A stretch of DNA of 64,000 bases from an uncultured Planktomarina sp. Its GTDB lineage: Bacteria > Pseudomonadota > Alphaproteobacteria > Rhodobacterales > Rhodobacteraceae. Shown here piece by piece: positions 1-64,000 of this stretch (the stretch's first letter is position 1; each line of letters starts with the position of its first letter). The notes below the pieces were generated by a model, which was not told where the DNA came from, ran no database searches, and was given only the letters and a program-made list of their open reading frames with translations. The translations under genes were made by a program, and so were the position numbers. The DNA is taken from NCBI GenBank assembly GCA_905182455.1, contig CAJJBJ010000002.1, positions 496,001-560,000 on the forward strand. The letters run 5' to 3'.

Positions 1-9
1 CCAGAGAGC

Positions 10-757
10 TTAGAGATCGATCTGTTCAGGCTGTTTCACCACATAGGTATGAATAGCAAACAACACCGCTCCCGACTTAGGCATACGCACCAAAGCTTGA
101 TGTTCGGTGCGCGTATAGGCCCCGGTGCCATAGTCTTCATCCGAGTTGCGCGCATCATTTTCGCGTCGGGGCTGGAACAAATCAGGGCGCACATATTGCA
201 GAACATTAAAGCGCCACATCGGACGGCCCGCTTGGATGCCGTCAAACAATCGCTGCACACGCTTGGCAATATCGGTGTTATACTCATCCACTGTCGCATG
301 CACCCCGCTCAAGGGGCATCCAATTTTCTCGTCCAAAGTCCAACTAGCGGGAAAGCATAAGACCGCAGCAGTCAACACATGCTCGTCGCCATGCTTTTCA
401 TGCAGACAAAGATCCTCTTGCACCAATCGCGCAGCGGTCAGCAATGGATCCCCATCCAAGCGCACCCTTACCCCATCCGGGCGGATCACGTCGCTCGGGC
501 TGACCTGATAGGACGCGCGGTTGCGCAGCAACGCCAGAACCTCATCCAAAACCTCCTGCTTGGCCTCTGGCGTGGCCCCTGCATCTGCAAACACCCGCTC
601 AGGCATCTGTGAGAGCAGGCGATCCCGCTCCGCCATTTGGCCGGCGAAAGCCTCATCCTCAATCAACCAGCCCTCCGTAGCCAATGGGGCAATTCCGGGC
701 AGATTCTTCTTGGTGCTCTACGTCATAGGGAATGCGTGATTGTAGAATTTCAGGCAT
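10..757 (-). pseudogene. DUF3445 heme-dependent oxidative N-demethylase alpha-type protein, frameshifted
   Basis: The DUF3445 family holds the heme-binding PAS-like subunit of oxidative N-demethylases, which release formaldehyde from methylated amines. The last 224 codons are open from 684 down to the TAA at 10-12. The expected N-terminus starts at the ATG at 755-757 and reads MPEILQSRIPYDV, then runs into a different frame. Dropping one base near 718 joins the halves as PYDVSTKKNLPGIAPL followed by ATEGWLIEDE, the usual start of this family, so one net extra base (or two missing) separates them. The restored length is about 249 residues, a little short of the usual 250-300. It is divergent from dddP. 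Family assignment is from recalled similarity. Whether the break is decay or an assembly error cannot be told here. Confidence 0.72.
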
Positions 758-836
758 ATTATACGGCTCACAGGGCGGATTATTACAAGAGAGATGTCGC
801 AAACAAACCTGACACAGACAATCTGCAAACGCAATC

Positions 837-2199
837 TTGCGGAGTATAGAGAGGCTAGCCATCACACAGACATTCAACGAGATCCGTAAAATTGACCCAA
901 CCAAAGGTGCCATGACCGGCGACAACAGCCCCAATGATATGGATCGGGTTGAAATAGGCCCGACCAAACTGGCCTTTGATGAATGGGCCAAAGTTGGACT
1001 GGATCTGCCCGATCTCCAACAAATGCGCGGGTTTCGCCATCAAAGGCTGGTGCAGTGCATTAATGCCCGCGACTATGGTGCGCTGGTAGTGTTTGACCCG
1101 CTCAACATCCGCTACGCCACCGACAGCACCAATATGCAGTTGTGGAACACCCATAATCCCTTCCGCGCTCTGATTGTCTGTGCGGATGGCTATATGGTGA
1201 TATGGGACTATAAAAACTCGCCCTTCTTGTCACAATTCAATCCACTGGTAAGCGAACAACGCTCGGGCGCGGATTTTTTCTATTTTGACCGAGGGGATAT
1301 GGCGCATTTGGCTGCGAAGAAATTCAGCCAAGAGGTGTTAGATTTGGTGCGCGAACATGGCGGTAGCAATATGCGATTGGCAGTCGATAAGATCATGATG
1401 GTCGGCCTCCGCGCGCTTGAGACCTTAGGGTTTGGTGATGGAAGGCGAAGAGTTGACCGAGAAAGCCCGTGTCATCAAAGGGCCTGACGAAATCAAAGCG
1501 ATGCGCTGCGCCAGTCATGCCTGCGAAACCGCCGTACGCGCCATGGAAGACGCGGCCCGCGCTGGCGTGCCTTCAGGGCAGATGAGCGAGGATGATATCT
1601 GGGCGGTGCTGCATGCGGAAAACATCCGACGCGGCGGCGAATGGATCGAGACAAGGCTTCTGACATCCGGACCGCGCACCAACCCTTGGTTTCAAGAGTG
1701 CGGCCCCAGACTGGTGCAGAACAATGAAATCGTCAGTTTCGACACAGTTTCAATTGGCAGCTACGGCATTTGCGTGGACATCTCACGTAGCTGGTGGATC
1801 GGAGATCAGGCACCTCCCCCCGATATGATATCAGCTATGCAACACGCCCATGAGCATATCCAGATCAATATGAAAATGCTCGCGCCCGGCGTCTCGATGC
1901 GCAGCCTTTCGAAGAACGGACACCGCTTACATGACCACTATCAGGTACAAAAATACGGCTGCATGATGCATGGGGTCGGTCTATGCGATGAATGGCCCTT
2001 GATTGCCTACCCCGACCAATTGGTCGATGGCGCGTTCGAATATGAGCTTGAGGCTGGCATGGTTCTCAGCGTCGAAGCGCTGGTGTCACCCGAGGGTGGA
2101 GATTTCTCCATCAAGCTGGAAGACCAAGTCTTGATCACCGAAGACGGCTTCAAAAACCTGACCACCTATGAGTTTGATAGGGTTTTGATGGCGGTGTGA
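837..2199 (+). pseudogene. dddP: DddP-type DMSP lyase (M24 metallopeptidase fold), frameshifted
   Basis: DddP cleaves dimethylsulfoniopropionate to DMS and acrylate using an M24-type binuclear metal site. Both halves match the family throughout: the N-terminal part has FDPLNIRYATDSTNMQLW and VIWDYKNSPFLS, and the C-terminal part has MRCASHACE, HAENIRRGGEWIETRL, SFDTVSIGSYGICVDISR, YGCMMHGVGLCDEWPL and SVEALVSPEGGDFSIKLEDQ, which carry the metal ligands. The first half (from TTG 837) is open to 1487 but leaves the family sequence at about 1434. The second half is open from 1432 in the +1 frame. Homologues read roughly LGFEVMEGEELTEK here, so two bases are missing or one is extra. No ATG starts the N-terminal half. 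TTG 837 is the annotated option, and homologues begin about 15 residues later. Confidence 0.85.
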
Positions 2200-2221
2200 T
2201 CTCATTACTATAAGGACTATA

Positions 2222-2261
2222 AGGAAAAACCAAAAAAAGCGCAACTTCAGCTACGCCTTTT
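2222..2261. terminator. Possible weak bidirectional terminator between dddP and bioY
   Basis: An A-run followed by GCG, a 12-base loop, then CGC and a T-run lies between the convergent ends of dddP and bioY. The GC core is only three pairs, so this is a weak candidate. Confidence 0.3.
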
Positions 2262-2282
2262 TACTTGGACCTAAATTCAGAG

Positions 2283-2882
2283 TTATTTACGTGCGGAGCC
2301 GACGAGGCCCCATACAGATGGCAAAAGCAAAGCTGCCAAGGCCAGTTTCACCAAATCGCCCAGAAGGAAAGGTGTCAGGCCCCAAGTGAAGATTGGCGCA
2401 TCGGTGCCATAAAGCACAGCCAACCAGACCAAGCCCGGCACATAAATCAAGACATTGCCCAAAACCATCGCCAACGCCATTTTACCAATGGAGCGGTCCC
2501 AGCCTTGGCGGGCTGCGTAGCCCAAAGCCAAAACAGCCAAAACATAGCCCACCAAATAGCCGCCAGTGCCGCCCATCATATAGGTAATGCCGAAGGTCTC
2601 AGCGCTAGAACCTGCGAAAACGTCAAAGCCCAAAGCGCCGATCAGCATATAGCCGATGATGGTCACCAGACCCAAACGCATGCCATAAGCTACGCCGATG
2701 CTCAGCACGGCGAAGGTGCCCATGGTCATAGGAACTGGGATCATGGGGATTTTGATCTTCGCGGCCACGGCCAAAGCGGCAATGCCAGCAATAACCAAAA
2801 TGATTTGTTTGACCCGCATCGCCTGCCCGGTCAGAGGCAAGATTACTTCTGCAAGAACGCTATTATGTGTGGTGGTGGTCAT
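2283..2882 (-). CDS. bioY: Biotin transporter BioY
   Basis: Substrate-binding S component of an ECF-type or stand-alone biotin importer in the inner membrane. The 199-residue length and about six hydrophobic segments fit the family. Diagnostic stretches are KIKIPMIPVPMTMGTF near residue 42, GALGFDVFAG near residue 82 and MMGGTGGYLVGY near residue 103. No bioM/bioN ATPase or permease genes are adjacent, so it may work alone or borrow a distant module. The start is the ATG at 2880-2882. It stands alone between dddP (convergent) and a DUF6314 gene on the same strand, which ends 66 bp upstream. A BioR-like operator was looked for upstream and only a partial match was seen. Confidence 0.92.
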   Translation of the reverse strand: MTTTTHNSVLAEVILPLTGQAMRVKQIILVIAGIAALAVAAKIKIPMIPVPMTMGTFAVLSIGVAYGMRLGLVTIIGYMLIGALGFDVFAGSSAETFGITYMMGGTGGYLVGYVLAVLALGYAARQGWDRSIGKMALAMVLGNVLIYVPGLVWLAVLYGTDAPIFTWGLTPFLLGDLVKLALAALLLPSVWGLVGSARK

Positions 2883-2948
2883 GTTTAAAATCCCTTATTT
2901 AACTTGTCGCGCAACGTTTAGCCTTTGCAGATAGGGTGTTGCAAGCAC

Positions 2949-3392
2949 TCAAAGCGTAAGTTTGCGGTAACTGCTGTCCATTTCGTAGTCTTTTCGCGGT
3001 CCCTTAACCTTCCAAAGCGACGTCCAGACCGGCCATTGCGTGAATTCATAGGAGACTGCGTAATCATCGGGATCACAAAAATGTCGGGCCTGTGCTGAGG
3101 CATGTGCCAAATCAATCCGGTGAAAAAACCGCCCATCGTCAAAATGCACATCCACCCCCTCCAAAGTGGCACCCCAGCGATAACGGCGGGTGCTTGACAG
3201 GGATTGCCCGTCCGGCAACACCATCTGCCCGGTCTCCTGATACCAACCGTCAGACACCTCGCAACAACCTATAAATGTAAGCTTGGCATCTTGTGTATGG
3301 TCGATGATTTGGCGAGAAATAGCCCAAAGACAGCCGGTGAAATCTTCCATTTTCAGGAACAGAGGCCCTTGATGATTGTCCTGAGAACTCAC
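2949..3392 (-). CDS. DUF6314 family protein
   Basis: A 147-residue soluble protein of unknown function. The C-terminal half matches DUF6314 as I recall it: DVHFDDGRFFHRIDL, then a stretch ending in WKVKGPRKDYEMDSSYRKL. Trp, His and Arg/Lys-rich conserved positions suggest a beta-barrel-like small-ligand domain, but no catalytic motif is visible. There is no signal peptide or membrane segment. It ends 66 bp upstream of bioY on the same strand; whether they are co-transcribed is unclear. Confidence 0.7.
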   Translation of the reverse strand: MSSQDNHQGPLFLKMEDFTGCLWAISRQIIDHTQDAKLTFIGCCEVSDGWYQETGQMVLPDGQSLSSTRRYRWGATLEGVDVHFDDGRFFHRIDLAHASAQARHFCDPDDYAVSYEFTQWPVWTSLWKVKGPRKDYEMDSSYRKLTL

Positions 3393-3597
3393 GCGCCTGA
3401 CACCCTATCTCTCATCACCGCAAATCCCGCGGTGAAAGCTTTTCCGGAGTGTCATAACATAAATGGCGTAGGCCTCAATCAAACTTAAGTTTTGAACCCA
3501 GATTGATCGTCTCCAGCCGCCCCCATGTGCTTGAACCTCCAAGCTCAGCAGTCTATGAGGCGGGCAACTGCTCCCCAATCCAAAAGGCCTTGATCCA

Positions 3598-4902
3598 ATG
3601 ATCGAACGTTATTCCCGCCCTGATATGGTAGACATTTGGTCCGCCAAAACCAAATTTCGCATTTGGTATGAGATTGAAGCTCATGCATGCGACGCGCACG
3701 CGAAACTTGGGGTGATCCCACAGGCCAGCGCAGATGCGGTTTGGAAAGCCAAAGACGTTGAATTTGACGTGGCCAAGATTGACGCAATTGAAGCAGTCAC
3801 AAAACATGACGTCATCGCATTCTTGACCCATTTGGCCGATATCATCGGCAGTGATGAGGCGCGTTTTGTGCATCAAGGCATGACCAGCTCAGACGTTCTG
3901 GATACAACCCTAAACGTGCAGTTGACCCGCGCCGCAGATATTTTGATTGCCGATGTTGAAGCCTTGCTGGCCGCATTAAAGCGCCGTGCATTAGAGCATA
4001 AAGACACCATCCGCATTGGTCGCAGCCATGGCATCCACGCCGAACCTGTCACCATGGGCCTGACCTTCGCGCGTTTCTACGCCGAAATGGACCGCAACTT
4101 GACCCGCCTGCGCACGGCACGAACTGAGATTGCAACCGGCGCTATCTCTGGTGCTGTGGGCACATTCGCGAACATCGACCCATTTGTGGAAGAACATGTA
4201 TGCGAACAGTTGGGCCTAACAGCCGAACCCATCAGCACCCAAGTGATCCCACGCGATCGCCATGCTGCATTTTTTGCAACTTTGGGCGTCGTGGCCAGCT
4301 CCATTGAGAATGTCTCGATTGAGATTCGCCACATGCAACGCACTGAGGTTTTGGAGGCTGAAGAGTTCTTCTCCAAAGGCCAAAAAGGCAGCTCTGCTAT
4401 GCCGCACAAACGCAACCCTGTTTTGACAGAAAACCTCACCGGTTTGGCCCGCATCGTACGTATGTGCGTGGTCCCTGCGATGGAAAACGTGGCGCTCTGG
4501 CATGAGCGGGATATCTCGCACAGCTCAGTTGAGCGCGCTATTGGACCAGATGCCACAATCACACTCGATTTTGCCTTGGCCCGACTCACTGGCGTGATCG
4601 ACAAGCTGGTGATTTATCCAGACAATATGATCGCGAATATGAACAAATTCCGTGGTCTGGTGCATTCGCAGCGAGTTTTACTCGCCCTCACCCAAAAAGG
4701 CGTCAGCCGCGAGGACAGCTACAGTTTGGTGCAACGCAATGCGATGCGGGTTTGGGAACAAGGCGCAGATTTCTTGACCGAGCTGAAAGCAGATGCAGAC
4801 GTTATGGCCGTGATGTCTGTAGATGAGATCGAAGACAAATTCGATCTGGCCTATCACACCAAACATGTTGGCACGATTTTCAAACGCGTTTTTGGCAATT
4901 GA
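3598..4902 (+). CDS. purB: Adenylosuccinate lyase
   Basis: Catalyses two steps of purine synthesis: SAICAR to AICAR plus fumarate, and adenylosuccinate to AMP plus fumarate. It is 434 residues, the usual length. The fumarase/aspartase superfamily signature GSSAMPHKRNP is present around residue 265 and carries the catalytic flexible loop; HQGMTSSDVLDT near residue 93 and RSHGIHAEPVT near residue 142 supply the conserved Ser and His. The N-terminus MIERYSRPDMVDIWS is the standard start. The gene is monocistronic, with 126 bp before the nitrile hydratase-like operon. Confidence 0.97.
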   Translation: MIERYSRPDMVDIWSAKTKFRIWYEIEAHACDAHAKLGVIPQASADAVWKAKDVEFDVAKIDAIEAVTKHDVIAFLTHLADIIGSDEARFVHQGMTSSDVLDTTLNVQLTRAADILIADVEALLAALKRRALEHKDTIRIGRSHGIHAEPVTMGLTFARFYAEMDRNLTRLRTARTEIATGAISGAVGTFANIDPFVEEHVCEQLGLTAEPISTQVIPRDRHAAFFATLGVVASSIENVSIEIRHMQRTEVLEAEEFFSKGQKGSSAMPHKRNPVLTENLTGLARIVRMCVVPAMENVALWHERDISHSSVERAIGPDATITLDFALARLTGVIDKLVIYPDNMIANMNKFRGLVHSQRVLLALTQKGVSREDSYSLVQRNAMRVWEQGADFLTELKADADVMAVMSVDEIEDKFDLAYHTKHVGTIFKRVFGN

Positions 4903-5028
4903 TCAGCAACACCGCTCCCCGGCACCATGTCGGAGAGCAGATTTACCCACTTATATTGCATCAATTTATAACATGAGCGCTCGTCACGGGCGCTGGACAA
5001 ACGCGAGACCCGGGCCTAGTTTTATCCC

Positions 5029-5361
5029 ATGACAGAGTTTTTTGGAAAAAGATGGCACGATATGGGCGGCGACCCTGCCGGTAATATCAACCATGATCAA
5101 CATGATTTTGCGCTTTGGGAAAAACGCGTGGATGCGCTGATGGTGCTGGCCTCTTCGGCCGGATTGATGAACACCGACAGCCTGCGCCGCGTGCTTGAAG
5201 ATATGGGCGAAGAGGCCTATGAAACCATGAGTTATTATGAACGCTGGATCGCCTCTGTGAGCCAAAATATGGTAGAAGCCGGCGCCTTTTCCACAGCTGA
5301 GTTGGCCGATAAAATGGCGCAGGTAAAGGCACGTGGCACCACCTATGGCGATGCGACATGA
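5029..5361 (+). CDS. Nitrile hydratase/thiocyanate hydrolase-like beta subunit, N-terminal part (split beta)
   Basis: A 110-residue protein matching only the N-terminal domain of nitrile hydratase beta. It has WHDMGGDPAG at the start and a helix-rich stretch with SYYERWIASVSQNMVEAG, equivalent to the SYYGHWIATVAYNL helix of classical beta subunits. The C-terminal SH3-like domain is absent and is encoded by the next gene, whose ATG overlaps this stop (ATGA). The order beta-N, beta-C, alpha is that of thiocyanate hydrolase scnB-scnA-scnC. An alternative is an NHase activator (P14K-like), which shares this fold; the adjacent SH3-like gene makes a split beta subunit more likely. Substrate is unknown. 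Confidence 0.78.
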   Translation: MTEFFGKRWHDMGGDPAGNINHDQHDFALWEKRVDALMVLASSAGLMNTDSLRRVLEDMGEEAYETMSYYERWIASVSQNMVEAGAFSTAELADKMAQVKARGTTYGDAT

Positions 5362-5615
5362 AAGTGCGTGTGCAAAATCATTGGCCCCCGGGCCATATCC
5401 GAACCCCTGCCTATCTGCGGGGTAAAACCGGTGAGATTGAGCGCGAAATAGGTCTGTTCAACAACCCCGAACAAAACGCCTACCGCCTGCCACCCCAACA
5501 GCGGCGCTTGGTGCGGGTGCGCTTTACTATGGCAGAGATCTGGGGCGATGCCGCCGAGACACCAGACGACGTGATAGAAGCTGAAATCTACGCCCATTGG
5601 TTGGAGCCTGCATAA
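5358..5615 (+). CDS. Nitrile hydratase/thiocyanate hydrolase-like beta subunit, C-terminal SH3-like part
   Basis: An 85-residue protein equal to the SH3-like C-terminal domain of nitrile hydratase beta. It shows HIRTPAYLRGKTGEIE (the strand that contacts the alpha subunit in the family) and VRFTMAEIWGD, ending in YAHWLEPA. The start codon overlaps the stop of the upstream beta-N gene by four bases, and its TAA shares a base with the alpha ATG (TAATG), so the three are translationally coupled. In a classical nitrile hydratase this domain would be fused to the preceding gene. Confidence 0.82.
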   Translation: MKVRVQNHWPPGHIRTPAYLRGKTGEIEREIGLFNNPEQNAYRLPPQQRRLVRVRFTMAEIWGDAAETPDDVIEAEIYAHWLEPA

Positions 5616-6265
5616 TGCCACATGACCATCATGATCACGACCACGGCGCCTTGTCGCCTTCGGGCCATCCCTACCGCAAAGATGACGACATCGTATTGAG
5701 CTATTGGCAGATGATGGAAATTTCTGTGCGCGAACTCTTGATTGAAAAAGGCCACATCACTGCGGCGCAAGTTCACAATCAGATCAACACAATGGACGCG
5801 CGCAGCCCCGCCAATGGTGCGAAAGTTGTCGCCCGCGCCTGGAGTGATCCCGAGTTCAAATCGGCGCTGTTGACCGATGCAGGTCAAGCCTCTAGGGATA
5901 TGGGGTTTGATATTGGACCGATGCATTTGATTGCGGTCGAAAACACCATTTTAGTTCATAACGTAGTTGTTTGCACCCTATGCTCTTGCTACCCACGCAA
6001 TCTTTTAGGACTACCACCCGATTGGTATAAATCCCGTGCCTACAGATCGCGCACCGTGATTGAACCGCGTAAGGTCTTATCAGAATTTGGTGTTGAAATT
6101 GCTCAAGATGTGCAAGTGCGCGTGCATGACAGTACCGCAGATATGCGCTATATCGTTCTGCCGGCCCAGCCCAAAGAAACCATGGGGCTATCGGCAGATG
6201 AGCTGGCCTATTGGGTAACGCGCGACAGCATGATCGGTGTGGGCCTGCCCCAAGCGCCGAAATGA
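5615..6265 (+). CDS. Nitrile hydratase alpha / thiocyanate hydrolase gamma-like catalytic subunit
   Basis: Metal-binding subunit of a nitrile hydratase (nitrile to amide) or thiocyanate hydrolase (thiocyanate to COS and ammonia). The claw-setting motif VCTLCSC is at residues 119-125 (Cys120, Cys123, Cys125); Thr after the first Cys is the cobalt-type pattern, whereas iron types have Ser. It continues GLPPDWYKSRAYRSR and IEPRKVLSEFG, both family hallmarks. Residues 1-12 are His/Asp-rich (MPHDHHDHDHG), a possible metal-handling tail. Of two starts, the ATG at 5615 is preferred over TTG 5597 because it overlaps the upstream stop. No separate metallochaperone or amidase gene lies nearby. Confidence 0.87.
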   Translation: MPHDHHDHDHGALSPSGHPYRKDDDIVLSYWQMMEISVRELLIEKGHITAAQVHNQINTMDARSPANGAKVVARAWSDPEFKSALLTDAGQASRDMGFDIGPMHLIAVENTILVHNVVVCTLCSCYPRNLLGLPPDWYKSRAYRSRTVIEPRKVLSEFGVEIAQDVQVRVHDSTADMRYIVLPAQPKETMGLSADELAYWVTRDSMIGVGLPQAPK

Positions 6266-7134
6266 CATTAACCCCAGGTCAAAAAGGCGCCGCGCTTATG
6301 GTTGCGGGGGTGCTGTGCATGACCTCGATGGATGTCATGGCCAAAACCCTTGGCCTGCGCATCCCTGTGGCGCAAATCGTGTGGCTCAGATTCGTCTCAC
6401 AGGCGATTTTGGTGGGTTCAGGGCTAATTTTAACCCGACACACGTTGTTTTCTAGCAGTCACATCAAGTTGCATGTGTTGCGCGGCTTTGCAACGACCAC
6501 CAGCAGTTATCTGTTTTTCTTAGGGATCATCTACATGCCCTTGGCCGATGCCACAGCGCTTATTCAACTGGGGCCGGTGATGGTCACATTGGGCGCTGTT
6601 ATGGTTTTGGGCGAAAAGATAGGACGCCGCCGCATCATGGGGATAGCCGCCGCCTTTATTGGGGCCATGCTGATCATAAGACCTGGAACATCGGTGATGA
6701 CCACAACCTCACTTTTTCCATTGATGGGGGCTGTGGGCTTTACCATCTACGCCCTCGCTACCCGTTTCGTGCGCAGTGACGGACCCTGGACCGCACTCTT
6801 TTTGCAAGGCTTCTTCGGCACATGCTTTTCCTCGATGGTGGTGCCTTTTTTCTGGCAACCCATCGCCTTGAATGAGGTGCCGGTGATTACTGCTTTGGTC
6901 GCCTTTGGCATTTTGGGTCATCTATTGATGATCCGAGCCTTCGCCGCCGCTCCCGCAAGCGACATCGCGCCCTATGGCTACGCTGGGCTTTTGTTTGCCA
7001 TCATTTTTGGATTTGCACTCTTCAGTGAAACTCCAGACTTGCTGACCCTCATGGGGGCAATTCTCATTGTTGGGGCGGGATTATATGTTTGGTACCGTGA
7101 GAGACTGACACAGGCACGTGACACCAATGGCTAA
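6262..7134 (+). CDS. DMT superfamily (EamA) transporter
   Basis: A 290-residue inner-membrane protein with about ten hydrophobic segments in two EamA repeats. The second repeat contains GAVGFTIYALATRFVRSDGP, then an ending typical of roseobacter DMT exporters (GAILIVGAGLYVWYRER). The chosen ATG at 6262 overlaps the stop of the hydratase alpha gene (ATGA), so it is part of the same operon; the longer TTG-type start at 6211 would add a hydrophilic tail read through the alpha gene. Substrate unknown. Export or import of a product of the hydratase is an inference from position only. Confidence 0.85.
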   Translation: MTLTPGQKGAALMVAGVLCMTSMDVMAKTLGLRIPVAQIVWLRFVSQAILVGSGLILTRHTLFSSSHIKLHVLRGFATTTSSYLFFLGIIYMPLADATALIQLGPVMVTLGAVMVLGEKIGRRRIMGIAAAFIGAMLIIRPGTSVMTTTSLFPLMGAVGFTIYALATRFVRSDGPWTALFLQGFFGTCFSSMVVPFFWQPIALNEVPVITALVAFGILGHLLMIRAFAAAPASDIAPYGYAGLLFAIIFGFALFSETPDLLTLMGAILIVGAGLYVWYRERLTQARDTNG

Positions 7135-8023
7135 TTCTATCCAACGCAATGGCACAAAACGGCAATGGCTTGAGAACAAGGCCATCATGGGGACCTTCGC
7201 TCTTATGAAGCTTCTGCCCTACCGACGCCGCAATGCGATCATGGGCGCCTGGCTTAGGGGCATCTTGGGAACAACGATCGGTTATCGCAAACGGATCATC
7301 GACAACCTAAATCTCATCTATCCTGAGATGGCGCAGATGCGCAAAACTGAGATTGCAGATCAAGTGCTCGACAATGCCGGCCGCACTTTTATTGAAAATA
7401 TGTATCCGGCCGAATTTCAAAGGCAAAACGCGGGTATTGAGCTTTGGGGGGCAGGCTTAGACGACTTATTGGAAGCCCATGCCGATGGGCGTCCCATCAT
7501 GTTTTATTCGGGTCACTTCGGAAATCACGAGGCCTTCCGCGCAGCTCTATTTGAGCATGGCATCAAAATCGGGGGTATGGTGCGGCGGATGGCCAATCCC
7601 TATTTTTATGCAAATTACAAAAATATGCTCGACATCGACGGCCGGTCTGGCCCCGTGTTTGAAGCCACATCAAAAGGCACCTTGGGCCTGTTCAAAGCCC
7701 TGAACAAAGGGGCTGCTTTAGTTCTATTGGTTGATCTTGCCGTGAGCAATGGTCAGGTCGTGAGCTTTATGGGCAAGCCCGCCTACACGTCACTAACCGC
7801 TGCCAGCTTTGCACTCAAGGCAGATGCATTGTTTTTACCCTATTTCTCCATGCGCAATCCAGATGGGAATAGCTTTCGCGTCGAGATTGGCGCCGCAGTT
7901 GAGCACACCGATGCTGTAACGATGACCAAAGAGGCCACCAAATCCCTAGAGCAGCGTATAGCGGCCGATCCGGGCAATTGGTTTTGGATTCACCGCAGGT
8001 GGAAACACAAACCCACCGTATAA
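7127..8023 (+). CDS. LpxL/HtrB-family lysophospholipid (lipid A) acyltransferase
   Basis: A 298-residue membrane-associated acyltransferase. The HX4E catalytic box is seen as GHFGNHE around residue 128, and the family C-terminus NWFWIHRRWKHKP is present. An amphipathic N-terminal region (GTFALMKLLPYRRRNAIMGAWL) fits inner-leaflet anchoring. It would add a secondary acyl chain to lipid A or act on a related lysolipid. The ATG at 7127 overlaps the end of the DMT gene by eight bases; GTG 7118 is an alternative. It is the last gene of the operon and is followed within 6 bp by the convergent DUF1223 gene. Confidence 0.85.
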   Translation: MANSIQRNGTKRQWLENKAIMGTFALMKLLPYRRRNAIMGAWLRGILGTTIGYRKRIIDNLNLIYPEMAQMRKTEIADQVLDNAGRTFIENMYPAEFQRQNAGIELWGAGLDDLLEAHADGRPIMFYSGHFGNHEAFRAALFEHGIKIGGMVRRMANPYFYANYKNMLDIDGRSGPVFEATSKGTLGLFKALNKGAALVLLVDLAVSNGQVVSFMGKPAYTSLTAASFALKADALFLPYFSMRNPDGNSFRVEIGAAVEHTDAVTMTKEATKSLEQRIAADPGNWFWIHRRWKHKPTV

Positions 8024-8029
8024 ATGTGA

Positions 8030-8728
8030 TCAGTTAATCCAAGCAGATCCGATGATCTCACCATAGCCTTGAAACTGGACCAAAACAGCATGTTTGCCCG
8101 GTCCCAACGGACCTGTTTGAAAACTTGTTATCCAATCGCCATTCCACATGCCCAACGTGCGCCATTCGGTGACAACATTGGCATAGTTTATAACTTTGCC
8201 GGCATTCTCGCCTGTGAGGATGTCGACGGTATTTTTGGGGGATACCGTCACAAGGTGAACATCGTAGGGTCCATAATATAGTGCATCGCTCAGGGTAATA
8301 TCGACTGACGAACCGAACCGTTGCATAGACAAGCTCAGTGCTGCACCCATTGTTTGATATTTGTGGATCAAGCCATCCACATCTTCACGCCGATTGCCCA
8401 TAAAATTTTCCATGCCGTTGATCATAAACTGCGGCGTGTAGATCATCCGTTCATTTTGAGCTTGCGCATAGGCGCGCTGTCGTTCCGTGAAATTCGGGTT
8501 TGCGAAGCTGTCTTTCCAGCCGATATAATCCCAATAATCCACATGTAACGCCAAAGCGATCACATTGGGTTGCTTGGCCAACCTGTGAAGGTGTGCATCC
8601 GCCGGCGGGCAGGACGAACAGCCCTGTGAGGTGAACAACTCAACCACCACGGGTTGGTCCTCAGCAGATCCAAAAGCTGGAAATAGCACAGAAGCAAGGC
8701 AGAGAAGGCTGGCGAAAATGATACGCAT
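8030..8728 (-). CDS. DUF1223 secreted thioredoxin-like protein
   Basis: A 232-residue exported protein. Residues 1-22 (MRIIFASLLCLASVLFPAFG then SA) form a Sec signal peptide. The mature part starts with VVVELFTSQGCSSCPPAD, giving a CSSC pair at Cys37 and Cys40 in a thioredoxin-like fold, and HVDYWDYIGWKD near residue 66, both diagnostic of DUF1223. A periplasmic redox role is likely, but the substrate is unknown. The ATG at 8726-8728 is chosen because it begins the signal peptide; longer in-frame starts up to 8911 would put some 60 hydrophilic residues ahead of it. It is divergent from acnA. Confidence 0.88.
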   Translation of the reverse strand: MRIIFASLLCLASVLFPAFGSAEDQPVVVELFTSQGCSSCPPADAHLHRLAKQPNVIALALHVDYWDYIGWKDSFANPNFTERQRAYAQAQNERMIYTPQFMINGMENFMGNRREDVDGLIHKYQTMGAALSLSMQRFGSSVDITLSDALYYGPYDVHLVTVSPKNTVDILTGENAGKVINYANVVTEWRTLGMWNGDWITSFQTGPLGPGKHAVLVQFQGYGEIIGSAWIN

Positions 8729-8925
8729 GAAAGACAGTCCTATTTGTTGCTTTCTCTTATATAGGCGCTCACATTTCACTTGGCCAATCAATCTATGATA
8801 CTTCGCAATCACAAAAATTTTACAATTCGGTATACTAATGTATGCAAATCGCCATTCTCCCCCTTGATTCCAATACAGGCCTGCTGTTATGAGGCCACAG
8901 TATCCGTTCAAACTTGGAGATTTTC

Positions 8926-11613
8926 ATGACCGTAGTTGTTGGGCAGGACACTGCCAAAACACGCCGCACACTCACCGTGGGTGACGAAAGCATCGGGTAT
9001 TATTCAATCCCTGCCGCTCAGGCTGCGGGACTCGGCGATTTTTCACGCCTGCCTGCTGCTTTGAAAGTTGTGTTGGAAAATATGCTGCGGTTTGAAGACG
9101 GGAAAACTGTTTCCGTGGATGATATCAAAGCCTTTGCCCAATGGGGCGCGCAGGGTGGCAAAAACCCGCGTGAGATTGCTTACCGCCCTGCCCGCGTTCT
9201 GATGCAGGATTTCACCGGCGTACCTGCTGTTGTGGATCTGGCCGCCATGCGCGACGGAATCGTTGCTTTGGGTGGCGATCCTGAAAAGATCAACCCGTTG
9301 AACCCAGTAGACCTTGTGATTGACCACTCAGTTATGATCGACGAATTTGGCACGCCCCACGCATTTCAGATGAATGTGGACCGAGAATATGAACGGAACA
9401 TGGAGCGTTACACCTTCCTGAAATGGGGCCAATCTGCCTTTAACAACTTCCGGGTTGTGCCTCCGGGAACTGGTATCTGTCACCAAGTAAATCTTGAGTA
9501 TCTGTCGCAAACAGTTTGGACAGATGCAGATCAAAACGGCGAGCAAGTTGCCTATCCTGATACATTGGTCGGCACCGACAGCCACACCACTATGGTCAAT
9601 GGAGCGGCCGTTTTGGGCTGGGGCGTTGGCGGAATTGAAGCTGAAGCCGCTATGTTGGGTCAACCAATCTCCATGCTGATTCCAGAAGTCGTAGGCTTTG
9701 AGCTGACAGGCGAGATGATGGAGGGCACGACTGGCACCGATTTGGTCCTAAAAGTTGTTGAATTGCTGCGCGCCCGTGGAGTTGTTGGCAAATTTGTTGA
9801 ATTTTACGGCGCAGGCCTCAACAACCTCCCACTCGCAGATCGTGCAACGATTGCCAATATGGCTCCAGAGTATGGCGCAACCTGTGGCTTTTTCCCAATT
9901 GATGATGAAACCATCCGTTACCTGCACTCCACCGGCCGTGACGAAGCGCGCATCGCATTGGTCGAAGCCTATGCCAAGGAAAACGGCTTTTGGCGTGGCG
10001 ATGACTATGCCCCAATCTACACCGATACTTTACATCTCGACATGGGCACAATCGTGCCTGCCATCTCCGGGCCAAAGCGGCCACAGGATTTTGTCGCGCT
10101 GACAGAAGGTAAAACTGCATTCCGTCGTGAGATGGAAGAAACCTTCAAACGTCCAATGGGCAAAGAGGTTACTGTTGCAGGTGAAGACTATACGATGGAG
10201 TCAGGCAAAGTTGTGATTGCCTCCATCACCTCTTGCACCAACACATCGAATCCTTACGTAATGATTGGTGCGGGCCTTGTGGCGCGCAAAGCCGCGGCAT
10301 TGGGCATGAACCGCAAACCTTGGGTAAAAACCTCCTTGGCTCCCGGCTCGCAAGTTGTATCGGCCTATCTGGAAGCGGCTGATCTGCAAAAAGACCTGGA
10401 CGCGGTTGGCTTCAACCTCGTGGGCTACGGCTGCGCCACCTGCATCGGCAACTCTGGCCCTCTGCAATCCGAAATATCCGCCGCCATCTCCGAAGGCGAT
10501 CTCGTGGCCACGGCTGTCTTATCTGGCAACCGCAATTTTGAGGGCCGTATCTCTCCAGATGTGCGTGCCAACTATCTGGCCTCACCGCCGCTAGTCGTCG
10601 CCTATGCTTTGGCGGGGACATTGGACATCAACTTGGCCAGCGATGTGATCGGCCAAGACCGGGATGGCAATGACGTCTATTTGAAAGACATCTGGCCCAC
10701 CACGCAAGAAGTTGCGGAAATGGTAGAGGCCACCGTTACTCGGGAAGCCTTCTTGTCCAAATATGCCGATGTGTTCAAAGGAGATGAGAAATGGCAGGGC
10801 GTTGAAGTCACCAATCAGAAAACATACGATTGGCCAATTTCCTCAACCTATGTCCAAAATCCGCCATATTTCCAAGGAATTACCATGGAAACCCATAAGA
10901 TCACCAATCTTGAGAATGCCAAGGTTATGGCCATCTTGGGCGATATGATCACTACCGACCACATCTCTCCCGCAGGCTCGTTCAAAGAGACAACACCAGC
11001 CGGGAAATATCTGATCGACCGCCAAGTCAGCCCACGGGAGTTCAACTCCTACGGATCGCGTCGTGGCAATCATGAAGTGATGATGCGCGGCACTTTTGCC
11101 AACATCCGCATCAAAAACGAAATGCTCGATGGCGTGGAAGGTGGCTACACCTTGGGACCAGACGGCAGCGAAATGGCCATCTATGATGCGGCTATGGCCT
11201 ATCAAGCTGAAGGCACCCCAATGGTGATTTTTGGCGGTGAACAATATGGTGCCGGCTCCAGCCGTGACTGGGCAGCCAAAGGCACAGCACTTTTGGGGAT
11301 CAAAGCTGTTATTGCTGAGAGCTTTGAGCGCATTCACCGCTCCAATTTGGTTGGCATGGGCGTTATTCCTTTTGAGTTCACAGGTGGCGATAGCCGCAAG
11401 ACACTGGGCTTGAAGGGTGATGAAACTGTCTCGATCATGGGTCTTGAAGGCGTGAAACCGTTGCAAGAGGTTCCAGCTGAGATCACAATGACCGATAGCA
11501 CAGTGAAGGCGATCACACTAAAATGCCGGATCGATACCGAAGTCGAAATCGATTACATCGAAAACGGCGGCGTGTTGCACTATGTGCTGCGCAATCTCGC
11601 CAAAGAATCTTGA
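8926..11613 (+). CDS. acnA: Aconitate hydratase A
   Basis: Isomerises citrate to isocitrate in the TCA cycle using a [4Fe-4S] cluster. It is 895 residues, as expected for AcnA/IRP-type enzymes. The cluster cysteines are in SCTNTSNP (Cys about 437) and YGCATCIGNSGP (Cys about 503 and 506). Active-site stretches DSHTTMVNGAAVLGWGVGG and YGAGSSRDWAAKG are intact. The ATG at 8926 follows the ribosome binding site TTGGAG; TTG 8914 overlaps that site and is unlikely. It is monocistronic and ends at a strong hairpin. Confidence 0.97.
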   Translation: MTVVVGQDTAKTRRTLTVGDESIGYYSIPAAQAAGLGDFSRLPAALKVVLENMLRFEDGKTVSVDDIKAFAQWGAQGGKNPREIAYRPARVLMQDFTGVPAVVDLAAMRDGIVALGGDPEKINPLNPVDLVIDHSVMIDEFGTPHAFQMNVDREYERNMERYTFLKWGQSAFNNFRVVPPGTGICHQVNLEYLSQTVWTDADQNGEQVAYPDTLVGTDSHTTMVNGAAVLGWGVGGIEAEAAMLGQPISMLIPEVVGFELTGEMMEGTTGTDLVLKVVELLRARGVVGKFVEFYGAGLNNLPLADRATIANMAPEYGATCGFFPIDDETIRYLHSTGRDEARIALVEAYAKENGFWRGDDYAPIYTDTLHLDMGTIVPAISGPKRPQDFVALTEGKTAFRREMEETFKRPMGKEVTVAGEDYTMESGKVVIASITSCTNTSNPYVMIGAGLVARKAAALGMNRKPWVKTSLAPGSQVVSAYLEAADLQKDLDAVGFNLVGYGCATCIGNSGPLQSEISAAISEGDLVATAVLSGNRNFEGRISPDVRANYLASPPLVVAYALAGTLDINLASDVIGQDRDGNDVYLKDIWPTTQEVAEMVEATVTREAFLSKYADVFKGDEKWQGVEVTNQKTYDWPISSTYVQNPPYFQGITMETHKITNLENAKVMAILGDMITTDHISPAGSFKETTPAGKYLIDRQVSPREFNSYGSRRGNHEVMMRGTFANIRIKNEMLDGVEGGYTLGPDGSEMAIYDAAMAYQAEGTPMVIFGGEQYGAGSSRDWAAKGTALLGIKAVIAESFERIHRSNLVGMGVIPFEFTGGDSRKTLGLKGDETVSIMGLEGVKPLQEVPAEITMTDSTVKAITLKCRIDTEVEIDYIENGGVLHYVLRNLAKES

Positions 11614-11625
11614 TCAAACCACAAC

Positions 11626-11656
11626 AAAAAAGGCCTCGGAAAACCGGGGCTTTTTT
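11626..11656 (+). terminator. Rho-independent terminator of acnA
   Basis: Seven-pair stem GCCTCGG/CCGGGGC (one G-U pair) with an AAAA loop, preceded by an A-run and followed by six T. It lies 12 bp after the acnA stop. Confidence 0.9.
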
Positions 11657-11682
11657 ACGTCTGGATGTGAGCCGTTATCAAA

Positions 11683-12222
11683 TTAGGGAAAACTCAACCC
11701 TGCCTCTGCCAAGGCGGGCAGTACCCGGGTTGCCATATTGCGTTCGGTCAGAGGCCCTGTCACTCGCAGAATTACAGTGCCGTTTGGACCCAAAATAAAA
11801 GTCTCCGGCAGGCCGTAAACCCCCCAATCCAATGCCATCTTCGCATCGGGATCAGCGCCGCCCAAAGTATATGGGTTGCCCAGATCTGCTAAAAACGCCC
11901 GCGCTTTTGCCGGATCATCTTTGTAGTTCACGCCGTAAACTGGAATGCCTTTTTCAGAAAGCTCTACCAATTTAGGGTGTTCCGCACGACAAGGCGCGCA
12001 CCAACTGGCCCAGAAATTTACCAACTTCACGCCCCCACCCGTCAAATCACTCTCCGCGAAGGGCACATGGCCTTCAAGCGGTTGGAGCTGAACCATTGGG
12101 GCAGATTGACCGGTGGCCGTGCTGGGCAAGCCGTCCGGATCGTCACGCTGCATGCCCACGAAAGCCAGCCCCGCGAAAATTGCAAAGACCAATACCGGCA
12201 AACCAAGAAGGAGTTTACGCAT
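11683..12222 (-). CDS. ccmG: Thiol:disulfide interchange protein CcmG/DsbE
   Basis: Membrane-anchored periplasmic thioredoxin that reduces apocytochrome c before heme attachment. It is 179 residues with one N-terminal transmembrane anchor (residues 3-24) and the redox motif WASWCAPCRAEHP with Cys75 and Cys78. The cis-Pro region is in GVYGLPETF. The ATG lies inside the end of ccmD (overlap ATGCGTAA), so translation is coupled. It is the last gene of the secDF-ccm run. Confidence 0.95.
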   Translation of the reverse strand: MRKLLLGLPVLVFAIFAGLAFVGMQRDDPDGLPSTATGQSAPMVQLQPLEGHVPFAESDLTGGGVKLVNFWASWCAPCRAEHPKLVELSEKGIPVYGVNYKDDPAKARAFLADLGNPYTLGGADPDAKMALDWGVYGLPETFILGPNGTVILRVTGPLTERNMATRVLPALAEAGLSFP

Positions 12223-12364
12223 CTTTGCGCGCCTCCGCAGTGATAAGAGCGCGTTTCACCAAGCTACTGCGCCGAATGTAGACAACACACAGCAGGGCCA
12301 AGGCCAGCAAGCTCACCCCATATGAGCCCATCACCTCAACGGCATATTTTCCTAAATCTGGCAT
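12215..12364 (-). CDS. ccmD: Heme exporter protein CcmD
   Basis: A 49-residue single-pass membrane protein in the place where ccmD always sits, between ccmC and ccmG. It starts MPDLGKYAVEVMGSYGVSLL, has one hydrophobic helix (about residues 15-30) and then the basic cytoplasmic tail YIRRSSLVKRAL. The family holds CcmE to the CcmABC complex during holo-CcmE release. The start overlaps the ccmC stop (ATGATG region) and the stop overlaps the ccmG start by eight bases. Confidence 0.92.
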   Translation of the reverse strand: MPDLGKYAVEVMGSYGVSLLALALLCVVYIRRSSLVKRALITAEARKDA

Positions 12365-13134
12365 CATTGCATCCGCTCCCGTGCTTGCAAAACCTTAAGC
12401 CGCCTTCTGCGCAGTTCAGTACGCGTGCCAATCAAAAGCAGCGTCACAAACAACAGTCCAAACCCCGCCATCGACAGGAATAGCGGTTGAAAAAATACAT
12501 TCGAAATATTCTCCTGCTTGGCCCCATCGGCCAGGTTGACCGTGGTTCCCTGATGCAGGCCTTGGCTCCAAAACAACACCGCATAGCGGCTCAACAAGGC
12601 GAAGACTGACCCCACAAGCGCCAGAACCGAAGTTAAATCCGCCGCTGTATCATCATCCTCAATCGCAGCCCAAAGCGCAATATATCCTGCATAAAACAAA
12701 AATAGAATTAAAAAGCTAGTCAGGCGTGGGTCCCAAACCCAATAGGTCCCCCACATCGGCTGGCCCCATATAGCCCCCGTCGCCAAGGCAATCAAAGTCA
12801 TGGTCATGCCCACCGGTGCCGCAGCCTTCGCCGCTAAAACCGAAACATGTTGTCGCCGGATCAACCACACCAAGGAGCCTACAAACATCAGCAAATAGCC
12901 ATTGATCGCCATCAAAGCCGCGGGCACGTGCAGGTAAATGATTTTTACGGTCGATCCTTGACGCGTATCATCAGGCGTGAAAAAAAACCCCCAAATCAGG
13001 CCAGAACCCAGAAATAAGATCGTCAGCCCGACCAGCCAAGGCAACCACCGGCCCGACCAGCCCATAAAGACCTTAGGATTGGCCAATTGCCAAAATGCAT
13101 CCCAAAGACGTTTTGAAGTTGAAGTCGAGTTCAT
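12364..13134 (-). CDS. ccmC: Heme exporter CcmC
   Basis: Six-helix membrane protein (256 residues) that presents heme to CcmE in system I cytochrome c maturation. The tryptophan-rich heme-handling motif reads WGTYWVWDPRLTS near residue 127, and the flanking periplasmic histidines are in YLHVPAAL and in GLHQGTTV. It overlaps ccmD and lies 41 bp after ccmB. Confidence 0.95.
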   Translation of the reverse strand: MNSTSTSKRLWDAFWQLANPKVFMGWSGRWLPWLVGLTILFLGSGLIWGFFFTPDDTRQGSTVKIIYLHVPAALMAINGYLLMFVGSLVWLIRRQHVSVLAAKAAAPVGMTMTLIALATGAIWGQPMWGTYWVWDPRLTSFLILFLFYAGYIALWAAIEDDDTAADLTSVLALVGSVFALLSRYAVLFWSQGLHQGTTVNLADGAKQENISNVFFQPLFLSMAGFGLLFVTLLLIGTRTELRRRRLKVLQARERMQ

Positions 13135-13175
13135 AAGCTCAATCCTATACTAATTTACGCAAAGCGGCAGTCAGT

Positions 13176-13832
13176 TCACCGAAGATTGATCCGCAGTGCC
13201 GCCCCAGAGGCAAAGGGTAAAATCGCCACAGCACCTAGAGAAATCGCCAAGATCAGGACCAAGGGCACGTCAAAAGGCTGCCCAAGTGATGCAGATCGTA
13301 CCGCCTGCGCACCAAAAATCAAAGTCGGCACGTAGAGCGGTAGCACCAGAAGCGATAACAATAATCCACCGCGCTTAATTCCAAGTGTCAGAGTGGCCCC
13401 AAAAGCCCCAATTAGACTCAACGCTGGAGTGCCCAGTAACAAAGAAAAACACAGCGCCATACCCGCATCAAAGCTCAGATTCAGTAAAACGCCCAACAAA
13501 GGCGCCGCCAGCGCCAAGGGCAAACCAGTGGTCAACCAATGCGCCGCAGCCTTGGCTATATAGACCGACTCAAGAGGCAGTGGTGAGCTCGCCAGAAGGT
13601 CCAGAGAGCCATCCTCATAGTCCAATCCAAAAATTCTATCCAGTGACAGCAAGCAGGCCAACAAAGCCCCCAGCCACAGCACACCGGGCGCCACCAAGGC
13701 CAAGGCGGATTGATCAGGGCCCAAGGCAAAGGGAATCAGCACCACCACAATCAAGAAAAATATCAAAGCTAGCCCAAAGCCACCGCCAGAACGCACCGCA
13801 AGACCGATATCACGCATAAAGAGCTGGATCAT
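13176..13832 (-). CDS. ccmB: Heme exporter CcmB
   Basis: Membrane subunit (218 residues, about six helices) of the CcmAB ATPase that frees holo-CcmE from CcmC. The family stretch DYEDGSLDLLASSPLPLESV is near residue 74. Its start overlaps the ccmA stop by four bases (ATGA). Confidence 0.94.
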   Translation of the reverse strand: MIQLFMRDIGLAVRSGGGFGLALIFFLIVVVLIPFALGPDQSALALVAPGVLWLGALLACLLSLDRIFGLDYEDGSLDLLASSPLPLESVYIAKAAAHWLTTGLPLALAAPLLGVLLNLSFDAGMALCFSLLLGTPALSLIGAFGATLTLGIKRGGLLLSLLVLPLYVPTLIFGAQAVRSASLGQPFDVPLVLILAISLGAVAILPFASGAALRINLR

Positions 13833-14440
13833 TCCAAAGCCTCCTCAAACGTGGAAGAAGATCTTTGTGCCGTGGCGATATAGCCTGTCAGATCCAAATT
13901 CTCACCTGACAAGTCTAGGTCAATATGCGTGGTGAGCACCGCAGCGCCACCAGATTGCAAATGCGCTTGCAATACGATGCGAAACAAAGCCACATTCTGC
14001 GCGTCCAGTGACACAGTGGGTTCATCCATCACCCAAAGCCCGCAGCCCGTCACCAACATGCGCGCCAAACCGAGCCTGCGTTTTTGACCTGCTGAAAGAT
14101 TCGCCGCCGAGCGCTGTGCAAGCTCTTGTAGATCATAAGCCGCCAAAGCAGATTTCGGAGCTGGACCGCCGTAAACTTCGGACCAAAACTTAAGGTTTTC
14201 CAATACGCTCAACTGTCCTTTGAGCCCATCCGCATGAGCGGCATAGGCAACAGTTTCCGACCCTGAAATCGTTCCGGATATTGGCTGTTGCAGCCCGGCA
14301 ATGCAGCGCAGCAGGCTGGTTTTACCGATGCCATTGGCGCCCCGCAACACGAGAGCTTGCCCGGGTTGCACCGAGAAGCTCACGTCGTGCAAAAGTGATA
14401 TCCCACCCCGCGCCACGCTTAGGTTTGAGACTTGTAACAT
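13829..14440 (-). CDS. ccmA: Cytochrome c biogenesis ATP-binding protein CcmA
   Basis: ATPase of the CcmAB complex, 203 residues. Walker A is GANGIGKTSL near residue 34, the ABC signature LSAGQKRRLGLARML is near residue 118, and Walker B is WVMDEPTVSLD. A three-base gap separates it from the DUF498 gene upstream, so the secDF and ccm genes form one transcription unit. Confidence 0.95.
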   Translation of the reverse strand: MLQVSNLSVARGGISLLHDVSFSVQPGQALVLRGANGIGKTSLLRCIAGLQQPISGTISGSETVAYAAHADGLKGQLSVLENLKFWSEVYGGPAPKSALAAYDLQELAQRSAANLSAGQKRRLGLARMLVTGCGLWVMDEPTVSLDAQNVALFRIVLQAHLQSGGAAVLTTHIDLDLSGENLDLTGYIATAQRSSSTFEEALE

Positions 14441-14443
14441 GGG

Positions 14444-14797
14444 CTACACCGGCAGCAGGGCCAAGCCGATGCGGCGCCCTTCAGAGAGCAAAATATTATA
14501 GGTTCGGCATGCGGTGGGTGAATTCATGATCTCAACCCCAATTCCGGCCGTCTCCAATGCGGTGCGAAACTCTGCGGGAATATGGGCGATATTTGCCCCT
14601 GTCCCCACAAAGACCACATCCAGATCTCTGGCCACCGCGACAAAGGGTGCAGAATCCTCAAAGCCAGACCATGGCCCACAAGACTGTGGCAGCACCGCGA
14701 CCATGCCTTCGAACACCTCTCCCGCGATGCGGAAAAAATTCGGGCCATAGCCATCTACGGGCCGTCCACTGTCGAAGGTGATCTCGCTCAGCTGCAT
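14444..14797 (-). CDS. Mth938-like domain (DUF498/NDUFAF3-type) protein
   Basis: A 117-residue soluble protein of the DUF498 fold; the mitochondrial relative NDUFAF3 assists complex I assembly. Seen motifs are VFVGTGANIAHIPAEFR and the C-terminal ACRTYNILLSEGRRIGLALLP, both conserved. In many Rhodobacterales it sits between secF and the ccm genes, as here. The start is ATG at 14795-14797. Its biochemical role in bacteria is not known. Confidence 0.88.
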   Translation of the reverse strand: MQLSEITFDSGRPVDGYGPNFFRIAGEVFEGMVAVLPQSCGPWSGFEDSAPFVAVARDLDVVFVGTGANIAHIPAEFRTALETAGIGVEIMNSPTACRTYNILLSEGRRIGLALLPV

Positions 14798-14843
14798 CTA
14801 GGCATCAATATTGGCAAATTGATTGCCATCCGTATTGCTGGGT

Positions 14844-15767
14844 TTAGACCAATCGCGCTTCACGCCGAGTCGCAGCAGAGTTGAGCTGGCCACGAAAGAC
14901 CGACGAATACGTCCCAACCACAACGCCCCAGATCATGGCGAACACAAAACCCCGGATCACATCGCCACCAAGTACAAACAAAGAAATCAGCGCCAACAAT
15001 GTTGTGACAGAAGTCATCGCCGTGCGGCTTAGAGTTTCATTGATTGACTGGTTAAGCAATTCAGAAAGATTTTTTTGCTTATAGCGGCGCAGATTTTCAC
15101 GCACCCGGTCAAACACCACAACCGTGTCATTCAAAGAATACCCCACAATCGTGAGCAAGGCCGCGATGATCGCCAAATCAAACTTGATTTGCAAAGCGGA
15201 AAACACGCCAATTGTCAGAACGATGTCATGCACCAATGCGCCAACCGCGCCGACGGCAAATTGCCACTCAAACCGAAGCCAAATATAGATCAGCACAACG
15301 GCAATCGCGATCACAACCGCCAAAGCCGCGGATTGGATCAACTCGCCAGAGACTTTGGGCCCTACAGATTCAACCGATGGAAAGGTGATCCCAGGCGCCA
15401 CGTCTTGCAACGCCGCCTCAAGCTTTAAAACCACATCGGATGCCACGGATTCTTGACCTTCTTGTGCTTGGATTCGGATTTGTGCCACGTGTTGATCCGC
15501 CCGAAACGAGGGATCAAACACTTCGGCAATCGATATATCACCCAGTCCCAATGGCTCAATCGCGGCCCGATAGGCTGCAACATCCACTGCTACAGTACTT
15601 TCTGCGCGAATGGTTGTACCGCCTTTGAAATCAATGCCGAAGTTCAAGCCCATGGTCACGGTCGATCCAATCGACAGAATGACCAAAACAGCTGAGATCC
15701 CAATCCATATTTTCCAGTCTTTGAAAAAATTGAATGTTGTATGTTGTTTTACAAGCCTTAAGCGCAT
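14844..15767 (-). CDS. secF: Protein translocase subunit SecF
   Basis: Inner-membrane partner of SecD that uses proton motive force to finish protein export. It is 307 residues with six expected helices; GLNFGIDFKGGTTIRAE is the typical first periplasmic loop start, and YSLNDTVVVFDRVRENLR (about residue 210) is the hallmark of SecF TM4. It starts three bases after secD. Confidence 0.96.
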   Translation of the reverse strand: MRLRLVKQHTTFNFFKDWKIWIGISAVLVILSIGSTVTMGLNFGIDFKGGTTIRAESTVAVDVAAYRAAIEPLGLGDISIAEVFDPSFRADQHVAQIRIQAQEGQESVASDVVLKLEAALQDVAPGITFPSVESVGPKVSGELIQSAALAVVIAIAVVLIYIWLRFEWQFAVGAVGALVHDIVLTIGVFSALQIKFDLAIIAALLTIVGYSLNDTVVVFDRVRENLRRYKQKNLSELLNQSINETLSRTAMTSVTTLLALISLFVLGGDVIRGFVFAMIWGVVVGTYSSVFRGQLNSAATRREARLV

Positions 15768-15770
15768 CGC

Positions 15771-17402
15771 CTACACCTCCAGTGTTTTTGGCTTGCGCCA
15801 TTCGAACCAGATCACAACCATGATCCGAGTCACAAAAATTGCAGTAAAGACTGAGGTGATAATCCCCAAACCAAGCGTGATCGCAAAGCCTTTCACAGGC
15901 CCCGCCCCCATGAAAAACAAGATCGCCGCCGTCAGAAACGTCGTGATATTGGCATCAATAATAGCCGAAAGCGCTTTTTCATAACCAAGCTCAATGGCCC
16001 GAGCGGGTCCCTTGGCGGTTTTTAACTCTTCTCGGATACGCTCAAAGATCAGCACATTGGCGTCCACCGCCATACCAATTGTCAAAACAATCCCCGCAAT
16101 ACCCGGCAATGTGAGCGTGGCCCCAATCATAGACAACAGTCCAAAAATCAAGCCGACATTGATGATCAAAGCGATATTGGCGAAGATACCAAAGGTGCCG
16201 TAGGACATAGCCATAAAGATCAAAACAGCTACAAAGCCAACCATACAGGCGATTTTACCAGCATCAATACTGTCTTGGCCCAATTCCGGCCCGACCGTGC
16301 GCTCTTCCAAAAACTCCAAACTCGCAGGCAATGAGCCCGCGCGCAGCAAAGTCGAAAGGCGCGTGCTTTCTGTGACGTCAAAATTGCCCGTGATAATACC
16401 CGAGCCGCCAGTGATCGCAGATTGAATGGTTGGTGCAGAGATAACTTGATTGTCCAAGACAATCGCAAAGGGCTCGCCAATGTGATCCGTTGTATATTGC
16501 CCAAATTTCCGCGCACCTGAGGTGTTGAAACGGAAGTTCACTGCGGGTTGGCCATTTTGATCAAAGGAGGGCTGCGCATCAGTCAGATCTTCACCCGTCA
16601 CCACAGGCGCGCGCTCCAAGACGTAATAAAGTGTTTCATTTTCGGCAGATTGCACAAGCTCATTGCCAATGCCCGCAGTGCCACTGGAGTTGCTAGTTTG
16701 CCCCACAACCGTCTGGAAAGTCAAAAGCGCAGGCGTCCCGATCAAGTCTTTCAGTTCTTGAGCGGACCCAAGACCCGGTACTTGGATTAAAACCCGGTCA
16801 GTGCCTTGACGCTGAATGGTTGGCTCACGTGTGCCAGCCTCATCCACCCTGCGTCGGATAATCTCAAGGGATTGTGCCATGGTCCGGTCATCAGTCGCAA
16901 GTTTTTCAGCTTCAGACAAAGTGACAATCAAATTATCTCCAACGGAGGAGACAACGATATCGTCTGTTAGACCACCGCTCAACGATGAAACAGGGCGCGC
17001 CAGTGTCCGCACAATTTTCATTGCGTGATCCATGGCTTCTGGATTACCAATACGCACCCGCAATTCGCCCTCGCCGCCGTCTTGCTGGCGAATGGCGCCG
17101 ACGGTGGAACGTTCTTCGCGCAAGACATTGCGCACTTCTGGCCAAAAACCTTCAAGGCGGGTGGTATAGACCTCCGCCAATTTGACTTCGCCCAACAAAT
17201 GCGCCCCGCCCCGCAGATCAAGCCCGAGGTTGACCAAGCCAGAAGGCAGGAAAGAAGGCCAACCCATGGCCTCCGCCCCTGCATCTTTAGCGTCGTTATA
17301 TGTCTCAACTTTGGAGTAAAACCCATTGGGAAGAGCAAATAGAAGCCCTATCGCGCAGGTTGCCCAAATCAGGACCCGCTTCCAACCTTCTATTTGCAAC
17401 AT
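15771..17402 (-). CDS. secD: Protein translocase subunit SecD
   Basis: Partner of SecF in the Sec translocon, 543 residues. Diagnostic motifs are GLDLRGGAHLLGEV after TM1, and TIGMAVDANVLIFERIREEL near residue 455, which carries the proton-relay Asp. The large periplasmic P1 domain is intact. It lies between yajC (34 bp) and secF (3 bp). Confidence 0.96.
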   Translation of the reverse strand: MLQIEGWKRVLIWATCAIGLLFALPNGFYSKVETYNDAKDAGAEAMGWPSFLPSGLVNLGLDLRGGAHLLGEVKLAEVYTTRLEGFWPEVRNVLREERSTVGAIRQQDGGEGELRVRIGNPEAMDHAMKIVRTLARPVSSLSGGLTDDIVVSSVGDNLIVTLSEAEKLATDDRTMAQSLEIIRRRVDEAGTREPTIQRQGTDRVLIQVPGLGSAQELKDLIGTPALLTFQTVVGQTSNSSGTAGIGNELVQSAENETLYYVLERAPVVTGEDLTDAQPSFDQNGQPAVNFRFNTSGARKFGQYTTDHIGEPFAIVLDNQVISAPTIQSAITGGSGIITGNFDVTESTRLSTLLRAGSLPASLEFLEERTVGPELGQDSIDAGKIACMVGFVAVLIFMAMSYGTFGIFANIALIINVGLIFGLLSMIGATLTLPGIAGIVLTIGMAVDANVLIFERIREELKTAKGPARAIELGYEKALSAIIDANITTFLTAAILFFMGAGPVKGFAITLGLGIITSVFTAIFVTRIMVVIWFEWRKPKTLEV

Positions 17403-17436
17403 CTTGTGGCTCCTGGCCTATAAGTTTGACACGTGG

Positions 17437-17718
17437 TTAGCTTGCAGGCTTGGTTTTGCTGCGCACATCGGCGATCGTAGCTTGGACAACGGTCACACGC
17501 ACGTCTTTTGCAACTTCGACTTCAACTTCATTGCTTTCAGCTTTGACCTTGGTCACTTTGCCGATCAAGCCGCCAGCGGTGACAACTTCATCCCCTTTGG
17601 CCAAGTTTTTGACCATATTTTGATGTTCTTTCATCTTCTTTTGCTGTGGCCGGAAAACCAACATGTAAAAAATGCCGATAATCAGCAGCGGAAACATAAA
17701 TGTGCCTAAAGTGTCCAT
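17437..17718 (-). CDS. yajC: Preprotein translocase subunit YajC
   Basis: A 93-residue single-pass membrane protein of the SecDF-YajC complex. The helix MFPLLIIGIFYMLVFRPQQK and the following basic KKMKEHQNMVKNLAKGDEVV are the family pattern. It is first in the nine-gene yajC-secD-secF-DUF498-ccmABCDG run, and the promoter is expected in the 17.7-17.85 kb gap. Confidence 0.95.
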   Translation of the reverse strand: MDTLGTFMFPLLIIGIFYMLVFRPQQKKMKEHQNMVKNLAKGDEVVTAGGLIGKVTKVKAESNEVEVEVAKDVRVTVVQATIADVRSKTKPAS

Positions 17719-18308
17719 AAAGACCTCGTAAATCTGTCATACGGCACCGCGCCGCAGGTTCTGGCAGAACGTATGGTTTGGACGGACGCTTTGCAAGGGA
17801 TTGTGAGACTAGGCATTGAAGTTTGACGCATAATTCTTGGATTATTTTTATGATTTTTCATTTAAAATCACTTTTCACCACAATTCTGATATGTTTGCCT
17901 GCACTGGGCCCTTTACAGGCGGACACGCCCAAGCTGTTTGGGAAAAACCTTATGACCTGCGCCCCATCGGCCGCGTGCTCATCACCCACTTAAGATTTGA
18001 ATATACGGGATTATTAATCAGCCCATTGAGGCGGTAATTGCAGCCTATTGTGTCACGACTGCGAAAGGAAACGCTCTTCCAGCGGATTGGTTCCAATTTT
18101 CATTGCCCAGCCACCTGCGCAGGCAACGAGTGGCAGCTTCTGACGCTTGCAGAATATTTTCAAACGGCCACCCCAGGTCTCAGGTAAAAGTTTCGGCCCC
18201 GCCATCACCAAGACTTGAACTGGTAATTTGCGTCAAGAAATTGCCCCGTGACCCTCAGGCCAGCTTTGGGCATAACCACAGCAGTGATTCTTTTGAAGGA
18301 GATGATAT
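17719..18308. other. 590-bp intergenic stretch between yajC and serS with possible gene remnant
   Basis: No conserved gene is recognised. It should hold the divergent promoters of yajC and serS. A 48-codon open frame with a signal peptide lies at 17850-17993. After its stop, another frame is open from about 18010 and reads AVIAAYCVTTAKGNALPADW, protein-like but unrecognised. This could be a decayed exported-protein gene. The serS ribosome binding site (AAGGAG) is at about 18296. Confidence 0.4.
17850..17993 (+). CDS. Possible small secreted protein (47 residues), or the 5' end of a decayed gene
   Basis: Starts MIFHLKSLFTTILICLPALG followed by PLQA, a convincing Sec signal peptide with a likely cut after QA, and leaves a mature part of only about 23 residues containing two cysteines (TCAPSAAC). 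No homologue is recognised and no strong ribosome binding site is seen. The short mature part and protein-like sequence in another frame downstream favour a remnant. Confidence 0.3.
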   Translation: MIFHLKSLFTTILICLPALGPLQADTPKLFGKNLMTCAPSAACSSPT

Positions 18309-19601
18309 ATGCATGATATTCGTGCCATCCGCGAAAACCCTGCCGCTTTTGACGCCGCATTAGCGCGCCGAGGAAATGCGCCGGTCTCGTCGGACATCCT
18401 ATCCCTCGACACCGACCGCCGTGCCTGCATTCAGGCGACAGAGGCGGCACAAGCCGAGCAAAACAAAGCCAGCAAGCTGGTGGGGGCTGCCAAAGCCAAA
18501 GGAGATGAGGCTGAATTTGACCGTCTCCGCGCCTTGGTGTCTGAAAAGAAAGTCGAAATGGCCAGCTTAGGCGAAGAGGCCAAAGCTAAGGATGAGGCTC
18601 TGGCCGATATGCTCATGGGCATTCCAAACTTGCCCTTTGACGATACGCCAGATGGCGCCGATGAAAACGATAATGTGGAGGTGCACCGCTGGGGCACGCC
18701 GCGCGAGTTTAACTTCACCCCCAAAGAGCATTTTGAGCTGGCAGCCACCGCAGAAGGGCTCGACTTTGAAACCGCCGGTAAAATTTCCGGGAGCCGCTTT
18801 GTGATTATGTCTGGAGCGATTGCACGTATGCACCGCGCTTTGGCGCAGTTCATGTTGGACACGCATATCACCGAGAACGGGCTGACAGAAACCAATACCC
18901 CGGTCTTGGTGCGCGATGAGGCAATGCGCGGCACCGGGCAATTGCCCAAATTCGCTGAAGACAGCTACCAGACCACCAATGGCTGGTGGCTGATCCCAAC
19001 CTCCGAGGTGACACTGACCAACATCGTGTCGAGCCTGACAGTGGATGAGACCACTCTGCCCCGCCGCTTTGTGGCGCATTCTCTGTGCTTTCGCTCAGAA
19101 GCCGGCAGCGCCGGGCGTGATACTGCGGGCATGCTGCGTCAACATCAGTTTGAAAAGGTGGAGATGGTCTCTGTCACCCACCCAGATCATTCCCGCGCGG
19201 AGTTAGACCGGATGACCAAATGTGCCGAGGGAATCTTGGAGTGTTTGGAACTGCCCTATCGCACCATGGCGCTCTGCGTCGGCGACATGGGCTTTAGCGC
19301 CCGCCGCACCCATGACATCGAAGTTTGGCTGCCCGGCCAAGACTCCTATCGTGAGATCAGCTCTTGCTCGGTCTGTGGTGATTTCCAAGCCCGCCGGATG
19401 AACGCGCGATTCAGGCCTGCCACCGGCGGTAAACCTGAGTTTCTGCACACGCTGAACGGATCAGGGCTGGCAATCGGTCGGTGCTTGATCGGTGTGTTGG
19501 AAAATGGACAGCAAGAAGACGGATCTGTCGCTATACCAAAGGTTTTACAACGTTATATGGGCGATGCGACTATGATCAATGCCGACGGTTCGTTGTCATA
19601 A
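18309..19601 (+). CDS. serS: Seryl-tRNA synthetase
   Basis: Charges tRNA-Ser (and tRNA-Sec where present). It is 430 residues: an N-terminal antiparallel coiled coil (about 30-100, rich in Ala/Glu/Lys) that grips the long variable arm, then the class II core with motif 2 [20 protein letters not shown] near residue 259 and motif 3 [16 protein letters not shown] near residue 383. The ATG follows AAGGAG by six bases. Confidence 0.97.
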
Positions 19602-19602
19602 C

Positions 19603-19631
19603 AAACAAAAAACGGGGGCCAAAGCCCCCGT
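19603..19631 (-). terminator. Rho-independent terminator of der, in the serS/der convergent gap
   Basis: Perfect eight-pair stem ACGGGGGC/GCCCCCGT with a four-base loop at 19612-19631. On the minus strand it is followed by a T-run, so it ends the yfgM-bamB-der transcript. On the plus strand no T-run follows, so serS termination here would be weaker. Confidence 0.85.
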
Positions 19632-19665
19632 CATTCCATCTTGATCTAAAACACCCAAGCCAGGC

Positions 19666-21123
19666 CTATTTGAAAGGCTTTTTTCCGAGGTGCTTGCGCA
19701 GCCGTGATGGTGTTGATTTTTTCTTATCTTTATAAGGGTTTTGTTCCCCTTGACCGCGCATCCACATACGGATTGGCGTTCCAGGCATGTCGAAATCTTC
19801 ACGTAGACCGTTGACCAGATACCGCGAATAGCTCTCGGCAATCTTATCAGGATAAGAACACATCACCACGAAGCCCGGTGGCCGGGTCTTGGCTTGTGTC
19901 ATGTAGCGCAGCTTAATGCGGCGCCCGCCTGGAGCGGGGGGCGGGTGCGCTTCAACCATGCCAGCCAACCAACGGTTCAAATGGCTGGTGGGAATACGAC
20001 GATTCCAAACTTCATGGGCCTTCATCACAGCTTCCTGCAATCGGTCCAAGCCTTTGCCCGTTTTGGCCGATACTGTGACCAAAGGTGCCCCGCGCAACTG
20101 CGGTAGCAAGCGTTCAAACGACTCGCGTAAGACCCGCAGTTTAGCTTGTTTCTCCGGTTCCAAATCCCATTTGTTGACCGCCAAGACCACTGCGCGGCCC
20201 TCACGTTCGGCCAAATCGGAGATCCGCAAATCTTGTTGCTCAAACGGAATATCCGCATCCAGCAACACAACTACGACTTCGGCAAATTTCACCGCGCGCA
20301 GTCCATCGCTGACCGAGAGTTTCTCAAGCTTTTCTTGTACTTTGGCTTTTTTGCGCATGCCAGCCGTGTCAAAAATACGCGTTGGAACACCGCCCCAATC
20401 CAAAGTGAGAGAGATGGCATCACGGGTGATGCCAGCCTCAGGACCGGTCAACAGGCGATCTTCGCCCAAAATTTTATTGATCAGAGTGGATTTACCCGCA
20501 TTGGGTCGGCCAATCACTGCAACCTGTAAAGGTTTTTGCGCTGTGGGCTGGCGGTATTCTTCTTCCGCGTCGCCCTCTTCCAGATCCAAATCAACAATAG
20601 GCGCATCTTCCTGAGCTTTTTCGTCAGCCGCATCGATCAAAGGCGCCAGCATATAAGCCAACTCGCCCATGCCTTCACCATGTTCAGCAGACAGCCGTAA
20701 CGGCTCACCAAGGCCCAAAGAATAGGCCTCCAAAACGCCACCATCCGCAGCACGGCCCTCACCCTTATTGGCGACAAGGAAGACATGCGCATTTCGTTTG
20801 CGTAAAATATCCGCAAAGACCTCATCGGTGGGTGTGACCCCGGTCCGAGCATCGATCATAAATAAACAAGCATCGGCCATGTCCACCGCTCGCTCCGTAA
20901 GACGACGCATCCGGCCCTGAAGGCTTTCATCGGTGACTTCTTCAAGACCCGCAGTGTCAATAACTGTGAACTTGAGGTGACCCAGTCGGGCCGACCCTTC
21001 ACGCAAATCGCGAGTCACTCCCGGTTGGTCATCGACCAAGGCAAGCTTACGACCCACTAACCGATTGAACAGCGTGGATTTTCCAACATTAGGACGGCCG
21101 ACTATGGCCAAGGTAAAGGACAT
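19666..21123 (-). CDS. der: Ribosome biogenesis GTPase Der
   Basis: Double GTPase needed for 50S subunit assembly, 485 residues. Two G domains are visible: G1 GRPNVGKS at residue 8 and G1 GRPNAGKS near residue 206, each followed by a G3 DTAG and a G4 NKxD-type motif (VNKWDLE). The C-terminal KH-like domain ends in basic [16 protein letters not shown]. It is the last gene of yfgM-bamB-der. Confidence 0.96.
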
Positions 21124-21172
21124 TTGAGCCCACTTTCGATAAATTAGAGCCGAGCGTTACACCAAGTTTCGC

Positions 21173-22486
21173 TCAACGAAAAGCCAGTAGATTACCATTG
21201 GTGCTCAAAACATACAGAGTGCCATCCACTACGATCGGCGCACTGGCGGCTCCCGAAGGTATTTTAACAGTTGTTATGAGCTCACCCTTGGCCGGATCAA
21301 ACTGCCGAAGCAGACCGTCTGATGACGCAAGAATTAACCGCCCGCCTGCAAGGATTGGCCCGTAATGGGCAAAAATCTCCGAACGTCGACCAACATTTGA
21401 TTTGGTAAAATTAGGCAAGGGCGTGGACCAGACCAATCCACCATCCGATTTTGCTACCCTTATCAGGTTATTCTCGTCACTGATGGTAAATAACGAGCTG
21501 CCAGCCACCAAGATTTCGCCTTGGCTGCCTTGCTTGGCTGTCCATTTGCGCAAACCTGTATTCAAATCAAGCGCCGCCATACGGCCCGCCGAATTGGCCA
21601 GATAAACCTCAGAACCTTCAATCACCGGCTGACCAGTCAAATCCTGCACCTGAGTTGAGGCCCGCCCGGGGCGTGCGCCCGACAGAACCGAGCTCCAACT
21701 ACGCAAACCACCCTCACGGAAGGTTGCAAGCAGATCACCAGATCCGAAGGGGAACAGCACATATTTCTTCGACACAGCCGCACCCGGTCCGCCGGTATAA
21801 CCAGATAGCACAGATGGACCCGCCACTTGCCACCTGACGCGACCGTTGGATGTTTCAATGGCCCAGGCAGCCCCATCGCGCGCGGAAACGTATAGCAGCC
21901 CGTTTTCGACGGTTGGAGAGGCCCCGCCATAGCTGGCAAGGTCTTGTGTCCAAACCTCTTCGCCGGAAGTCACGTTCAAGGCCACAACGGTTCCAAAACC
22001 GGTGGTCACAAACAGCTGATCCCCCTGCACAGCCAATCCGCCACCAGATGCATCCGTCACATCATCAGGAGCTTTGGCTACATTTTTCTGCCACAAAACC
22101 CTGCCATTCTCCCCGACGGCAGTGACTAAAGAGCGGCTGTCCAAAGTGAAAATTCGGTTATCTTGAAAGATTGGAGAAGCAGTGATTTGATGACGACGGC
22201 CATCGCCATGGCCAATAGAGGTTGACCATTGCAGACTCACATCATCCGCAAGCTCCAGATGACCTGTATAATGCTGGGCATTGCCGCCTTGATGAGTCCA
22301 TTGGGTATTTCTCCGCGCATCAGGCAAGTTTAAAGCAGGCAGGCTTTCGACCAGAAAACGTGCATCGCTTTCTACAAAGACCGAACCATCAAGCATTTCA
22401 CGTTCACCATCCAGACGCGGGTCGTTATTCGAGCAGCCAACGCCCAAACTTAAAAGCCCAATGTAGAGCACTGCTTTGAGTTTCAT
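21173..22486 (-). CDS. bamB: Outer membrane assembly lipoprotein BamB (PQQ-like beta-propeller)
   Basis: A 437-residue exported beta-propeller of the BAM complex, which inserts outer-membrane proteins. The N-terminus MKLKAVLYIGLLSLGVGC gives a lipoprotein signal with Cys18, though the residue three before the Cys is Gly rather than the common Leu. Repeated PQQ-type blades are seen (AVGENGRVLWQKNV, ALNVTSGEEVWTQDL, ALDLNTGLRKWTAKQG, AKSDGGLVWSTPL). Position between yfgM and der is the conserved one. Confidence 0.92.
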   Translation of the reverse strand: MKLKAVLYIGLLSLGVGCSNNDPRLDGEREMLDGSVFVESDARFLVESLPALNLPDARRNTQWTHQGGNAQHYTGHLELADDVSLQWSTSIGHGDGRRHQITASPIFQDNRIFTLDSRSLVTAVGENGRVLWQKNVAKAPDDVTDASGGGLAVQGDQLFVTTGFGTVVALNVTSGEEVWTQDLASYGGASPTVENGLLYVSARDGAAWAIETSNGRVRWQVAGPSVLSGYTGGPGAAVSKKYVLFPFGSGDLLATFREGGLRSWSSVLSGARPGRASTQVQDLTGQPVIEGSEVYLANSAGRMAALDLNTGLRKWTAKQGSQGEILVAGSSLFTISDENNLIRVAKSDGGLVWSTPLPNFTKSNVGRRSEIFAHYGPILAGGRLILASSDGLLRQFDPAKGELITTVKIPSGAASAPIVVDGTLYVLSTNGNLLAFR

Positions 22487-22536
22487 GCGTGCCTCCTAGC
22501 TTTTTATGTACTTAACATAATTTTAACAGAATCGGT

Positions 22537-23175
22537 TTAGTTTGCCAACTCTGGTGTCGCTCCCAAGGCCACAATCAGCTCACCCATGCGTTGGATTTGC
22601 TCCTGCGTGGCTTGGGCATCCTGAATGTGAGCCTGCAACAGCGTGACAGCCGCATCAACATTGCCGCGTTCCAACTCAAACGCCACCAACATTTCGGTGG
22701 CCGCATTGCGATACAATCCGCCAGCCGCAGAGAGATCTGTCAGGATCAAAACTGCTGCATCTTGCGAGACGGCATCAGGCGTTGTCGCCAGCTTTAAACG
22801 GGCCAAATCTCTTATGTATTTAGGATGATCCGTATTGGCGGCAATTGCCCCTAACAAATTTGCCGCTTGACTTTGATCCGCGCCAGCGGCCAGGAAACTG
22901 GCCACAACGTCGCCACCTTCGTTGGTCGCAATTTCACTTAAAGCAGCAATACTGGCTGTATCATCATCCATGTCTAAAGCATCCAGCAAAGCATCACCGC
23001 GTGCTTGAGCAACTTGCGCGGCAGTAGATTTGGACCATTCATTGTAGGCTGTACCACCTACAAGTCCCAATATCACAACCGCTGCAATCCAACCATACCG
23101 GCGAAAATAGCCAAAAAGCCGATCGCGGCGCACTTCCTCTGTGACTTCATCAATAAAACTGTCTGTATCGGACAT
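22537..23175 (-). CDS. YfgM-like tetratricopeptide membrane protein
   Basis: A 212-residue protein with one N-terminal helix (YGWIAAVVILGLVGGTAYNEW, from about residue 28; longer motif abridged in family terms) and a periplasmic TPR-like helical domain of Ala-rich repeats. In relatives YfgM acts beside the Sec translocon and BamB. It is first in the yfgM-bamB-der operon; the promoter should lie in 23176-23403, shared with the divergent pump. Confidence 0.85.
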   Translation of the reverse strand: MSDTDSFIDEVTEEVRRDRLFGYFRRYGWIAAVVILGLVGGTAYNEWSKSTAAQVAQARGDALLDALDMDDDTASIAALSEIATNEGGDVVASFLAAGADQSQAANLLGAIAANTDHPKYIRDLARLKLATTPDAVSQDAAVLILTDLSAAGGLYRNAATEMLVAFELERGNVDAAVTLLQAHIQDAQATQEQIQRMGELIVALGATPELAN

Positions 23176-23403
23176 CTGGGAACCACCTTAATTTTCTTTA
23201 GTTTGTATAGGCAAAACCTGCCACACCCCACAAGCCCTTTGAGGGTTAAGAAATCGTAAAGGTGATCAAAATCTTGAAAACTATAGGATTTGGGTCGAAT
23301 TTTGCTCATTAAAGGGGTGAACTTTCTTGTAACCGGTATGATTTGGCATAAGTAGTGCTCTAAAGTTGCTCCGCTTTTGGATCAACGGCTCACGAGGCTC
23401 ATT

Positions 23404-24633
23404 ATGCGCATTTCCCCACTTGTAACCGCCGTACTGGTTGCCGCTGTCATCTATGTTTTCGTCTTCCAAAGAGATTTGATCATAAATTTAGGCAAAACTG
23501 ACGCGATCACAGATGAGGTTTCTACTTCACAAGTCCCAACACCACAGATTACAGACACGCCCAGCGTATCGGTCGTCGTACTCGCATCACGCGCTCAAAA
23601 TGTGGACAGCGCTGTGAATGTACGCGGCGAGACCCGTGCCGCCAGACAGGTGAGCCTGCGGGCAGAAACCAGTGGCAGCGTGATCTCAAAGCCCCTGCGC
23701 AAAGGCTCGTTCGTGACAACCGGCCAGCCCATGTGTGAGATTGATCCCGGCACACGAGGAGCTTCATTGGCAGAGACCAAAGCCCGCCTCGCAGAATCGC
23801 GTGCCCGCGTGCCAGAAGCTGAAGCGCGCGTTATCGAAGCACAGGCGCGCTTGGCCGAAGCTCTAATCAATGACCGGGCCGCTGAGAAACTCTCCCAAGG
23901 CGGATTTGCCTCTGAAGCGCGCGTGGCCAGCGCGACCGCTGCCGCGCAAACCGCAAGGGCGGGTGTGGCTGCAGCCGAATCTGGCCTGCAATCAACAGTC
24001 GCGGGCATTCAATCCGCCGAAGCGGCCGTAGCCTCAGCAGAAAAAGAAATTTCGCGCTTGGTGATACATTCCTCGTTTGACGGCATCTTGGAATCAGACA
24101 CCGCTGAACTGGGTAGCCTGTTACAGCCCGGTGGCTTATGCGCCACAGTCATTCAGCTGGACACAATCAAATTGGTAGGCTTCGTGCCTGAGATTGCTAT
24201 CAACCATGTGCAGATGGGGGCGTTGGCCAGCGCACGGCTCATCAATGGTCTCAATGTTCACGGCGAGGTCACCTTTATCTCGCGCTCAGCCGACAAATTG
24301 ACCCGCACCTTTCAAGTCGAAGTGACTGTGCCAAATACCGATTTAAAAATCAGCGATGGGCAGACAGCTGACATCAAAATCACCGCGCAAGGAAGTTTGG
24401 CGCATCTTCTGCCGGGCTCTTCTCTAACCTTGAATGATGCTGGCACGTTGGGCGTAAGGGTCTTGGCCGCAGAAAATATCGTTCAATTCATGCCCGTCAC
24501 TTTGATCCGCGATACGATGCAGGGCGTTTGGGTGTCGGGCTTACCGCCGCAGTCCAATGTCATTGTGGTGGGCCAAGAGTTTGTCACCGATGGCGTGCAT
24601 GTGACCCCGACCTTCACGGAGGCGGCCCAATGA
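23404..24633 (+). CDS. RND efflux periplasmic adaptor (membrane fusion protein)
   Basis: Links an RND pump to an outer-membrane channel. It is 409 residues with an N-terminal membrane anchor (residues 5-22), a lipoyl half-motif RAETSGSVISKPLRKGSFV near residue 83, a long Ala/Glu/Arg-rich alpha-hairpin (about 118-210) and the second half IHSSFDGILES. The ATG at 23404 begins just before the anchor; TTG 23377 would add nine residues. Its stop overlaps the start of the pump gene (ATGA). No TolC-like gene is present in the window. Confidence 0.9.
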   Translation: MRISPLVTAVLVAAVIYVFVFQRDLIINLGKTDAITDEVSTSQVPTPQITDTPSVSVVVLASRAQNVDSAVNVRGETRAARQVSLRAETSGSVISKPLRKGSFVTTGQPMCEIDPGTRGASLAETKARLAESRARVPEAEARVIEAQARLAEALINDRAAEKLSQGGFASEARVASATAAAQTARAGVAAAESGLQSTVAGIQSAEAAVASAEKEISRLVIHSSFDGILESDTAELGSLLQPGGLCATVIQLDTIKLVGFVPEIAINHVQMGALASARLINGLNVHGEVTFISRSADKLTRTFQVEVTVPNTDLKISDGQTADIKITAQGSLAHLLPGSSLTLNDAGTLGVRVLAAENIVQFMPVTLIRDTMQGVWVSGLPPQSNVIVVGQEFVTDGVHVTPTFTEAAQ

Positions 24634-27600
24634 CTGGACTCGTCGATTGGGCCATCACTCGCGCGCGGATGGTCCTAGCCTTCATTGTATTATCTCTGGC
24701 TGTCGGCACCTTTGCCTATGCGGTTCTGCCCAAAGAAGGCGAGCCCGACATTGAGATTCCGGCCATTATCATCTCTATGCCGTTTCAGGGGATTTCTGCG
24801 GAAGACAGCGAAAAACTGTTGATCAAACCTATGGAGACCGAGCTTTCGGATCTGGACGGTTTGAAAAAACTCACAGCAACCGCCGTTGATGGCTATGCAA
24901 ATGTGGTGTTAGAGTTCGAATTTGGCTGGGATAAGACCAAAATCATGGCCGATGTCCGAGACCGGATGAGCAATGCTCAGGCAAAATTTCCGCAAGGCGG
25001 CGACAGCTATTCTGTCAGTGAATTCAACTTCTCTGAATTCCCCATCATCATCATTTCACTCTCTGGATTGGTGCCAGAACGTACCTTGCTGAAGGTCGCG
25101 CAGGATTTGCAGGACATCATCGAAAGCTTGGAGCCGGTGCTCAGTGCGGGTCTCACCGGGCACCGTGAAGAAATGCTCGAAGTTTTGATTGATCCACTCA
25201 AGCTGGAATCCTACAATGTGACCGCTGGAGAGTTGATCGGCGTGGTTGTGAACAACAATCAGTTGATCCCCGCCGGCACGGTGGACACTGCCAGTTCAAA
25301 TTTTGCAGTAAAAATACCCTCTTCGTTTGATGAACCATTAGATTTATACAACCTGCCGGTGAAAATCAACGGAGGCCGGGTGGTGACGCTGGGTGATATT
25401 GCTGACATCCGTCTCACCTTCGCAGATCGCACAGGCACAGCCCGTTTCAATGGTGAAACCACCGTGGCAATCCAAGTTGTGAAGCGCAAAGGGTTCAATC
25501 TGATTGATACCGCTAATTTGGTGCGCGCCGAAGTTGAGAAGCAAACAGCGCTTTGGCCCGTGGAATTGCAACACGCCATTGAGGTGAGCACCTCCAACGA
25601 CCAATCGCGTAATGTCGACAGTATGGTCAAACAATTGGAAGGGTCCGTCCTAACCGCCATCGCCCTGGTAATGATCGTGGTTTTGGCCGCCCTCGGATCG
25701 CGCCCCGCTTTTCTCGTGGGCTTCGCCATTCCAACCTCCTTTCTGCTGTGCTTTGTCTTTCTAGCGGTTATGGGGATTTCGATCTCGAATATTGTGATGT
25801 TCGGCCTGATCCTTGCGGTGGGCATGTTGGTAGATGGTGCGATTGTGGTCGTCGAATATGCCGACAAACGCATCACCGAAGGAGCGGGTCCGATGCAGGC
25901 TTATGGGGATGCCGCCAAGCGGATGTTTTGGCCGATTGTATCGTCCACAGCGACAACCCTCTGTGCCTTTCTACCGATGCTGTTCTGGCCAGGCGTGCCG
26001 GGGCAGTTCATGGGCATGTTGCCGGTCACATTGATTTTTGTTCTCTCCGCCTCCTTGGTAGTGGCCTTGATTTACCTGCCCGTCTTGGGCGGCGTATCCG
26101 GCAGGGTCAGCCGACTGTTTGGCAATACCTCTGAAGCGCTGCGCCAATGGCCTTGGTTGGTGCGGGTTCTTTTGGTGCCGCCTGCACTTTATGGTCTCTT
26201 TGTCGGTGCGATGCAGCTGTTGAACCCCAGCTATTTGTTCGGAGATATCGGAAACTGGGGCGTTGTGGTTGGCATTTGCCTATTTTTCATCTCGGCAGCT
26301 GTCTCATCTATAGTGATGGGGGCGGTTGAAATTCGCCGGCGCAAACGTCGGATCGCCAGTGGGCATCAGCGCACAGCATTTGGGTATTTCATCAAATTTA
26401 TCACCGGCAATCCAGTGATGCCCATTGTGACTTTGTTCGGTGTGGTTGGCTTTGTGATGACAACATTTCAAACCTTCGGCGCCAATAACAATGGCGTTGA
26501 ATTTTTCGTGGCCACCGAGCCAGAGCAAGCCATCGTCTATGTGCAGGCACGTGGCAACCTCTCTATCCGCGAAAAAGACGCCCTGCTCAAACAGGCCGAA
26601 GGTATCATAATCAATACCCCCGGCGTGCAAAGTACCTTTGCCTTTGCCGGCGGCGGTGGCTTGAATGCGAATACTGGCGGCGCGGGCGCTCCGCTCGACA
26701 CCATCGGTCAAGCACAAATCGAATTGATCCCATGGGAAGACCGTCCCGACAAGAAGCATACCAAAAAGATCTTTGGGTTCATTCCCTGGACCTCCTCAAC
26801 CATGGATGCGGCCTATGACGGCAACTTGGTGCTCAACAGCCTACAAGCGCAGCTGGACAACATCCCCGGCGTTCGGACCCAAATTTTAAACCTTGCCATG
26901 GGACCTGCATCCGCCAAGCCCGTGCATCTGCGCCTAAAAGGCAACAATTGGGATGATCTTCTCGCAGCCACAGCTTTGGCGCGGCAAAAATTTGATGACA
27001 CAAGGGGGCTTTCTGCAATCGAAGACACCTTGCCCCTGCCCGGTATAGATTGGCAAATTGACGTTGATGTTGAAAAAGCTGGTCGTTACGGCGCTGATGT
27101 TGCTACAGTGGGCGGCATGGTCCAATTGGTGACCCGAGGCATCTTACTCGACACCATGCGGGTCGATAGCTCCGATGAAGAGATCGAAATTCGTGTACGC
27201 CTGCCCGAGCAAGACCGAGTCTTGTCGACCCTCGACACGTTGAAAGTGCGCACGCCCAACGGGTTGATCCCCCTGTCTAACTTCATCTCACGCAAGCCTG
27301 TAGCCAAATTGGGTCAAATCACACGTGTGGACCAGAAACGCTATTTTGACGTCAAAGCCGGCGTACACAGCGATGCCACAAAAACAGTAATCGGTGAAGA
27401 TGGCGTTTCCCGAGAGATCAAAATGACGCCCTCAGAGCGTATCGAAGAGATCACCGCTTGGCTCGACACCTCCCCCCTGCCACAGGGCATCGAATGGGAG
27501 TGGACCGGCGACCAAGAGGATGAAGCGGAAAGCGGCGCCTTCCTGCAAAACGCCTTTATGGGCGCTTTGGGGTTGATGTTCATCATTCTGCTGGCGCAGT

Positions 27601-28223
27601 TCAATTCAATCTACAATTCTATCCTGGTGCTATTAGCCGTGATCTTATCCACCACTGGGGTGTTGATCGGCATGTTGGTCATGGATCAAGCCTTCTCAAT
27701 CATCATGACAGGCACTGGCATCGTTGCCTTGGCGGGAATTGTGGTGAACAACAACATTGTTTTGATCGACACCTATCAAGAATACAGCAAGTATATGCCC
27801 CGACTGGAAGCCATCACCCGCACAGCTGAAGCGCGGATTCGACCGGTATTGCTGACCACAATCACCACAATGGCCGGGCTGACGCCGATGATGTTTGGGC
27901 TTAGCCTCGACTTCATTGGAGGGGGCTATACCATCAATGCGCCAACCGCCCTTTGGTGGAAACAGCTGGCAACCGCCGTGGTATTTGGCCTTGGCATTGC
28001 GACACTCCTCACCTTGGTCTTCACCCCTGCCATGCTGGCTCTGCGGATCTGGATGGTATCAGGCGCTTATGGGGCCGCCATGGCCATTCGCGCAGGCAGC
28101 TGGACAGGCGAAGGCCGTCGTATCCGCGAAGATTACCGGCTCAATCGCTCGGCCAAGAAACACCAAGGCCAGGAAATTTTCTGGGAAGAGGATGATATTT
28201 TCGATCCGACACCAGCCAAATAA
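24630..28223 (+). CDS. RND (AcrB-type) efflux permease
   Basis: A proton-driven trimeric inner-membrane pump, 1197 residues, longer than typical AcrB proteins (about 1030-1050). The first helix reads RMVLAFIVLSLAVGTFAYA, and both halves of the internal duplication are present. TM4 has VGMLVDGAIVVVE near residue 397: the first proton-relay Asp of the usual Asp-Asp pair is kept but the second is Gly. An extra cytoplasmic insert (about residues 520-610) and a basic C-terminus account for the length. The true start is ATG 24630 overlapping the adaptor stop. Substrate unknown. Confidence 0.92.
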   Translation: MTGLVDWAITRARMVLAFIVLSLAVGTFAYAVLPKEGEPDIEIPAIIISMPFQGISAEDSEKLLIKPMETELSDLDGLKKLTATAVDGYANVVLEFEFGWDKTKIMADVRDRMSNAQAKFPQGGDSYSVSEFNFSEFPIIIISLSGLVPERTLLKVAQDLQDIIESLEPVLSAGLTGHREEMLEVLIDPLKLESYNVTAGELIGVVVNNNQLIPAGTVDTASSNFAVKIPSSFDEPLDLYNLPVKINGGRVVTLGDIADIRLTFADRTGTARFNGETTVAIQVVKRKGFNLIDTANLVRAEVEKQTALWPVELQHAIEVSTSNDQSRNVDSMVKQLEGSVLTAIALVMIVVLAALGSRPAFLVGFAIPTSFLLCFVFLAVMGISISNIVMFGLILAVGMLVDGAIVVVEYADKRITEGAGPMQAYGDAAKRMFWPIVSSTATTLCAFLPMLFWPGVPGQFMGMLPVTLIFVLSASLVVALIYLPVLGGVSGRVSRLFGNTSEALRQWPWLVRVLLVPPALYGLFVGAMQLLNPSYLFGDIGNWGVVVGICLFFISAAVSSIVMGAVEIRRRKRRIASGHQRTAFGYFIKFITGNPVMPIVTLFGVVGFVMTTFQTFGANNNGVEFFVATEPEQAIVYVQARGNLSIREKDALLKQAEGIIINTPGVQSTFAFAGGGGLNANTGGAGAPLDTIGQAQIELIPWEDRPDKKHTKKIFGFIPWTSSTMDAAYDGNLVLNSLQAQLDNIPGVRTQILNLAMGPASAKPVHLRLKGNNWDDLLAATALARQKFDDTRGLSAIEDTLPLPGIDWQIDVDVEKAGRYGADVATVGGMVQLVTRGILLDTMRVDSSDEEIEIRVRLPEQDRVLSTLDTLKVRTPNGLIPLSNFISRKPVAKLGQITRVDQKRYFDVKAGVHSDATKTVIGEDGVSREIKMTPSERIEEITAWLDTSPLPQGIEWEWTGDQEDEAESGAFLQNAFMGALGLMFIILLAQFNSIYNSILVLLAVILSTTGVLIGMLVMDQAFSIIMTGTGIVALAGIVVNNNIVLIDTYQEYSKYMPRLEAITRTAEARIRPVLLTTITTMAGLTPMMFGLSLDFIGGGYTINAPTALWWKQLATAVVFGLGIATLLTLVFTPAMLALRIWMVSGAYGAAMAIRAGSWTGEGRRIREDYRLNRSAKKHQGQEIFWEEDDIFDPTPAK

Positions 28224-28231
28224 TAGCTTCA

Positions 28232-28267
28232 AGCTGCGGCGGCCAAGTTGCCGCAGCTGATTTTTTT
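28232..28267 (+). terminator. Rho-independent terminator of the RND operon
   Basis: Perfect nine-pair stem AGCTGCGGC/GCCGCAGCT with a nine-base loop, then GA and seven T. It overlaps the last base or two of the convergent ABC transporter gene. Confidence 0.9.
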
Positions 28268-30083
28268 ACACTTTGCTCACATCTTCTGACAATTGCAGAT
28301 GCCACAGATGCGCGTAACGGCCATCTTGGACAAGCAGCTCGTCGTGACTGCCTTCTTCCACGATCCGACCTTGTTCCAACACCACAATGCGATCAGCATG
28401 CACGACGGTCGAAAGGCGGTGCGCAATGATCATAACCGTGCGCCCCTGCCCCATTTGGATCAGGCTTTCTTGGATTTCATGTTCGGTTTCCGTATCCAGC
28501 GCTGAGGTCGCTTCATCCAGAAGCAAGATAGGCGGATTTTTCAGCAGGCTGCGCGCAATGCCCACCCGTTGCTTTTCGCCGCCCGACAATTTCAACCCGC
28601 GCTCGCCCACGGTGGTCTCATACCCTTGCGGCAGGCTTTGCACAAAATCATGGATTTGAGCGGCCTTGGCGGCTTGCTCAATCTGAGCGCGGGTCGCGTC
28701 AGCGCGGCCATAGGCGATGTTGTAATAGATGGTGTCGTTGAACAAAACAGTGTCCTGCGGCACGACGCCAATCGCCTCGTGCAGGCTCAACTGCGTGACA
28801 TCTCGAATGTCTTGCCCGTCTACTAGCAAGGCCCCCTGCGTCACATCATAAAAGCGAAAAAGCAACCGGCCTATGGTTGACTTTCCAGAGCCAGAAGGCC
28901 CTACAATCGCTAAAGTTTGTCCAGGTTCCACCTTGAGGCTGACCCCCTTGAGAATGGCGCGCTCAGGGTCATAAGCAAAATGTACGTCCCTTAGCTCAAT
29001 GCTGCCACCCTGCACTTGTAATGCAGGTGCATCAGGCTTGTCTTGCACCTCAGGGGGTTGCTCCAAAAGTCCAAACATCTCAGACATATCGACCAAGGCT
29101 TGGCGAATTTCGCGGTAGACAAACCCAAGGAAATTCAGAGGCATCATCACCTGCATGATATAGGCGTTCACCGTCACAAAGCCACCAACGGTTACCGTGC
29201 CTGCGGCCACGCCCTGCACCGACATCAACATCACGACCACCATCGCCGAGTTGATGATCAAAGCCTGACCGATGTTGATCACCCCTAAGGAATAGGAAGT
29301 CTTTAGCGCTGCGGCCTCATAACCCTCCATTGCGGAATCGTAGCGTCCTGCCTCGCGCGCCTCCGCTCCAAAATATTTCACCGTTTCAAAGTTCAGCAGT
29401 GAGTCGATGGCTTTTTGATTGGCGTCATTGTCTTGGTCATTCATCTGTTTGCGAATTTTCACCCGCCATTCTGTGACAACCGCCGTGAACCAAACATAGG
29501 CGACCACCGCCACAGCAATCACCACCAGATAGCGCACATCAAAGAAGGTGGCCAAAGCTGCAGAAATCAGCACCAATTGCAGAACCAAAGGTCCAATCGA
29601 GAAGAGCAAAAACCGCAATAAAAATGACACGCCCTTCACACCGCGTTCCATGACCCGGCTCAACCCGCCTGTTTTGCGGCTCAGGTGATAGCGCAGGGAC
29701 ATGTTGTGAATGTGTTGGAAGGTCTCCAAACCCACCTGCCGTAAAGCCCTTTGCCCCACCTTGGCGAAAACCACGTCACGCAATTGCTGAAATCCACTGT
29801 CGAGGATTCGCGACAGGCCATAAGCGATGGTGAGACCCACCGCCCCCAGCATCAAAAGCCGGCTGCCGTCATCCACGCCCGACAGGCTGTCAACCGCAGT
29901 GCCAAGGATCATCGGAGTGGCCACCGCCACAAGTTTGGCCAAAATCAAACTGGCTACCGCGATCACAACGCGCCATTTGACCCAGGCCTGACCCTTGGGC
30001 CAAAGATATGGCATAACCCGCGCAATAACGCGGATTTCGACCTTACGGTCATGTGGAGTGTCGGTGGTGCCAAGGCTTTTCAT
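28266..30083 (-). CDS. ATM1-type ABC exporter (fused permease-ATPase)
   Basis: A 605-residue half-transporter with six helices followed by an ATPase. It has GPSGSGKSTIGRLLFRFYD (Walker A, near residue 392), LSGGEKQRVGIARSLL (signature) and PPILLLDEATSALD (Walker B). The transmembrane domain matches the ATM1/HMT1 branch (MSLRYHLSRKTGGLSRVMERG and NFETVKYFGAEAREAGRYD), whose bacterial members export glutathione or metal-glutathione conjugates. It would act as a homodimer in the inner membrane. It is convergent with the RND genes and sits 46 bp after the LysM gene. Confidence 0.92.
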   Translation of the reverse strand: MKSLGTTDTPHDRKVEIRVIARVMPYLWPKGQAWVKWRVVIAVASLILAKLVAVATPMILGTAVDSLSGVDDGSRLLMLGAVGLTIAYGLSRILDSGFQQLRDVVFAKVGQRALRQVGLETFQHIHNMSLRYHLSRKTGGLSRVMERGVKGVSFLLRFLLFSIGPLVLQLVLISAALATFFDVRYLVVIAVAVVAYVWFTAVVTEWRVKIRKQMNDQDNDANQKAIDSLLNFETVKYFGAEAREAGRYDSAMEGYEAAALKTSYSLGVINIGQALIINSAMVVVMLMSVQGVAAGTVTVGGFVTVNAYIMQVMMPLNFLGFVYREIRQALVDMSEMFGLLEQPPEVQDKPDAPALQVQGGSIELRDVHFAYDPERAILKGVSLKVEPGQTLAIVGPSGSGKSTIGRLLFRFYDVTQGALLVDGQDIRDVTQLSLHEAIGVVPQDTVLFNDTIYYNIAYGRADATRAQIEQAAKAAQIHDFVQSLPQGYETTVGERGLKLSGGEKQRVGIARSLLKNPPILLLDEATSALDTETEHEIQESLIQMGQGRTVMIIAHRLSTVVHADRIVVLEQGRIVEEGSHDELLVQDGRYAHLWHLQLSEDVSKV

Positions 30084-30129
30084 AATAGCTCACACACTTA
30101 ATCCTGAAACACAGGAATTTAAGACTCTA

Positions 30130-31758
30130 TCAATCCGGAATTTCGAACACTTGACCGGGATAGATCAAATCAGGGTCCCGGATGCGCTCTTTGTTGGCCT
30201 CGAAGACTTTGAAATACTCGATGCCCTCGCCATAGCTTTCTTTTGCAATGGCCCAAAGTGTGCTTCCCGGCTGCACAGTCTTAACCCGGAAAGTCACCGA
30301 CGGCGCACGCAGGGCTGCATCAGAAGCCGCAGGCTCTCCCTCGGACACAGCCGCGGCGGCACCAGATGCTTCCGGTGCAAGCTCTGCACCAGTAGTATCT
30401 GACGCCGCAAAATCCGCAACCTCAGCTTGAACTTCAACAGTGGTTTGAGTGATTTCCGTGTCTTTATCTGCGGCACTTGCCACAACATCCCCTGTAGTCA
30501 CCTCAGGTTCAGGGGCCTCAGCCGCCACCAACATTTCTTCTGGCGCCGCCTCATTGCTGTCAGCCATCAGGGCCACCAACTCCGCAGGTTTCTCACGTTT
30601 GAACGGGGTTTCCGTCCGTGACAGGACATCGCCAGCAGAGTTTAGCTCATCAACCCGCAATGTATAGATCCCCGCCTCAACATTCAGAAGATCCACAGTC
30701 CAATAGCCACTATCGGAAATACGCGACGTGGTGATTGCCTTATTATCAAGGTAAATCCGTACAAATCCACGACCAGCCGCGCGCCCACCGATGGAGACAT
30801 CACCCGTCAAAGTGTAGGAGATCGTGTCAATCGAAACGGTCAAAATCGGTCCGGAATCTTGTAGAATTCTAACACCGGCATCATCGGACATAATAACGGT
30901 TGGCGGAGCCGCGGCCTGAGGTGCTTCGCTTTGCGCGACCTCGGCAGGTACAGCTTCGGTGTCTGTATCGGACGCTGCAGCCAGCTCCTCAGTCGTAGCG
31001 GAAAGCTTTGGCTCAACTTTTGGTGCGGCAGCCACAAACACAATCTCGGTTGAGATCACTGGCTCGGCACCATCTTCGGTATAGAGGTGCAGTCTCAAGG
31101 CCTGCGGTGTCATTTTGGATGGTAGGAATGCAAAAATAACAAATTGGCCACTGCCGTTGAGATCCGCACGTGCGTCAGACAATTCAATCCCATCCACACT
31201 CAAAATCACATGACCGGTTCCCTCGGCCAGACCGGCAATCAATGCCGAACCGTCGTCTTCAATACGTACCAAATCAAACTTTGGGGCGGCGACGGGGGCG
31301 AACATTGGTTCAGCTGCACTGGCGGCTAGAGCCTCCACTTCAGTCTCTGTTTCAACGGATGCCGTGGCCTTCGCATCTTGCTTTGGCTCAACGGATGGGG
31401 CTTGTTCTGCCTCAGACGGTGCCACAACCACCTCTTCAATTTCTACATCGACGGCAGCAGCACTAGGGCTTGCCTCCACTGCCGCAGCCGCATCTGTCGG
31501 AGTGTCCTGAGCTTCGGTGGAAGCCTCAATTTCAACACTGGCCGGGGTCTCTTCAATCTCAACTGCTGAAACAATTTCACCCTCAACAGCCGCATCCTGT
31601 ACAGTGTCAGCTATCGCAATTTCGACACGCTCCGGCTGTACAGCCGCGCGAATTTGAGGATAAAACCACCAGACCAAACCAGCACCAATCAATGCAACCC
31701 AAATCGCCGAGTGAACCCGCTCTCTACTTTCATCCCCATTCTCAGTTGAATTGGTCAT
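30130..31758 (-). CDS. LysM peptidoglycan-binding membrane protein
   Basis: A 542-residue protein: a short cytoplasmic start, one membrane helix (about 17-33, IWVALIGAGLVWWFYP), a long acidic Ala/Glu/Val/Thr-rich region (about 40-130 and again 255-285), two beta-sandwich-like stretches (one near 170-250, one near 300-380 with GRAAGRGFVRIYLDNKAI) and a C-terminal LysM domain (TVQPGSTLWAIAKESYGEG to IYPGQVFEIP). The LysM domain should bind cell-wall glycan while the helix anchors it in the inner membrane. Its precise role is unknown. Confidence 0.88.
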   Translation of the reverse strand: MTNSTENGDESRERVHSAIWVALIGAGLVWWFYPQIRAAVQPERVEIAIADTVQDAAVEGEIVSAVEIEETPASVEIEASTEAQDTPTDAAAAVEASPSAAAVDVEIEEVVVAPSEAEQAPSVEPKQDAKATASVETETEVEALAASAAEPMFAPVAAPKFDLVRIEDDGSALIAGLAEGTGHVILSVDGIELSDARADLNGSGQFVIFAFLPSKMTPQALRLHLYTEDGAEPVISTEIVFVAAAPKVEPKLSATTEELAAASDTDTEAVPAEVAQSEAPQAAAPPTVIMSDDAGVRILQDSGPILTVSIDTISYTLTGDVSIGGRAAGRGFVRIYLDNKAITTSRISDSGYWTVDLLNVEAGIYTLRVDELNSAGDVLSRTETPFKREKPAELVALMADSNEAAPEEMLVAAEAPEPEVTTGDVVASAADKDTEITQTTVEVQAEVADFAASDTTGAELAPEASGAAAAVSEGEPAASDAALRAPSVTFRVKTVQPGSTLWAIAKESYGEGIEYFKVFEANKERIRDPDLIYPGQVFEIPD

Positions 31759-31838
31759 TTAGCTGCATTCCCCCAATGGCTAACCTATGCTATCAGTCAC
31801 ACCATACCTGTCCAGCAAGAACTGAGGAAATCATTGAT

Positions 31839-32399
31839 ATGACCAAATCAATTTGTGTATTTTGTGGCGCCCGCAAGGGAAATGACCCTGCTTTTGGCCA
31901 AGCCGCTATCGATTTTGGTCAAATTCTAGCCAAAAATGAATGGCGGTTGGTCTATGGCGCGGGTGACGTTGGCTTGATGGGCGCAGTCGCCGAAGGCGCT
32001 CAGGCGTCCGGAGCTGCCACCTTCGGAGTAATCCCTGAGCATTTGATGCAGCGTGAGGGTGGTAAGCGAGATCTTGACCAATTTATCATCACCGATGACA
32101 TGCACAGTCGCAAAAAATTAATGTTTATCAACAGCGATGCAGTGGTGCTTTTGCCCGGTGGTGCGGGGTCTATGGACGAGTTTTTCGAAGTGCTCACATG
32201 GGCGCAGCTGAAACTGCACAACCGGCCAATCATCGTGGCAAATATCGCTGGATATTGGCAGCCAATGCTTGATCTCATTGATCATATCATCGCCTCAGGA
32301 TTTGCCGACCCAAGCATGACCAATTTGTTTTCTGTGGCTCAAACCGTTGGTGAGATAGAAACCACTTTGCGTTCAGCTTTAAACACCGCGACCGTATAA
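31839..32399 (+). CDS. LOG family protein (cytokinin riboside 5'-monophosphate phosphoribohydrolase type)
   Basis: A 186-residue Rossmann-type nucleoside monophosphate hydrolase. Family motifs: ICVFCGARKGNDPAF at the start and PGGAGSMDEFFEVLTW near residue 105 (PGGxGTxxE with Ser for Thr). In bacteria the family releases a base from AMP-type nucleotides; the natural substrate here is not known. The ATG at 31839 begins right before the first strand. The much longer open frame from 31470 runs antisense through the LysM gene and is not protein-like. Its last 61 bp overlap the convergent rarD gene. Confidence 0.9.
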   Translation: MTKSICVFCGARKGNDPAFGQAAIDFGQILAKNEWRLVYGAGDVGLMGAVAEGAQASGAATFGVIPEHLMQREGGKRDLDQFIITDDMHSRKKLMFINSDAVVLLPGGAGSMDEFFEVLTWAQLKLHNRPIIVANIAGYWQPMLDLIDHIIASGFADPSMTNLFSVAQTVGEIETTLRSALNTATV

Positions 32400-33217
32400 A
32401 AGGCCAAGGCGGTCCAAATCAAACCAATCGCGATCATATGCCAGCTGGTCAACACCTCACCCAGCAGCACAATCGCGCAAAAAAATTGCAAAACGGGGTT
32501 GAGATATTGCACCAGCCCAACCGTGGCCATGCGCACGGTTTGCGTGGCGTAAGTCATCAACATCAAAGGCCCCGCTGTGATCAAGCCGGAGAACATCAAC
32601 AATGCCAATGTGGGTGCGTCCGGCATGCTCCCAAACCAGCACAAATAGGCCACAGCAAAGGGCAACAAAAGTACAACTTCGAGAGTGACAGAGATCACCG
32701 AATCCACCTTGATGATCCGCTTTAACAGCCCATAAATCCCAAAAGTGAACGAGATGATCATGGCCAGCCAAGGCGCCCTGCCCAAGCCATATGTCAGAAC
32801 AATCACAGCAATGACCGCCAGCGCTACTGACATCCATTGTAATTTTGACAGGGTTTCACGAAACACCACCAATCCCAAAAGCACCATCACCAGCGGGAAT
32901 ATATAATAACCCAGCGAAGATTCCGTGACCCGCCCAGCCCCCACTGAAAAAATAAACACATACCAATTGATCCCGATCATAACCCCGGCCAACAGGATCA
33001 AAGCCATGGTTTTGGGGAGTTTTAGCACCCGAAGAGTTTCCCTCCGTCGCCCAGTCACAGCGATGACACTCACAAAGGTTACTACGGACCACAACGTGCG
33101 GTGAGACAATATCTCTTCAGGCCCAAGATGGCTCAAAAATGAGTAATACAGCGGCGCAAAGCCCCAAGTGAGGCAGGCCAGCAGCATCGCAATAGCGCCT
33201 TTAACCGGTTGTGTCAT
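32339..33217 (-). CDS. rarD: RarD-type EamA transporter
   Basis: A 292-residue, ten-helix inner-membrane protein of the RarD branch of the DMT superfamily. Diagnostic stretches: LTWGFAPLYYSFLSHLGPEEILSHR abbreviated as GFAPLYYSFL and EILSHRTLWS near residue 35, GINWYVFIFSVGAGRVTESS near residue 85, SLGYYIFPL and VQYLNPVLQF. Substrate unknown. The C-terminal codons overlap the last 61 bp of the LOG gene on the other strand. Confidence 0.93.
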   Translation of the reverse strand: MTQPVKGAIAMLLACLTWGFAPLYYSFLSHLGPEEILSHRTLWSVVTFVSVIAVTGRRRETLRVLKLPKTMALILLAGVMIGINWYVFIFSVGAGRVTESSLGYYIFPLVMVLLGLVVFRETLSKLQWMSVALAVIAVIVLTYGLGRAPWLAMIISFTFGIYGLLKRIIKVDSVISVTLEVVLLLPFAVAYLCWFGSMPDAPTLALLMFSGLITAGPLMLMTYATQTVRMATVGLVQYLNPVLQFFCAIVLLGEVLTSWHMIAIGLIWTALAFYTVAVFKAERKVVSISPTV

Positions 33218-33260
33218 AATCTCGCCCTACCACCCAAATTTAGCCCTCACCCTTGGGCAT

Positions 33261-33296
33261 AAAAAAGGCCTGCACAGAGAAACTCCTACAGGCCTT
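33261..33296 (-). terminator. Rho-independent terminator of sodB
   Basis: Stem AAGGCCTG/CAGGCCTT with a 16-base loop, followed on the minus strand by six T. It lies about 30 bp after the sodB stop. Confidence 0.85.
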
Positions 33297-33324
33297 CTAA
33301 AATTATGTATCTCGTAAAACTAGC

Positions 33325-33924
33325 TTACATGCGGCTTGCGACATTTTCCCAATTGACCAGATTGTCGACGAAGTTTGACAAATAGACCGGACGTTTATTG
33401 CGGAAATCGATGTAGTAGGAATGCTCCCAAACATCACAGCCCAAAAGCGCTGTTTGACCAAAGCAAAGCGGGTTAACGCCATTTTCTGTTTTGGTCACTG
33501 CCAAAGAACCGTCAGCATTTTTCACCAACCAGCACCAGCCAGACCCAAATTGACCTGCGCCCGCGGCGGAGAAAGAGGTTTTGAAATCTGCAACGGAGCC
33601 GAAGTTTTCAACCAATGCAGCTTCCAAAGTGCCAGGCATTTTACTTTCGCCTGGGCCCATCATTTCCCAAAACTGGTTGTGGTTCCACAATTGGCTGATG
33701 TTGTTGAAGATGCCATTTTGAGCAACTAACGAAGCGTCATAAGTGCCTACGATGATCTCTTCTAGAGATTTTCCGTCCCAATCTGTGCCCGCAATCGCCG
33801 CATTGCCATTGGTGACATAGGCGTTGTGGTGAAGATCGTGGTGAAATTCCATAGTTTCTGCGGACATGCCTTTGGACGCAAGTGCATCATGCGCATAAGG
33901 AAGATCTGGTAATGTGAAAGCCAT
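33325..33924 (-). CDS. sodB: Superoxide dismutase, Fe/Mn family (iron type)
   Basis: Converts superoxide to hydrogen peroxide and oxygen. It is 199 residues. Metal ligands are visible as His in MEFHHDLHHNAYV, His in LWNHNQFWEMM, and Asp/His in GCDVWEHSYYIDFRNKRP. GSGWCWLV and the Gln in SAAGAGQFGSG favour the iron type. The ATG at 33922-33924 follows AAAGGATCG; the longer reading from 33993 has no support. Monocistronic, between rarD and the sarcosine oxidase operon. Confidence 0.95.
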   Translation of the reverse strand: MAFTLPDLPYAHDALASKGMSAETMEFHHDLHHNAYVTNGNAAIAGTDWDGKSLEEIIVGTYDASLVAQNGIFNNISQLWNHNQFWEMMGPGESKMPGTLEAALVENFGSVADFKTSFSAAGAGQFGSGWCWLVKNADGSLAVTKTENGVNPLCFGQTALLGCDVWEHSYYIDFRNKRPVYLSNFVDNLVNWENVASRM

Positions 33925-34035
33925 AAGAAGCGATCCTTTCAACGTTGTTTGATTGTAGTTGCTAGTACTATAGAAGGTAAAGGCAGAGAACAAAATAGTG
34001 TTTATAGATCCTGCGGCAAAAATAAGACCTTACCC

Positions 34036-34578
34036 TTACAGCAAAACCTCAGACCCGGGCGCCACAGCGTCACAAAACAGCGTGAAGACATAATCTTGCA
34101 CAGATCTAAAACAGATTATGCTAATCAAATCTTCTTGCTCCATAAACACCGCACCCGCCACCTGTGCAAAGCGCGTCCGGTTGAAACTGCCAACCGGGAA
34201 CTGGGCAGGATGGCAATCCATAGGCGCTAATTTCCCCAGAACTTCACGCACATGCGCCCCGCTCAAGATGAATTTAGCCCGTGCATCTGACACATCTTCA
34301 AGCAGGACATGCAGCCCCTCAAGAGCCGCCTCAAGCCCAGTCAACAGCTTTTGCGCCTGTGCGGTCGGCACCATAATCAACAGCTCATCCGGTGACATCC
34401 AAGCCAGAGTGCAACCCTCAGACACCTCACATAGGCCACGGTTAGGGAAGGCCACGCCAGTTGCAGATTTCACTGCAGCCTTGATCTTTGTCGACGCCAG
34501 ATTGGCCCGCAGCGTGAACATGCATTGACCGCTGTCCTGACGCACATGCACATAGCCCTGAAATTCACGATCAGACAT
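34036..34578 (-). CDS. soxG: Sarcosine oxidase gamma subunit
   Basis: Smallest structural partner of the GcvT-like part of heterotetrameric sarcosine oxidase, 180 residues. The family sequence includes VHVRQDSGQCMFTLRANLAS, CTLAWMSPDELLIMVP and the C-terminal FRSVQDYVFTLFCDAV. The ATG at 34576-34578 overlaps the end of soxA by eight bases; the in-frame start at 34620 would lie within soxA. It is last in soxBDAG. Confidence 0.93.
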   Translation of the reverse strand: MSDREFQGYVHVRQDSGQCMFTLRANLASTKIKAAVKSATGVAFPNRGLCEVSEGCTLAWMSPDELLIMVPTAQAQKLLTGLEAALEGLHVLLEDVSDARAKFILSGAHVREVLGKLAPMDCHPAQFPVGSFNRTRFAQVAGAVFMEQEDLISIICFRSVQDYVFTLFCDAVAPGSEVLL

Positions 34579-37500
34579 TTGGCTTCTCCCCTTCTGGGTC
34601 ATAAAATACCTGGCTGACAATCTTGGCCTTTACAGGTGCCGCCCCGATTTTGGTGAAAGACAGAACTTCTCCCATCCGAGCGGGTCCATTATGCACCAAT
34701 CCCATCGCAATGCCGCGGCCCATTGTGGGCGAATGATAGGTTGAGGTCACACGGCCTTCGGTGTTTGTTTGGCCGTTGGCGTTGGTGCCCACAGCAATGG
34801 CATAGGCACCATCTTCAAGCTCCGATCCATCCAGCGTTTCCAAACCGACCAGCTGCCAACGATCTGGATTATCCATAAAGGAACGCTGCTGCGCCCGTTT
34901 GCCAAGAAAATCATCTTTTTTCTTCGAAATAGCCCAATTCAAGCCCAAATCTTGCGGAATAACCGTACCATCGGTTTCATCCCCAATCATGATGAAGCCT
35001 TTTTCGGCGCGCATAATATGCAGGCATTCCGTGCCATAAGGCATGACACCAAATTCAGCACCGGCCTCCATCAGCATCTCCCAAAACTCCAAACCTCGGT
35101 TGGCGGGCACGGCGATTTCATACGACAGCTCACCTGAGAAAGAAATGCGGTACGCCCGGCAGGCAAAGCCACCAATCTCCCCATCGGCCCAGGCCATAAA
35201 AGGTAAGGTTTCAGCAGAAACATCCATGCCACCCAGCTTTTCAAGCAATTTGCGCGCATTGGGGCCTACAACGCCGACCTGTGCCAATTGCTCGGTGATA
35301 TTGACCACCCAGACGTTCCAGTCCCACCATTCAGTTTGCAACCATTCTTCCATATGAGCGTGAATGCGATCTGCACCGCCAGAGGTGGTGTGACACAGCC
35401 AAGTCTGTTCATCGATGCGAGCGACCACCCCATCGTCGAACAAAAAACCATTCTCCGAACACATCAACCCATAACGGCAGCGGCCCGGTTTTAGATTGGA
35501 CATCATATTGGTGTACATCATGTCGAGGAACTTGCCCGCGTCCGGACCTTTAACCACAATCTTGCCAAGAGTTGAGGCATCCAACAGGCCCAGTTTTTCG
35601 CGGGTGTTGATCACTTCGCGCTGCACAGCCTGATGCACGGATTCGCCGGGCTGCAAATAGGCATAGGTTCGCCGCCAGCCAGCGACCGGCTCCCAATCTG
35701 CACCATGGCTGTCATGCCAATCATGCATCGGCGTTTTGCGGATCGGTTGGAATAATTCTCCACGGGCTTCGCCAGCCAAAGAGGCCATGGAAATCGGTGT
35801 ATAGGGTGGACGGAATGTGGTGGTTCCCACATCGGGAATATCCACATTAAGCGCTTTAGAAAGAATCGCAAGTCCATTAATATTACTTAATTTTCCCTGA
35901 TCCGTCGCCATGCCAAGGGTGGTGTAACGCTTGGCATGTTCGACGCTTTCAAAACCCTCTTGTGCGGCCAATTGCACGTCACTGACCTTCACATCATTTT
36001 GGAAATCCAACCAAGCTTTTGAGCGCAATTTATAGCTGGCACCCTGTGGCATCAGCCAGACCGGTGCCAGGGGCAGCTCTTCTGCGTCTTCCCCCTTGGC
36101 CACAGCCGTTTTCTTGGCTTTGCCGCCGGCCGCTTTGGCCGCAGCAGCGCCTTGAGCGGCGGCATCCGCAAGCGCTGCGGCGCTGCGCAGATGACCATTG
36201 GCCAGCCCTACGACCCGCACAAAGCCTGCGCCATCTGCACCAAGTGGTGGCTGGTTTGGATCTGGGCGGAACATGGCTTGATCCAAATCCCATATGAGCT
36301 TGCCGCCACAATGAGACCACAGATGAACAACAGGCGACCAGCCACCAGACATAGCCACCACATCGCAGGCGATCTCTTCCAAGACAGAGCCCTCTCCAGC
36401 CTGCGCACAGATTTGCACACCAGTTACCCGCTTGCCGCCAAGAACTTGGGCAATGCCACGTCCCAGCTCAACACGAATGCCAGCGGCCAAGGCCTCAGCC
36501 ATCAATATCCCGCCACCTTCGGCGCGCGCGTCAAGGATCACCGGCACTTCAAGACCAGCCTGCTTCAACGTGAGAGCCGTGCGGTAGGCATCATCATTGT
36601 TGGTGACCACAACCGTGCGATCCCCCGGCGAGACGCCAAAGTTCACCACATAGTCACGCACCGCCGCCGCCAACATAACCCCAGGAATGTCATTGCCCGC
36701 AAAGGACAAGGGTCGTTCAATCGCGCCTGTGGCTGTCACAATTTGCTTGCAGCGAACCCGCCAAAGCCGGTGACGTGGTCGACCGTCGCCCGGCGTGTGG
36801 TCAGAAATTCGCTCATAGGCCAGCGCATAGCCATGGTCATAGACCCCTGAGCCTTGCGTCCGGTTGCGGATCACAACATTGTTACGTACGGCAAGATCCG
36901 CCAAGGTTGCAGCGATCCACTCTTCAGCCGGCATGCCCTCGATACGCACCCCATCAACTGGGGCGCGCCCTCCCCAATGGGCGGTTTGTTCCACCAGCAA
37001 CACTCGAACTCCGGTGGCGGCTGCGGTTTTGGCCGCTTGCAGACCGGCAATCCCGCCACCGACGACCATAACCTCGCAAAAATGGTAGAAGTGTTCGTAT
37101 TTATCTGCATCCCGCGCCTTCGGCGCTTTGCCAAGACCCGCAGATTTGCGGATGATCGGTTCATAGACATGCTTCCAGAAGGACCGCGGGTGAATGAACA
37201 TTTTGTAGTAAAATCCGGCAGGTAAGAACCGTGCGACTTTGGAATTGATTGCAGCCACATCAAATTCCAAAGTGGGGAAATGGTTTTGCGAAGCGGCAGT
37301 AAGGCCGTTGAAGGTCTCCGTGGTCGTGGCGCGCGCATTGGGCTCAAAATGCCCCTCAACGCCAAGGTTGATCAGCGCATTAGGCTCTTCGCCTCCCGAG
37401 GCCACAACACCACGCGGTCGGTGGTATTTGAACGAGCGGCCCATGAGCATTTGGTCATTGGCCAAAAGCGAGGCGGCCAGAGTGTCGCCCTCAAAGCCGT

Positions 37501-37582
37501 TCATGACCCTGCCGTTGAAGGTGAAAGTGACCGCATGGGCGCGGTTGATTAGCCGGCCGTGACTGGCGAGACGGGTGCTCAT
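34571..37582 (-). CDS. soxA: Sarcosine oxidase alpha subunit
   Basis: Large subunit (1003 residues) that binds NAD+ and, in its C-terminal GcvT-like domain, passes the methyl carbon to tetrahydrofolate as 5,10-methylene-THF. Seen in order: an N-terminal 2Fe-2S-like fold without cluster cysteines (GRSFKYHRPRGVVASGGEEP), a Rossmann site VMVVGGGIAGLQAAKTAA near residue 170, an Ala/Lys-rich linker near 480-500, and the GcvT part (about 610-1003) with GKIVVKGPDAGKFLDMMYTN. It starts 67 bp after soxD across a short repeat-like element. Confidence 0.96.
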   Translation of the reverse strand: MSTRLASHGRLINRAHAVTFTFNGRVMNGFEGDTLAASLLANDQMLMGRSFKYHRPRGVVASGGEEPNALINLGVEGHFEPNARATTTETFNGLTAASQNHFPTLEFDVAAINSKVARFLPAGFYYKMFIHPRSFWKHVYEPIIRKSAGLGKAPKARDADKYEHFYHFCEVMVVGGGIAGLQAAKTAAATGVRVLLVEQTAHWGGRAPVDGVRIEGMPAEEWIAATLADLAVRNNVVIRNRTQGSGVYDHGYALAYERISDHTPGDGRPRHRLWRVRCKQIVTATGAIERPLSFAGNDIPGVMLAAAVRDYVVNFGVSPGDRTVVVTNNDDAYRTALTLKQAGLEVPVILDARAEGGGILMAEALAAGIRVELGRGIAQVLGGKRVTGVQICAQAGEGSVLEEIACDVVAMSGGWSPVVHLWSHCGGKLIWDLDQAMFRPDPNQPPLGADGAGFVRVVGLANGHLRSAAALADAAAQGAAAAKAAGGKAKKTAVAKGEDAEELPLAPVWLMPQGASYKLRSKAWLDFQNDVKVSDVQLAAQEGFESVEHAKRYTTLGMATDQGKLSNINGLAILSKALNVDIPDVGTTTFRPPYTPISMASLAGEARGELFQPIRKTPMHDWHDSHGADWEPVAGWRRTYAYLQPGESVHQAVQREVINTREKLGLLDASTLGKIVVKGPDAGKFLDMMYTNMMSNLKPGRCRYGLMCSENGFLFDDGVVARIDEQTWLCHTTSGGADRIHAHMEEWLQTEWWDWNVWVVNITEQLAQVGVVGPNARKLLEKLGGMDVSAETLPFMAWADGEIGGFACRAYRISFSGELSYEIAVPANRGLEFWEMLMEAGAEFGVMPYGTECLHIMRAEKGFIMIGDETDGTVIPQDLGLNWAISKKKDDFLGKRAQQRSFMDNPDRWQLVGLETLDGSELEDGAYAIAVGTNANGQTNTEGRVTSTYHSPTMGRGIAMGLVHNGPARMGEVLSFTKIGAAPVKAKIVSQVFYDPEGEKPNV

Positions 37583-37613
37583 TGGACAGCTCCATTTTGG
37601 CGGGTAGACAGCA

Positions 37614-37647
37614 GGCCTCCGGCGGGAGTATTTTGGGCCAGAAGAAG
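37614..37647 (-). repeat. Roseobacter-type short intergenic repeat (candidate) between soxD and soxA
   Basis: The minus-strand stretch starting CTTCTTCTGGCCCAAAATAC and ending in CTCCCGCCGGAGGC resembles a short element I recall from many Rhodobacteraceae intergenic regions. It includes the hairpin-forming CTCCCGCCGGAG. It also happens to be open as a 24-codon frame (MMLLLAQNTPAGG...) whose stop overlaps the soxA start; that frame may couple translation or be accidental. No second copy was found by eye in this window. Confidence 0.4.
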
Positions 37648-37649
37648 CA

Positions 37650-37979
37650 TCATGAGAAATTCCTCCAAGACCAACCGGGCCGTTTTGCAGTGATGGCGTC
37701 CCTGATGGTTTTGGGCGGCTCTAGGGTTTGGGCCTTATAGGTACCAAAGACCTCTAGCGTGGCGGTGCAGCGGGCGGCATGAAACCATTTTCCGCAGCCA
37801 GCCGCACAGCGCCAGCGCTCAAAGTGCAAGCCTTTGGGGTTAGCGCGGTCAAAAAGGTAGCCTTCGAAGTCTTGATCGGAGGAGCCGGGACCGAAGCGTT
37901 TGAGATGGGCCTCACCACCCGCGGCCAGTTCAGTTTCGTCTTTTTCGCGCCCGCAGTAGGGGCAGTTTAGGATGAGCAT
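37650..37979 (-). CDS. soxD: Sarcosine oxidase delta subunit
   Basis: Zinc-binding small subunit, 109 residues. Zinc cysteines are in NCPYCGRE (Cys6, Cys9) and CAAGCGKWFHAARC. The middle EGYLFDRANPKG and the terminal TYKAQTLEPP match the family. The ATG follows AGGGAG. It lies between soxB and soxA as in other heterotetrameric enzymes. Confidence 0.94.
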   Translation of the reverse strand: MLILNCPYCGREKDETELAAGGEAHLKRFGPGSSDQDFEGYLFDRANPKGLHFERWRCAAGCGKWFHAARCTATLEVFGTYKAQTLEPPKTIRDAITAKRPGWSWRNFS

Positions 37980-38052
37980 TGTGAAGCTCCCTGTTGGGTC
38001 TCAAAATGAAATAGGGCAGTGGCAGGCCCGGTTGTGGGCGGCATGAGATTGA

Positions 38053-39297
38053 TCAATGCGCCACCCCCGCAGCGACGCTTTCGTCGATGAAGCGGCCAGC
38101 ACGGAAGCGGTCGAGGCCGAATTCGGCAGTCAGGGGGCTTTCTCCCTTGGCCATCAATTCCGCAAAGCCCCAGCCAGATCCAGGAATAGCTTTAAAGCCG
38201 CCAGTGCCCCAGCCGCAGTTGATGAAGGTGTTGCCCAGAGGGGTTTTACTAAGAATGGGAGATCTGTCGCCCGTCACATCGACAATGCCGCCCCAATGGC
38301 GCAGCATTTTCAGTCGGGAAACCATCGGGAAGGTCTCGATCAGCGCACGCACGGTTTCCTCAAGATGGTGAAACGAGCCGCGTTGGGTATAGGCATTATA
38401 GGCATCTGTACCGCCGCCGATGACCATTTCGCCCTTGTCAGATTGGCTCATATAGCCGTGTACCGTATTGGCCATGACCACCACATCCATGCAAGGCTTG
38501 ATCGGCTCGCTGACCAGCGCCTGAAGAGGGACTGATTCGATGGGCAGTTGGAAGCCCGCCATCTCAGCCACGGCAGAGGCGTGGCCCGCCACAACCATTC
38601 CAAGTTTCTTGCAGCCAATATGGCCGCGGGAGGTGTCGACGCCGGTGACCATACCAGCTTGTTGGGTGATGCCGGTGACTTCGGTCTTCTGCAAAATATG
38701 CATGCCCATATCAGAGCAAGCCCGCGCATAGCCCCAAGCCACAGCGTCATGGCGGGCAGAGCCGCCGCGCGCTTGCCAAAGGGCACCAAGCACCGGGTAG
38801 CGTGGGCCGTCAATGTTCATGATAGGACACAGCTCTTTGACGCGGGCAGGGCTGATGAACTCGGTTTTCACACCTTGCAAGGAATTGGCATGGGCGGTGC
38901 GTTGATAACCGCGAATCTCATGCTGAGTTTGCGCCAGCATCATCACGCCACGCGGGCTGAACATCACGTTGTAATTCAGGTCTTGGCTGAGATCCTCATA
39001 GAGCGAGCGGGCTTTTTCATAAATTGCCGCAGAAGGGTCTTGCAGATAGTTGGAGCGAATGATGGTGGTGTTGCGCCCGGTGTTGCCACCGCCAAGCCAA
39101 CCTTTTTCGATCACCGCCACATTCGTGATGCCGAAGTTTTTGCCGAGATAATAGGCTGTGGCAAGCCCATGGCCTCCGGCTCCTATGATGATCACATCAT
39201 ACAACTTTTTAGGCTCAGGATTACCCCAAGTGCGGCGCCAACCGCTGTGCTGACGCATGGCTTCACGCGCGACTGCAAATACTGAATTACGCTTCAT
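38053..39297 (-). CDS. soxB: Sarcosine oxidase beta subunit
   Basis: FAD-containing subunit (414 residues) that oxidises the N-methyl group of sarcosine and carries the covalent FMN. The dinucleotide motif IIIGAGGHGLATAYYLGKN starts near residue 36, and the C-terminal INCGWGTGGFKAIPGSGWG is the conserved FAD-contact region. First gene of soxBDAG; its promoter is in 39298-39464, shared with the divergent ccmI. No glyA, folD or purU follows, so the C1 genes that use its product are elsewhere. Confidence 0.96.
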   Translation of the reverse strand: MKRNSVFAVAREAMRQHSGWRRTWGNPEPKKLYDVIIIGAGGHGLATAYYLGKNFGITNVAVIEKGWLGGGNTGRNTTIIRSNYLQDPSAAIYEKARSLYEDLSQDLNYNVMFSPRGVMMLAQTQHEIRGYQRTAHANSLQGVKTEFISPARVKELCPIMNIDGPRYPVLGALWQARGGSARHDAVAWGYARACSDMGMHILQKTEVTGITQQAGMVTGVDTSRGHIGCKKLGMVVAGHASAVAEMAGFQLPIESVPLQALVSEPIKPCMDVVVMANTVHGYMSQSDKGEMVIGGGTDAYNAYTQRGSFHHLEETVRALIETFPMVSRLKMLRHWGGIVDVTGDRSPILSKTPLGNTFINCGWGTGGFKAIPGSGWGFAELMAKGESPLTAEFGLDRFRAGRFIDESVAAGVAH

Positions 39298-39464
39298 AAC
39301 AGAATCCCCTATGGGTGCTTGGCCTTCTTATCGATGATCCTGCGGTTAAACAGCACCCCATGAGCGCCATTGTTTGAAATTATTGCGACATTGTCAGAAG
39401 CGATGTAGTGCAATGGCAGCATCTGTCATCTGGCGCGGTGTTCAAAAAGCTTATGGGGATATTT

Positions 39465-40658
39465 ATGATTATTTCAGCTGTTCTTTTGGTACTGGCGATT
39501 TTGCTGATCGGGGGGCTGCTGTTCTGGCGCACGCAAAACTCCGAAGTTACCCAAATGCGGCAGGTGGATGTCTACGCCGAGCAAATGCGCGGGCTGGAAC
39601 GCGACCGCGCGAAAGGTGTGCTGGCGGATGATGAATTGGACTCGATGCGGGCTGAAATTGGACGGCGGATGATCGCGGCGGCCAAAGCGGAAACAAACCC
39701 TGCCGCCAAAACATCCGGCGCGGGCCTTTGGACTTTGCTCGTGGTGAGCGGCGCGGCCTGTATTCTAGGGGCCGTGATTTATGCGCAAGTCGGCAGTCCC
39801 ACTGTTAAAGACACTCCAATCGCAGCACGCTATGCCCAGTCTGATGCTCTCAAAGCCACAAGATTGAGCCAGACGGAAGCTGAGGCGCAAGCCCCTGCCC
39901 TCTCCTCAGAGCAAGATCCAACCTATGTGCAGCTGGTGACTGAATTGCGAGCCGCGCTTGAGACCCGCCCAGATGATATTCAAGGCCATGAGCTTTTGGC
40001 AAAATCAGAGTCGCGTTTGGGCAATTACGCAAAAGCCCATGCTGCCCAAGCTCGGGTATTGCAGTTGAAAGGTGAAGCTGCCAGCCCCGATGAATGGTAC
40101 ACTTATGCGGAACTGCTGATCATTGCCGCGGACACTTATATATCGACAGATGCAGAGGCGGCCCTGAACCAAACCCTGCGGCGCGATCCTAACCATAAAA
40201 TGGCACTGTTTCGGGTTGGGATGTATTTCGATGCGATTGGGCGGCCTGATCGCACTTTTGGTATATGGCGCAAATTGCTGGAAGCGGGGCCCGAGAGCGC
40301 GCCTTATATTCCACTTATTCGCCGCACCGTTAGCGATTTGGCCATGATTACCGGGGTGGATTATGAGCCACCAGCCGTCAAAGGACCCAGCGCTGAGGAC
40401 ATCGAAAATGCCGCTGATATGAGCACCGATGATCGCCGCGCAATGATCGCAGGCATGGTCACAGGGCTTGCCGACCGTTTGGCCACAGAAGGCGGGCCCG
40501 CGCCCGATTGGGCCCAATTGATTTTGGCCTATGGGGTCTTGGGAGAGATCGACACCGCTCAAGAAATTTTTAACGAAGCCTTGCAGCTGTTTAAAGAGCG
40601 CCCAACGGATCTGGAGATTCTGAGGCAAGCGGCCGTAAATGTGGGGCTGATGCAATGA
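39465..40658 (+). CDS. ccmI: Cytochrome c biogenesis protein CcmI
   Basis: Holds apocytochrome c for heme ligation in system I. It starts with a membrane helix (IISAVLLVLAILLIGGLLFW), then a cytoplasmic loop with RGLERDRAKGVLADDELDSM typical of CcmI, a second helix (LLVVSGAACILGAVIYA, near residue 90) and a periplasmic TPR domain (LVTELRAALETRPDDIQGHE onward). Starts at 39408, 39453 and 39465 are all in frame; 39465 is preferred because GGGGA lies six bases upstream and the helix then begins at residue 2. It is separated from ccmABCDG by 25 kb and coupled to ruvX (ATGA). Confidence 0.88.
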   Translation: MIISAVLLVLAILLIGGLLFWRTQNSEVTQMRQVDVYAEQMRGLERDRAKGVLADDELDSMRAEIGRRMIAAAKAETNPAAKTSGAGLWTLLVVSGAACILGAVIYAQVGSPTVKDTPIAARYAQSDALKATRLSQTEAEAQAPALSSEQDPTYVQLVTELRAALETRPDDIQGHELLAKSESRLGNYAKAHAAQARVLQLKGEAASPDEWYTYAELLIIAADTYISTDAEAALNQTLRRDPNHKMALFRVGMYFDAIGRPDRTFGIWRKLLEAGPESAPYIPLIRRTVSDLAMITGVDYEPPAVKGPSAEDIENAADMSTDDRRAMIAGMVTGLADRLATEGGPAPDWAQLILAYGVLGEIDTAQEIFNEALQLFKERPTDLEILRQAAVNVGLMQ

Positions 40659-41131
40659 TTTTTGAAGATATAGCAGAGATCATGGCGCAATCGCGCAAGA
40701 CATTGGCGTGGATGGGCTTGGACCTTGGTACTAAAACTATTGGCGTGGCGGTCTCTGACCGGTTGCTCAGCTCCGCCACCCCATTACACACGGTGCGACG
40801 CAAAAAATTTTCTGCGGATGCGCAGGCCCTTTTAGATGTGATCACTAATCGCGATATTGGAGCGATCATCCTCGGCCTGCCACGTAATATGGATGGTTCA
40901 GAAGGGCCAAGATGCCAGTCCACGCGCGCCTTTGCGCGCAACCTATCCGCGCTCACAAATCTGCCCATCGGCTATTGGGATGAGCGTTTATCGACGGTGG
41001 CTGCCGAGCGGGCGCTGCTAGAGGCGGATACGTCACGTAAACGTCGCGCCGAGGTCATTGACCATGTCGCCGCAGGGTATATCTTACAAGGTGCTCTGGA
41101 TCGAGCGCGGCATATTCGGGCGGTGGGATGA
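40655..41131 (+). CDS. ruvX: RuvX/YqgF-type putative pre-16S rRNA nuclease
   Basis: RNase H-fold protein implicated in 16S rRNA 5' processing; also called a Holliday junction resolvase. It is 158 residues. Acidic active-site positions are seen in MGLDLGTKTIGVAVSD, IILGLPRNMDGSEGPR and the C-terminal WDERLSTVAAERALLEA. The start overlaps the ccmI stop and the stop overlaps the next start, making a three-gene coupled run. Confidence 0.92.
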   Translation: MIFEDIAEIMAQSRKTLAWMGLDLGTKTIGVAVSDRLLSSATPLHTVRRKKFSADAQALLDVITNRDIGAIILGLPRNMDGSEGPRCQSTRAFARNLSALTNLPIGYWDERLSTVAAERALLEADTSRKRRAEVIDHVAAGYILQGALDRARHIRAVG

Positions 41132-41376
41132 AAGATCAAAATATCGATAATCTCTGGAAAAGAGATGAAATCGACAGCCCCTGCGTCAAGCTGTGCTCAA
41201 TCCATCCCGGAGAGCGGATTTGCGTGGGCTGCTATCGGTCCATGGAAGAAATTGGCGCTTGGTCCAGCCTCAGCTCTGAAGTGCGTTTGGAGATCATGGC
41301 CGAATTGCCAAGCCGGGCTTCGCGCATCCAAAAACGCCGGGGCGGTCGCAGCCGTATTGTACCCTCGTTGAAGTGA
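41128..41376 (+). CDS. DUF1289 small cysteine-rich protein
   Basis: An 82-residue protein with four cysteines (19, 23, 32, 35) in the DUF1289 pattern SPCVKLCSIHPGERICVGC and then YRSMEEIGAW. The cysteines suggest an iron-sulfur or zinc site. The C-terminus is strongly basic (QKRRGGRSR). Function unknown. It ends the ccmI-ruvX-DUF1289 run and is convergent with the PhyH gene. Confidence 0.88.
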   Translation: MKDQNIDNLWKRDEIDSPCVKLCSIHPGERICVGCYRSMEEIGAWSSLSSEVRLEIMAELPSRASRIQKRRGGRSRIVPSLK

Positions 41377-41394
41377 ACCTCACAAAATTTGTTT

Positions 41395-42189
41395 TCAATA
41401 GGTACCGTTCAACCAATCGTGCAAATTACAGTCGTTTTGCGGCCTAAAATAGGCCACCATGCGCCCCGCTGTGGGGGCAACTGCCCCCTCGCCCCACGGC
41501 GCTATACCATGCAGGGCTAAGCGGTGCAGAACATAACACTCCCCAGGCTCCGCCAACACGGTCACGCGGGTACAGGTCTCAAAGCATTTTTTGCGCGCTT
41601 GATGATACACCTCGGTCAAATCTATACGGGGCCAATCTGCCCCCGGAACAGTGTCCAGCACCGATTTAAACGCTGCGCGAATGATGTGATGGCTGCCTTG
41701 CCACACCACCATCGGGCTGGCCTGTTCTGAGGTGGCTACCAATGGAATCCCTAGCACAAATTGATGCGGCTCTTGGATGTAGCGTCGCCGGTCTGGGCCT
41801 TCTGGACGTAAACCGTCTACATGAGCTGCACAGCGGATGTGACGGTAACGATGTGCCGCCTCACTCTCGGAGCCATCATGGGCGGGGTAGCCGGGGTAAA
41901 TCACAGATATTTGCGCTTGGTCCAGCGCTAGGGGACCATGCAACTCTGTTAAAAAATTAACGGCTTTCCCCGCAAGAGCCGGACCAGTACCCAGACGCCC
42001 GCAGAGATCATTTGGCAAGATATTCACCCCCGCAAACCACGTGCCGCCATAACGCAACCAGGCCGCAATATGCGCGGGATTCAAGGCAATGTCCGCCGCA
42101 TGGGGCTGAACATGGGCCACCCATTTGGCAATTTTGGCATCTTGCGCAAAGCAGGTCCAACCGTGCTTGTGGAGCGTTTCTAACCCCAT
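41395..42189 (-). CDS. Phytanoyl-CoA dioxygenase (PhyH)-family protein
   Basis: A 264-residue 2-oxoglutarate/Fe(II) oxygenase-like protein. The metal-binding facial triad is suggested by CAAHVDGLRP (HxD) and the distal His in CYVLHRLALHGIAPW, with Arg of GRMVAYFRP for 2-oxoglutarate. The start at ATG 42187-42189 overlaps the TauE stop by ten bases; the open frame extends to 42360 but that part reads through tauE. Substrate unknown. Confidence 0.82.
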   Translation of the reverse strand: MGLETLHKHGWTCFAQDAKIAKWVAHVQPHAADIALNPAHIAAWLRYGGTWFAGVNILPNDLCGRLGTGPALAGKAVNFLTELHGPLALDQAQISVIYPGYPAHDGSESEAAHRYRHIRCAAHVDGLRPEGPDRRRYIQEPHQFVLGIPLVATSEQASPMVVWQGSHHIIRAAFKSVLDTVPGADWPRIDLTEVYHQARKKCFETCTRVTVLAEPGECYVLHRLALHGIAPWGEGAVAPTAGRMVAYFRPQNDCNLHDWLNGTY

Positions 42190-42998
42190 AAGGCAGTGCG
42201 CACCATATTGAATGCAACAATCAGCAAGAAGGCTCCAAACAGCCGTTTCAAGGGCTTGGCATCCATGCGGTGCGCCACCGTGGCACCGATGGGCGCAAAA
42301 ATAAATGTCATTGGGATAATCACCAAGAATGCGGGCAGGTTCACGGCGCCAAATGTCCAAGGCAACTTTGGCGCGTCAACTTGGACAAACATCCAAACAA
42401 CCGCGGATGGGATTGCAATCGCAAGGCCAAATCCGGCCGCAGTCGCGACCGCGCGGTGTATCGGCACGCGATGTAAAGACATGAATGGCACCCCAAGCGA
42501 ACCGCCACCAATGCCCAAAAGCACTGACAATCCGCCTAAAATCGTGCCTAACACCCAGCGCAGAGGGCCGCTTGGCATGTCATCAGCCAGTGCCCAAGCT
42601 TGATTTCCAAAGGCCAGATACAGGCCAATCACAGCCCCCAGACCACCGAAAATCAGTTGCAAAACCACCGACTCAAGATTGGCCGCCAGCACAACGCCAC
42701 AAACTGCACCAGTAGCAATCCCCGGTGCCCATTGCCGCAAAATTAGCCAGTCCACAGCACCCTTTTTGTGGTGGCTTTGGGTTGAGCGGATAGAGGTCAC
42801 AATGATCGTGGCCAATGATGTGGCCAAACACACCTGCATCAGCTGCGGGCCATCAAATCCAAGATATTGAAATGCATAGAAAAAAGCTGGGACCAAAACA
42901 ATGCCGCCGCCCACACCCAAAAGCCCGGCCAAAAACCCGGCAAACGCACCAATCACAATCAAACTCACCAACACAGGCAAAAGCGTGGTCATTTCCAT
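42180..42998 (-). CDS. TauE/SafE family sulfite/organosulfonate-type permease
   Basis: A 272-residue inner-membrane protein with about eight helices. Both family repeats are seen: GFLAGLLGVGGGIVLVPAFF near residue 20 and LLGIGGGSLGVPFMSLHRV near residue 160. The family moves small anions or organosulfur compounds, mostly outward; substrate here unknown. It begins at the base where dusA ends and overlaps the PhyH gene, so the three are one operon. Confidence 0.9.
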   Translation of the reverse strand: MEMTTLLPVLVSLIVIGAFAGFLAGLLGVGGGIVLVPAFFYAFQYLGFDGPQLMQVCLATSLATIIVTSIRSTQSHHKKGAVDWLILRQWAPGIATGAVCGVVLAANLESVVLQLIFGGLGAVIGLYLAFGNQAWALADDMPSGPLRWVLGTILGGLSVLLGIGGGSLGVPFMSLHRVPIHRAVATAAGFGLAIAIPSAVVWMFVQVDAPKLPWTFGAVNLPAFLVIIPMTFIFAPIGATVAHRMDAKPLKRLFGAFLLIVAFNMVRTALWG

Positions 42999-44014
42999 CA
43001 GCCAACTTCCAATTCTTGTTGTTGTTCTAAGATCACGCGCATTTCATTTAACAAAATTCTATAATCCGCAAGGTTTGACCCATGCTTCCCGCCCAACTCA
43101 GACAAACGTCTGCGCCAATGTCGCGCACCGGTTTGCCCCGCGAACAACCCAAACATATGCCGAGTGATTTGATGCAATCGCTCGCCCTGTTGGAGATGCG
43201 CCTCAATATAAGGGATCATTTGTTCAGCGATATCATCAGCGCTTGGCGCGGCATCGCCCTCAAACACATCACAATCCACGCGTGCAAGTATGTCATAGGG
43301 GTTTTGATAGGCCGCCCGCCCAATCATCACCCCATCTAGGCCCGCGCTCAAATGCTCTTGCGCCGCGGCCAAACTGTTGACGCCACCGTTGATGCTCAAA
43401 TGCAAGCCGGGAAATGCCAGTTTCATCTGCAGCACCAAAGGGTAATTTAAGGGTGGGATGTCACGATTTTCCTTAGGGCTCAAACCTTTAAGCCACGCCT
43501 TGCGCGCATGAATTGTAACCCGTTTCACCCCTGTGGATTGAACCATGGACAAAAACTCAGGCAATGTCTCTTGCGCGATTTGGTCATCAACCCCAATCCT
43601 GCATTTTACAGTCACTTCGGAATCACTGGCCTGTAGCATCTGCTCCAGACAGGCCCGCACCACATCCGGCTCTGTCATCAAAACGGCACCAAAACTGCCT
43701 GATTGCACCCGATCCGAGGGGCAGCCCAAATTTAGGTTGATCTCATCATAGCCATGCGCCGCGCCCAAAGCTGTGGCCCGGCCCAATTGCTTAGGATCCG
43801 ATCCCCCCAATTGTAACGCTACCGGCTGCTCTTCAGGGTTGAAATCCAACAGCCTTAAGGCCCCGCCCAAAACCAAAGCAGGCGCTGTCACCATCTCAGT
43901 ATAAAGAAGAGCCTGCTTGGACATCAAACGATGGAAATAGCGACAATGCCGATCTGTCCAAGCCATCATCGGCGCAACGGAGAGCCGAGAGGCCGAAGAA
44001 ACCGCAGTGTTCAT
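42998..44014 (-). CDS. dusA: tRNA-dihydrouridine(20/20a) synthase
   Basis: FMN enzyme reducing uridine 20/20a in the tRNA D-loop, 338 residues. SVAPMMAWTDRHCRYFHRL at the start and the catalytic Cys in NLNLGCPSDRVQSGSFGA near residue 90 identify the DusA branch. The C-terminal HITRHMFGLFAGQTGARHWR is also DusA-type. The ATG at 44012-44014 is chosen over TTG 44027-44029. Confidence 0.94.
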   Translation of the reverse strand: MNTAVSSASRLSVAPMMAWTDRHCRYFHRLMSKQALLYTEMVTAPALVLGGALRLLDFNPEEQPVALQLGGSDPKQLGRATALGAAHGYDEINLNLGCPSDRVQSGSFGAVLMTEPDVVRACLEQMLQASDSEVTVKCRIGVDDQIAQETLPEFLSMVQSTGVKRVTIHARKAWLKGLSPKENRDIPPLNYPLVLQMKLAFPGLHLSINGGVNSLAAAQEHLSAGLDGVMIGRAAYQNPYDILARVDCDVFEGDAAPSADDIAEQMIPYIEAHLQQGERLHQITRHMFGLFAGQTGARHWRRRLSELGGKHGSNLADYRILLNEMRVILEQQQELEVG

Positions 44015-44186
44015 AGTGTGACGTTTCAATGTAGCACCTAATTTACGTTACCCAGTCTGGTCTTGCGCTGAGATAAACTTCCCAGTCGTTCAGGTCAGCT
44101 ACAGATATCAGACCCAAAGTATAAATGAAACTCGTGCCACCATTGGTATCGTTTCGCAGCAAAACCTTCACAGCGATACAGAGGTC

Positions 44187-44986
44187 CTATGGTTGGCTGT
44201 TAAAGATGAACAACGCCTGACCGTTTATTGTATACTTATTGATGATATCTTTGGCGCGCCTAGAGGTCAGCCAATGCTCAAGCCTCACAGCCGCCTCAGC
44301 ATTGACATGGCCGTGCTTAGCTGGATTAACGGGGAGATAGGCATATTGGTTGAACAGCTTGGGATCGCCTGAAAACAGCAAGCCCAAACCGCCTTTGTTG
44401 CCGAAATTCAACCAGCTGGCCCGATCAGCCATGATATAGGCGTCAAGCCCAGAGGCGCTGTTTAGACTGGCACCCATCCCCGAACCAACACCTTTGTACC
44501 ATGCCCCGAATTGTTCCGGCTCAAGGGCCGCCTCCGACCAAAGCGCCAACTCCTTTTTATGGGTGCCGCTGTCATCGCCGCGGCTGACAAATGTGGCCTC
44601 AGCAGTCGCAATACGCTGAAGCGCCTGAGCGGCGGTAGCTGAAGTTTTGATCATGGCAGGGTCTTGTACGGGGCCAATCAGGACAAAATCATTATACATG
44701 ATTTCTCGCCTGTGGGTGCCAAAGCCATCGGAAACGAAGGCCTCCTCCGCAGTTTTGGAATGCACTAATATCGCGTCCACGTCCCCCGCCTGCCCCAATC
44801 GGATCGCCTGTCCCGTACCCACCACCAGCAATTGAACATCAATGCCTGTATCCATCTTGATCGCAGGTAAAAGCACATCCGAAAGCCCAGAGTTGTTAAA
44901 ACTGGTTGTTGCCGCCAAACGCAGGGCTGGGCCTGGGCCTGGGCAGCTGTGGTGATCATCATAAGGGCAAGCAACATGCGGATCAT
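44187..44986 (-). CDS. tupA: Tungstate ABC transporter substrate-binding protein TupA (signal peptide out of frame)
   Basis: Periplasmic tungstate-binding protein. The mature part is intact from LRLAATTSFNNSGLSDVLLP (the oxyanion-binding TTS turn) to the C-terminal HWLTSRRAKDIINKYTINGQ. The proper start is the ATG at 44984-44986, which overlaps the tupC stop (ATGA) and reads the signal peptide MIRMLLALMMITTAAQAQAQ; one base is then missing near 44926, in a short GCCCAG repeat, before the mature frame. In the mature frame the open stretch runs upstream to 45002 without a signal. Last gene of tupBCA, and part of the formate dehydrogenase run. Confidence 0.87.
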
Positions 44987-45699
44987 TCGATGATATCTCC
45001 ATTCAAAAATGCCTGTGCCTCTGATGTGGAGGGCGCTGCAAAAAACTTTGACGCCGCGCCATGCTCATGCAAGGCACCATTCATCAAAAACAACACAGAA
45101 TCCGCCAAACGTCGAGCTTGGCCAAGATCATGCGTGGTCATGATAATACGGGTTCCGGCCTTTGTTGCGTCATATAAAAGCTCTTCGATCTCTCGTGTAG
45201 AGCGGCCATCCAGATTGGCGCAGGGCTCATCCAAAAACAGCACTTTGGGCATACGGATCAAAGCCCGCCCGAGCGCCAATTTCTGTTTTTCGCCCCCAGA
45301 GAGACGCGGTGCGGGAAAATCCAACGCATCTTGTAATCCGGTTTTTTGAGCCCAATCCACAACCCGGCTGGCAATTTCGGCCTTATCAATACCAATAAGT
45401 TGCAAAGGATAGGCCAAGTTTTGCCGTACGGATCGGCGTAACATGATCGGGCTTTGAAACACATAGGCCTGCGCCTCGCGCACCTGCGCATTCGGAATGG
45501 ACCATTGTACGGAGCCACGTGAGACACGCTCAACACCGTGAAGCACTTTAAGCAAAGTGGTTTTTCCCGCCCCATTTGGCCCCAAAACGATTGTAAAGCC
45601 ATCCGCTTGTAAACAGAGGTCCACGGGTCCCAACACGGTCTTACCGCGGCGTTTGACCACAACAGAATCTAGGCAAACAGAAATGGCCGGGCTCACCAT
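44983..45699 (-). CDS. tupC: Tungstate ABC transporter ATP-binding protein TupC
   Basis: ATPase of the tungstate importer, 238 residues. Walker A GPNGAGKTTLLKVLHGV near residue 36, signature LSGGEKQKLALGRALI, Walker B VLFLDEPCANLD. The start overlaps tupB by seven bases and the stop overlaps tupA by four. Confidence 0.93.
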   Translation of the reverse strand: MVSPAISVCLDSVVVKRRGKTVLGPVDLCLQADGFTIVLGPNGAGKTTLLKVLHGVERVSRGSVQWSIPNAQVREAQAYVFQSPIMLRRSVRQNLAYPLQLIGIDKAEIASRVVDWAQKTGLQDALDFPAPRLSGGEKQKLALGRALIRMPKVLFLDEPCANLDGRSTREIEELLYDATKAGTRIIMTTHDLGQARRLADSVLFLMNGALHEHGAASKFFAAPSTSEAQAFLNGDIIE

Positions 45700-46397
45700 G
45701 TGCCCTCCTGTTCTGTACGCGACAACGCATGAATGGCCAAGTTAACCACCAATGTCAGAGTGATAAGCACAAAACCCAATCCCAAAGCCAAAGCAAAGTC
45801 TCCCTTTCCGGTCTCCAGCGCAATGGCTGTGGTCAGCACACGCGTGGCATGGTCAATATTGCCACCTACGATCATGATAGCGCCCACCTCGCCAATCGCC
45901 CGGCCGAAACCTGCTAAGGCCGCAGTCATCAAGGTGCGTCGGCCATCCCAGATCAAAGCCACTACTCTCTGGCGTTTGGTTGTGTTTAAGGAGATCAGCA
46001 AGTCGTGATATTCCGACCACAGCTCGCGCATAGCTTGATGGGTGATGGAGGCGATCAGAGGCGTGATAATGATCACCTGAGCGATGATCATGGCAGTCGG
46101 GGTGAACAGGAGCCCCATAACACCAAACGGGCCCGAGCGTGACAGCAGCAGATAAACCACCAAGCCCACTACCACCGGGGGCAAGCCCATCAGCGCGTTG
46201 AGCACTGCAATCGTAAAGCGACGATAGCGAAATCTCCGAATTGCCAGCCAAGTCCCAAAGGGAAGAGCCAAAGCGGAGGCGATCACCAAAGCGGTCAGGC
46301 TGACCTCGAGAGAGCGTAGAGTTATTTCAATTAGATCTGCATCAAGAATGAAAATAAGCCGGAAAGCTTCTTGTACGCCGGCCCAAATTTCATTCAT
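45693..46397 (-). CDS. tupB: Tungstate ABC transporter permease TupB
   Basis: Inner-membrane permease, 234 residues, about five to six helices. The first helix region SLTALVIASALALPFGTWLA and the EAA-type loop containing FGRAIGEVGAIMIVGGNIDH match TupB. It follows a 42-residue membrane protein gene by 30 bp and couples to tupC. Confidence 0.93.
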   Translation of the reverse strand: MNEIWAGVQEAFRLIFILDADLIEITLRSLEVSLTALVIASALALPFGTWLAIRRFRYRRFTIAVLNALMGLPPVVVGLVVYLLLSRSGPFGVMGLLFTPTAMIIAQVIIITPLIASITHQAMRELWSEYHDLLISLNTTKRQRVVALIWDGRRTLMTAALAGFGRAIGEVGAIMIVGGNIDHATRVLTTAIALETGKGDFALALGLGFVLITLTLVVNLAIHALSRTEQEGTW

Positions 46398-46427
46398 GAC
46401 AAAGCAGTCCTAATCGGAGAGTTTGGA

Positions 46428-46556
46428 TCAGTTATCCAGCCGAACAGCCGCACCAGAGGTGCGCTCTTGGCTTGAAAATCCGGCTTGTTTTAAAACAAGG
46501 TTTGCCCCAACCGCAACAACGGCAATGGCAAGAAACGCTGCAAACATAATTTTCAT
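46428..46556 (-). CDS. Small single-helix membrane protein between fdhC and tupB
   Basis: A 42-residue open frame starting MKIMFAAFLAIAVVAVGANL and ending in TSGAAVRLDN. One N-terminal helix (about residues 4-24) is followed by a short polar periplasmic tail. It has a very good ribosome binding site (AAGGAGAG, eight bases before the ATG) and a conserved-looking SSQERTSGAAVRLD tail that I recall in other roseobacter fdh regions. Function unknown. Its place suggests a role with the formate dehydrogenase membrane subunit or the tungstate permease. Confidence 0.7.
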   Translation of the reverse strand: MKIMFAAFLAIAVVAVGANLVLKQAGFSSQERTSGAAVRLDN

Positions 46557-46641
46557 TTTCTTCTCTCCTTGCACCATGACGGCGCGTAGATATTCAGTCA
46601 ATCACAGTCTTTCTAAGAGACCACCGGCCCAAAGGTCGAAC

Positions 46642-48047
46642 CTATTTTACCGGTGGAGTCTTTTTGGGTTTGGCCGCGGCCGCCTTTTTAGGCTTTGCAG
46701 CAGCCGCTTTAGTAGTTTTTGCAGCAGGCACCTTGGCAGCCTTCGCAGCTGGCGCTTTAGCAACCTTCGCAGCTGGCGCTTTCGTAGTTTTCGCAGCTGA
46801 CCCTTTAGCAGCACCTTCGCAGCAGTGGCCTTGGCTGCCTTCGAAGCAGGCGCTTTAACAGCCCTTACCGGCTTGGCCACGACAACCTCTTCCCCAAGAA
46901 CTTCCGCAACCCAAAGAGAATGGTGTTCACGCGCCCACTGCTCTTCCACTTCACCCGATCCCATAGCATCGTAAGCGCCTTCCATACCGACAGTTCCGAT
47001 ATAGATATGCGCTAAAATAATCGCCATTAGCACAAAGCTGACGATGGAGTGCCAAAGCTGGGCATATTGCATTTCTTCGTGAGGAGCCAAAGTTTCACGC
47101 AGCTCACCAAAACCAAGCAATCCACCAATGCCCGTGGCATTGATCTTCGCAAAGGTCGCGGCAAACATGTTAAGCTCGAAAGGAAACAGCAGCGACACGC
47201 CCGACACAGAGATCGAAAGCCCAAGGACGATGACCGACCAAAAGATCAGCTTTTGCCCGGCATTGAACTTCTTTGCTGGCGGGTGCCCCTTTGAGAAGAT
47301 GCCGCCACCTTTACGCAGCCAGTTGATGTCACTGCGATGTGGAATATTTTCCGCAACCCACATGACAAAAATCATCCCGAGCGCCAACATAAACGCCCAA
47401 GATACATTGTTGTGCACCCATTTGGAGCCAACAGCGATAAACGAAAACGCGTCATGCCCAAAGGTGGGTATCAAAAACTTGCGGCCAAAGAGCGAAATCA
47501 GTCCGGTCAAACCCAGCAGAATAAAGGATCCTGAGAGCAACCAATGGCCAAAGCGCTCGATTGCCTTAAAGCGTGTGATCTTGCGGCCGGTCTTTTCACC
47601 GTCAATTTTAATGCGGCCACGGTACATGAAAAAGGCGGCCAGCAGGGCAATCATGCCCATCAAGAGCGCGCCGCCATATGTGGCCAGCGGTCCTGAACGA
47701 AATTTCAACCAACTCATGCCACCGTCTTGGATTAAGACTGTCGCGGCGGGGCCGGTGTTGGAGGCAGTGATGTCAGCAGAGCCAAAGCGCAGGGCGCGCC
47801 AGAGTTCTGGATCGGAATTCCCGCCCAAGGTGCCAAGCTGGTTTGTGATATCAGCGGCCCGGCTGGCGTCGCCAGTGGCGTCGCTGCGAAAGCTGTTGTC
47901 CACGGCCTCACCGCTTTGGCGGGCCATAATATCCTCAAGGGTCTGTGCGCCCCCGGTGGCGCTGCGATCAGGCGCGTCGGCGCTTTGCGCACTCGCGGTT
48001 GATAGGAATGACAGGGTCAAAATCAAAGCAATCAAAGCACGCAACAT
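46642..48047 (-). CDS. fdhC: Formate dehydrogenase gamma subunit (cytochrome b556), with frameshifted Lys/Ala tail
   Basis: Membrane anchor that passes electrons from formate to quinone. A signal-like start (MLRALIALILTLSFLSTASA) precedes a periplasmic stretch, then four main helices with heme-ligand histidines (RFGHWLLSGSFILLGLTG, WVHNNVSWAFMLALG, WHSIVSFVLMAIILAHIYIG). The core ends near EVLGEEVVV. After that the reading frame gives a Leu/Arg-rich tail ending at 46647, but with one base restored near 46810 the tail becomes AAKGSAAKTTKAPAAKVAK-type Lys/Ala/Pro repeats ending TPPVK with a TAG at 46642-46644. The repeat frame is very probably the real one. Confidence 0.9.
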
Positions 48048-48065
48048 ATGGTTTCCTCAGAGGTT

Positions 48066-48101
48066 GTTAGGTGAAAAGGGCGACCTAACGAGATCGCCCT
48101 T
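48066..48101 (-). promoter_or_regulatory. Candidate H-type pseudoknot or alternating hairpins upstream of fdhC
   Basis: Two perfect inverted repeats interlock in the 81-bp gap between fdhB and fdhC. Stem 1 pairs 48094-48101 with 48076-48083 (AAGGGCGA/TCGCCCTT). Stem 2 pairs 48083-48089 with 48066-48072 (GTTAGGT/ACCTAAC). In the transcript the order is S1, S2, S1', S2', the topology of an H-type pseudoknot. Stem 1 alone followed by TTTT also resembles a weak terminator. The structure ends about five bases before the GAGGAAA ribosome binding site of fdhC. Confidence 0.5.
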
Positions 48102-48128
48102 CCTATTCACATATTCAGACAGCTGAAT

Positions 48129-48722
48129 TTAGCCGCCTTTTTGGTCGTAGGCTGTACCCCAGCCCCAAGCACCGGAGCCGAAGCCACGAGACACGACCCG
48201 TTCACGGTAGATGCCGGAGACAACGTCGCCGTCACCTGCCAAAAGCGCCTTAGTGGCACACATCTCGGCACAGATTGGCAATTTGCCTTCTGCAATTCGA
48301 TTGCGGCCATATTTGGCAAATTCGGCTGTAGAGTGGTTTTCCTCTGGGCCACCGGCGCAGAAGGTACATTTGTCCATCTTGCCACGTGATCCAAAGTTGC
48401 CAGCTTGTGGAAACTGCGGCGCGCCGAAAGGACACGCGTAGAAGCAATAACCACAACCAATGCAGAGGTCTTTGGAGTGCAAAACAATTCCTTCATCACT
48501 CTGGTAAAAACAGTCTACAGGGCAGACCGCCATACAGGGTGCGTCGGAACAGTGCATGCAGGCCACGGAAATCGACCGTTCGCCCGGTGAGCCGTCATTG
48601 ATCGTGACGACTTTCCGGCGGTTGATGCCCCATGGAACTTCATGCTCGTTTTTACACGCGGTGACGCAAGCGTTGCATTCAATGCAGCGTTCAGCGTCGA
48701 CGAGAAACTTTGCTCTTGCCAT
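48129..48722 (-). CDS. fdhB: Formate dehydrogenase beta (iron-sulfur) subunit
   Basis: Electron-transfer subunit, 197 residues, with ferredoxin-type cysteine sets: CIECNACVTACKNEHEVPWG (Cys13, 16, 19, 23), CMHCSDAPCMAVCPVDC, CIGCGYCFYACPFGAP and CTFCAGG with a later CAEMCATKA. This gives four [4Fe-4S] sites, as in FDH-3 type beta subunits. No transmembrane anchor is present at the C-terminus. It starts 13 bp after fdhA. Confidence 0.95.
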   Translation of the reverse strand: MARAKFLVDAERCIECNACVTACKNEHEVPWGINRRKVVTINDGSPGERSISVACMHCSDAPCMAVCPVDCFYQSDEGIVLHSKDLCIGCGYCFYACPFGAPQFPQAGNFGSRGKMDKCTFCAGGPEENHSTAEFAKYGRNRIAEGKLPICAEMCATKALLAGDGDVVSGIYRERVVSRGFGSGAWGWGTAYDQKGG

Positions 48723-48735
48723 TTCTCAGGTCTCC

Positions 48736-51630
48736 TTATGCTGTCCAGATTTTGCAGAGAGTGGCTTTAGTCTCCTGCATCTGGGTCACTGAATCATAGC
48801 CATAGGTTTGAGCGGTGTTTGAGCTTTCACCCAAAACGAAAGGATCTGCCCCGTCAGGATACTTATCCCTGAGATCGACACCTTCCAAATGGCCGCCGAA
48901 GTGGAATGGCATAAACGCAACGCCCTCGCCAACCCGTTCCGTCACCATGGCCATAACTTTGACCTTAGCTCCTTCGGGGCCTTCCACCCAAACCTGCACG
49001 CCGTCACGAACACCGAGATTATTAGCGTCTCGAGTATTAATTTCAACAAACATATCCTGCTGTAATTCAGCAAGCCATGGGTTTGAACGTGACTCGTCTG
49101 CACCACCCTCATATTCTACCAAACGACCCGAAGTTAGGATCATCGGATACTCTTTCGAGAAGTCTTGTTTCTGGATTGAAGCATACATGGTTGGAAGGCG
49201 ATAGAATTTGCGATCCTCATATGTTGGATAGTCTTCAACCAAGTCACGACGGTTGGTGTAGAGCGGCTCACGGTGAACGGGCACTGGATCCGGGAAGGTC
49301 CAAACAACAGCGCGAGCTTTTGCATTACCAAATGGCGCACATTCATGCGCAATAGCAACCCGCTGGATACCACCGGAAAGATCGGTTTTCCAATTGGTTT
49401 TTACGCCAGCTATACCGTCGATTACCGACCGTTCTGCTGCCGTCAGCTCGTTGTCCCAACCAAGATCTATCAGCATCTGCATTGTAAACTCAGGATATCC
49501 ATCTTTTATATCTGAATCTTTGCTGTATACGCCTTCGGCTAACATGTTGTCGCCATCACGTTCCACACCAAACCGGGCACGGAATGTAAGACCACCCTCA
49601 GAAACACGCTTAGACAAGTCATACAGGTTTGGCGTGCCTGGATGCTTCATATCTGCACTGCCCCAAGACGGCCATGGCAGTCCATAGTAGTCGCCATCTG
49701 CTGGACCACCAACGGCTTGAAGCGTCGTACGGTCAAACGTATGTTGATTTTCCATATGCATCTTAATGCGTTCTGGGCTTTGACCGGTATAACCGATTGT
49801 CCACATACCACGGTTAAACTCTCGCGTAACCGACTCAATATTAGGAGTCTCTGGGTCTTCCATCTCGATATTCCGGAAGAAACGATCAGCCCAACCAAAT
49901 TTATTCAAAAACTTGGCCATAATTACATGATCAGGCAAGCTTTCAAACAACGGATCCACCACTTTATCACGCCATTGGAAAGAGCGGTTCGAAGCAGTAA
50001 CGGAACCACGTGTTTCAAACTGTGTACAAGCAGGCAGCAGGTAAACACCATCGGTGCGGTCGTGCAAAATGGCTGAAACAGTTGGATAAGGATCAACGAC
50101 GACCAACATATCCAGCATCTCCATCGCAGTCTTCATCTCCTTCAGACGAGTTTGTGAGTTAGGAGCATGGCCCCAAAGCACCATAGCACGGACTTTGTCT
50201 GGATTATCCATGTTGTCGGGATCCTCAAGGACACCATCAATCCAACGCGATACTGGAATTCCAGTAAGGTTTTGAAGAGACTTATCTTTGCCTTGCGCAT
50301 CTTTTACAACATCGAACTGCCCCTTAAGCCAGTCCCCGTCTTCCTCCCAAACACGCGCCCAGTGAGCCCAAGCGCCTGCAGACAGGCCATAGTATCCAGG
50401 AAGTGTATGGCTAAGTACGCCCAAATCGGTCGCACCTTGAACGTTGCAGTGGCCACGGAAGATGTTTGTACCACCACCAGATGTGCCCATATTTCCAAGT
50501 GCCAACTGCAGGATACAGTAGGCACGTGTATTATTGTTACCGTTACTGTGCTGTGTGCCACCCATGCACCAAATTACCGTACCAGGGCGGTTGTTGGCCA
50601 AGGTCCGCGCAACACGGCGCAGCTGCTCACCAGGAGCCCCTGTCACACGTTCTACTTCTTCTGGGTTCCACTTGCGGACTTCATCTTGGATTTGATCCAT
50701 GCCCCAAACACGTGTGCGGATGAACTCTTTATCTTCCCATCCATTTTCAAAGATATGCCACAAAATACCCCAAACGAGCGCCACGTCAGAACCAGGACGG
50801 AAACGCACATACTCATCAGCATGAGCCGCCGTACGAGTGAAGCGTGGATCACAAACAATCACAGGTGCATTGTTTTGCTCTTTAGCTTTCAACAGGTGAA
50901 GCAAAGAAACAGGATGCGCCTCGGCTGGGTTGCCGCCGATGATGAAGATTGATTTTGAATTGTGGATGTCGTTGTAGCTGTTTGTCATGGCGCCATAGCC
51001 CCATGTATTCGCAACACCGGCAACTGTGGTCGAGTGACAAATACGGGCTTGGTGGTCAACGTTATTTGTACCCCAATAAGCCGCAAATTTACGGAACATG
51101 TAAGCTTGTTCGTTACTATGTTTCGCAGAACCCAGCCAATAGACTGAATCCGGTCCGCTTTCTTCGCGGATTTTCATCATACCGTCGCCGATCTCATCGA
51201 TCGCCTGCTCCCAGCTGATGCGTTTCCACTCTCCACCCTCTTTTTTCATCGGGTATTTCAAGCGACGTTCGCCGTGTGCGTGCTCGCGCACCGCAGCACC
51301 TTTGGCGCAATGTGCACCTAGGTTAAATGGGCTGTCCCAGCCGGGTTCTTGACCCGTCCATACTCCGTTGCTGACTTCAGCGATGACAGTACAACCCACT
51401 GAACAATGCGTACAAACAGACTTAATCGTCTGTACGGCACCATCTACAGCGGATGCTGCTGAAGCTTGGGTAACTGAACCACCTGTTGCTGAAATGGCCG
51501 CAAGGCCACCAATCGCCAAACCACTTCCGCGCAGAAACGCGCGTCGGTCGACAGATTTCTCTGCAACGTCAGATAGGATTCCAGTCCGTTGGGAGCGTCT
51601 CGCAACCCCGTTGGTCTTTTTCCTTAACAT
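48736..51630 (-). CDS. fdhA: Formate dehydrogenase alpha (catalytic) subunit, Mo/W-bis-MGD, Tat-exported
   Basis: Oxidises formate to CO2 in the periplasm. It is 964 residues. The Tat motif DRRAFLRGSGLAIGG starts at residue 28. A [4Fe-4S] site is CTHCSVGC (Cys73, 76, 80) plus Cys near residue 108 in GAHCAKGA. The metal ligand is Cys198 in ARICHSTTV, so no selenocysteine is needed; the neighbouring HS pair is the conserved catalytic His. The tungstate importer in the same run suggests tungsten may be used. The start follows GGGGAGG. A very long antisense frame is a shadow. Confidence 0.96.
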   Translation of the reverse strand: MLRKKTNGVARRSQRTGILSDVAEKSVDRRAFLRGSGLAIGGLAAISATGGSVTQASAASAVDGAVQTIKSVCTHCSVGCTVIAEVSNGVWTGQEPGWDSPFNLGAHCAKGAAVREHAHGERRLKYPMKKEGGEWKRISWEQAIDEIGDGMMKIREESGPDSVYWLGSAKHSNEQAYMFRKFAAYWGTNNVDHQARICHSTTVAGVANTWGYGAMTNSYNDIHNSKSIFIIGGNPAEAHPVSLLHLLKAKEQNNAPVIVCDPRFTRTAAHADEYVRFRPGSDVALVWGILWHIFENGWEDKEFIRTRVWGMDQIQDEVRKWNPEEVERVTGAPGEQLRRVARTLANNRPGTVIWCMGGTQHSNGNNNTRAYCILQLALGNMGTSGGGTNIFRGHCNVQGATDLGVLSHTLPGYYGLSAGAWAHWARVWEEDGDWLKGQFDVVKDAQGKDKSLQNLTGIPVSRWIDGVLEDPDNMDNPDKVRAMVLWGHAPNSQTRLKEMKTAMEMLDMLVVVDPYPTVSAILHDRTDGVYLLPACTQFETRGSVTASNRSFQWRDKVVDPLFESLPDHVIMAKFLNKFGWADRFFRNIEMEDPETPNIESVTREFNRGMWTIGYTGQSPERIKMHMENQHTFDRTTLQAVGGPADGDYYGLPWPSWGSADMKHPGTPNLYDLSKRVSEGGLTFRARFGVERDGDNMLAEGVYSKDSDIKDGYPEFTMQMLIDLGWDNELTAAERSVIDGIAGVKTNWKTDLSGGIQRVAIAHECAPFGNAKARAVVWTFPDPVPVHREPLYTNRRDLVEDYPTYEDRKFYRLPTMYASIQKQDFSKEYPMILTSGRLVEYEGGADESRSNPWLAELQQDMFVEINTRDANNLGVRDGVQVWVEGPEGAKVKVMAMVTERVGEGVAFMPFHFGGHLEGVDLRDKYPDGADPFVLGESSNTAQTYGYDSVTQMQETKATLCKIWTA

Positions 51631-51746
51631 TTTTTTCCTCCCCGGCTCACTTGGGCTATGCCCTTGCTTGCTTGGTTAACTTTTGAACTCAGACAGTCGG
51701 GCGTCACGCAACCAGTCGTCTGGGGTTAGTATAGTGAAACAGCGAA

Positions 51747-51938
51747 CTAAAAGCGGGCGCTGTTGAGGTAAGCGCGAGTATGCGCCGTGTCTTGCATCAT
51801 GTCTGACGACAGGTCAGCTGTGCTAGCTTCGGCCGCATTTGCGCCTGAAGCAATTGCCACAACAGCCGCGGGTGCAGCTGTTCCAGCAATCTTTAGAAAA
51901 TCGCGGCGACTTGTGCCGTCTTCGGTTTTCTTGCTCAT
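51747..51938 (-). CDS. Small Tat-signal protein of the formate dehydrogenase region
   Basis: A 63-residue protein with a Tat motif (SRRDFLKIAGTAAP) and an Ala-rich hydrophobic core, then the mature tail STADLSSDMMQDTAHTRAYLN. It belongs to the short Tat-leader family commonly found just before fdhA. The ATG at 51936-51938 is chosen; a longer start adds 18 residues. Role unknown; assistance of Tat export or assembly of FdhA is an inference from the constant neighbourhood. Confidence 0.82.
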   Translation of the reverse strand: MSKKTEDGTSRRDFLKIAGTAAPAAVVAIASGANAAEASTADLSSDMMQDTAHTRAYLNSARF

Positions 51939-51993
51939 TGGGATGTCTCCCTCCTGGTTAATGGCGAAACGTTCGCCAAGTTTTTGCGACAAA

Positions 51994-52599
51994 CTAAGCC
52001 GCAGTCATTCTGAACGCTTCGCGTTCAATCTCGATAAAAGCCCGACCTACGCTGCCTATAGAGGCGTAGAGGATCGAGTTTTTCGCCCCCTCAAGGTCGG
52101 AAAAGAAATGCCCGGCCCAAGGTGCTATATGCCGGTTGAAGAAAAGTTTTTGGTCGTTCAAATCTACCGGCGCTACGAAGCGCCCTACGATCATCCCACC
52201 CATCATTTCCATCAATGAGGCAATATTGTCTTCCGGCTCAAACACATTTGGCGAGCGCACCATGCCGCGTGTTGACATGTCCGTGCGCAGCGTAGCGAGT
52301 GGTTTTTCGTTGAGAAATCCAGTAAGGTAGTAGCTGGCATAGGGCAGTAATTCACCACGTCCCAAGCCCACAAACAATGCGTTGAACTCGCTTTCAACTT
52401 TCTTAGGCTTTGACACCCGAGCGACCCGCGACAGGCTGCTTATGGCTTTGCCAAGCTCACCATCATCTCCAGACAGGCCAACGCATTGATTGATCAGTAG
52501 CTGATCCGGTGGTCCAGACAGCATCAAGCCAAGAAAGTTATAAAGGTCAGCGCGCAAACGATCCTCTGAAGCGACTTTAATTTCTTGAGCAACGTTCAC
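51994..52599 (-). CDS. TorD/DmsD-family molybdoenzyme chaperone
   Basis: All-helical cytoplasmic chaperone (201 residues) that binds the Tat leader of a molybdo- or tungsto-enzyme until its cofactor is inserted. The N-terminal ADLYNFLGLMLSGPPDQLL and the central ELLPYASYYLTGFLNEKPLA (carrying the conserved PYxS-type motif) match the family. It overlaps the DUF3306 gene by four bases. FdhA is the obvious client. Confidence 0.9.
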   Translation of the reverse strand: MNVAQEIKVASEDRLRADLYNFLGLMLSGPPDQLLINQCVGLSGDDGELGKAISSLSRVARVSKPKKVESEFNALFVGLGRGELLPYASYYLTGFLNEKPLATLRTDMSTRGMVRSPNVFEPEDNIASLMEMMGGMIVGRFVAPVDLNDQKLFFNRHIAPWAGHFFSDLEGAKNSILYASIGSVGRAFIEIEREAFRMTAA

Positions 52600-53204
52600 G
52601 CAGCATTCTCCTCAATTACAAATTTCATCCGACGCGGTGATGGGGATAACAAATCCACATGCTCCTCTTCCAGCTCAGCATAAGATTCGACAGCCTCGGC
52701 ACTTTCAGCATCGTCTTCAGAAACCGCCATGAGCGTCTCTGCTTCGTCCTCAACCTCTTCCTCCAAAACCTCAGGTTCTGTCGGGTTCTCACGTTCTTCA
52801 GCCTGACGGGCCATTTCTTGGACATGTTTCAACATGCCCTTGCCCACCTGATATGCGGTTTGGATATTCTCAACAGCCATGGCCGCGTCGGTAAAGTCCT
52901 CGCCATAATCCACCAGCATGTCAACATTTGCTAAGACCGGATTGGAACGCCACAGGGTGCGTAGCGCGCGGCGCCGGATTCGATCCGGCACGGCCTTGGA
53001 CATAAATACTGAAAAATCATCGCCCATTACCAATGTGTCAGGATCAGGTAAATCTAACTCCTCAAGCAACTCTGCATCAGTTTTCTCTTCCAACACTGCA
53101 TGTTGTTCTGCCAATACAAGCTGTTCAACTGCGGCTTGTTCAGCTAGCGTTTCAGCTTCCACCTTCGCCTTACGGCGGGCCCAAAAGTCCTGCTCACCGC
53201 TCAA
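52596..53204 (-). CDS. DUF3306 domain protein (formate dehydrogenase accessory)
   Basis: A 202-residue soluble acidic protein. The DUF3306 core is SGEQDFWARRKAKVEAE at the start and PDRIRRRALRTLWRSNPVLAN abridged here as RRRALRTLWRSNPVLA near residue 80, followed by VDYGEDFTDAA. The C-terminal 70 residues are nearly all Glu/Ala/Val. Found with DUF3305 and TorD at fdh loci; function unknown. Overlaps its neighbours on both sides by four bases. Confidence 0.88.
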   Translation of the reverse strand: MSGEQDFWARRKAKVEAETLAEQAAVEQLVLAEQHAVLEEKTDAELLEELDLPDPDTLVMGDDFSVFMSKAVPDRIRRRALRTLWRSNPVLANVDMLVDYGEDFTDAAMAVENIQTAYQVGKGMLKHVQEMARQAEERENPTEPEVLEEEVEDEAETLMAVSEDDAESAEAVESYAELEEEHVDLLSPSPRRMKFVIEENAA

Positions 53205-53785
53205 TGCACCGTCTCCTTCGCGGACGGCGCACGGTAAACATCTGAGGTTTGACGAATACGCGCATCACCGATACCATTTTCCTCACGGTCGACACGACTT
53301 TTGTCACGGCGACGTTTTATGAACACTTCATCTTCGTGGTGCTGCTCTACGTAATCCCGGATCCATGCCACCAAACCCTCGGGCATAGGCACTTTTTCGA
53401 CAAGCTCTTCACCCGTGTCTGCATAGTCTTGGGCTTCGTATGGCGAAGCAGTTGCCAAAACCACATCCAGAGGATCAGCCCCTTCGCTCTCGCGCATTAC
53501 AACGTAGATCGCAGGGATCTTGGTCGACAGGCCATGCAGATAAGCTTCCGTATCTGTCCTGAACAATTCAAGCGGTACTGTTGCGGCATGGTATTCGATA
53601 ACGTCGCCATCGCGGCGCAGCTCTTTCCAATGAGCCGGACCCGCTCCGGGTAAAACCGCAACGGCCTTCCAAACGTGATCGACCCAGCGCGTCACGCCGG
53701 GAACTTTGCGGATAACAATCCCCAAAGGTATCGATACAGATTTTTGAACAAGTGCGTGCAATTTCTTCTCAGTATTTAAAACCAT
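53201..53785 (-). CDS. DUF3305 domain protein (formate dehydrogenase accessory)
   Basis: A 194-residue soluble protein. The core reads SIPLGIVIRKVPGVTRWVDH, VWKAVAVLPGAGPAHWKEL and LVAWIRDYVEQHHEDEVFIK, with the C-terminal basic RRRDKSRVDREENGIGD. First gene of the long fdh accessory-structural-tup run. The ATG at 53783-53785 lacks an obvious ribosome binding site, and a -10-like GTATAC lies 8-13 bases upstream, so it may have a very short leader. A palindrome 20 bases upstream may control it. Confidence 0.88.
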   Translation of the reverse strand: MVLNTEKKLHALVQKSVSIPLGIVIRKVPGVTRWVDHVWKAVAVLPGAGPAHWKELRRDGDVIEYHAATVPLELFRTDTEAYLHGLSTKIPAIYVVMRESEGADPLDVVLATASPYEAQDYADTGEELVEKVPMPEGLVAWIRDYVEQHHEDEVFIKRRRDKSRVDREENGIGDARIRQTSDVYRAPSAKETVH

Positions 53786-53805
53786 ATTTCGTATACAATG
53801 AATGA

Positions 53806-53819
53806 CGTTTGGCCAAACG
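53806..53819. promoter_or_regulatory. Perfect 14-bp palindrome upstream of DUF3305 (candidate operator)
   Basis: CGTTTGGCCAAACG reads the same on both strands and centres 27 bp upstream of the DUF3305 ATG, next to a -10-like GTATAC. Its place fits an operator for the fdh run. The regulator is not in the window. Confidence 0.5.
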
Positions 53820-53855
53820 GGAAGCTATTTTTTTAAAATGTTAAACAAAATACTA

Positions 53856-53882
53856 AAATGCTGCTATGCGGCATTTTTTTTT
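53856..53882 (+). terminator. Orphan terminator-like hairpin in the fdh divergent gap
   Basis: Nine-pair stem AAATGCTGC/GCGGCATTT (one G-U pair), three-base loop, followed by a run of T on the plus strand. No gene lies upstream on the plus strand, so it may end a short RNA starting near 53.80 kb or insulate the divergent promoters. On the minus strand it is followed by a shorter T-rich stretch, so it may work both ways. Confidence 0.55.
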
Positions 53883-53911
53883 CATTGGATTTGAGAATGT
53901 TTAGGCCAATT

Positions 53912-53941
53912 TTGAACTAAACAGCATATTATGTGTATAGA
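53912..53941 (+). promoter_or_regulatory. Candidate sigma-70-like promoter of the ferredoxin gene
   Basis: TTGAAC, an 18-base spacer and TATAGA with TG just upstream, in an AT-rich stretch 170 bp before the TTG start at 54109. It is downstream of the orphan terminator. The rest of 53786-54108 is AT-rich with no other recognisable feature. Confidence 0.3.
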
Positions 53942-54108
53942 CAAAGCTTTTCCGAGTATTTTTATCAGGTATTAAAGAAATTTCATTCGCAGACGCAGCA
54001 TTTAGCGCTGTTAGAAACTACAAAAGAAATACGGTTTACGAATTGCGCAAATCAGGTCAGACCTACTGCAGCGCCGCCGTGTTCGGCCCGCGATCGAGGA
54101 GAATCAAA

Positions 54109-56077
54109 TTGGCGAAAAAACTTATTCTGTGCGATTGTTTGGGCTCTCAAGCGTTTGATGCATCGGCCATTTCCGAACGCTTCAGGTATGGCGTGTTCCA
54201 AGATTTATAGCAGTCTTTGCGAAGGCCAAATCGACTTAGCCGCAAAAGAAATTTCCGAAGGTGATGTGATAATTGCCTGCCAACAGGAGCGTCAAAGATT
54301 CGAAGAATTGGCGGAAGAGCTAGAGGTGGAAACACCAGCCTTCGTCGACCTGCGCGACCGAGCTGGCTGGGGCGAAGGCAATGTTTCACCAAAGATGGCG
54401 GCATTGGTCGCTGAGGCCGGATTAACGGCCTTTGCAGGCCAGATGGGCAAGTCGATTGATATTATTTCTGAAGGCACTTGCTTGATCATTTCCGGCCCCT
54501 CTGGCGTCGATGCCGTGATGCAGGCCGCCACCGATTTATGCGAAACTCTGGCCGTTACAGTTTTGGTGTCAAACGCCGAGCATGTGCCGATGGACCGCAG
54601 GTTTGATTGCGTTTTAGGCTCGGTGAAAAACGCCACTGGCGCCCTTGGTGGATTTACCCTAAAAATTGATGGGTTACAGCAAGTTATCGTCGGAGGACGC
54701 GGTGCATTTAACCTCACGCCGCCGCAGGATGGCGCGGCGTCTCAGTGCGATATAATTGTGGACCTCAGCGGCCAAAACCCGATGTTCCCGGCGCACGAAA
54801 AGCGTGACGGGTATCTGCGCGCAGACCCAACGCATGCTCCGTCTGTTGCCAAGGCCGTTTTTGCAGCGTCTCAAATGATCGGCACCTTCGAAAAACCTCT
54901 CTATGTAAGGCTGGAAGAAAGTCTCTGTGCTCATAAACGAGCCGAGCAGCCCGCATGTTCAAACTGCCTCAACGTTTGCCCGACTGGCGCGATTTTATCA
55001 GCCGGAGAACATGTGACAATTGACCCGATGATTTGCGCTGGCTGTGGATCATGTGCTGCAGTTTGTCCGTCAGGGGCCATCAGCTATGACGCACCGCCAG
55101 TCGATACTCTATTTCGCAGATTGAGCACCCTAGCCTCCACCTACACTCAAGCTGGCGGAGAAAATCCGCGGCTGTTGGTGCATGACGGCGCAACGGGCGT
55201 AGAAATGATTGCCCTTGCGGCGCGGTTTGGCCGGGGTTTACCCTCTGACGTAATTCCACTGGAAACTGACGCCCTGTCCGGCTTTGGCCATGCAGAAATC
55301 ATGGCCGCGCTGGCCTGCGGATTTGGTGAAGTTAATATCTTGGCCTTTCCAAGGTCCGAATTGGACGTGATTGAGGGTCAAATTGCCTTGGCAACCGCCC
55401 TATCCGGTCGCGACACCATTCATCTTTTGCAACCGGGTGATCCTGACGCGATGTCGGAGATGCTTTATAAAGAAATAGCTGCTCCTGTGGCTTGCGATCC
55501 AATATTGCCCATGGGCACCCGCCGCCAAGTGGCCAGATTGGCCGCCAAAGCGCTGCAACCAGAGGCCACTGTGGTAGAACTGCCTGAAAACGCGCCTTAT
55601 GGTGCTATCTTAGTGGATACAGACGCCTGTAGCCTCTGCCTATCATGCGTCTCGCTCTGCCCCTCTGGCGCCCTGGGAGACAACGAAGACTTGCCACAAT
55701 TGCGCTTCCAAGAGGATGCCTGTCTGCAATGCGGTTTGTGCGTCACTATTTGTCCTGAAAAGGCGATCACCTTGAAGCCCCAGATGGATCTGACCGATGC
55801 TGCATTCACCCAACAGGTTATGCACGAGGAAGAACCCTTTGCCTGCGTCGAATGCGGATCCCTATTCGGTGTGAAGTCAACCGTTGAGAAAATTACCGAA
55901 AAGCTTGCGGGCAAGCACGCTATGTTTGCCAATCCTGCAGCGGTCAAAATGATCCAGATGTGCGACAATTGCCGCGTTCAGGCGCAATACCACTCAACCG
56001 ATAACCCGTTTCAGGGCGGTGAACGCCCTCGAGTGCGTACATCAGACGATTATTTTTCGAAGCGCAAGGATCACTGA
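54109..56077 (+). CDS. Multi-cluster 4Fe-4S ferredoxin of the formate dehydrogenase region (N-terminus out of frame)
   Basis: Soluble electron carrier of about 655 residues. The real start is TTG 54109 after GAGGAG, reading AKKLILCDCLGSQAFDASAI, then the frame breaks between about 54170 and 54185 and continues as SGMACSKIYSSLCEGQIDLA in the frame that is open to the TGA at 56077. The long N-terminal reading from 53933 in the second frame is not real. Ferredoxin-type cysteine sets: CSNCLNVCPTGAIL with CAGCGSCAAVCPSGA (about 283-320), CSLCLSCVSLCPSGAL with CLQCGLCVTICPEKA (about 507-550), then CVECGSLFG and CDNC, a likely zinc or rubredoxin-like site. Partner is probably formate dehydrogenase. 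Confidence 0.82.
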
Positions 56078-56796
56078 GATTGCATTGGCGCGCCCAGAGA
56101 TGCTGGAACAATACCAGCAACATAGGCCACGATGGCCTCAATCTCCTCCAGAGTTACCTCTATAGGGACAATGGGCGACGGCAGCTTTGCGGAGAACGGT
56201 TCGGTCACGTCCTTAACCTGCGTAAATGCGGGATGGGGGTTAAGCGTAAAGAAGGCCTCAAACCGATTTTTCCAATCTGGAAACGTGCGCATCAGAGCAA
56301 AGGACGGGGTCGAGCCGATGGCCTTCATGCGGTTAGTGGCGTTGATCACGTGGCATCGCCCGCATTTTTTGAGACTCACCACCTCACCCTGGCCTGCGTC
56401 GCCGGTTATGGTGATAATCTGCGCCTCAAGCGCAGCTCCGACATCCGCAAAAAACGGCGGCTCATCGTCTCGTGTAAACCCCTCAATGGTGCGCTTGCCG
56501 ATGTCAGACAACAGCCATTGCGCAAACCGATCCGTATAAACACCATCAACCTTTTCAAGATGCCAGATCTTTTCACCTTGCCTAAACACGGCCACCCCAT
56601 CAGCTCCAAAAGCCGCATCTGCGCTCTCAGATACAGGGGTAATGCGGATACCAGTCTTCAAAGAAAACCGTGGCAAGAGGTGTTTTATAAATCCAGATTC
56701 AATCAAAATATCAGGAACTTGCAAGGCGAAGCTCTTGTCTTCCGACCAAGCCGGGCCAGCGATAAAAGCCACCACCAATATGATTTTTCGAAACAT
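56071..56796 (-). CDS. c-type cytochrome with a reduced TupA-like N-terminal domain
   Basis: A 241-residue exported protein. Residues 1-18 are a signal peptide (MFRKIILVVAFIAGPAWS). One heme site is CGRCH at 145-149, with candidate sixth-ligand Met in the following region. The part before it resembles the two ends of TupA: SGFIKHLLPRFSLKTGI has the same spacing (SGx4LLPx5TGI) as TupA SGLSDVLLPAIKMDTGI, and RFAQWLLSDIGKRTIEGF resembles the TupA end RLEHWLTSRRAKDIINKY. The middle of TupA is missing. It would be a small oxyanion-binding fold joined to an electron carrier. It is convergent with the ferredoxin gene (7-bp overlap) and divergent from DUF6494. Start ATG 56794-56796 begins the signal peptide. 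Confidence 0.82.
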   Translation of the reverse strand: MFRKIILVVAFIAGPAWSEDKSFALQVPDILIESGFIKHLLPRFSLKTGIRITPVSESADAAFGADGVAVFRQGEKIWHLEKVDGVYTDRFAQWLLSDIGKRTIEGFTRDDEPPFFADVGAALEAQIITITGDAGQGEVVSLKKCGRCHVINATNRMKAIGSTPSFALMRTFPDWKNRFEAFFTLNPHPAFTQVKDVTEPFSAKLPSPIVPIEVTLEEIEAIVAYVAGIVPASLGAPMQSQ

Positions 56797-56835
56797 GCCA
56801 CCCACCCCTACTTTTGCACCACCTTGCAAAACAAA

Positions 56836-56852
56836 CTAGGGTCGCTAGGGTC
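56836..56852. promoter_or_regulatory. Short direct repeat in the cytochrome/DUF6494 divergent gap
   Basis: CTAGGGTC occurs twice with a period of nine bases, about 40 bp from each start codon. It may be a regulator binding site. The gap is only 94 bp, so both promoters must lie close to it. Confidence 0.3.
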
Positions 56853-56890
56853 TAAACGTCAACACATACAGCAAATTAAAGGACTGTACG

Positions 56891-57082
56891 ATGAGTGAAC
56901 ACTTCAACATGTCGATGCGTAAATTTTTAAAACAGGTTGGTGTGACATCCCAGCAAGCTATTGAAGAAGCCATGCGCAACGCCAGTGATACATCTGGAAA
57001 AACCTACACCGCCAAGGTAGTTCTCACCGTCGAAGGTATGGATTTTGAACATGTCGTCACCGGCAAGATTGAAGGTATTTAA
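56891..57082 (+). CDS. DUF6494 small protein
   Basis: A 63-residue soluble protein (MSEHFNMSMRKFLKQVGVTS start; TYTAKVVLTVEGMDFEHVVTG end) matching DUF6494. A helix followed by a beta hairpin is likely. The ribosome binding site AAAGGAC precedes the ATG by seven bases. It abuts the Mrp gene with no gap. Function unknown. Confidence 0.85.
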   Translation: MSEHFNMSMRKFLKQVGVTSQQAIEEAMRNASDTSGKTYTAKVVLTVEGMDFEHVVTGKIEGI

Positions 57083-58138
57083 ATGTCTATATCCCGCGAA
57101 GAGGTTCTTGCTTGCCTAAAAACCATCCAAGCGCCGTCTGGAGTTGATCTGGTCGAAGCTGGACTGGTACGCGCCCTAACCGTCACCGAAGGTGCTGTGC
57201 GCTTTGTGATGGAGGTTAGTACCCCGGATCCTTTCATGCCTGCAAAAGCCGAAGCGGAAGAAAAGCTGACGGCACTTGGCTGCACATCGGTCTCAATCGT
57301 GATGACTGCTCACAGCCAACCCACTGCACCGCCGAACCTGCAACCCAGCCGCAAAGCAGAGCCAGCAGGCCCAGAAAAGATCCCTGGTATTGATAGAATT
57401 ATTGCAATTGCCTCTGGTAAGGGCGGCGTTGGGAAATCGACTGTGGCGGCAAATTTGGCCTGTGCTCTGGCGGCCGAAGGTCGCCGCGTTGGCATGTTGG
57501 ATGCAGACGTTTACGGCCCATCGCAGCCTCGTATGTTGGGCGTCTCAGGCAGACCACAAAGTCCCGATGGCAAGATCATCCTGCCCCTACGCAACTTTGG
57601 CGTCACTATGATGTCCATCGGCCTTATGACCAATGAAGATCAGGCCGTGGTTTGGCGTGGCCCAATGCTGATGGGAGCCTTGCAACAAATGCTTACACAG
57701 GTTCAGTGGGGAGCTTTGGATGTATTGATTGTAGATCTTCCACCCGGCACCGGCGACGTGAACATGACATTGGCCCAAAAATCCCATGTGGACGGAGCAA
57801 TCATCGTCTCCACCCCTCAAGATGTGGCCCTGATGGACGCGCGCAAGGGCATAGACATGTTCAATCAGCTTGGGACGCCAATTATTGGTATGATCGAAAA
57901 CATGAGCACGCATATTTGTTCACAATGTGGCCATGAAGAGCATGTCTTTGGCCATGGCGGCGTGAAGGCGGAAGCCGAAAAACTCGGCGTGCCTTTGCTG
58001 GCAGAAATTCCACTGCACCTTGATATTCGTATCGCGGCTGATGGCGGCGCGCCGATTGTGGTGTCAAAGCCGAATTCATCGCAAGCCCAAGCCTTCCGCA
58101 CCCTGGCAAAAAATCTGATTGAAAGTGGTCAGGCATGA
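57083..58138 (+). CDS. mrp: Mrp/NBP35-family iron-sulfur carrier ATPase
   Basis: Scaffold or carrier for Fe-S clusters (ApbC type), 351 residues. An N-terminal MIP18-like domain (about 1-80) precedes the deviant Walker A ASGKGGVGKSTVAANLACAL near residue 110 and the dimer-bridging cluster site CSQCGHEEHVFGHGG near residue 279. It probably loads the many clusters of FdhA, FdhB and the ferredoxin, an inference from position. It overlaps the next gene by four bases. Confidence 0.94.
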   Translation: MSISREEVLACLKTIQAPSGVDLVEAGLVRALTVTEGAVRFVMEVSTPDPFMPAKAEAEEKLTALGCTSVSIVMTAHSQPTAPPNLQPSRKAEPAGPEKIPGIDRIIAIASGKGGVGKSTVAANLACALAAEGRRVGMLDADVYGPSQPRMLGVSGRPQSPDGKIILPLRNFGVTMMSIGLMTNEDQAVVWRGPMLMGALQQMLTQVQWGALDVLIVDLPPGTGDVNMTLAQKSHVDGAIIVSTPQDVALMDARKGIDMFNQLGTPIIGMIENMSTHICSQCGHEEHVFGHGGVKAEAEKLGVPLLAEIPLHLDIRIAADGGAPIVVSKPNSSQAQAFRTLAKNLIESGQA

Positions 58139-58839
58139 ATACGCCCAGCTTTCCTCCGCTGTTTAGCGGGTTGGCTGTTGAAGGCCAGGTTGACCCTTTT
58201 GATAAGGCCTGCGCCGAGGCGGCCCGTGGCTGTGATGCAGGGTTGGTGGTCCATGATTTGGGAGCAAACTTGCTGCGCGCAGCCCTGGTTTTTGCGCCCG
58301 ATGTCGAGCTGGTTGATGCTATGGCGATGCTGCCACTCTGCGGGGTTGGGTTTCAAAATGCCTTGGGCGCCCTCGGACCACCTGAAGTGGCTGTCCATCT
58401 TGAATGGGCCGGCGGCCTTCGGATCAATGGTGCCAGTTGCGGCACGCTGCGGGTTGCGGCCTCAAGCTCCAATCCGAGGGCTGAGCCAGATTGGATGGTG
58501 ATAGGCCTTGAGCTGCCACTTTGGCCGGAAACCGATACACCAGGCGACATCCCTGAACAAACTGCGCTTTACGCAGAGGGCTGTGCGGATGTAAACGCAA
58601 TGGAGCTACTTGAGTCTTGGGTGAAGCACACATTGGTGGGCATCAACACTTGGACCGAAGACGGTGTAAAAGCCCTGCATAAAGACTGGCGCGGCCTGTC
58701 ACATGGCATTGGCGAAGATATCACAATGAATGAGGTCTCAGGTACATTTCTTGGGGTAGATGAACAATTTGGGATGTTGGTCCGGGCGGCTGATACCACC
58801 CATCTTGTCCCACTGACCTATTTGCTGGAGGGCACCTGA
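58135..58839 (+). CDS. Biotin/lipoate protein ligase-like protein (DUF4444 type)
   Basis: A 234-residue protein with a biotin/lipoate A/B ligase-like core. The N-terminal PFDKACAEAARGCDAGLVVH and the central AVHLEWAGGLRINGASCGTL fit the family as I recall it; the C-terminal SGTFLGVDEQFGMLVRAADT is the DUF4444 domain. No lipoyl or biotinyl acceptor gene is near. It lies within an fdh accessory module, so it may have a different role there. Confidence 0.82.
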   Translation: MNTPSFPPLFSGLAVEGQVDPFDKACAEAARGCDAGLVVHDLGANLLRAALVFAPDVELVDAMAMLPLCGVGFQNALGALGPPEVAVHLEWAGGLRINGASCGTLRVAASSSNPRAEPDWMVIGLELPLWPETDTPGDIPEQTALYAEGCADVNAMELLESWVKHTLVGINTWTEDGVKALHKDWRGLSHGIGEDITMNEVSGTFLGVDEQFGMLVRAADTTHLVPLTYLLEGT

Positions 58840-58840
58840 T

Positions 58841-59347
58841 ATGATGCTAGCGCGCGCAATCCATTTTGACGAAAGCGACATGAACGTCTTTCACTCTTCA
58901 GCGCGCACCGGCGAATGGTGCATATCGGGCGGGTTTGAGTTTTCAAATTGGTCTGAAGCGGACCTGACAGGCAAAGCGCGCCAAGCCTTTTCCAATGGAT
59001 GGCTGGGAGCTGAGACTTTTGGGCGGGTCACCTTTGTTGCGGTGACAAAGGTTGAGCCCATGGAATACGAAGCCATCAAACAGGCACTGGCGCAACATTT
59101 TGTTCAAATGTACGGCGCGCCCTCGCTGGAAGCCGCCGCTCAAGTGGCGGAAGACGAATTGGCTCATATGGTAGAGCTGTGCAACGACCAAGACCCCAAC
59201 ACATTGCTGACGGTCGCACGTGATTTGACGGAGTCCGGCGTGAAAGAAAGTTTTCGTATGATCGAATCCCAAGACGCTGGCTTAGACCAATTCGCGATTC
59301 ACGGGTCGTTGGACGAAGAAGACCACGGTCACGGCCACAGCCACTAA
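58841..59347 (+). CDS. DUF6505 family protein
   Basis: A 168-residue soluble protein. FHSSARTGEWCISGGFEFSN near the start and the basic-acidic mix QAFSNGWLGAETFGRVTFV match DUF6505. The C-terminus EEDHGHGHSH is His-rich and could bind metal. It starts two bases after the ligase-like gene and ends the DUF6494-Mrp-DUF4444-DUF6505 operon. Function unknown. Confidence 0.83.
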   Translation: MMLARAIHFDESDMNVFHSSARTGEWCISGGFEFSNWSEADLTGKARQAFSNGWLGAETFGRVTFVAVTKVEPMEYEAIKQALAQHFVQMYGAPSLEAAAQVAEDELAHMVELCNDQDPNTLLTVARDLTESGVKESFRMIESQDAGLDQFAIHGSLDEEDHGHGHSH

Positions 59348-59368
59348 AATTGCTGTTATTATAGAAAG

Positions 59369-59391
59369 ATGCGCCCATGAGGCGCATTTTT
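59369..59391 (+). terminator. Rho-independent terminator of the DUF6494-DUF6505 operon
   Basis: Stem ATGCGCC/GGCGCAT with a five-base loop, followed by five T, 22 bp after the stop codon. Confidence 0.88.
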
Positions 59392-59408
59392 GCCTGCAAA
59401 CCAGAGCT

Positions 59409-60044
59409 CTAAAAATGGCTGGTCGGGTTTTTAAATATCACATTAAATGAAATCGATATGCGCGGATCATCCACCAAATTTGGATGCACCAGATGATGCA
59501 AAAAAGACGGCCAAAGCAATAGGTCGCCATTCTTTGGCAATGTTCTGAACTCCGGATCACATTGCCCGTCGCCTTTAACAGCGTTCATATTGGCCTGAGG
59601 TCTTGGATCAAAAAAGCTAATTTCGGCCGGGTTCAAATCCGTGCGGTGCATTTTCACCGCTGATTGATCCGGCACATTCACGTAGTAGGTGCCCGACAAC
59701 CAAGAATGCGGATGATTGTGAAGATTGTGATAATCACCTTTGACGTTGATATTTGGCCAAGCTTGGACGTGCCATTCAAAACTATAGTCAATGTTTGAGA
59801 TTCTGCTGTAGTCTAAAACAGCACGGTCAATGCAAGTGGCCAGCCATTTGATCGCGGAATGATCTAGGGCCATTAGATTTTGCGACAAATACTGGCCCGT
59901 CACATCCTCTTGCACCGCATCTTGATCCACGATCAGCTTTTTCAGCACCATATTCGCGTGTTCTGCCCCCGGTAGGTTTGTCCGGGTCAGTTGAGTCGGC
60001 CATAGATTATGAACAGTTACACCAGCGCTTATTTGATCAGACAT
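59409..60044 (-). CDS. Putative 2OG-Fe(II) oxygenase (TIGR02466 family)
   Basis: A 211-residue double-stranded beta-helix protein. Likely metal ligands are within YHNLHNHPHSWLSGTYYVNV and WPSFLHHLVHPN, with RISISFNVIF carrying the 2-oxoglutarate-binding Arg. The ATG at 60042-60044 gives MSDQISAGVTVHNLWPTQL, the usual start of the family. Substrate unknown; such genes are frequent in marine bacteria and their phages. It stands alone. Confidence 0.85.
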   Translation of the reverse strand: MSDQISAGVTVHNLWPTQLTRTNLPGAEHANMVLKKLIVDQDAVQEDVTGQYLSQNLMALDHSAIKWLATCIDRAVLDYSRISNIDYSFEWHVQAWPNINVKGDYHNLHNHPHSWLSGTYYVNVPDQSAVKMHRTDLNPAEISFFDPRPQANMNAVKGDGQCDPEFRTLPKNGDLLLWPSFLHHLVHPNLVDDPRISISFNVIFKNPTSHF

Positions 60045-60355
60045 GATTTGGCTTTCGTTTTGATATCTTGCACGCAGCAGCCAGAATTTAAACACCTTTG
60101 ATCACCAAAATGTAGCGGCGAAGCGTTAGGTTCAAGCAGTTTTTATGTCCTGCTTTGTGCACAACATGCCCTGATGTTAAGCCCCAGATTGGATCTGCAA
60201 AATTTCTTTTTAACAAGAACTTAAATCCGACTTTCCCCGGATCAATTGGCATTAAATCACAGATAGCCCGCAATATTAACAGAGCACCATTGGACGTTAT
60301 TGACTCTGCCTAAGTTCACACACACTCTGTACCAAGAGCACAAAAGAGAGCCGCT
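60045..60355. other. 311-bp divergent intergenic stretch
   Basis: Holds the promoters of the 2OG oxygenase and the GMC oxidoreductase. A 61-codon minus-strand frame at 60088-60273 is protein-like in places (ADPIWGLTSGHVVHKAGHKN) but has no recognised homologue or ribosome binding site. Nothing else is supported. Confidence 0.4.
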
Positions 60356-62020
60356 ATGCCCCTGGAAAACTCCGAGTTTGATTACATCATAATTGGCGGT
60401 GGCTCAGCGGGGTGCTTGCTGGCAAATCGCTTGAGCGCAGATCCAAGCAACCATGTGCTTTTGCTCGAAGCGGGTCAGAAAGACAGCTATCCTTGGATTC
60501 ATATTCCAGTGGGATACCTCTATTGCATCGGCAATCCGCGCACCGACTGGATGTACACCACAGAGCCTGAAAAAGGCCTGAACGGCCGCAGCCAAAGATA
60601 TCCGCGCGGCAAGACTCTTGGCGGTTGTTCATCCATCAATGGAATGATTTACATGCGCGGCCAAGCCCGTGATTATGACAACTGGGCCAAGATCACCGGA
60701 GATGACTCTTGGAACTGGCAAAACGCATTAGAGGCCTTCAAGGCCCATGAGGATCACTACCGGCTCGACAAAGGCGCTGACCCACTTACCGGATCCAACA
60801 GTCGCTTTTCCGACATGCACGGACACGGTGGCGAATGGCGGATCGAAAAGCAACGCCTGCGCTGGGATGTGCTCGACAGCTTTTCAGATGCAGCCGTTGA
60901 GATGGGCATTAATAAGACTGAGGATTTTAACAGCGGCGACAATGCAGGCGTTGGGTATTTTGACGTCAATCAACGTTCCGGCTGGCGCTGGAGCACCTCT
61001 AAAGCCTTTTTGCGGCCCGTTCAGTCGCGCCCCAATCTTACAGTCTGGACAGAAGCACAGGTAGAGACGCTCACCTTTCTTACCGACGCGAATGGCGCCC
61101 TGCGCTGCTCTGGTGTGGTTGTCCAGCATCAAGGCCAGTCCAAAGTGGTCTTGGCCGGACGCGAAGTCATTCTCTCAGCCGGTGCAGTCAATTCACCGCA
61201 AATTTTACAACTGTCAGGAATTGGCCCCGCGGCACTGCTCAAATCCCAAGGTATCAAGGTTGTGGTGGATGCACCCGTGGGTGAAAATCTGCAAGATCAT
61301 CTGCAAATTCGCGCGGTTTTCAAAGTGAAGGGCACACGCACCCTTAACACCCTCGCAAACAGCCTATTTGGCAAGGCAAAGATTGGTGCAGAATACCTGT
61401 TTAAACGCTCCGGCCCTATGAGCATGTCGCCGAGCCAGTTGGGGGCCTTCACCCGCTCCGATCCCAGCCGGCCACATGCCAATTTGGAATATCACGTCCA
61501 ACCCCTGAGCCTTGAAGCTTTTGGCGAAGATCTGCATGACTTCCCCGCTGTCACCATAAGCGTGTGCAACCTCAACCCTAGCAGCCGCGGCCACGTGCGC
61601 ATCGGGTCTGCCAATTTCCGCGACGCGCCCAAAATATCACCAAACTACCTAACCACCGAGGATGACCGCAAAGTCGCCGCCGACAGCCTGCGGCAGGTAC
61701 GGCAGATCATGGGACAACCTGCAATGCAGAGCTATCAACCCGAGGAGTTCAAACCCGGCATCCAGCACCAAAGCGATGCGGAGCTGGCCAAACTGGCCGG
61801 AGATATCGCCAACACCATCTTCCATCCGGTCGGAACCGTCAAAATGGGCCAGAACAATGACGCAACAGCCGTGCTTGATCCACATTTAAGGGTTAAAGGT
61901 TTGGCAGGTCTGAGAGTTGTCGACGCTAGCATCATGCCCAAAATCACCAGCGGCAACACCAACTCCCCCACCCTGATGATCGCCGAAAAAGCGGCCGGCT
62001 GGATCCTATCCGGCCAATAG
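60356..62020 (+). CDS. GMC-family FAD oxidoreductase (choline/alcohol dehydrogenase-like)
   Basis: A 554-residue flavoprotein oxidising an alcohol. FAD motif DYIIIGGGSAGCLLANRLS starts near residue 9. GGCSSINGMIYMRGQARDYD near residue 89 and the C-terminal HPVGTVKMG plus ITSGNTNSPTLMIAEKAA supply the GMC signatures and the catalytic His-Asn pair. Which alcohol is used cannot be told; neither betB nor betI is adjacent, so BetA identity is not claimed. The ATG follows AGAGAG. Confidence 0.9.
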   Translation: MPLENSEFDYIIIGGGSAGCLLANRLSADPSNHVLLLEAGQKDSYPWIHIPVGYLYCIGNPRTDWMYTTEPEKGLNGRSQRYPRGKTLGGCSSINGMIYMRGQARDYDNWAKITGDDSWNWQNALEAFKAHEDHYRLDKGADPLTGSNSRFSDMHGHGGEWRIEKQRLRWDVLDSFSDAAVEMGINKTEDFNSGDNAGVGYFDVNQRSGWRWSTSKAFLRPVQSRPNLTVWTEAQVETLTFLTDANGALRCSGVVVQHQGQSKVVLAGREVILSAGAVNSPQILQLSGIGPAALLKSQGIKVVVDAPVGENLQDHLQIRAVFKVKGTRTLNTLANSLFGKAKIGAEYLFKRSGPMSMSPSQLGAFTRSDPSRPHANLEYHVQPLSLEAFGEDLHDFPAVTISVCNLNPSSRGHVRIGSANFRDAPKISPNYLTTEDDRKVAADSLRQVRQIMGQPAMQSYQPEEFKPGIQHQSDAELAKLAGDIANTIFHPVGTVKMGQNNDATAVLDPHLRVKGLAGLRVVDASIMPKITSGNTNSPTLMIAEKAAGWILSGQ

Positions 62021-62456
62021 CGAGACAGAGTTTAGGCCCATTCAGCACGCAATCGTCTGAAAAAGGGCAATTAGCTTTAGCACTAAGGTCTTCTTGGACA
62101 TCGTGATTAAAGGGAGCGCTCATAATAAAGCTCCTCTATTTAGGGTCTTATTGTTGAGTAAAGGCGTGAAATATGTAGTAGTAATTAATTGCAGATATAC
62201 TGCTTACCGACATGTACAGTTATACAATAAAATGCTGAAAATAAATGTAAAATGACATTATATTACTTATATTCAACTGTTTCTTAGGTACTGGGCCTTG
62301 AGAAGTAGTAATACCCAGACAGATTAAACGTGTAGGGAACTCTTTTGGTCAGTAATTTGGTCAACACTATCTCCAGCCCAATACTTGGAAAAAGCTACTT
62401 ATGAAAATTTTATCAGTAGGTTAATTACCGTAAGGCCGTTTTGGTCTGCTTGAATT
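62021..62456. other. 436-bp AT-rich intergenic stretch next to tRNA-Leu
   Basis: No gene is recognised. The stretch is clearly more AT-rich than its surroundings, especially 62.14-62.40 kb. A small inverted repeat GGAGC/GCTCC lies near 62.12 kb. It lies directly at the 3' end of tRNA-Leu, a common integration target, but I see no integrase, phage gene or copied tRNA end. Confidence 0.5.
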
Positions 62457-62542
62457 TGGTACCCAAGGCCGGACTCGAACCGGCACGCCCGTTAAAGCGG
62501 GGGATTTTGAATCCCCTGCGTCTACCATTCCGCCACTTGGGC
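62457..62542 (-). tRNA. tRNA-Leu (CAA)
   Basis: An 86-base cloverleaf on the minus strand. It starts GCCCAAGTGGCGGAATGG, has the anticodon loop TTCAAAA (anticodon CAA) on a GGGGA/TCCCC stem, a long class II variable arm, the T arm GGTTCGAGTCC, and an encoded CCA end. The first acceptor pair is G-U. Confidence 0.95.
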
Positions 62543-62885
62543 CCATTATTGTCGTTGGTGGGTCAGTCTAAGAGACCAGAGACACCCCAAAGCACATTAG
62601 GCAGGATCGAACCAGAAGCAGCCGGTAAGTGAAACTTCGTATATGGTCCGAATCTTATAGGTTCTCGTATAATGGTTTTCTCGAAGGGTAAAGCCGGATA
62701 TTCTATAGAAACGAGAATAAGACGCAGCCAAGATATATCCTTTCACAAAATCTCGACCGTGAATGTTATTTGGCGGTTTAGTGCGGATGAGCAGGCAAAA
62801 CTCGCCGACCGATGCGGCCGAGTTCCGGCTATTATTCATACCCGAGTTGTGACACATAATGCCAAATTAACTTCAAGGGCATAGC
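62543..62885. other. 343-bp intergenic stretch upstream of tRNA-Leu and the YqaA gene
   Basis: Should contain the minus-strand promoter of tRNA-Leu and the plus-strand promoter of the next gene. Overlapping open frames of 70-86 codons on both strands are not protein-like. Nothing else is supported. Confidence 0.4.
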
Positions 62886-63464
62886 ATGATAAAACGGATG
62901 TATGATTGGACGCTCTCAATGGCAGGGCACCCCCGCGCGCTTTGGGTCTTGGCTTTCGTGGCCTTCATTGAAAGTTCGTTTTTTCCAATTCCACCGGATC
63001 TTCTATTGATCCCTTTGATCCTTGCTGCCCCTACGCGGGCGTTTTGGATCGCCTCTATTGCCGTGGTGGCCTCTGTGGCGGGCGGGGCATTTGGCTATAT
63101 CATCGGCGCCTTTGCCTTTGAGACCCTTGGTCAGCCAATTTTGACCAGCCTTAGCAATGCGGAAAGCATCGCAGAGTTCAATGATAAATTCAACTCCTAT
63201 GGCCTTTGGGCCGTGCTGGTGGCCGGGGTGACCCCCTTCCCTTTCAAAGTAATCACAATCATGTCCGGCTGGACAGGCATGCCCTTTGGAGTTTTCATTG
63301 TCAGCGCCATTGTGGCCCGCGCGCTGCGGTTTTTTGCGGTGGCGGCGTTACTGTATTATTTTGGCCCCCCTATTCGAGACTTCATTGAGCGGCGCTTAGG
63401 GCTGGTCTTCACGTTACTTGTCGTCATATTGATCGCAGGATTTTTCGCTTTTCGCTTTATCTAA
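62886..63464 (+). CDS. YqaA-type DedA/VTT-domain membrane protein
   Basis: A 192-residue inner-membrane protein with about five helices. The family stretch ESSFFPIPPDLLLIPLILA starts near residue 29, and GVTPFPFKVITIMSGWTGMP near residue 115 carries the VTT-type Pro/Gly motif. The DedA superfamily is linked to lipid flipping; this branch is not characterised. It starts 16 bp before dsbB and probably shares its transcript. Confidence 0.88.
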   Translation: MIKRMYDWTLSMAGHPRALWVLAFVAFIESSFFPIPPDLLLIPLILAAPTRAFWIASIAVVASVAGGAFGYIIGAFAFETLGQPILTSLSNAESIAEFNDKFNSYGLWAVLVAGVTPFPFKVITIMSGWTGMPFGVFIVSAIVARALRFFAVAALLYYFGPPIRDFIERRLGLVFTLLVVILIAGFFAFRFI

Positions 63465-63480
63465 ATTCAAGGGACATATT

Positions 63481-63951
63481 ATGACCTCACTGTCACCGCG
63501 CACTATGGCTCTTTATGCCGCTACTGGGTCTGCCTGTTTGCTCGCAGGCGCTTATGTGTTTCAGGCTTTGGGCTATGCGCCCTGCCAAATGTGTTTTTGG
63601 CAACGATACCCCCATGCAATAGCAGCTCTGATTGGAGTGGTCATAGTTGCTATTCCAAGCCGCCTCTTGATCGGCCTTGGCGCTTTGGCAGCCTTCACCA
63701 CCTCGGCTATTGGCGCGTTTCATGCCGGTGTTGAACAAAAATGGTGGGACGGCCCGGCCTCTTGTTCCGGTGATAGTAGCGGGTTGTTGGGGCTGTCTGG
63801 ACAAGACCTGCTGGCCACTGATGTGCTGGACAAGGTTGTGATGTGCGATGAGATTTCTTGGGCTTTCGCAGAGCTTTCAATGCCCGCTTGGAACGCTGTG
63901 TTTTCCGCCCTTCTCTGCGCGGTCTGGCTGATCGCCCTCCGGCGATCCTAG
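63481..63951 (+). CDS. dsbB: Disulfide bond formation protein DsbB
   Basis: Four-helix membrane protein (156 residues) that reoxidises DsbA and passes electrons to quinone. First cysteine pair is in APCQMCFWQRYPH (Cys35, Cys38; CxxC). The second pair is Cys95 and Cys122. The following RYPH is the quinone-binding stretch. The YqaA-dsbB pairing is common in Rhodobacterales. Confidence 0.92.
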   Translation: MTSLSPRTMALYAATGSACLLAGAYVFQALGYAPCQMCFWQRYPHAIAALIGVVIVAIPSRLLIGLGALAAFTTSAIGAFHAGVEQKWWDGPASCSGDSSGLLGLSGQDLLATDVLDKVVMCDEISWAFAELSMPAWNAVFSALLCAVWLIALRRS

Positions 63952-64000
63952 GCAGGCTTTCAGCCCATCTCAGCTGCGCCTGCGAATCCATCGTAGCGGC

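Follow-up and report, generated by a model that had tools for sequence, protein, structure and literature searches.

Why should a small cytochrome encoded beside a formate dehydrogenase begin with part of the tungstate-binding protein TupA? The question is raised by one gene in the window, that is, the whole stretch of 64,000 nucleotides of Planktomarina DNA that was analysed. A first-pass annotation had proposed that this gene encodes a shrunken TupA-like domain joined to a heme domain, able to sense or hold tungstate or formate and also to move electrons. The open reading frame was found where it had been placed (Table 1), and a shrunken TupA-derived domain on an exported CxxCH protein of the fdh-tup cluster was borne out by the analyses described below, whereas the sensing or holding of tungstate or formate was not. 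As judged from profile comparisons, the product is an exported c-type cytochrome, the residues ~19-118 of which descend from TupA.

Table 1. Fusion gene, parts of its product and neighbouring genes in the window, with the basis of each assignment
Feature	Position	Strand	Basis or remark
CDS, half-TupA/cytochrome c fusion, 241 aa	56071..56796	(-)	ATG 56794-56796, stop 56071-56073
Sec-type signal peptide, residues ~1-18	56743..56796	(-)	by eye from sequence; predicted helix 2-12
TupA-derived domain, residues ~19-118	56443..56742	(-)	profiles, predicted fold, conservation
Linker, residues ~119-131	56404..56442	(-)	pLDDT 63 at residues 121-130; fast-changing
Class I-like cytochrome c domain, residues ~132-236	56089..56403	(-)	Pfam Cytochrom_C
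CGRCH heme attachment site, residues 145-149	56350..56364	(-)	C145, C148, H149 in 130/130
His188, predicted sixth heme ligand	56233..56235	(-)	kept in 130/130; ligand role inferred
TupA, full length	44187..45002	(-)	NCBIfam TupA E 5.7e-54, under 400-bit cut-off; PDB 3muq, 3lr1, 5my5
TupC-like ABC ATPase	44983..45699	(-)	ABC_tran
TupB-like permease	45693..46397	(-)	BPD_transp_1
FdhC, cytochrome b gamma subunit	46647..48047	(-)	TIGR01583 above cut-off
FdhB, FDH3 beta subunit	48129..48722	(-)	NF038355 above cut-off
FdhA catalytic subunit	48736..51630	(-)	TIGR01591 E 2.2e-138, under cut-off; Tat-like RRAFLRGS start by eye
TorD-type chaperone	51994..52599	(-)	Nitrate_red_del; TorD model under cut-off
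DUF3306	52596..53204	(-)	
DUF3305	53201..53785	(-)	
Multi-4Fe-4S protein, convergent to cytochrome gene	53933..56077	(+)	start codon unsure
DUF6494, divergent from cytochrome gene	56891..57082	(+)	
Mrp/NUBPL-type Fe-S carrier	57083..58138	(+)	
Biotin/lipoate ligase-like protein with DUF4444	58135..58839	(+)	
DUF6505	58841..59347	(+)	

The cytochrome gene is flanked on one side by the divergent DUF6494-Mrp group and on the other by the convergent multi-4Fe-4S gene, and the DUF3305-DUF3306-TorD-FdhABC and TupCBA-type genes lie nearby. By eye, translation of the 4Fe-4S protein may begin later than the listed GTG (53933-54187), a Met near 54188 being likelier as its start.

In agreement with the earlier reading, the motif SG-x4-LLP-x5-TGI was equally spaced in the fusion protein (SGFIKHLLPRFSLKTGI) and in the TupA of the window (SGLSDVLLPAIKMDTGI), and the WL helix of the fusion, said to mirror the end of TupA, paired with the TupA C-terminus. 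Since the BLASTP comparison of this single pair (E 0.097) was too weak to decide, family profiles were used. Relatives were matched in 13 of 61 genomes, the source genome included, and were encoded on 386 stretches of a genome-contig collection, the best 80 of which were used. A profile of the N-terminal domain built from 36 sequences was searched against 177,635 PDB sequences, and the top five chains were 3muq (E 3.1e-5), 5my5 (2.5e-4), 3lr1 (1.7e-3), 3cvg (4.5e-3; annotated as 'putative metal binding protein') and 3kn3 (0.089), all of which were also matched by the TupA of the window; an unrelated chain ranked sixth (E 0.27). Both segments of the domain were aligned in 3muq, 5my5 and 3kn3, one or both being weak when taken singly, while 3lr1 was aligned in the N-terminal segment only and 3cvg in the C-terminal segment only. 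The NCBIfam TupA model matched 27 of the 36 fusion members at E<=1 (best 7.7e-5), the window's own fusion protein not being among them, and its 400-bit cut-off was reached neither by the fusion nor by any match in 198 genomes of the host family, full-length tupA included. A Pfam scan of the lobe in the 36 members gave no periplasmic binding protein (PBP) match.

The profile-profile comparison with TupA (hhalign), a check that had been suggested beforehand, aligned the N-terminal segment at E 9e-5 and the C-terminal segment at 2e-5, in the correct order; for ~25 residues midway along the lobe the position on TupA was ambiguous, the global and local alignments disagreeing. When a profile of the whole protein was run over the 198 family genomes, a second, weaker set of matches appeared besides the fusions, and 72 of the 74 secondary matches listed fell on genes also found by the TupA model. 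Among the matches listed, at least 11 tupA genes were hit by both fusion pieces, colinearly and 150-168 aa apart. Homology is thus confined to the two ends of TupA and does not extend along its whole length, and the absence of its middle, followed by a CGRCH heme domain, is as the first-pass annotation had described it. With the relatives added to the comparison, the likeness to TupA was well beyond chance.

The AlphaFold model of the whole protein contained a block of pLDDT 95-98 at residues 21-110, pLDDT being lower in places within the heme region, and the N-terminal domain modelled alone was compact (pLDDT 92.5, pTM 0.85), with the order strand-helix-helix-strand-strand-strand-strand-helix-helix. 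The lobe had been folded by itself because a Foldseek search with the whole model was diluted by the heme part. Its top Foldseek chain was the TupA-type 3muq (probability 0.99, E 0.019), and the 50 rows listed also held 5my5 (0.98), 3kn3 (0.97) and 3lr1 (0.94), together with many PBP-fold chains, including maltose-binding protein fusions and LysR-type effector domains, and some unrelated ones. The TupA-type chains had TM-scores per query of 0.37-0.39 over 54-76 columns, no E-value for the lobe was under 0.001, and the unrelated chain 8g8w_C outscored 3muq by TM-score (0.49 vs 0.39). The lobe is therefore predicted to be one PBP-II lobe at modest Foldseek significance, a result in accord with the sequence comparison and not decisive by itself. 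An unrelated fold, which had been named as grounds for rejecting the idea, was not what the search pointed to.

In Desulfovibrio TupA, lobe A comprises residues 2-76 and 201-251 and lobe B residues 91-200, and the pocket is described as formed by Thr9-11, Ser12, His59, Arg118, Thr124 and Asp170, of which Arg118, Thr124 and Asp170 belong to lobe B (PMC5517513). The fusion retains parts of lobe A, namely the strand-helix-strand of the TupA N-terminus and the last helices, and lacks lobe B and with it the latter three residues. At the four columns of the TTTS motif, placed at window residues 27-30 through the 5my5 alignment, T or S occurred in 7, 4, 4 and 19 of the 114 distinct fused sequences, so that this motif is not retained either, and no His of the lobe is conserved to 90% across them. 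Compared with TupA (NF041772; 5my5, 3lr1, 3muq, 3kn3), the fusion thus shares the two ends in order, the PBP-like predicted fold and the neighbourhood, but lacks the middle, lobe B and the TTTS motif and has gained a heme domain. By its residues, the lobe is not a TupA-type tungstate binder, and a different, new ligand may have taken the place of tungstate. We hold with high confidence that origin from TupA and loss of the pocket apply to the lobe together.

The lobe nevertheless appears constrained. P42, R43, F44, K47, W94 and G100 were invariant in 114/114 fused sequences, the pattern by which sequences were cut demanding the P, R and K and dropping no fused sequence, and residue 51 was Arg in 101 of them. 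Selection was gauged from dN/dS in 49 disjoint pairs. Because the values across all pairs were saturated (median 0.32 for the lobe in 42 usable pairs, 0.31 for the cytochrome), the estimate was taken from the 11 pairs whose cytochromes were close (dN < 0.12, a limit chosen after viewing the table), in which the lobe ranged over 0.05-0.34 with a median of 0.12 and the heme domain had a median of 0.06. The lobe is thus, as estimated from these close pairs, under purifying selection, though less constrained than the heme domain.

The heme domain of the window protein scored 15.2 bits with Pfam Cytochrom_C, under the 21.3 cut-off, and 35 of 42 relatives matched this model at E<=1 (best 7.1e-5). 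C145, C148, H149 and H188 were present in 130/130 sequences, fused or lobe-less, which thus all carry the CxxCH of c-type cytochromes. The commonest Met column, 157, held Met in 103/130 but in only 4 of the 16 lobe-less sequences; beyond it no Met column rose above half, and none was conserved in all 130, so that the conserved Met ligand of His/Met class I cytochromes c is lacking. As His188 was the only invariant candidate for the sixth ligand, the heme is probably of the bis-His type, its axial ligands being His149 and His188. The domain accordingly resembles class I cytochrome c (PF00034) in its CxxCH and C-terminal helix, and differs in the invariant His188 and in the score of the window member. 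We infer that the fusion protein would be exported to the periplasm with one heme.

Among 198 genomes of the host family, sampled at nearly one per genus, the fusion was found in 74. These 74 contained a TupA match in every case, DUF3305 in 73 and FDH3 beta above cut-off in 72, the figures for the other 124 genomes being 64, 25 and 25, and all these co-occurrence counts being inflated by shared ancestry. FDH3 beta was counted above its cut-off only, because without this limit matches arise in 197 of the 198 genomes and in 13 of the 14 genomes used as controls; DUF3305 occurred in none of the 14 controls, and TupA in two, both under cut-off. The fusion genomes were therefore not of the kind devoid of tungstate or formate genes that had been cited in advance as evidence against the reading.

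Over the best 80 of the 386 loci, which are the closest relatives, gene order was nearly constant, in line with the position claimed for the gene at the edge of a tungsten-linked formate dehydrogenase cluster. The fetched flank held Mrp in 79 of these loci, the 4Fe-4S gene in 78, FdhA in 75 and tupB in 18, 12 of the latter also with tupA. Adjacency of tup to maturation genes of a tungsten formate dehydrogenase has been described in Methylorubrum (PMC13197769). The flank misses lay at contig ends except at one locus (L080, Oceaniglobus trochenteri), in which ~11 kb of other DNA (L197:3176-14327), starting by eye with a sulfhydrylase-like ORF, separates the cytochrome from the 4Fe-4S gene; beyond it, on the same contig, come the 4Fe-4S gene and then DUF3305, DUF3306, TorD and FdhA. 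The Mrp, lipoate-ligase-like/DUF4444 and DUF6505 genes (56891-59347, together with DUF6494 in the window) were found with the fdh cluster at almost all 80 loci, and were also kept in most cluster regions without the cytochrome.

In a sample of 385 genomes of the class, 19 matches were obtained at E<=1e-8, consisting of five family members and two others (f80) with the fusion, ten lobe-less cytochromes, and two proteins matching lobe residues 4-68 only. Among 299 genomes of the phylum, 17 matches were obtained at E<=1e-6, with the fusion only in six family members and the remainder restricted to the heme domain or to the lobe end. Roseibium carried the fusion at three loci (L088, L089, L092). 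Five of 72,556 plasmid records encoded it, annotated as 'hypothetical protein' (four) or 'c-type cytochrome' (one). In the three plasmid loci examined, DUF3305 and DUF3306 adjoin the fusion, and FdhA and FDH3 beta then follow in two, the third ending earlier. Since parts of the cluster thus lie with the fusion on plasmids of Tateyamaria, Sulfitobacter and Sagittula (L194, L195, L196), the cluster may move as a unit.

The fusion was missing from 25 of the 98 DUF3305 genomes of the family. No ORF of its family was detected in 20 cluster regions from these genomes, some of which reach a contig end, and two of the 25 (G023, G096) have a lobe-less cytochrome elsewhere in the genome. The dehydrogenase thus does not need the fusion protein. 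Conversely, lobe-less cytochromes were found in other alphaproteobacterial families, with a similar cluster at six loci (L140, L141, L142, L145, L146, L148), part of the cluster only at L143, and no queried cluster gene in the fetched flank at L144, L147, L149, L152 and L153. Their existence, and in particular that of a lobe-less cytochrome within the full cluster at L140, indicated that the function of the heme is independent of the lobe. At L142 the lobe-less cytochrome and a complete tupA are ~0.9 kb apart, with two small ORFs between, one of which (L142:8616-9035) encodes, by eye, a ModE-like helix-turn-helix protein. An arrangement of this type could be the source of a fusion, and the present one might have arisen so. 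A tree of 115 cytochrome domains (16 lobe-less and 99 fused, with identical and some near-identical fused rows omitted) was poorly resolved, showing five label changes, one of them forced by well-supported branches. A single origin of the fusion may suffice, as may several, and the three lobe-less cytochromes that fell among the fused ones without top support (L128, which is the gene of L140, L012 and L153) may be later losses of the lobe.

Fusions between a solute-binding-type protein (SBP) and the cytochrome serving a metal-dependent dehydrogenase are a known kind of protein. In Methylacidiphilum, the cytochrome XoxG is fused to the solute-binding-type XoxJ as XoxGJ, a redox partner of XoxF, the two being separate genes in some lineages (PMC8498564), and the loss of xoxG or xoxJ is reported to equal that of xoxF in methanol-lanthanum medium, both being needed for XoxF-dependent growth (PMC7391723). 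Like XoxGJ, the present protein joins an SBP-type domain to a cytochrome c near a metal-dependent C1 dehydrogenase (PMC8498564), with the difference that one lobe derived from TupA, in a putative role, stands in for XoxJ and a formate dehydrogenase for XoxF. The lobe profile matched seven PDB chains up to E 10, none of which was named as XoxJ or MxaJ. The fdh operons with a TorD/DmsD-type chaperone, DUF3305 and DUF3306 are also known already (PMC4464133). The present clusters have the same fdh genes, including FDH3 beta (NF038355), and differ in the fusion, which is a near-constant neighbour in the best 80 loci; a quarter of the DUF3305 genomes lack it, and several other lineages have the cytochrome without the lobe. 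The parts of that account dealing with the operons mention no such cytochrome (PMC4464133). Our literature search, made at the level of listings in a limited literature, returned no description of the fusion or of a single tungstate-binder lobe in such a role. The fusion represents a widespread, unnamed protein family.

With its predicted fold, its conservation and the purifying selection acting on it, the lobe should have a job. By analogy with XoxGJ, the likeliest reading, if still tentative, is that the fusion protein serves as an accessory electron carrier of a periplasmic formate dehydrogenase and that the TupA lobe provides its docking module. The Tat-like start of FdhA and the cytochrome b nature of FdhC imply that the dehydrogenase should face the periplasm, as should the fusion protein. 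After export, and carrying one heme whose axial ligands are probably His149 and His188, the protein would take electrons from the neighbouring FdhABC, beside or in place of FdhC and quinone, and the lobe would use the conserved basic residues Arg43, Lys47 and (mostly) Arg51 to dock the heme domain on a partner, for which the dehydrogenase is the simplest candidate. A point against this carrier is that FdhC already offers a quinone route. The protein could instead be a redox-active maturation factor that loads or activates FdhA, as has been suggested of XoxJ for XoxF, and takes no part in catalytic electron flow. The neighbouring Mrp Fe-S carrier, TorD chaperone and lipoate-ligase-like protein do look like maturation proteins, but Tat-exported enzymes receive their cofactor in the cytoplasm ahead of export; given the Tat-like start of FdhA, insertion is expected there while the fusion protein is exported, and clusters without the fusion are common, which makes this role unlikely.

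The descent of the lobe from the partner of TupB, the TupA match in every fusion genome and the tupB genes flanking some of the best 80 loci would suit a cytochrome that docks on the TupBC permease in TupA's stead and couples tungstate import to the periplasmic redox state. We consider this quite unlikely, as SBPs normally touch the permease with both lobes and TupA matches without the fusion were present in 64 of the other 124 genomes. A lobe that is no more than a neutral relic of an old fusion, or a spacer left by it, the heme domain alone being at work, would accord with the lobe-less cytochromes, three of them among fused ones in the poorly resolved tree, and with a dN/dS in close pairs roughly twice as high for the lobe as for the heme domain. 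Such a relic is nonetheless very unlikely in view of close-pair dN/dS well under 1, six residues invariant in 114/114, the confident predicted fold and the retention of the lobe in 74/198 family genomes. As for a heme-bearing sensor or holder of tungstate or formate, TupA ancestry and a place in a tup-linked fdh cluster invite the idea, but the loss of the TTTS motif and of lobe B with its pocket residues leaves it highly improbable, and this part of the first-pass annotation was not upheld.

Returning to the electron carrier docked by its lobe, the protein would be a candidate extra electron outlet for formate oxidation in marine Rhodobacteraceae-type bacteria, and the lobe was probably kept in many marine bacteria as a docking piece for electron transfer. 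The family looks like a path from transporter part to redox accessory. It is conceivable, although rather doubtful, that one lobe of a metal-uptake protein has turned into a dedicated docking or regulatory module which sets a bis-His heme of low potential on the tungsten formate dehydrogenase, or else on TupBC, and so physically links tungsten supply with periplasmic formate electron flow; if true, this would be an undescribed way of reusing half a solute-binding protein.

The C-terminal tail of FdhC in the window (46647-46800) crosses Ala/Lys/Pro-rich repeats, where the listed frame becomes Leu/Arg-rich while another frame retains the Ala-Lys pattern of the loci from two same-genus genomes (L014, L042). 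The reading frame seems, from this pattern, to shift inside the tail, which would be either genuine or a sequencing error.
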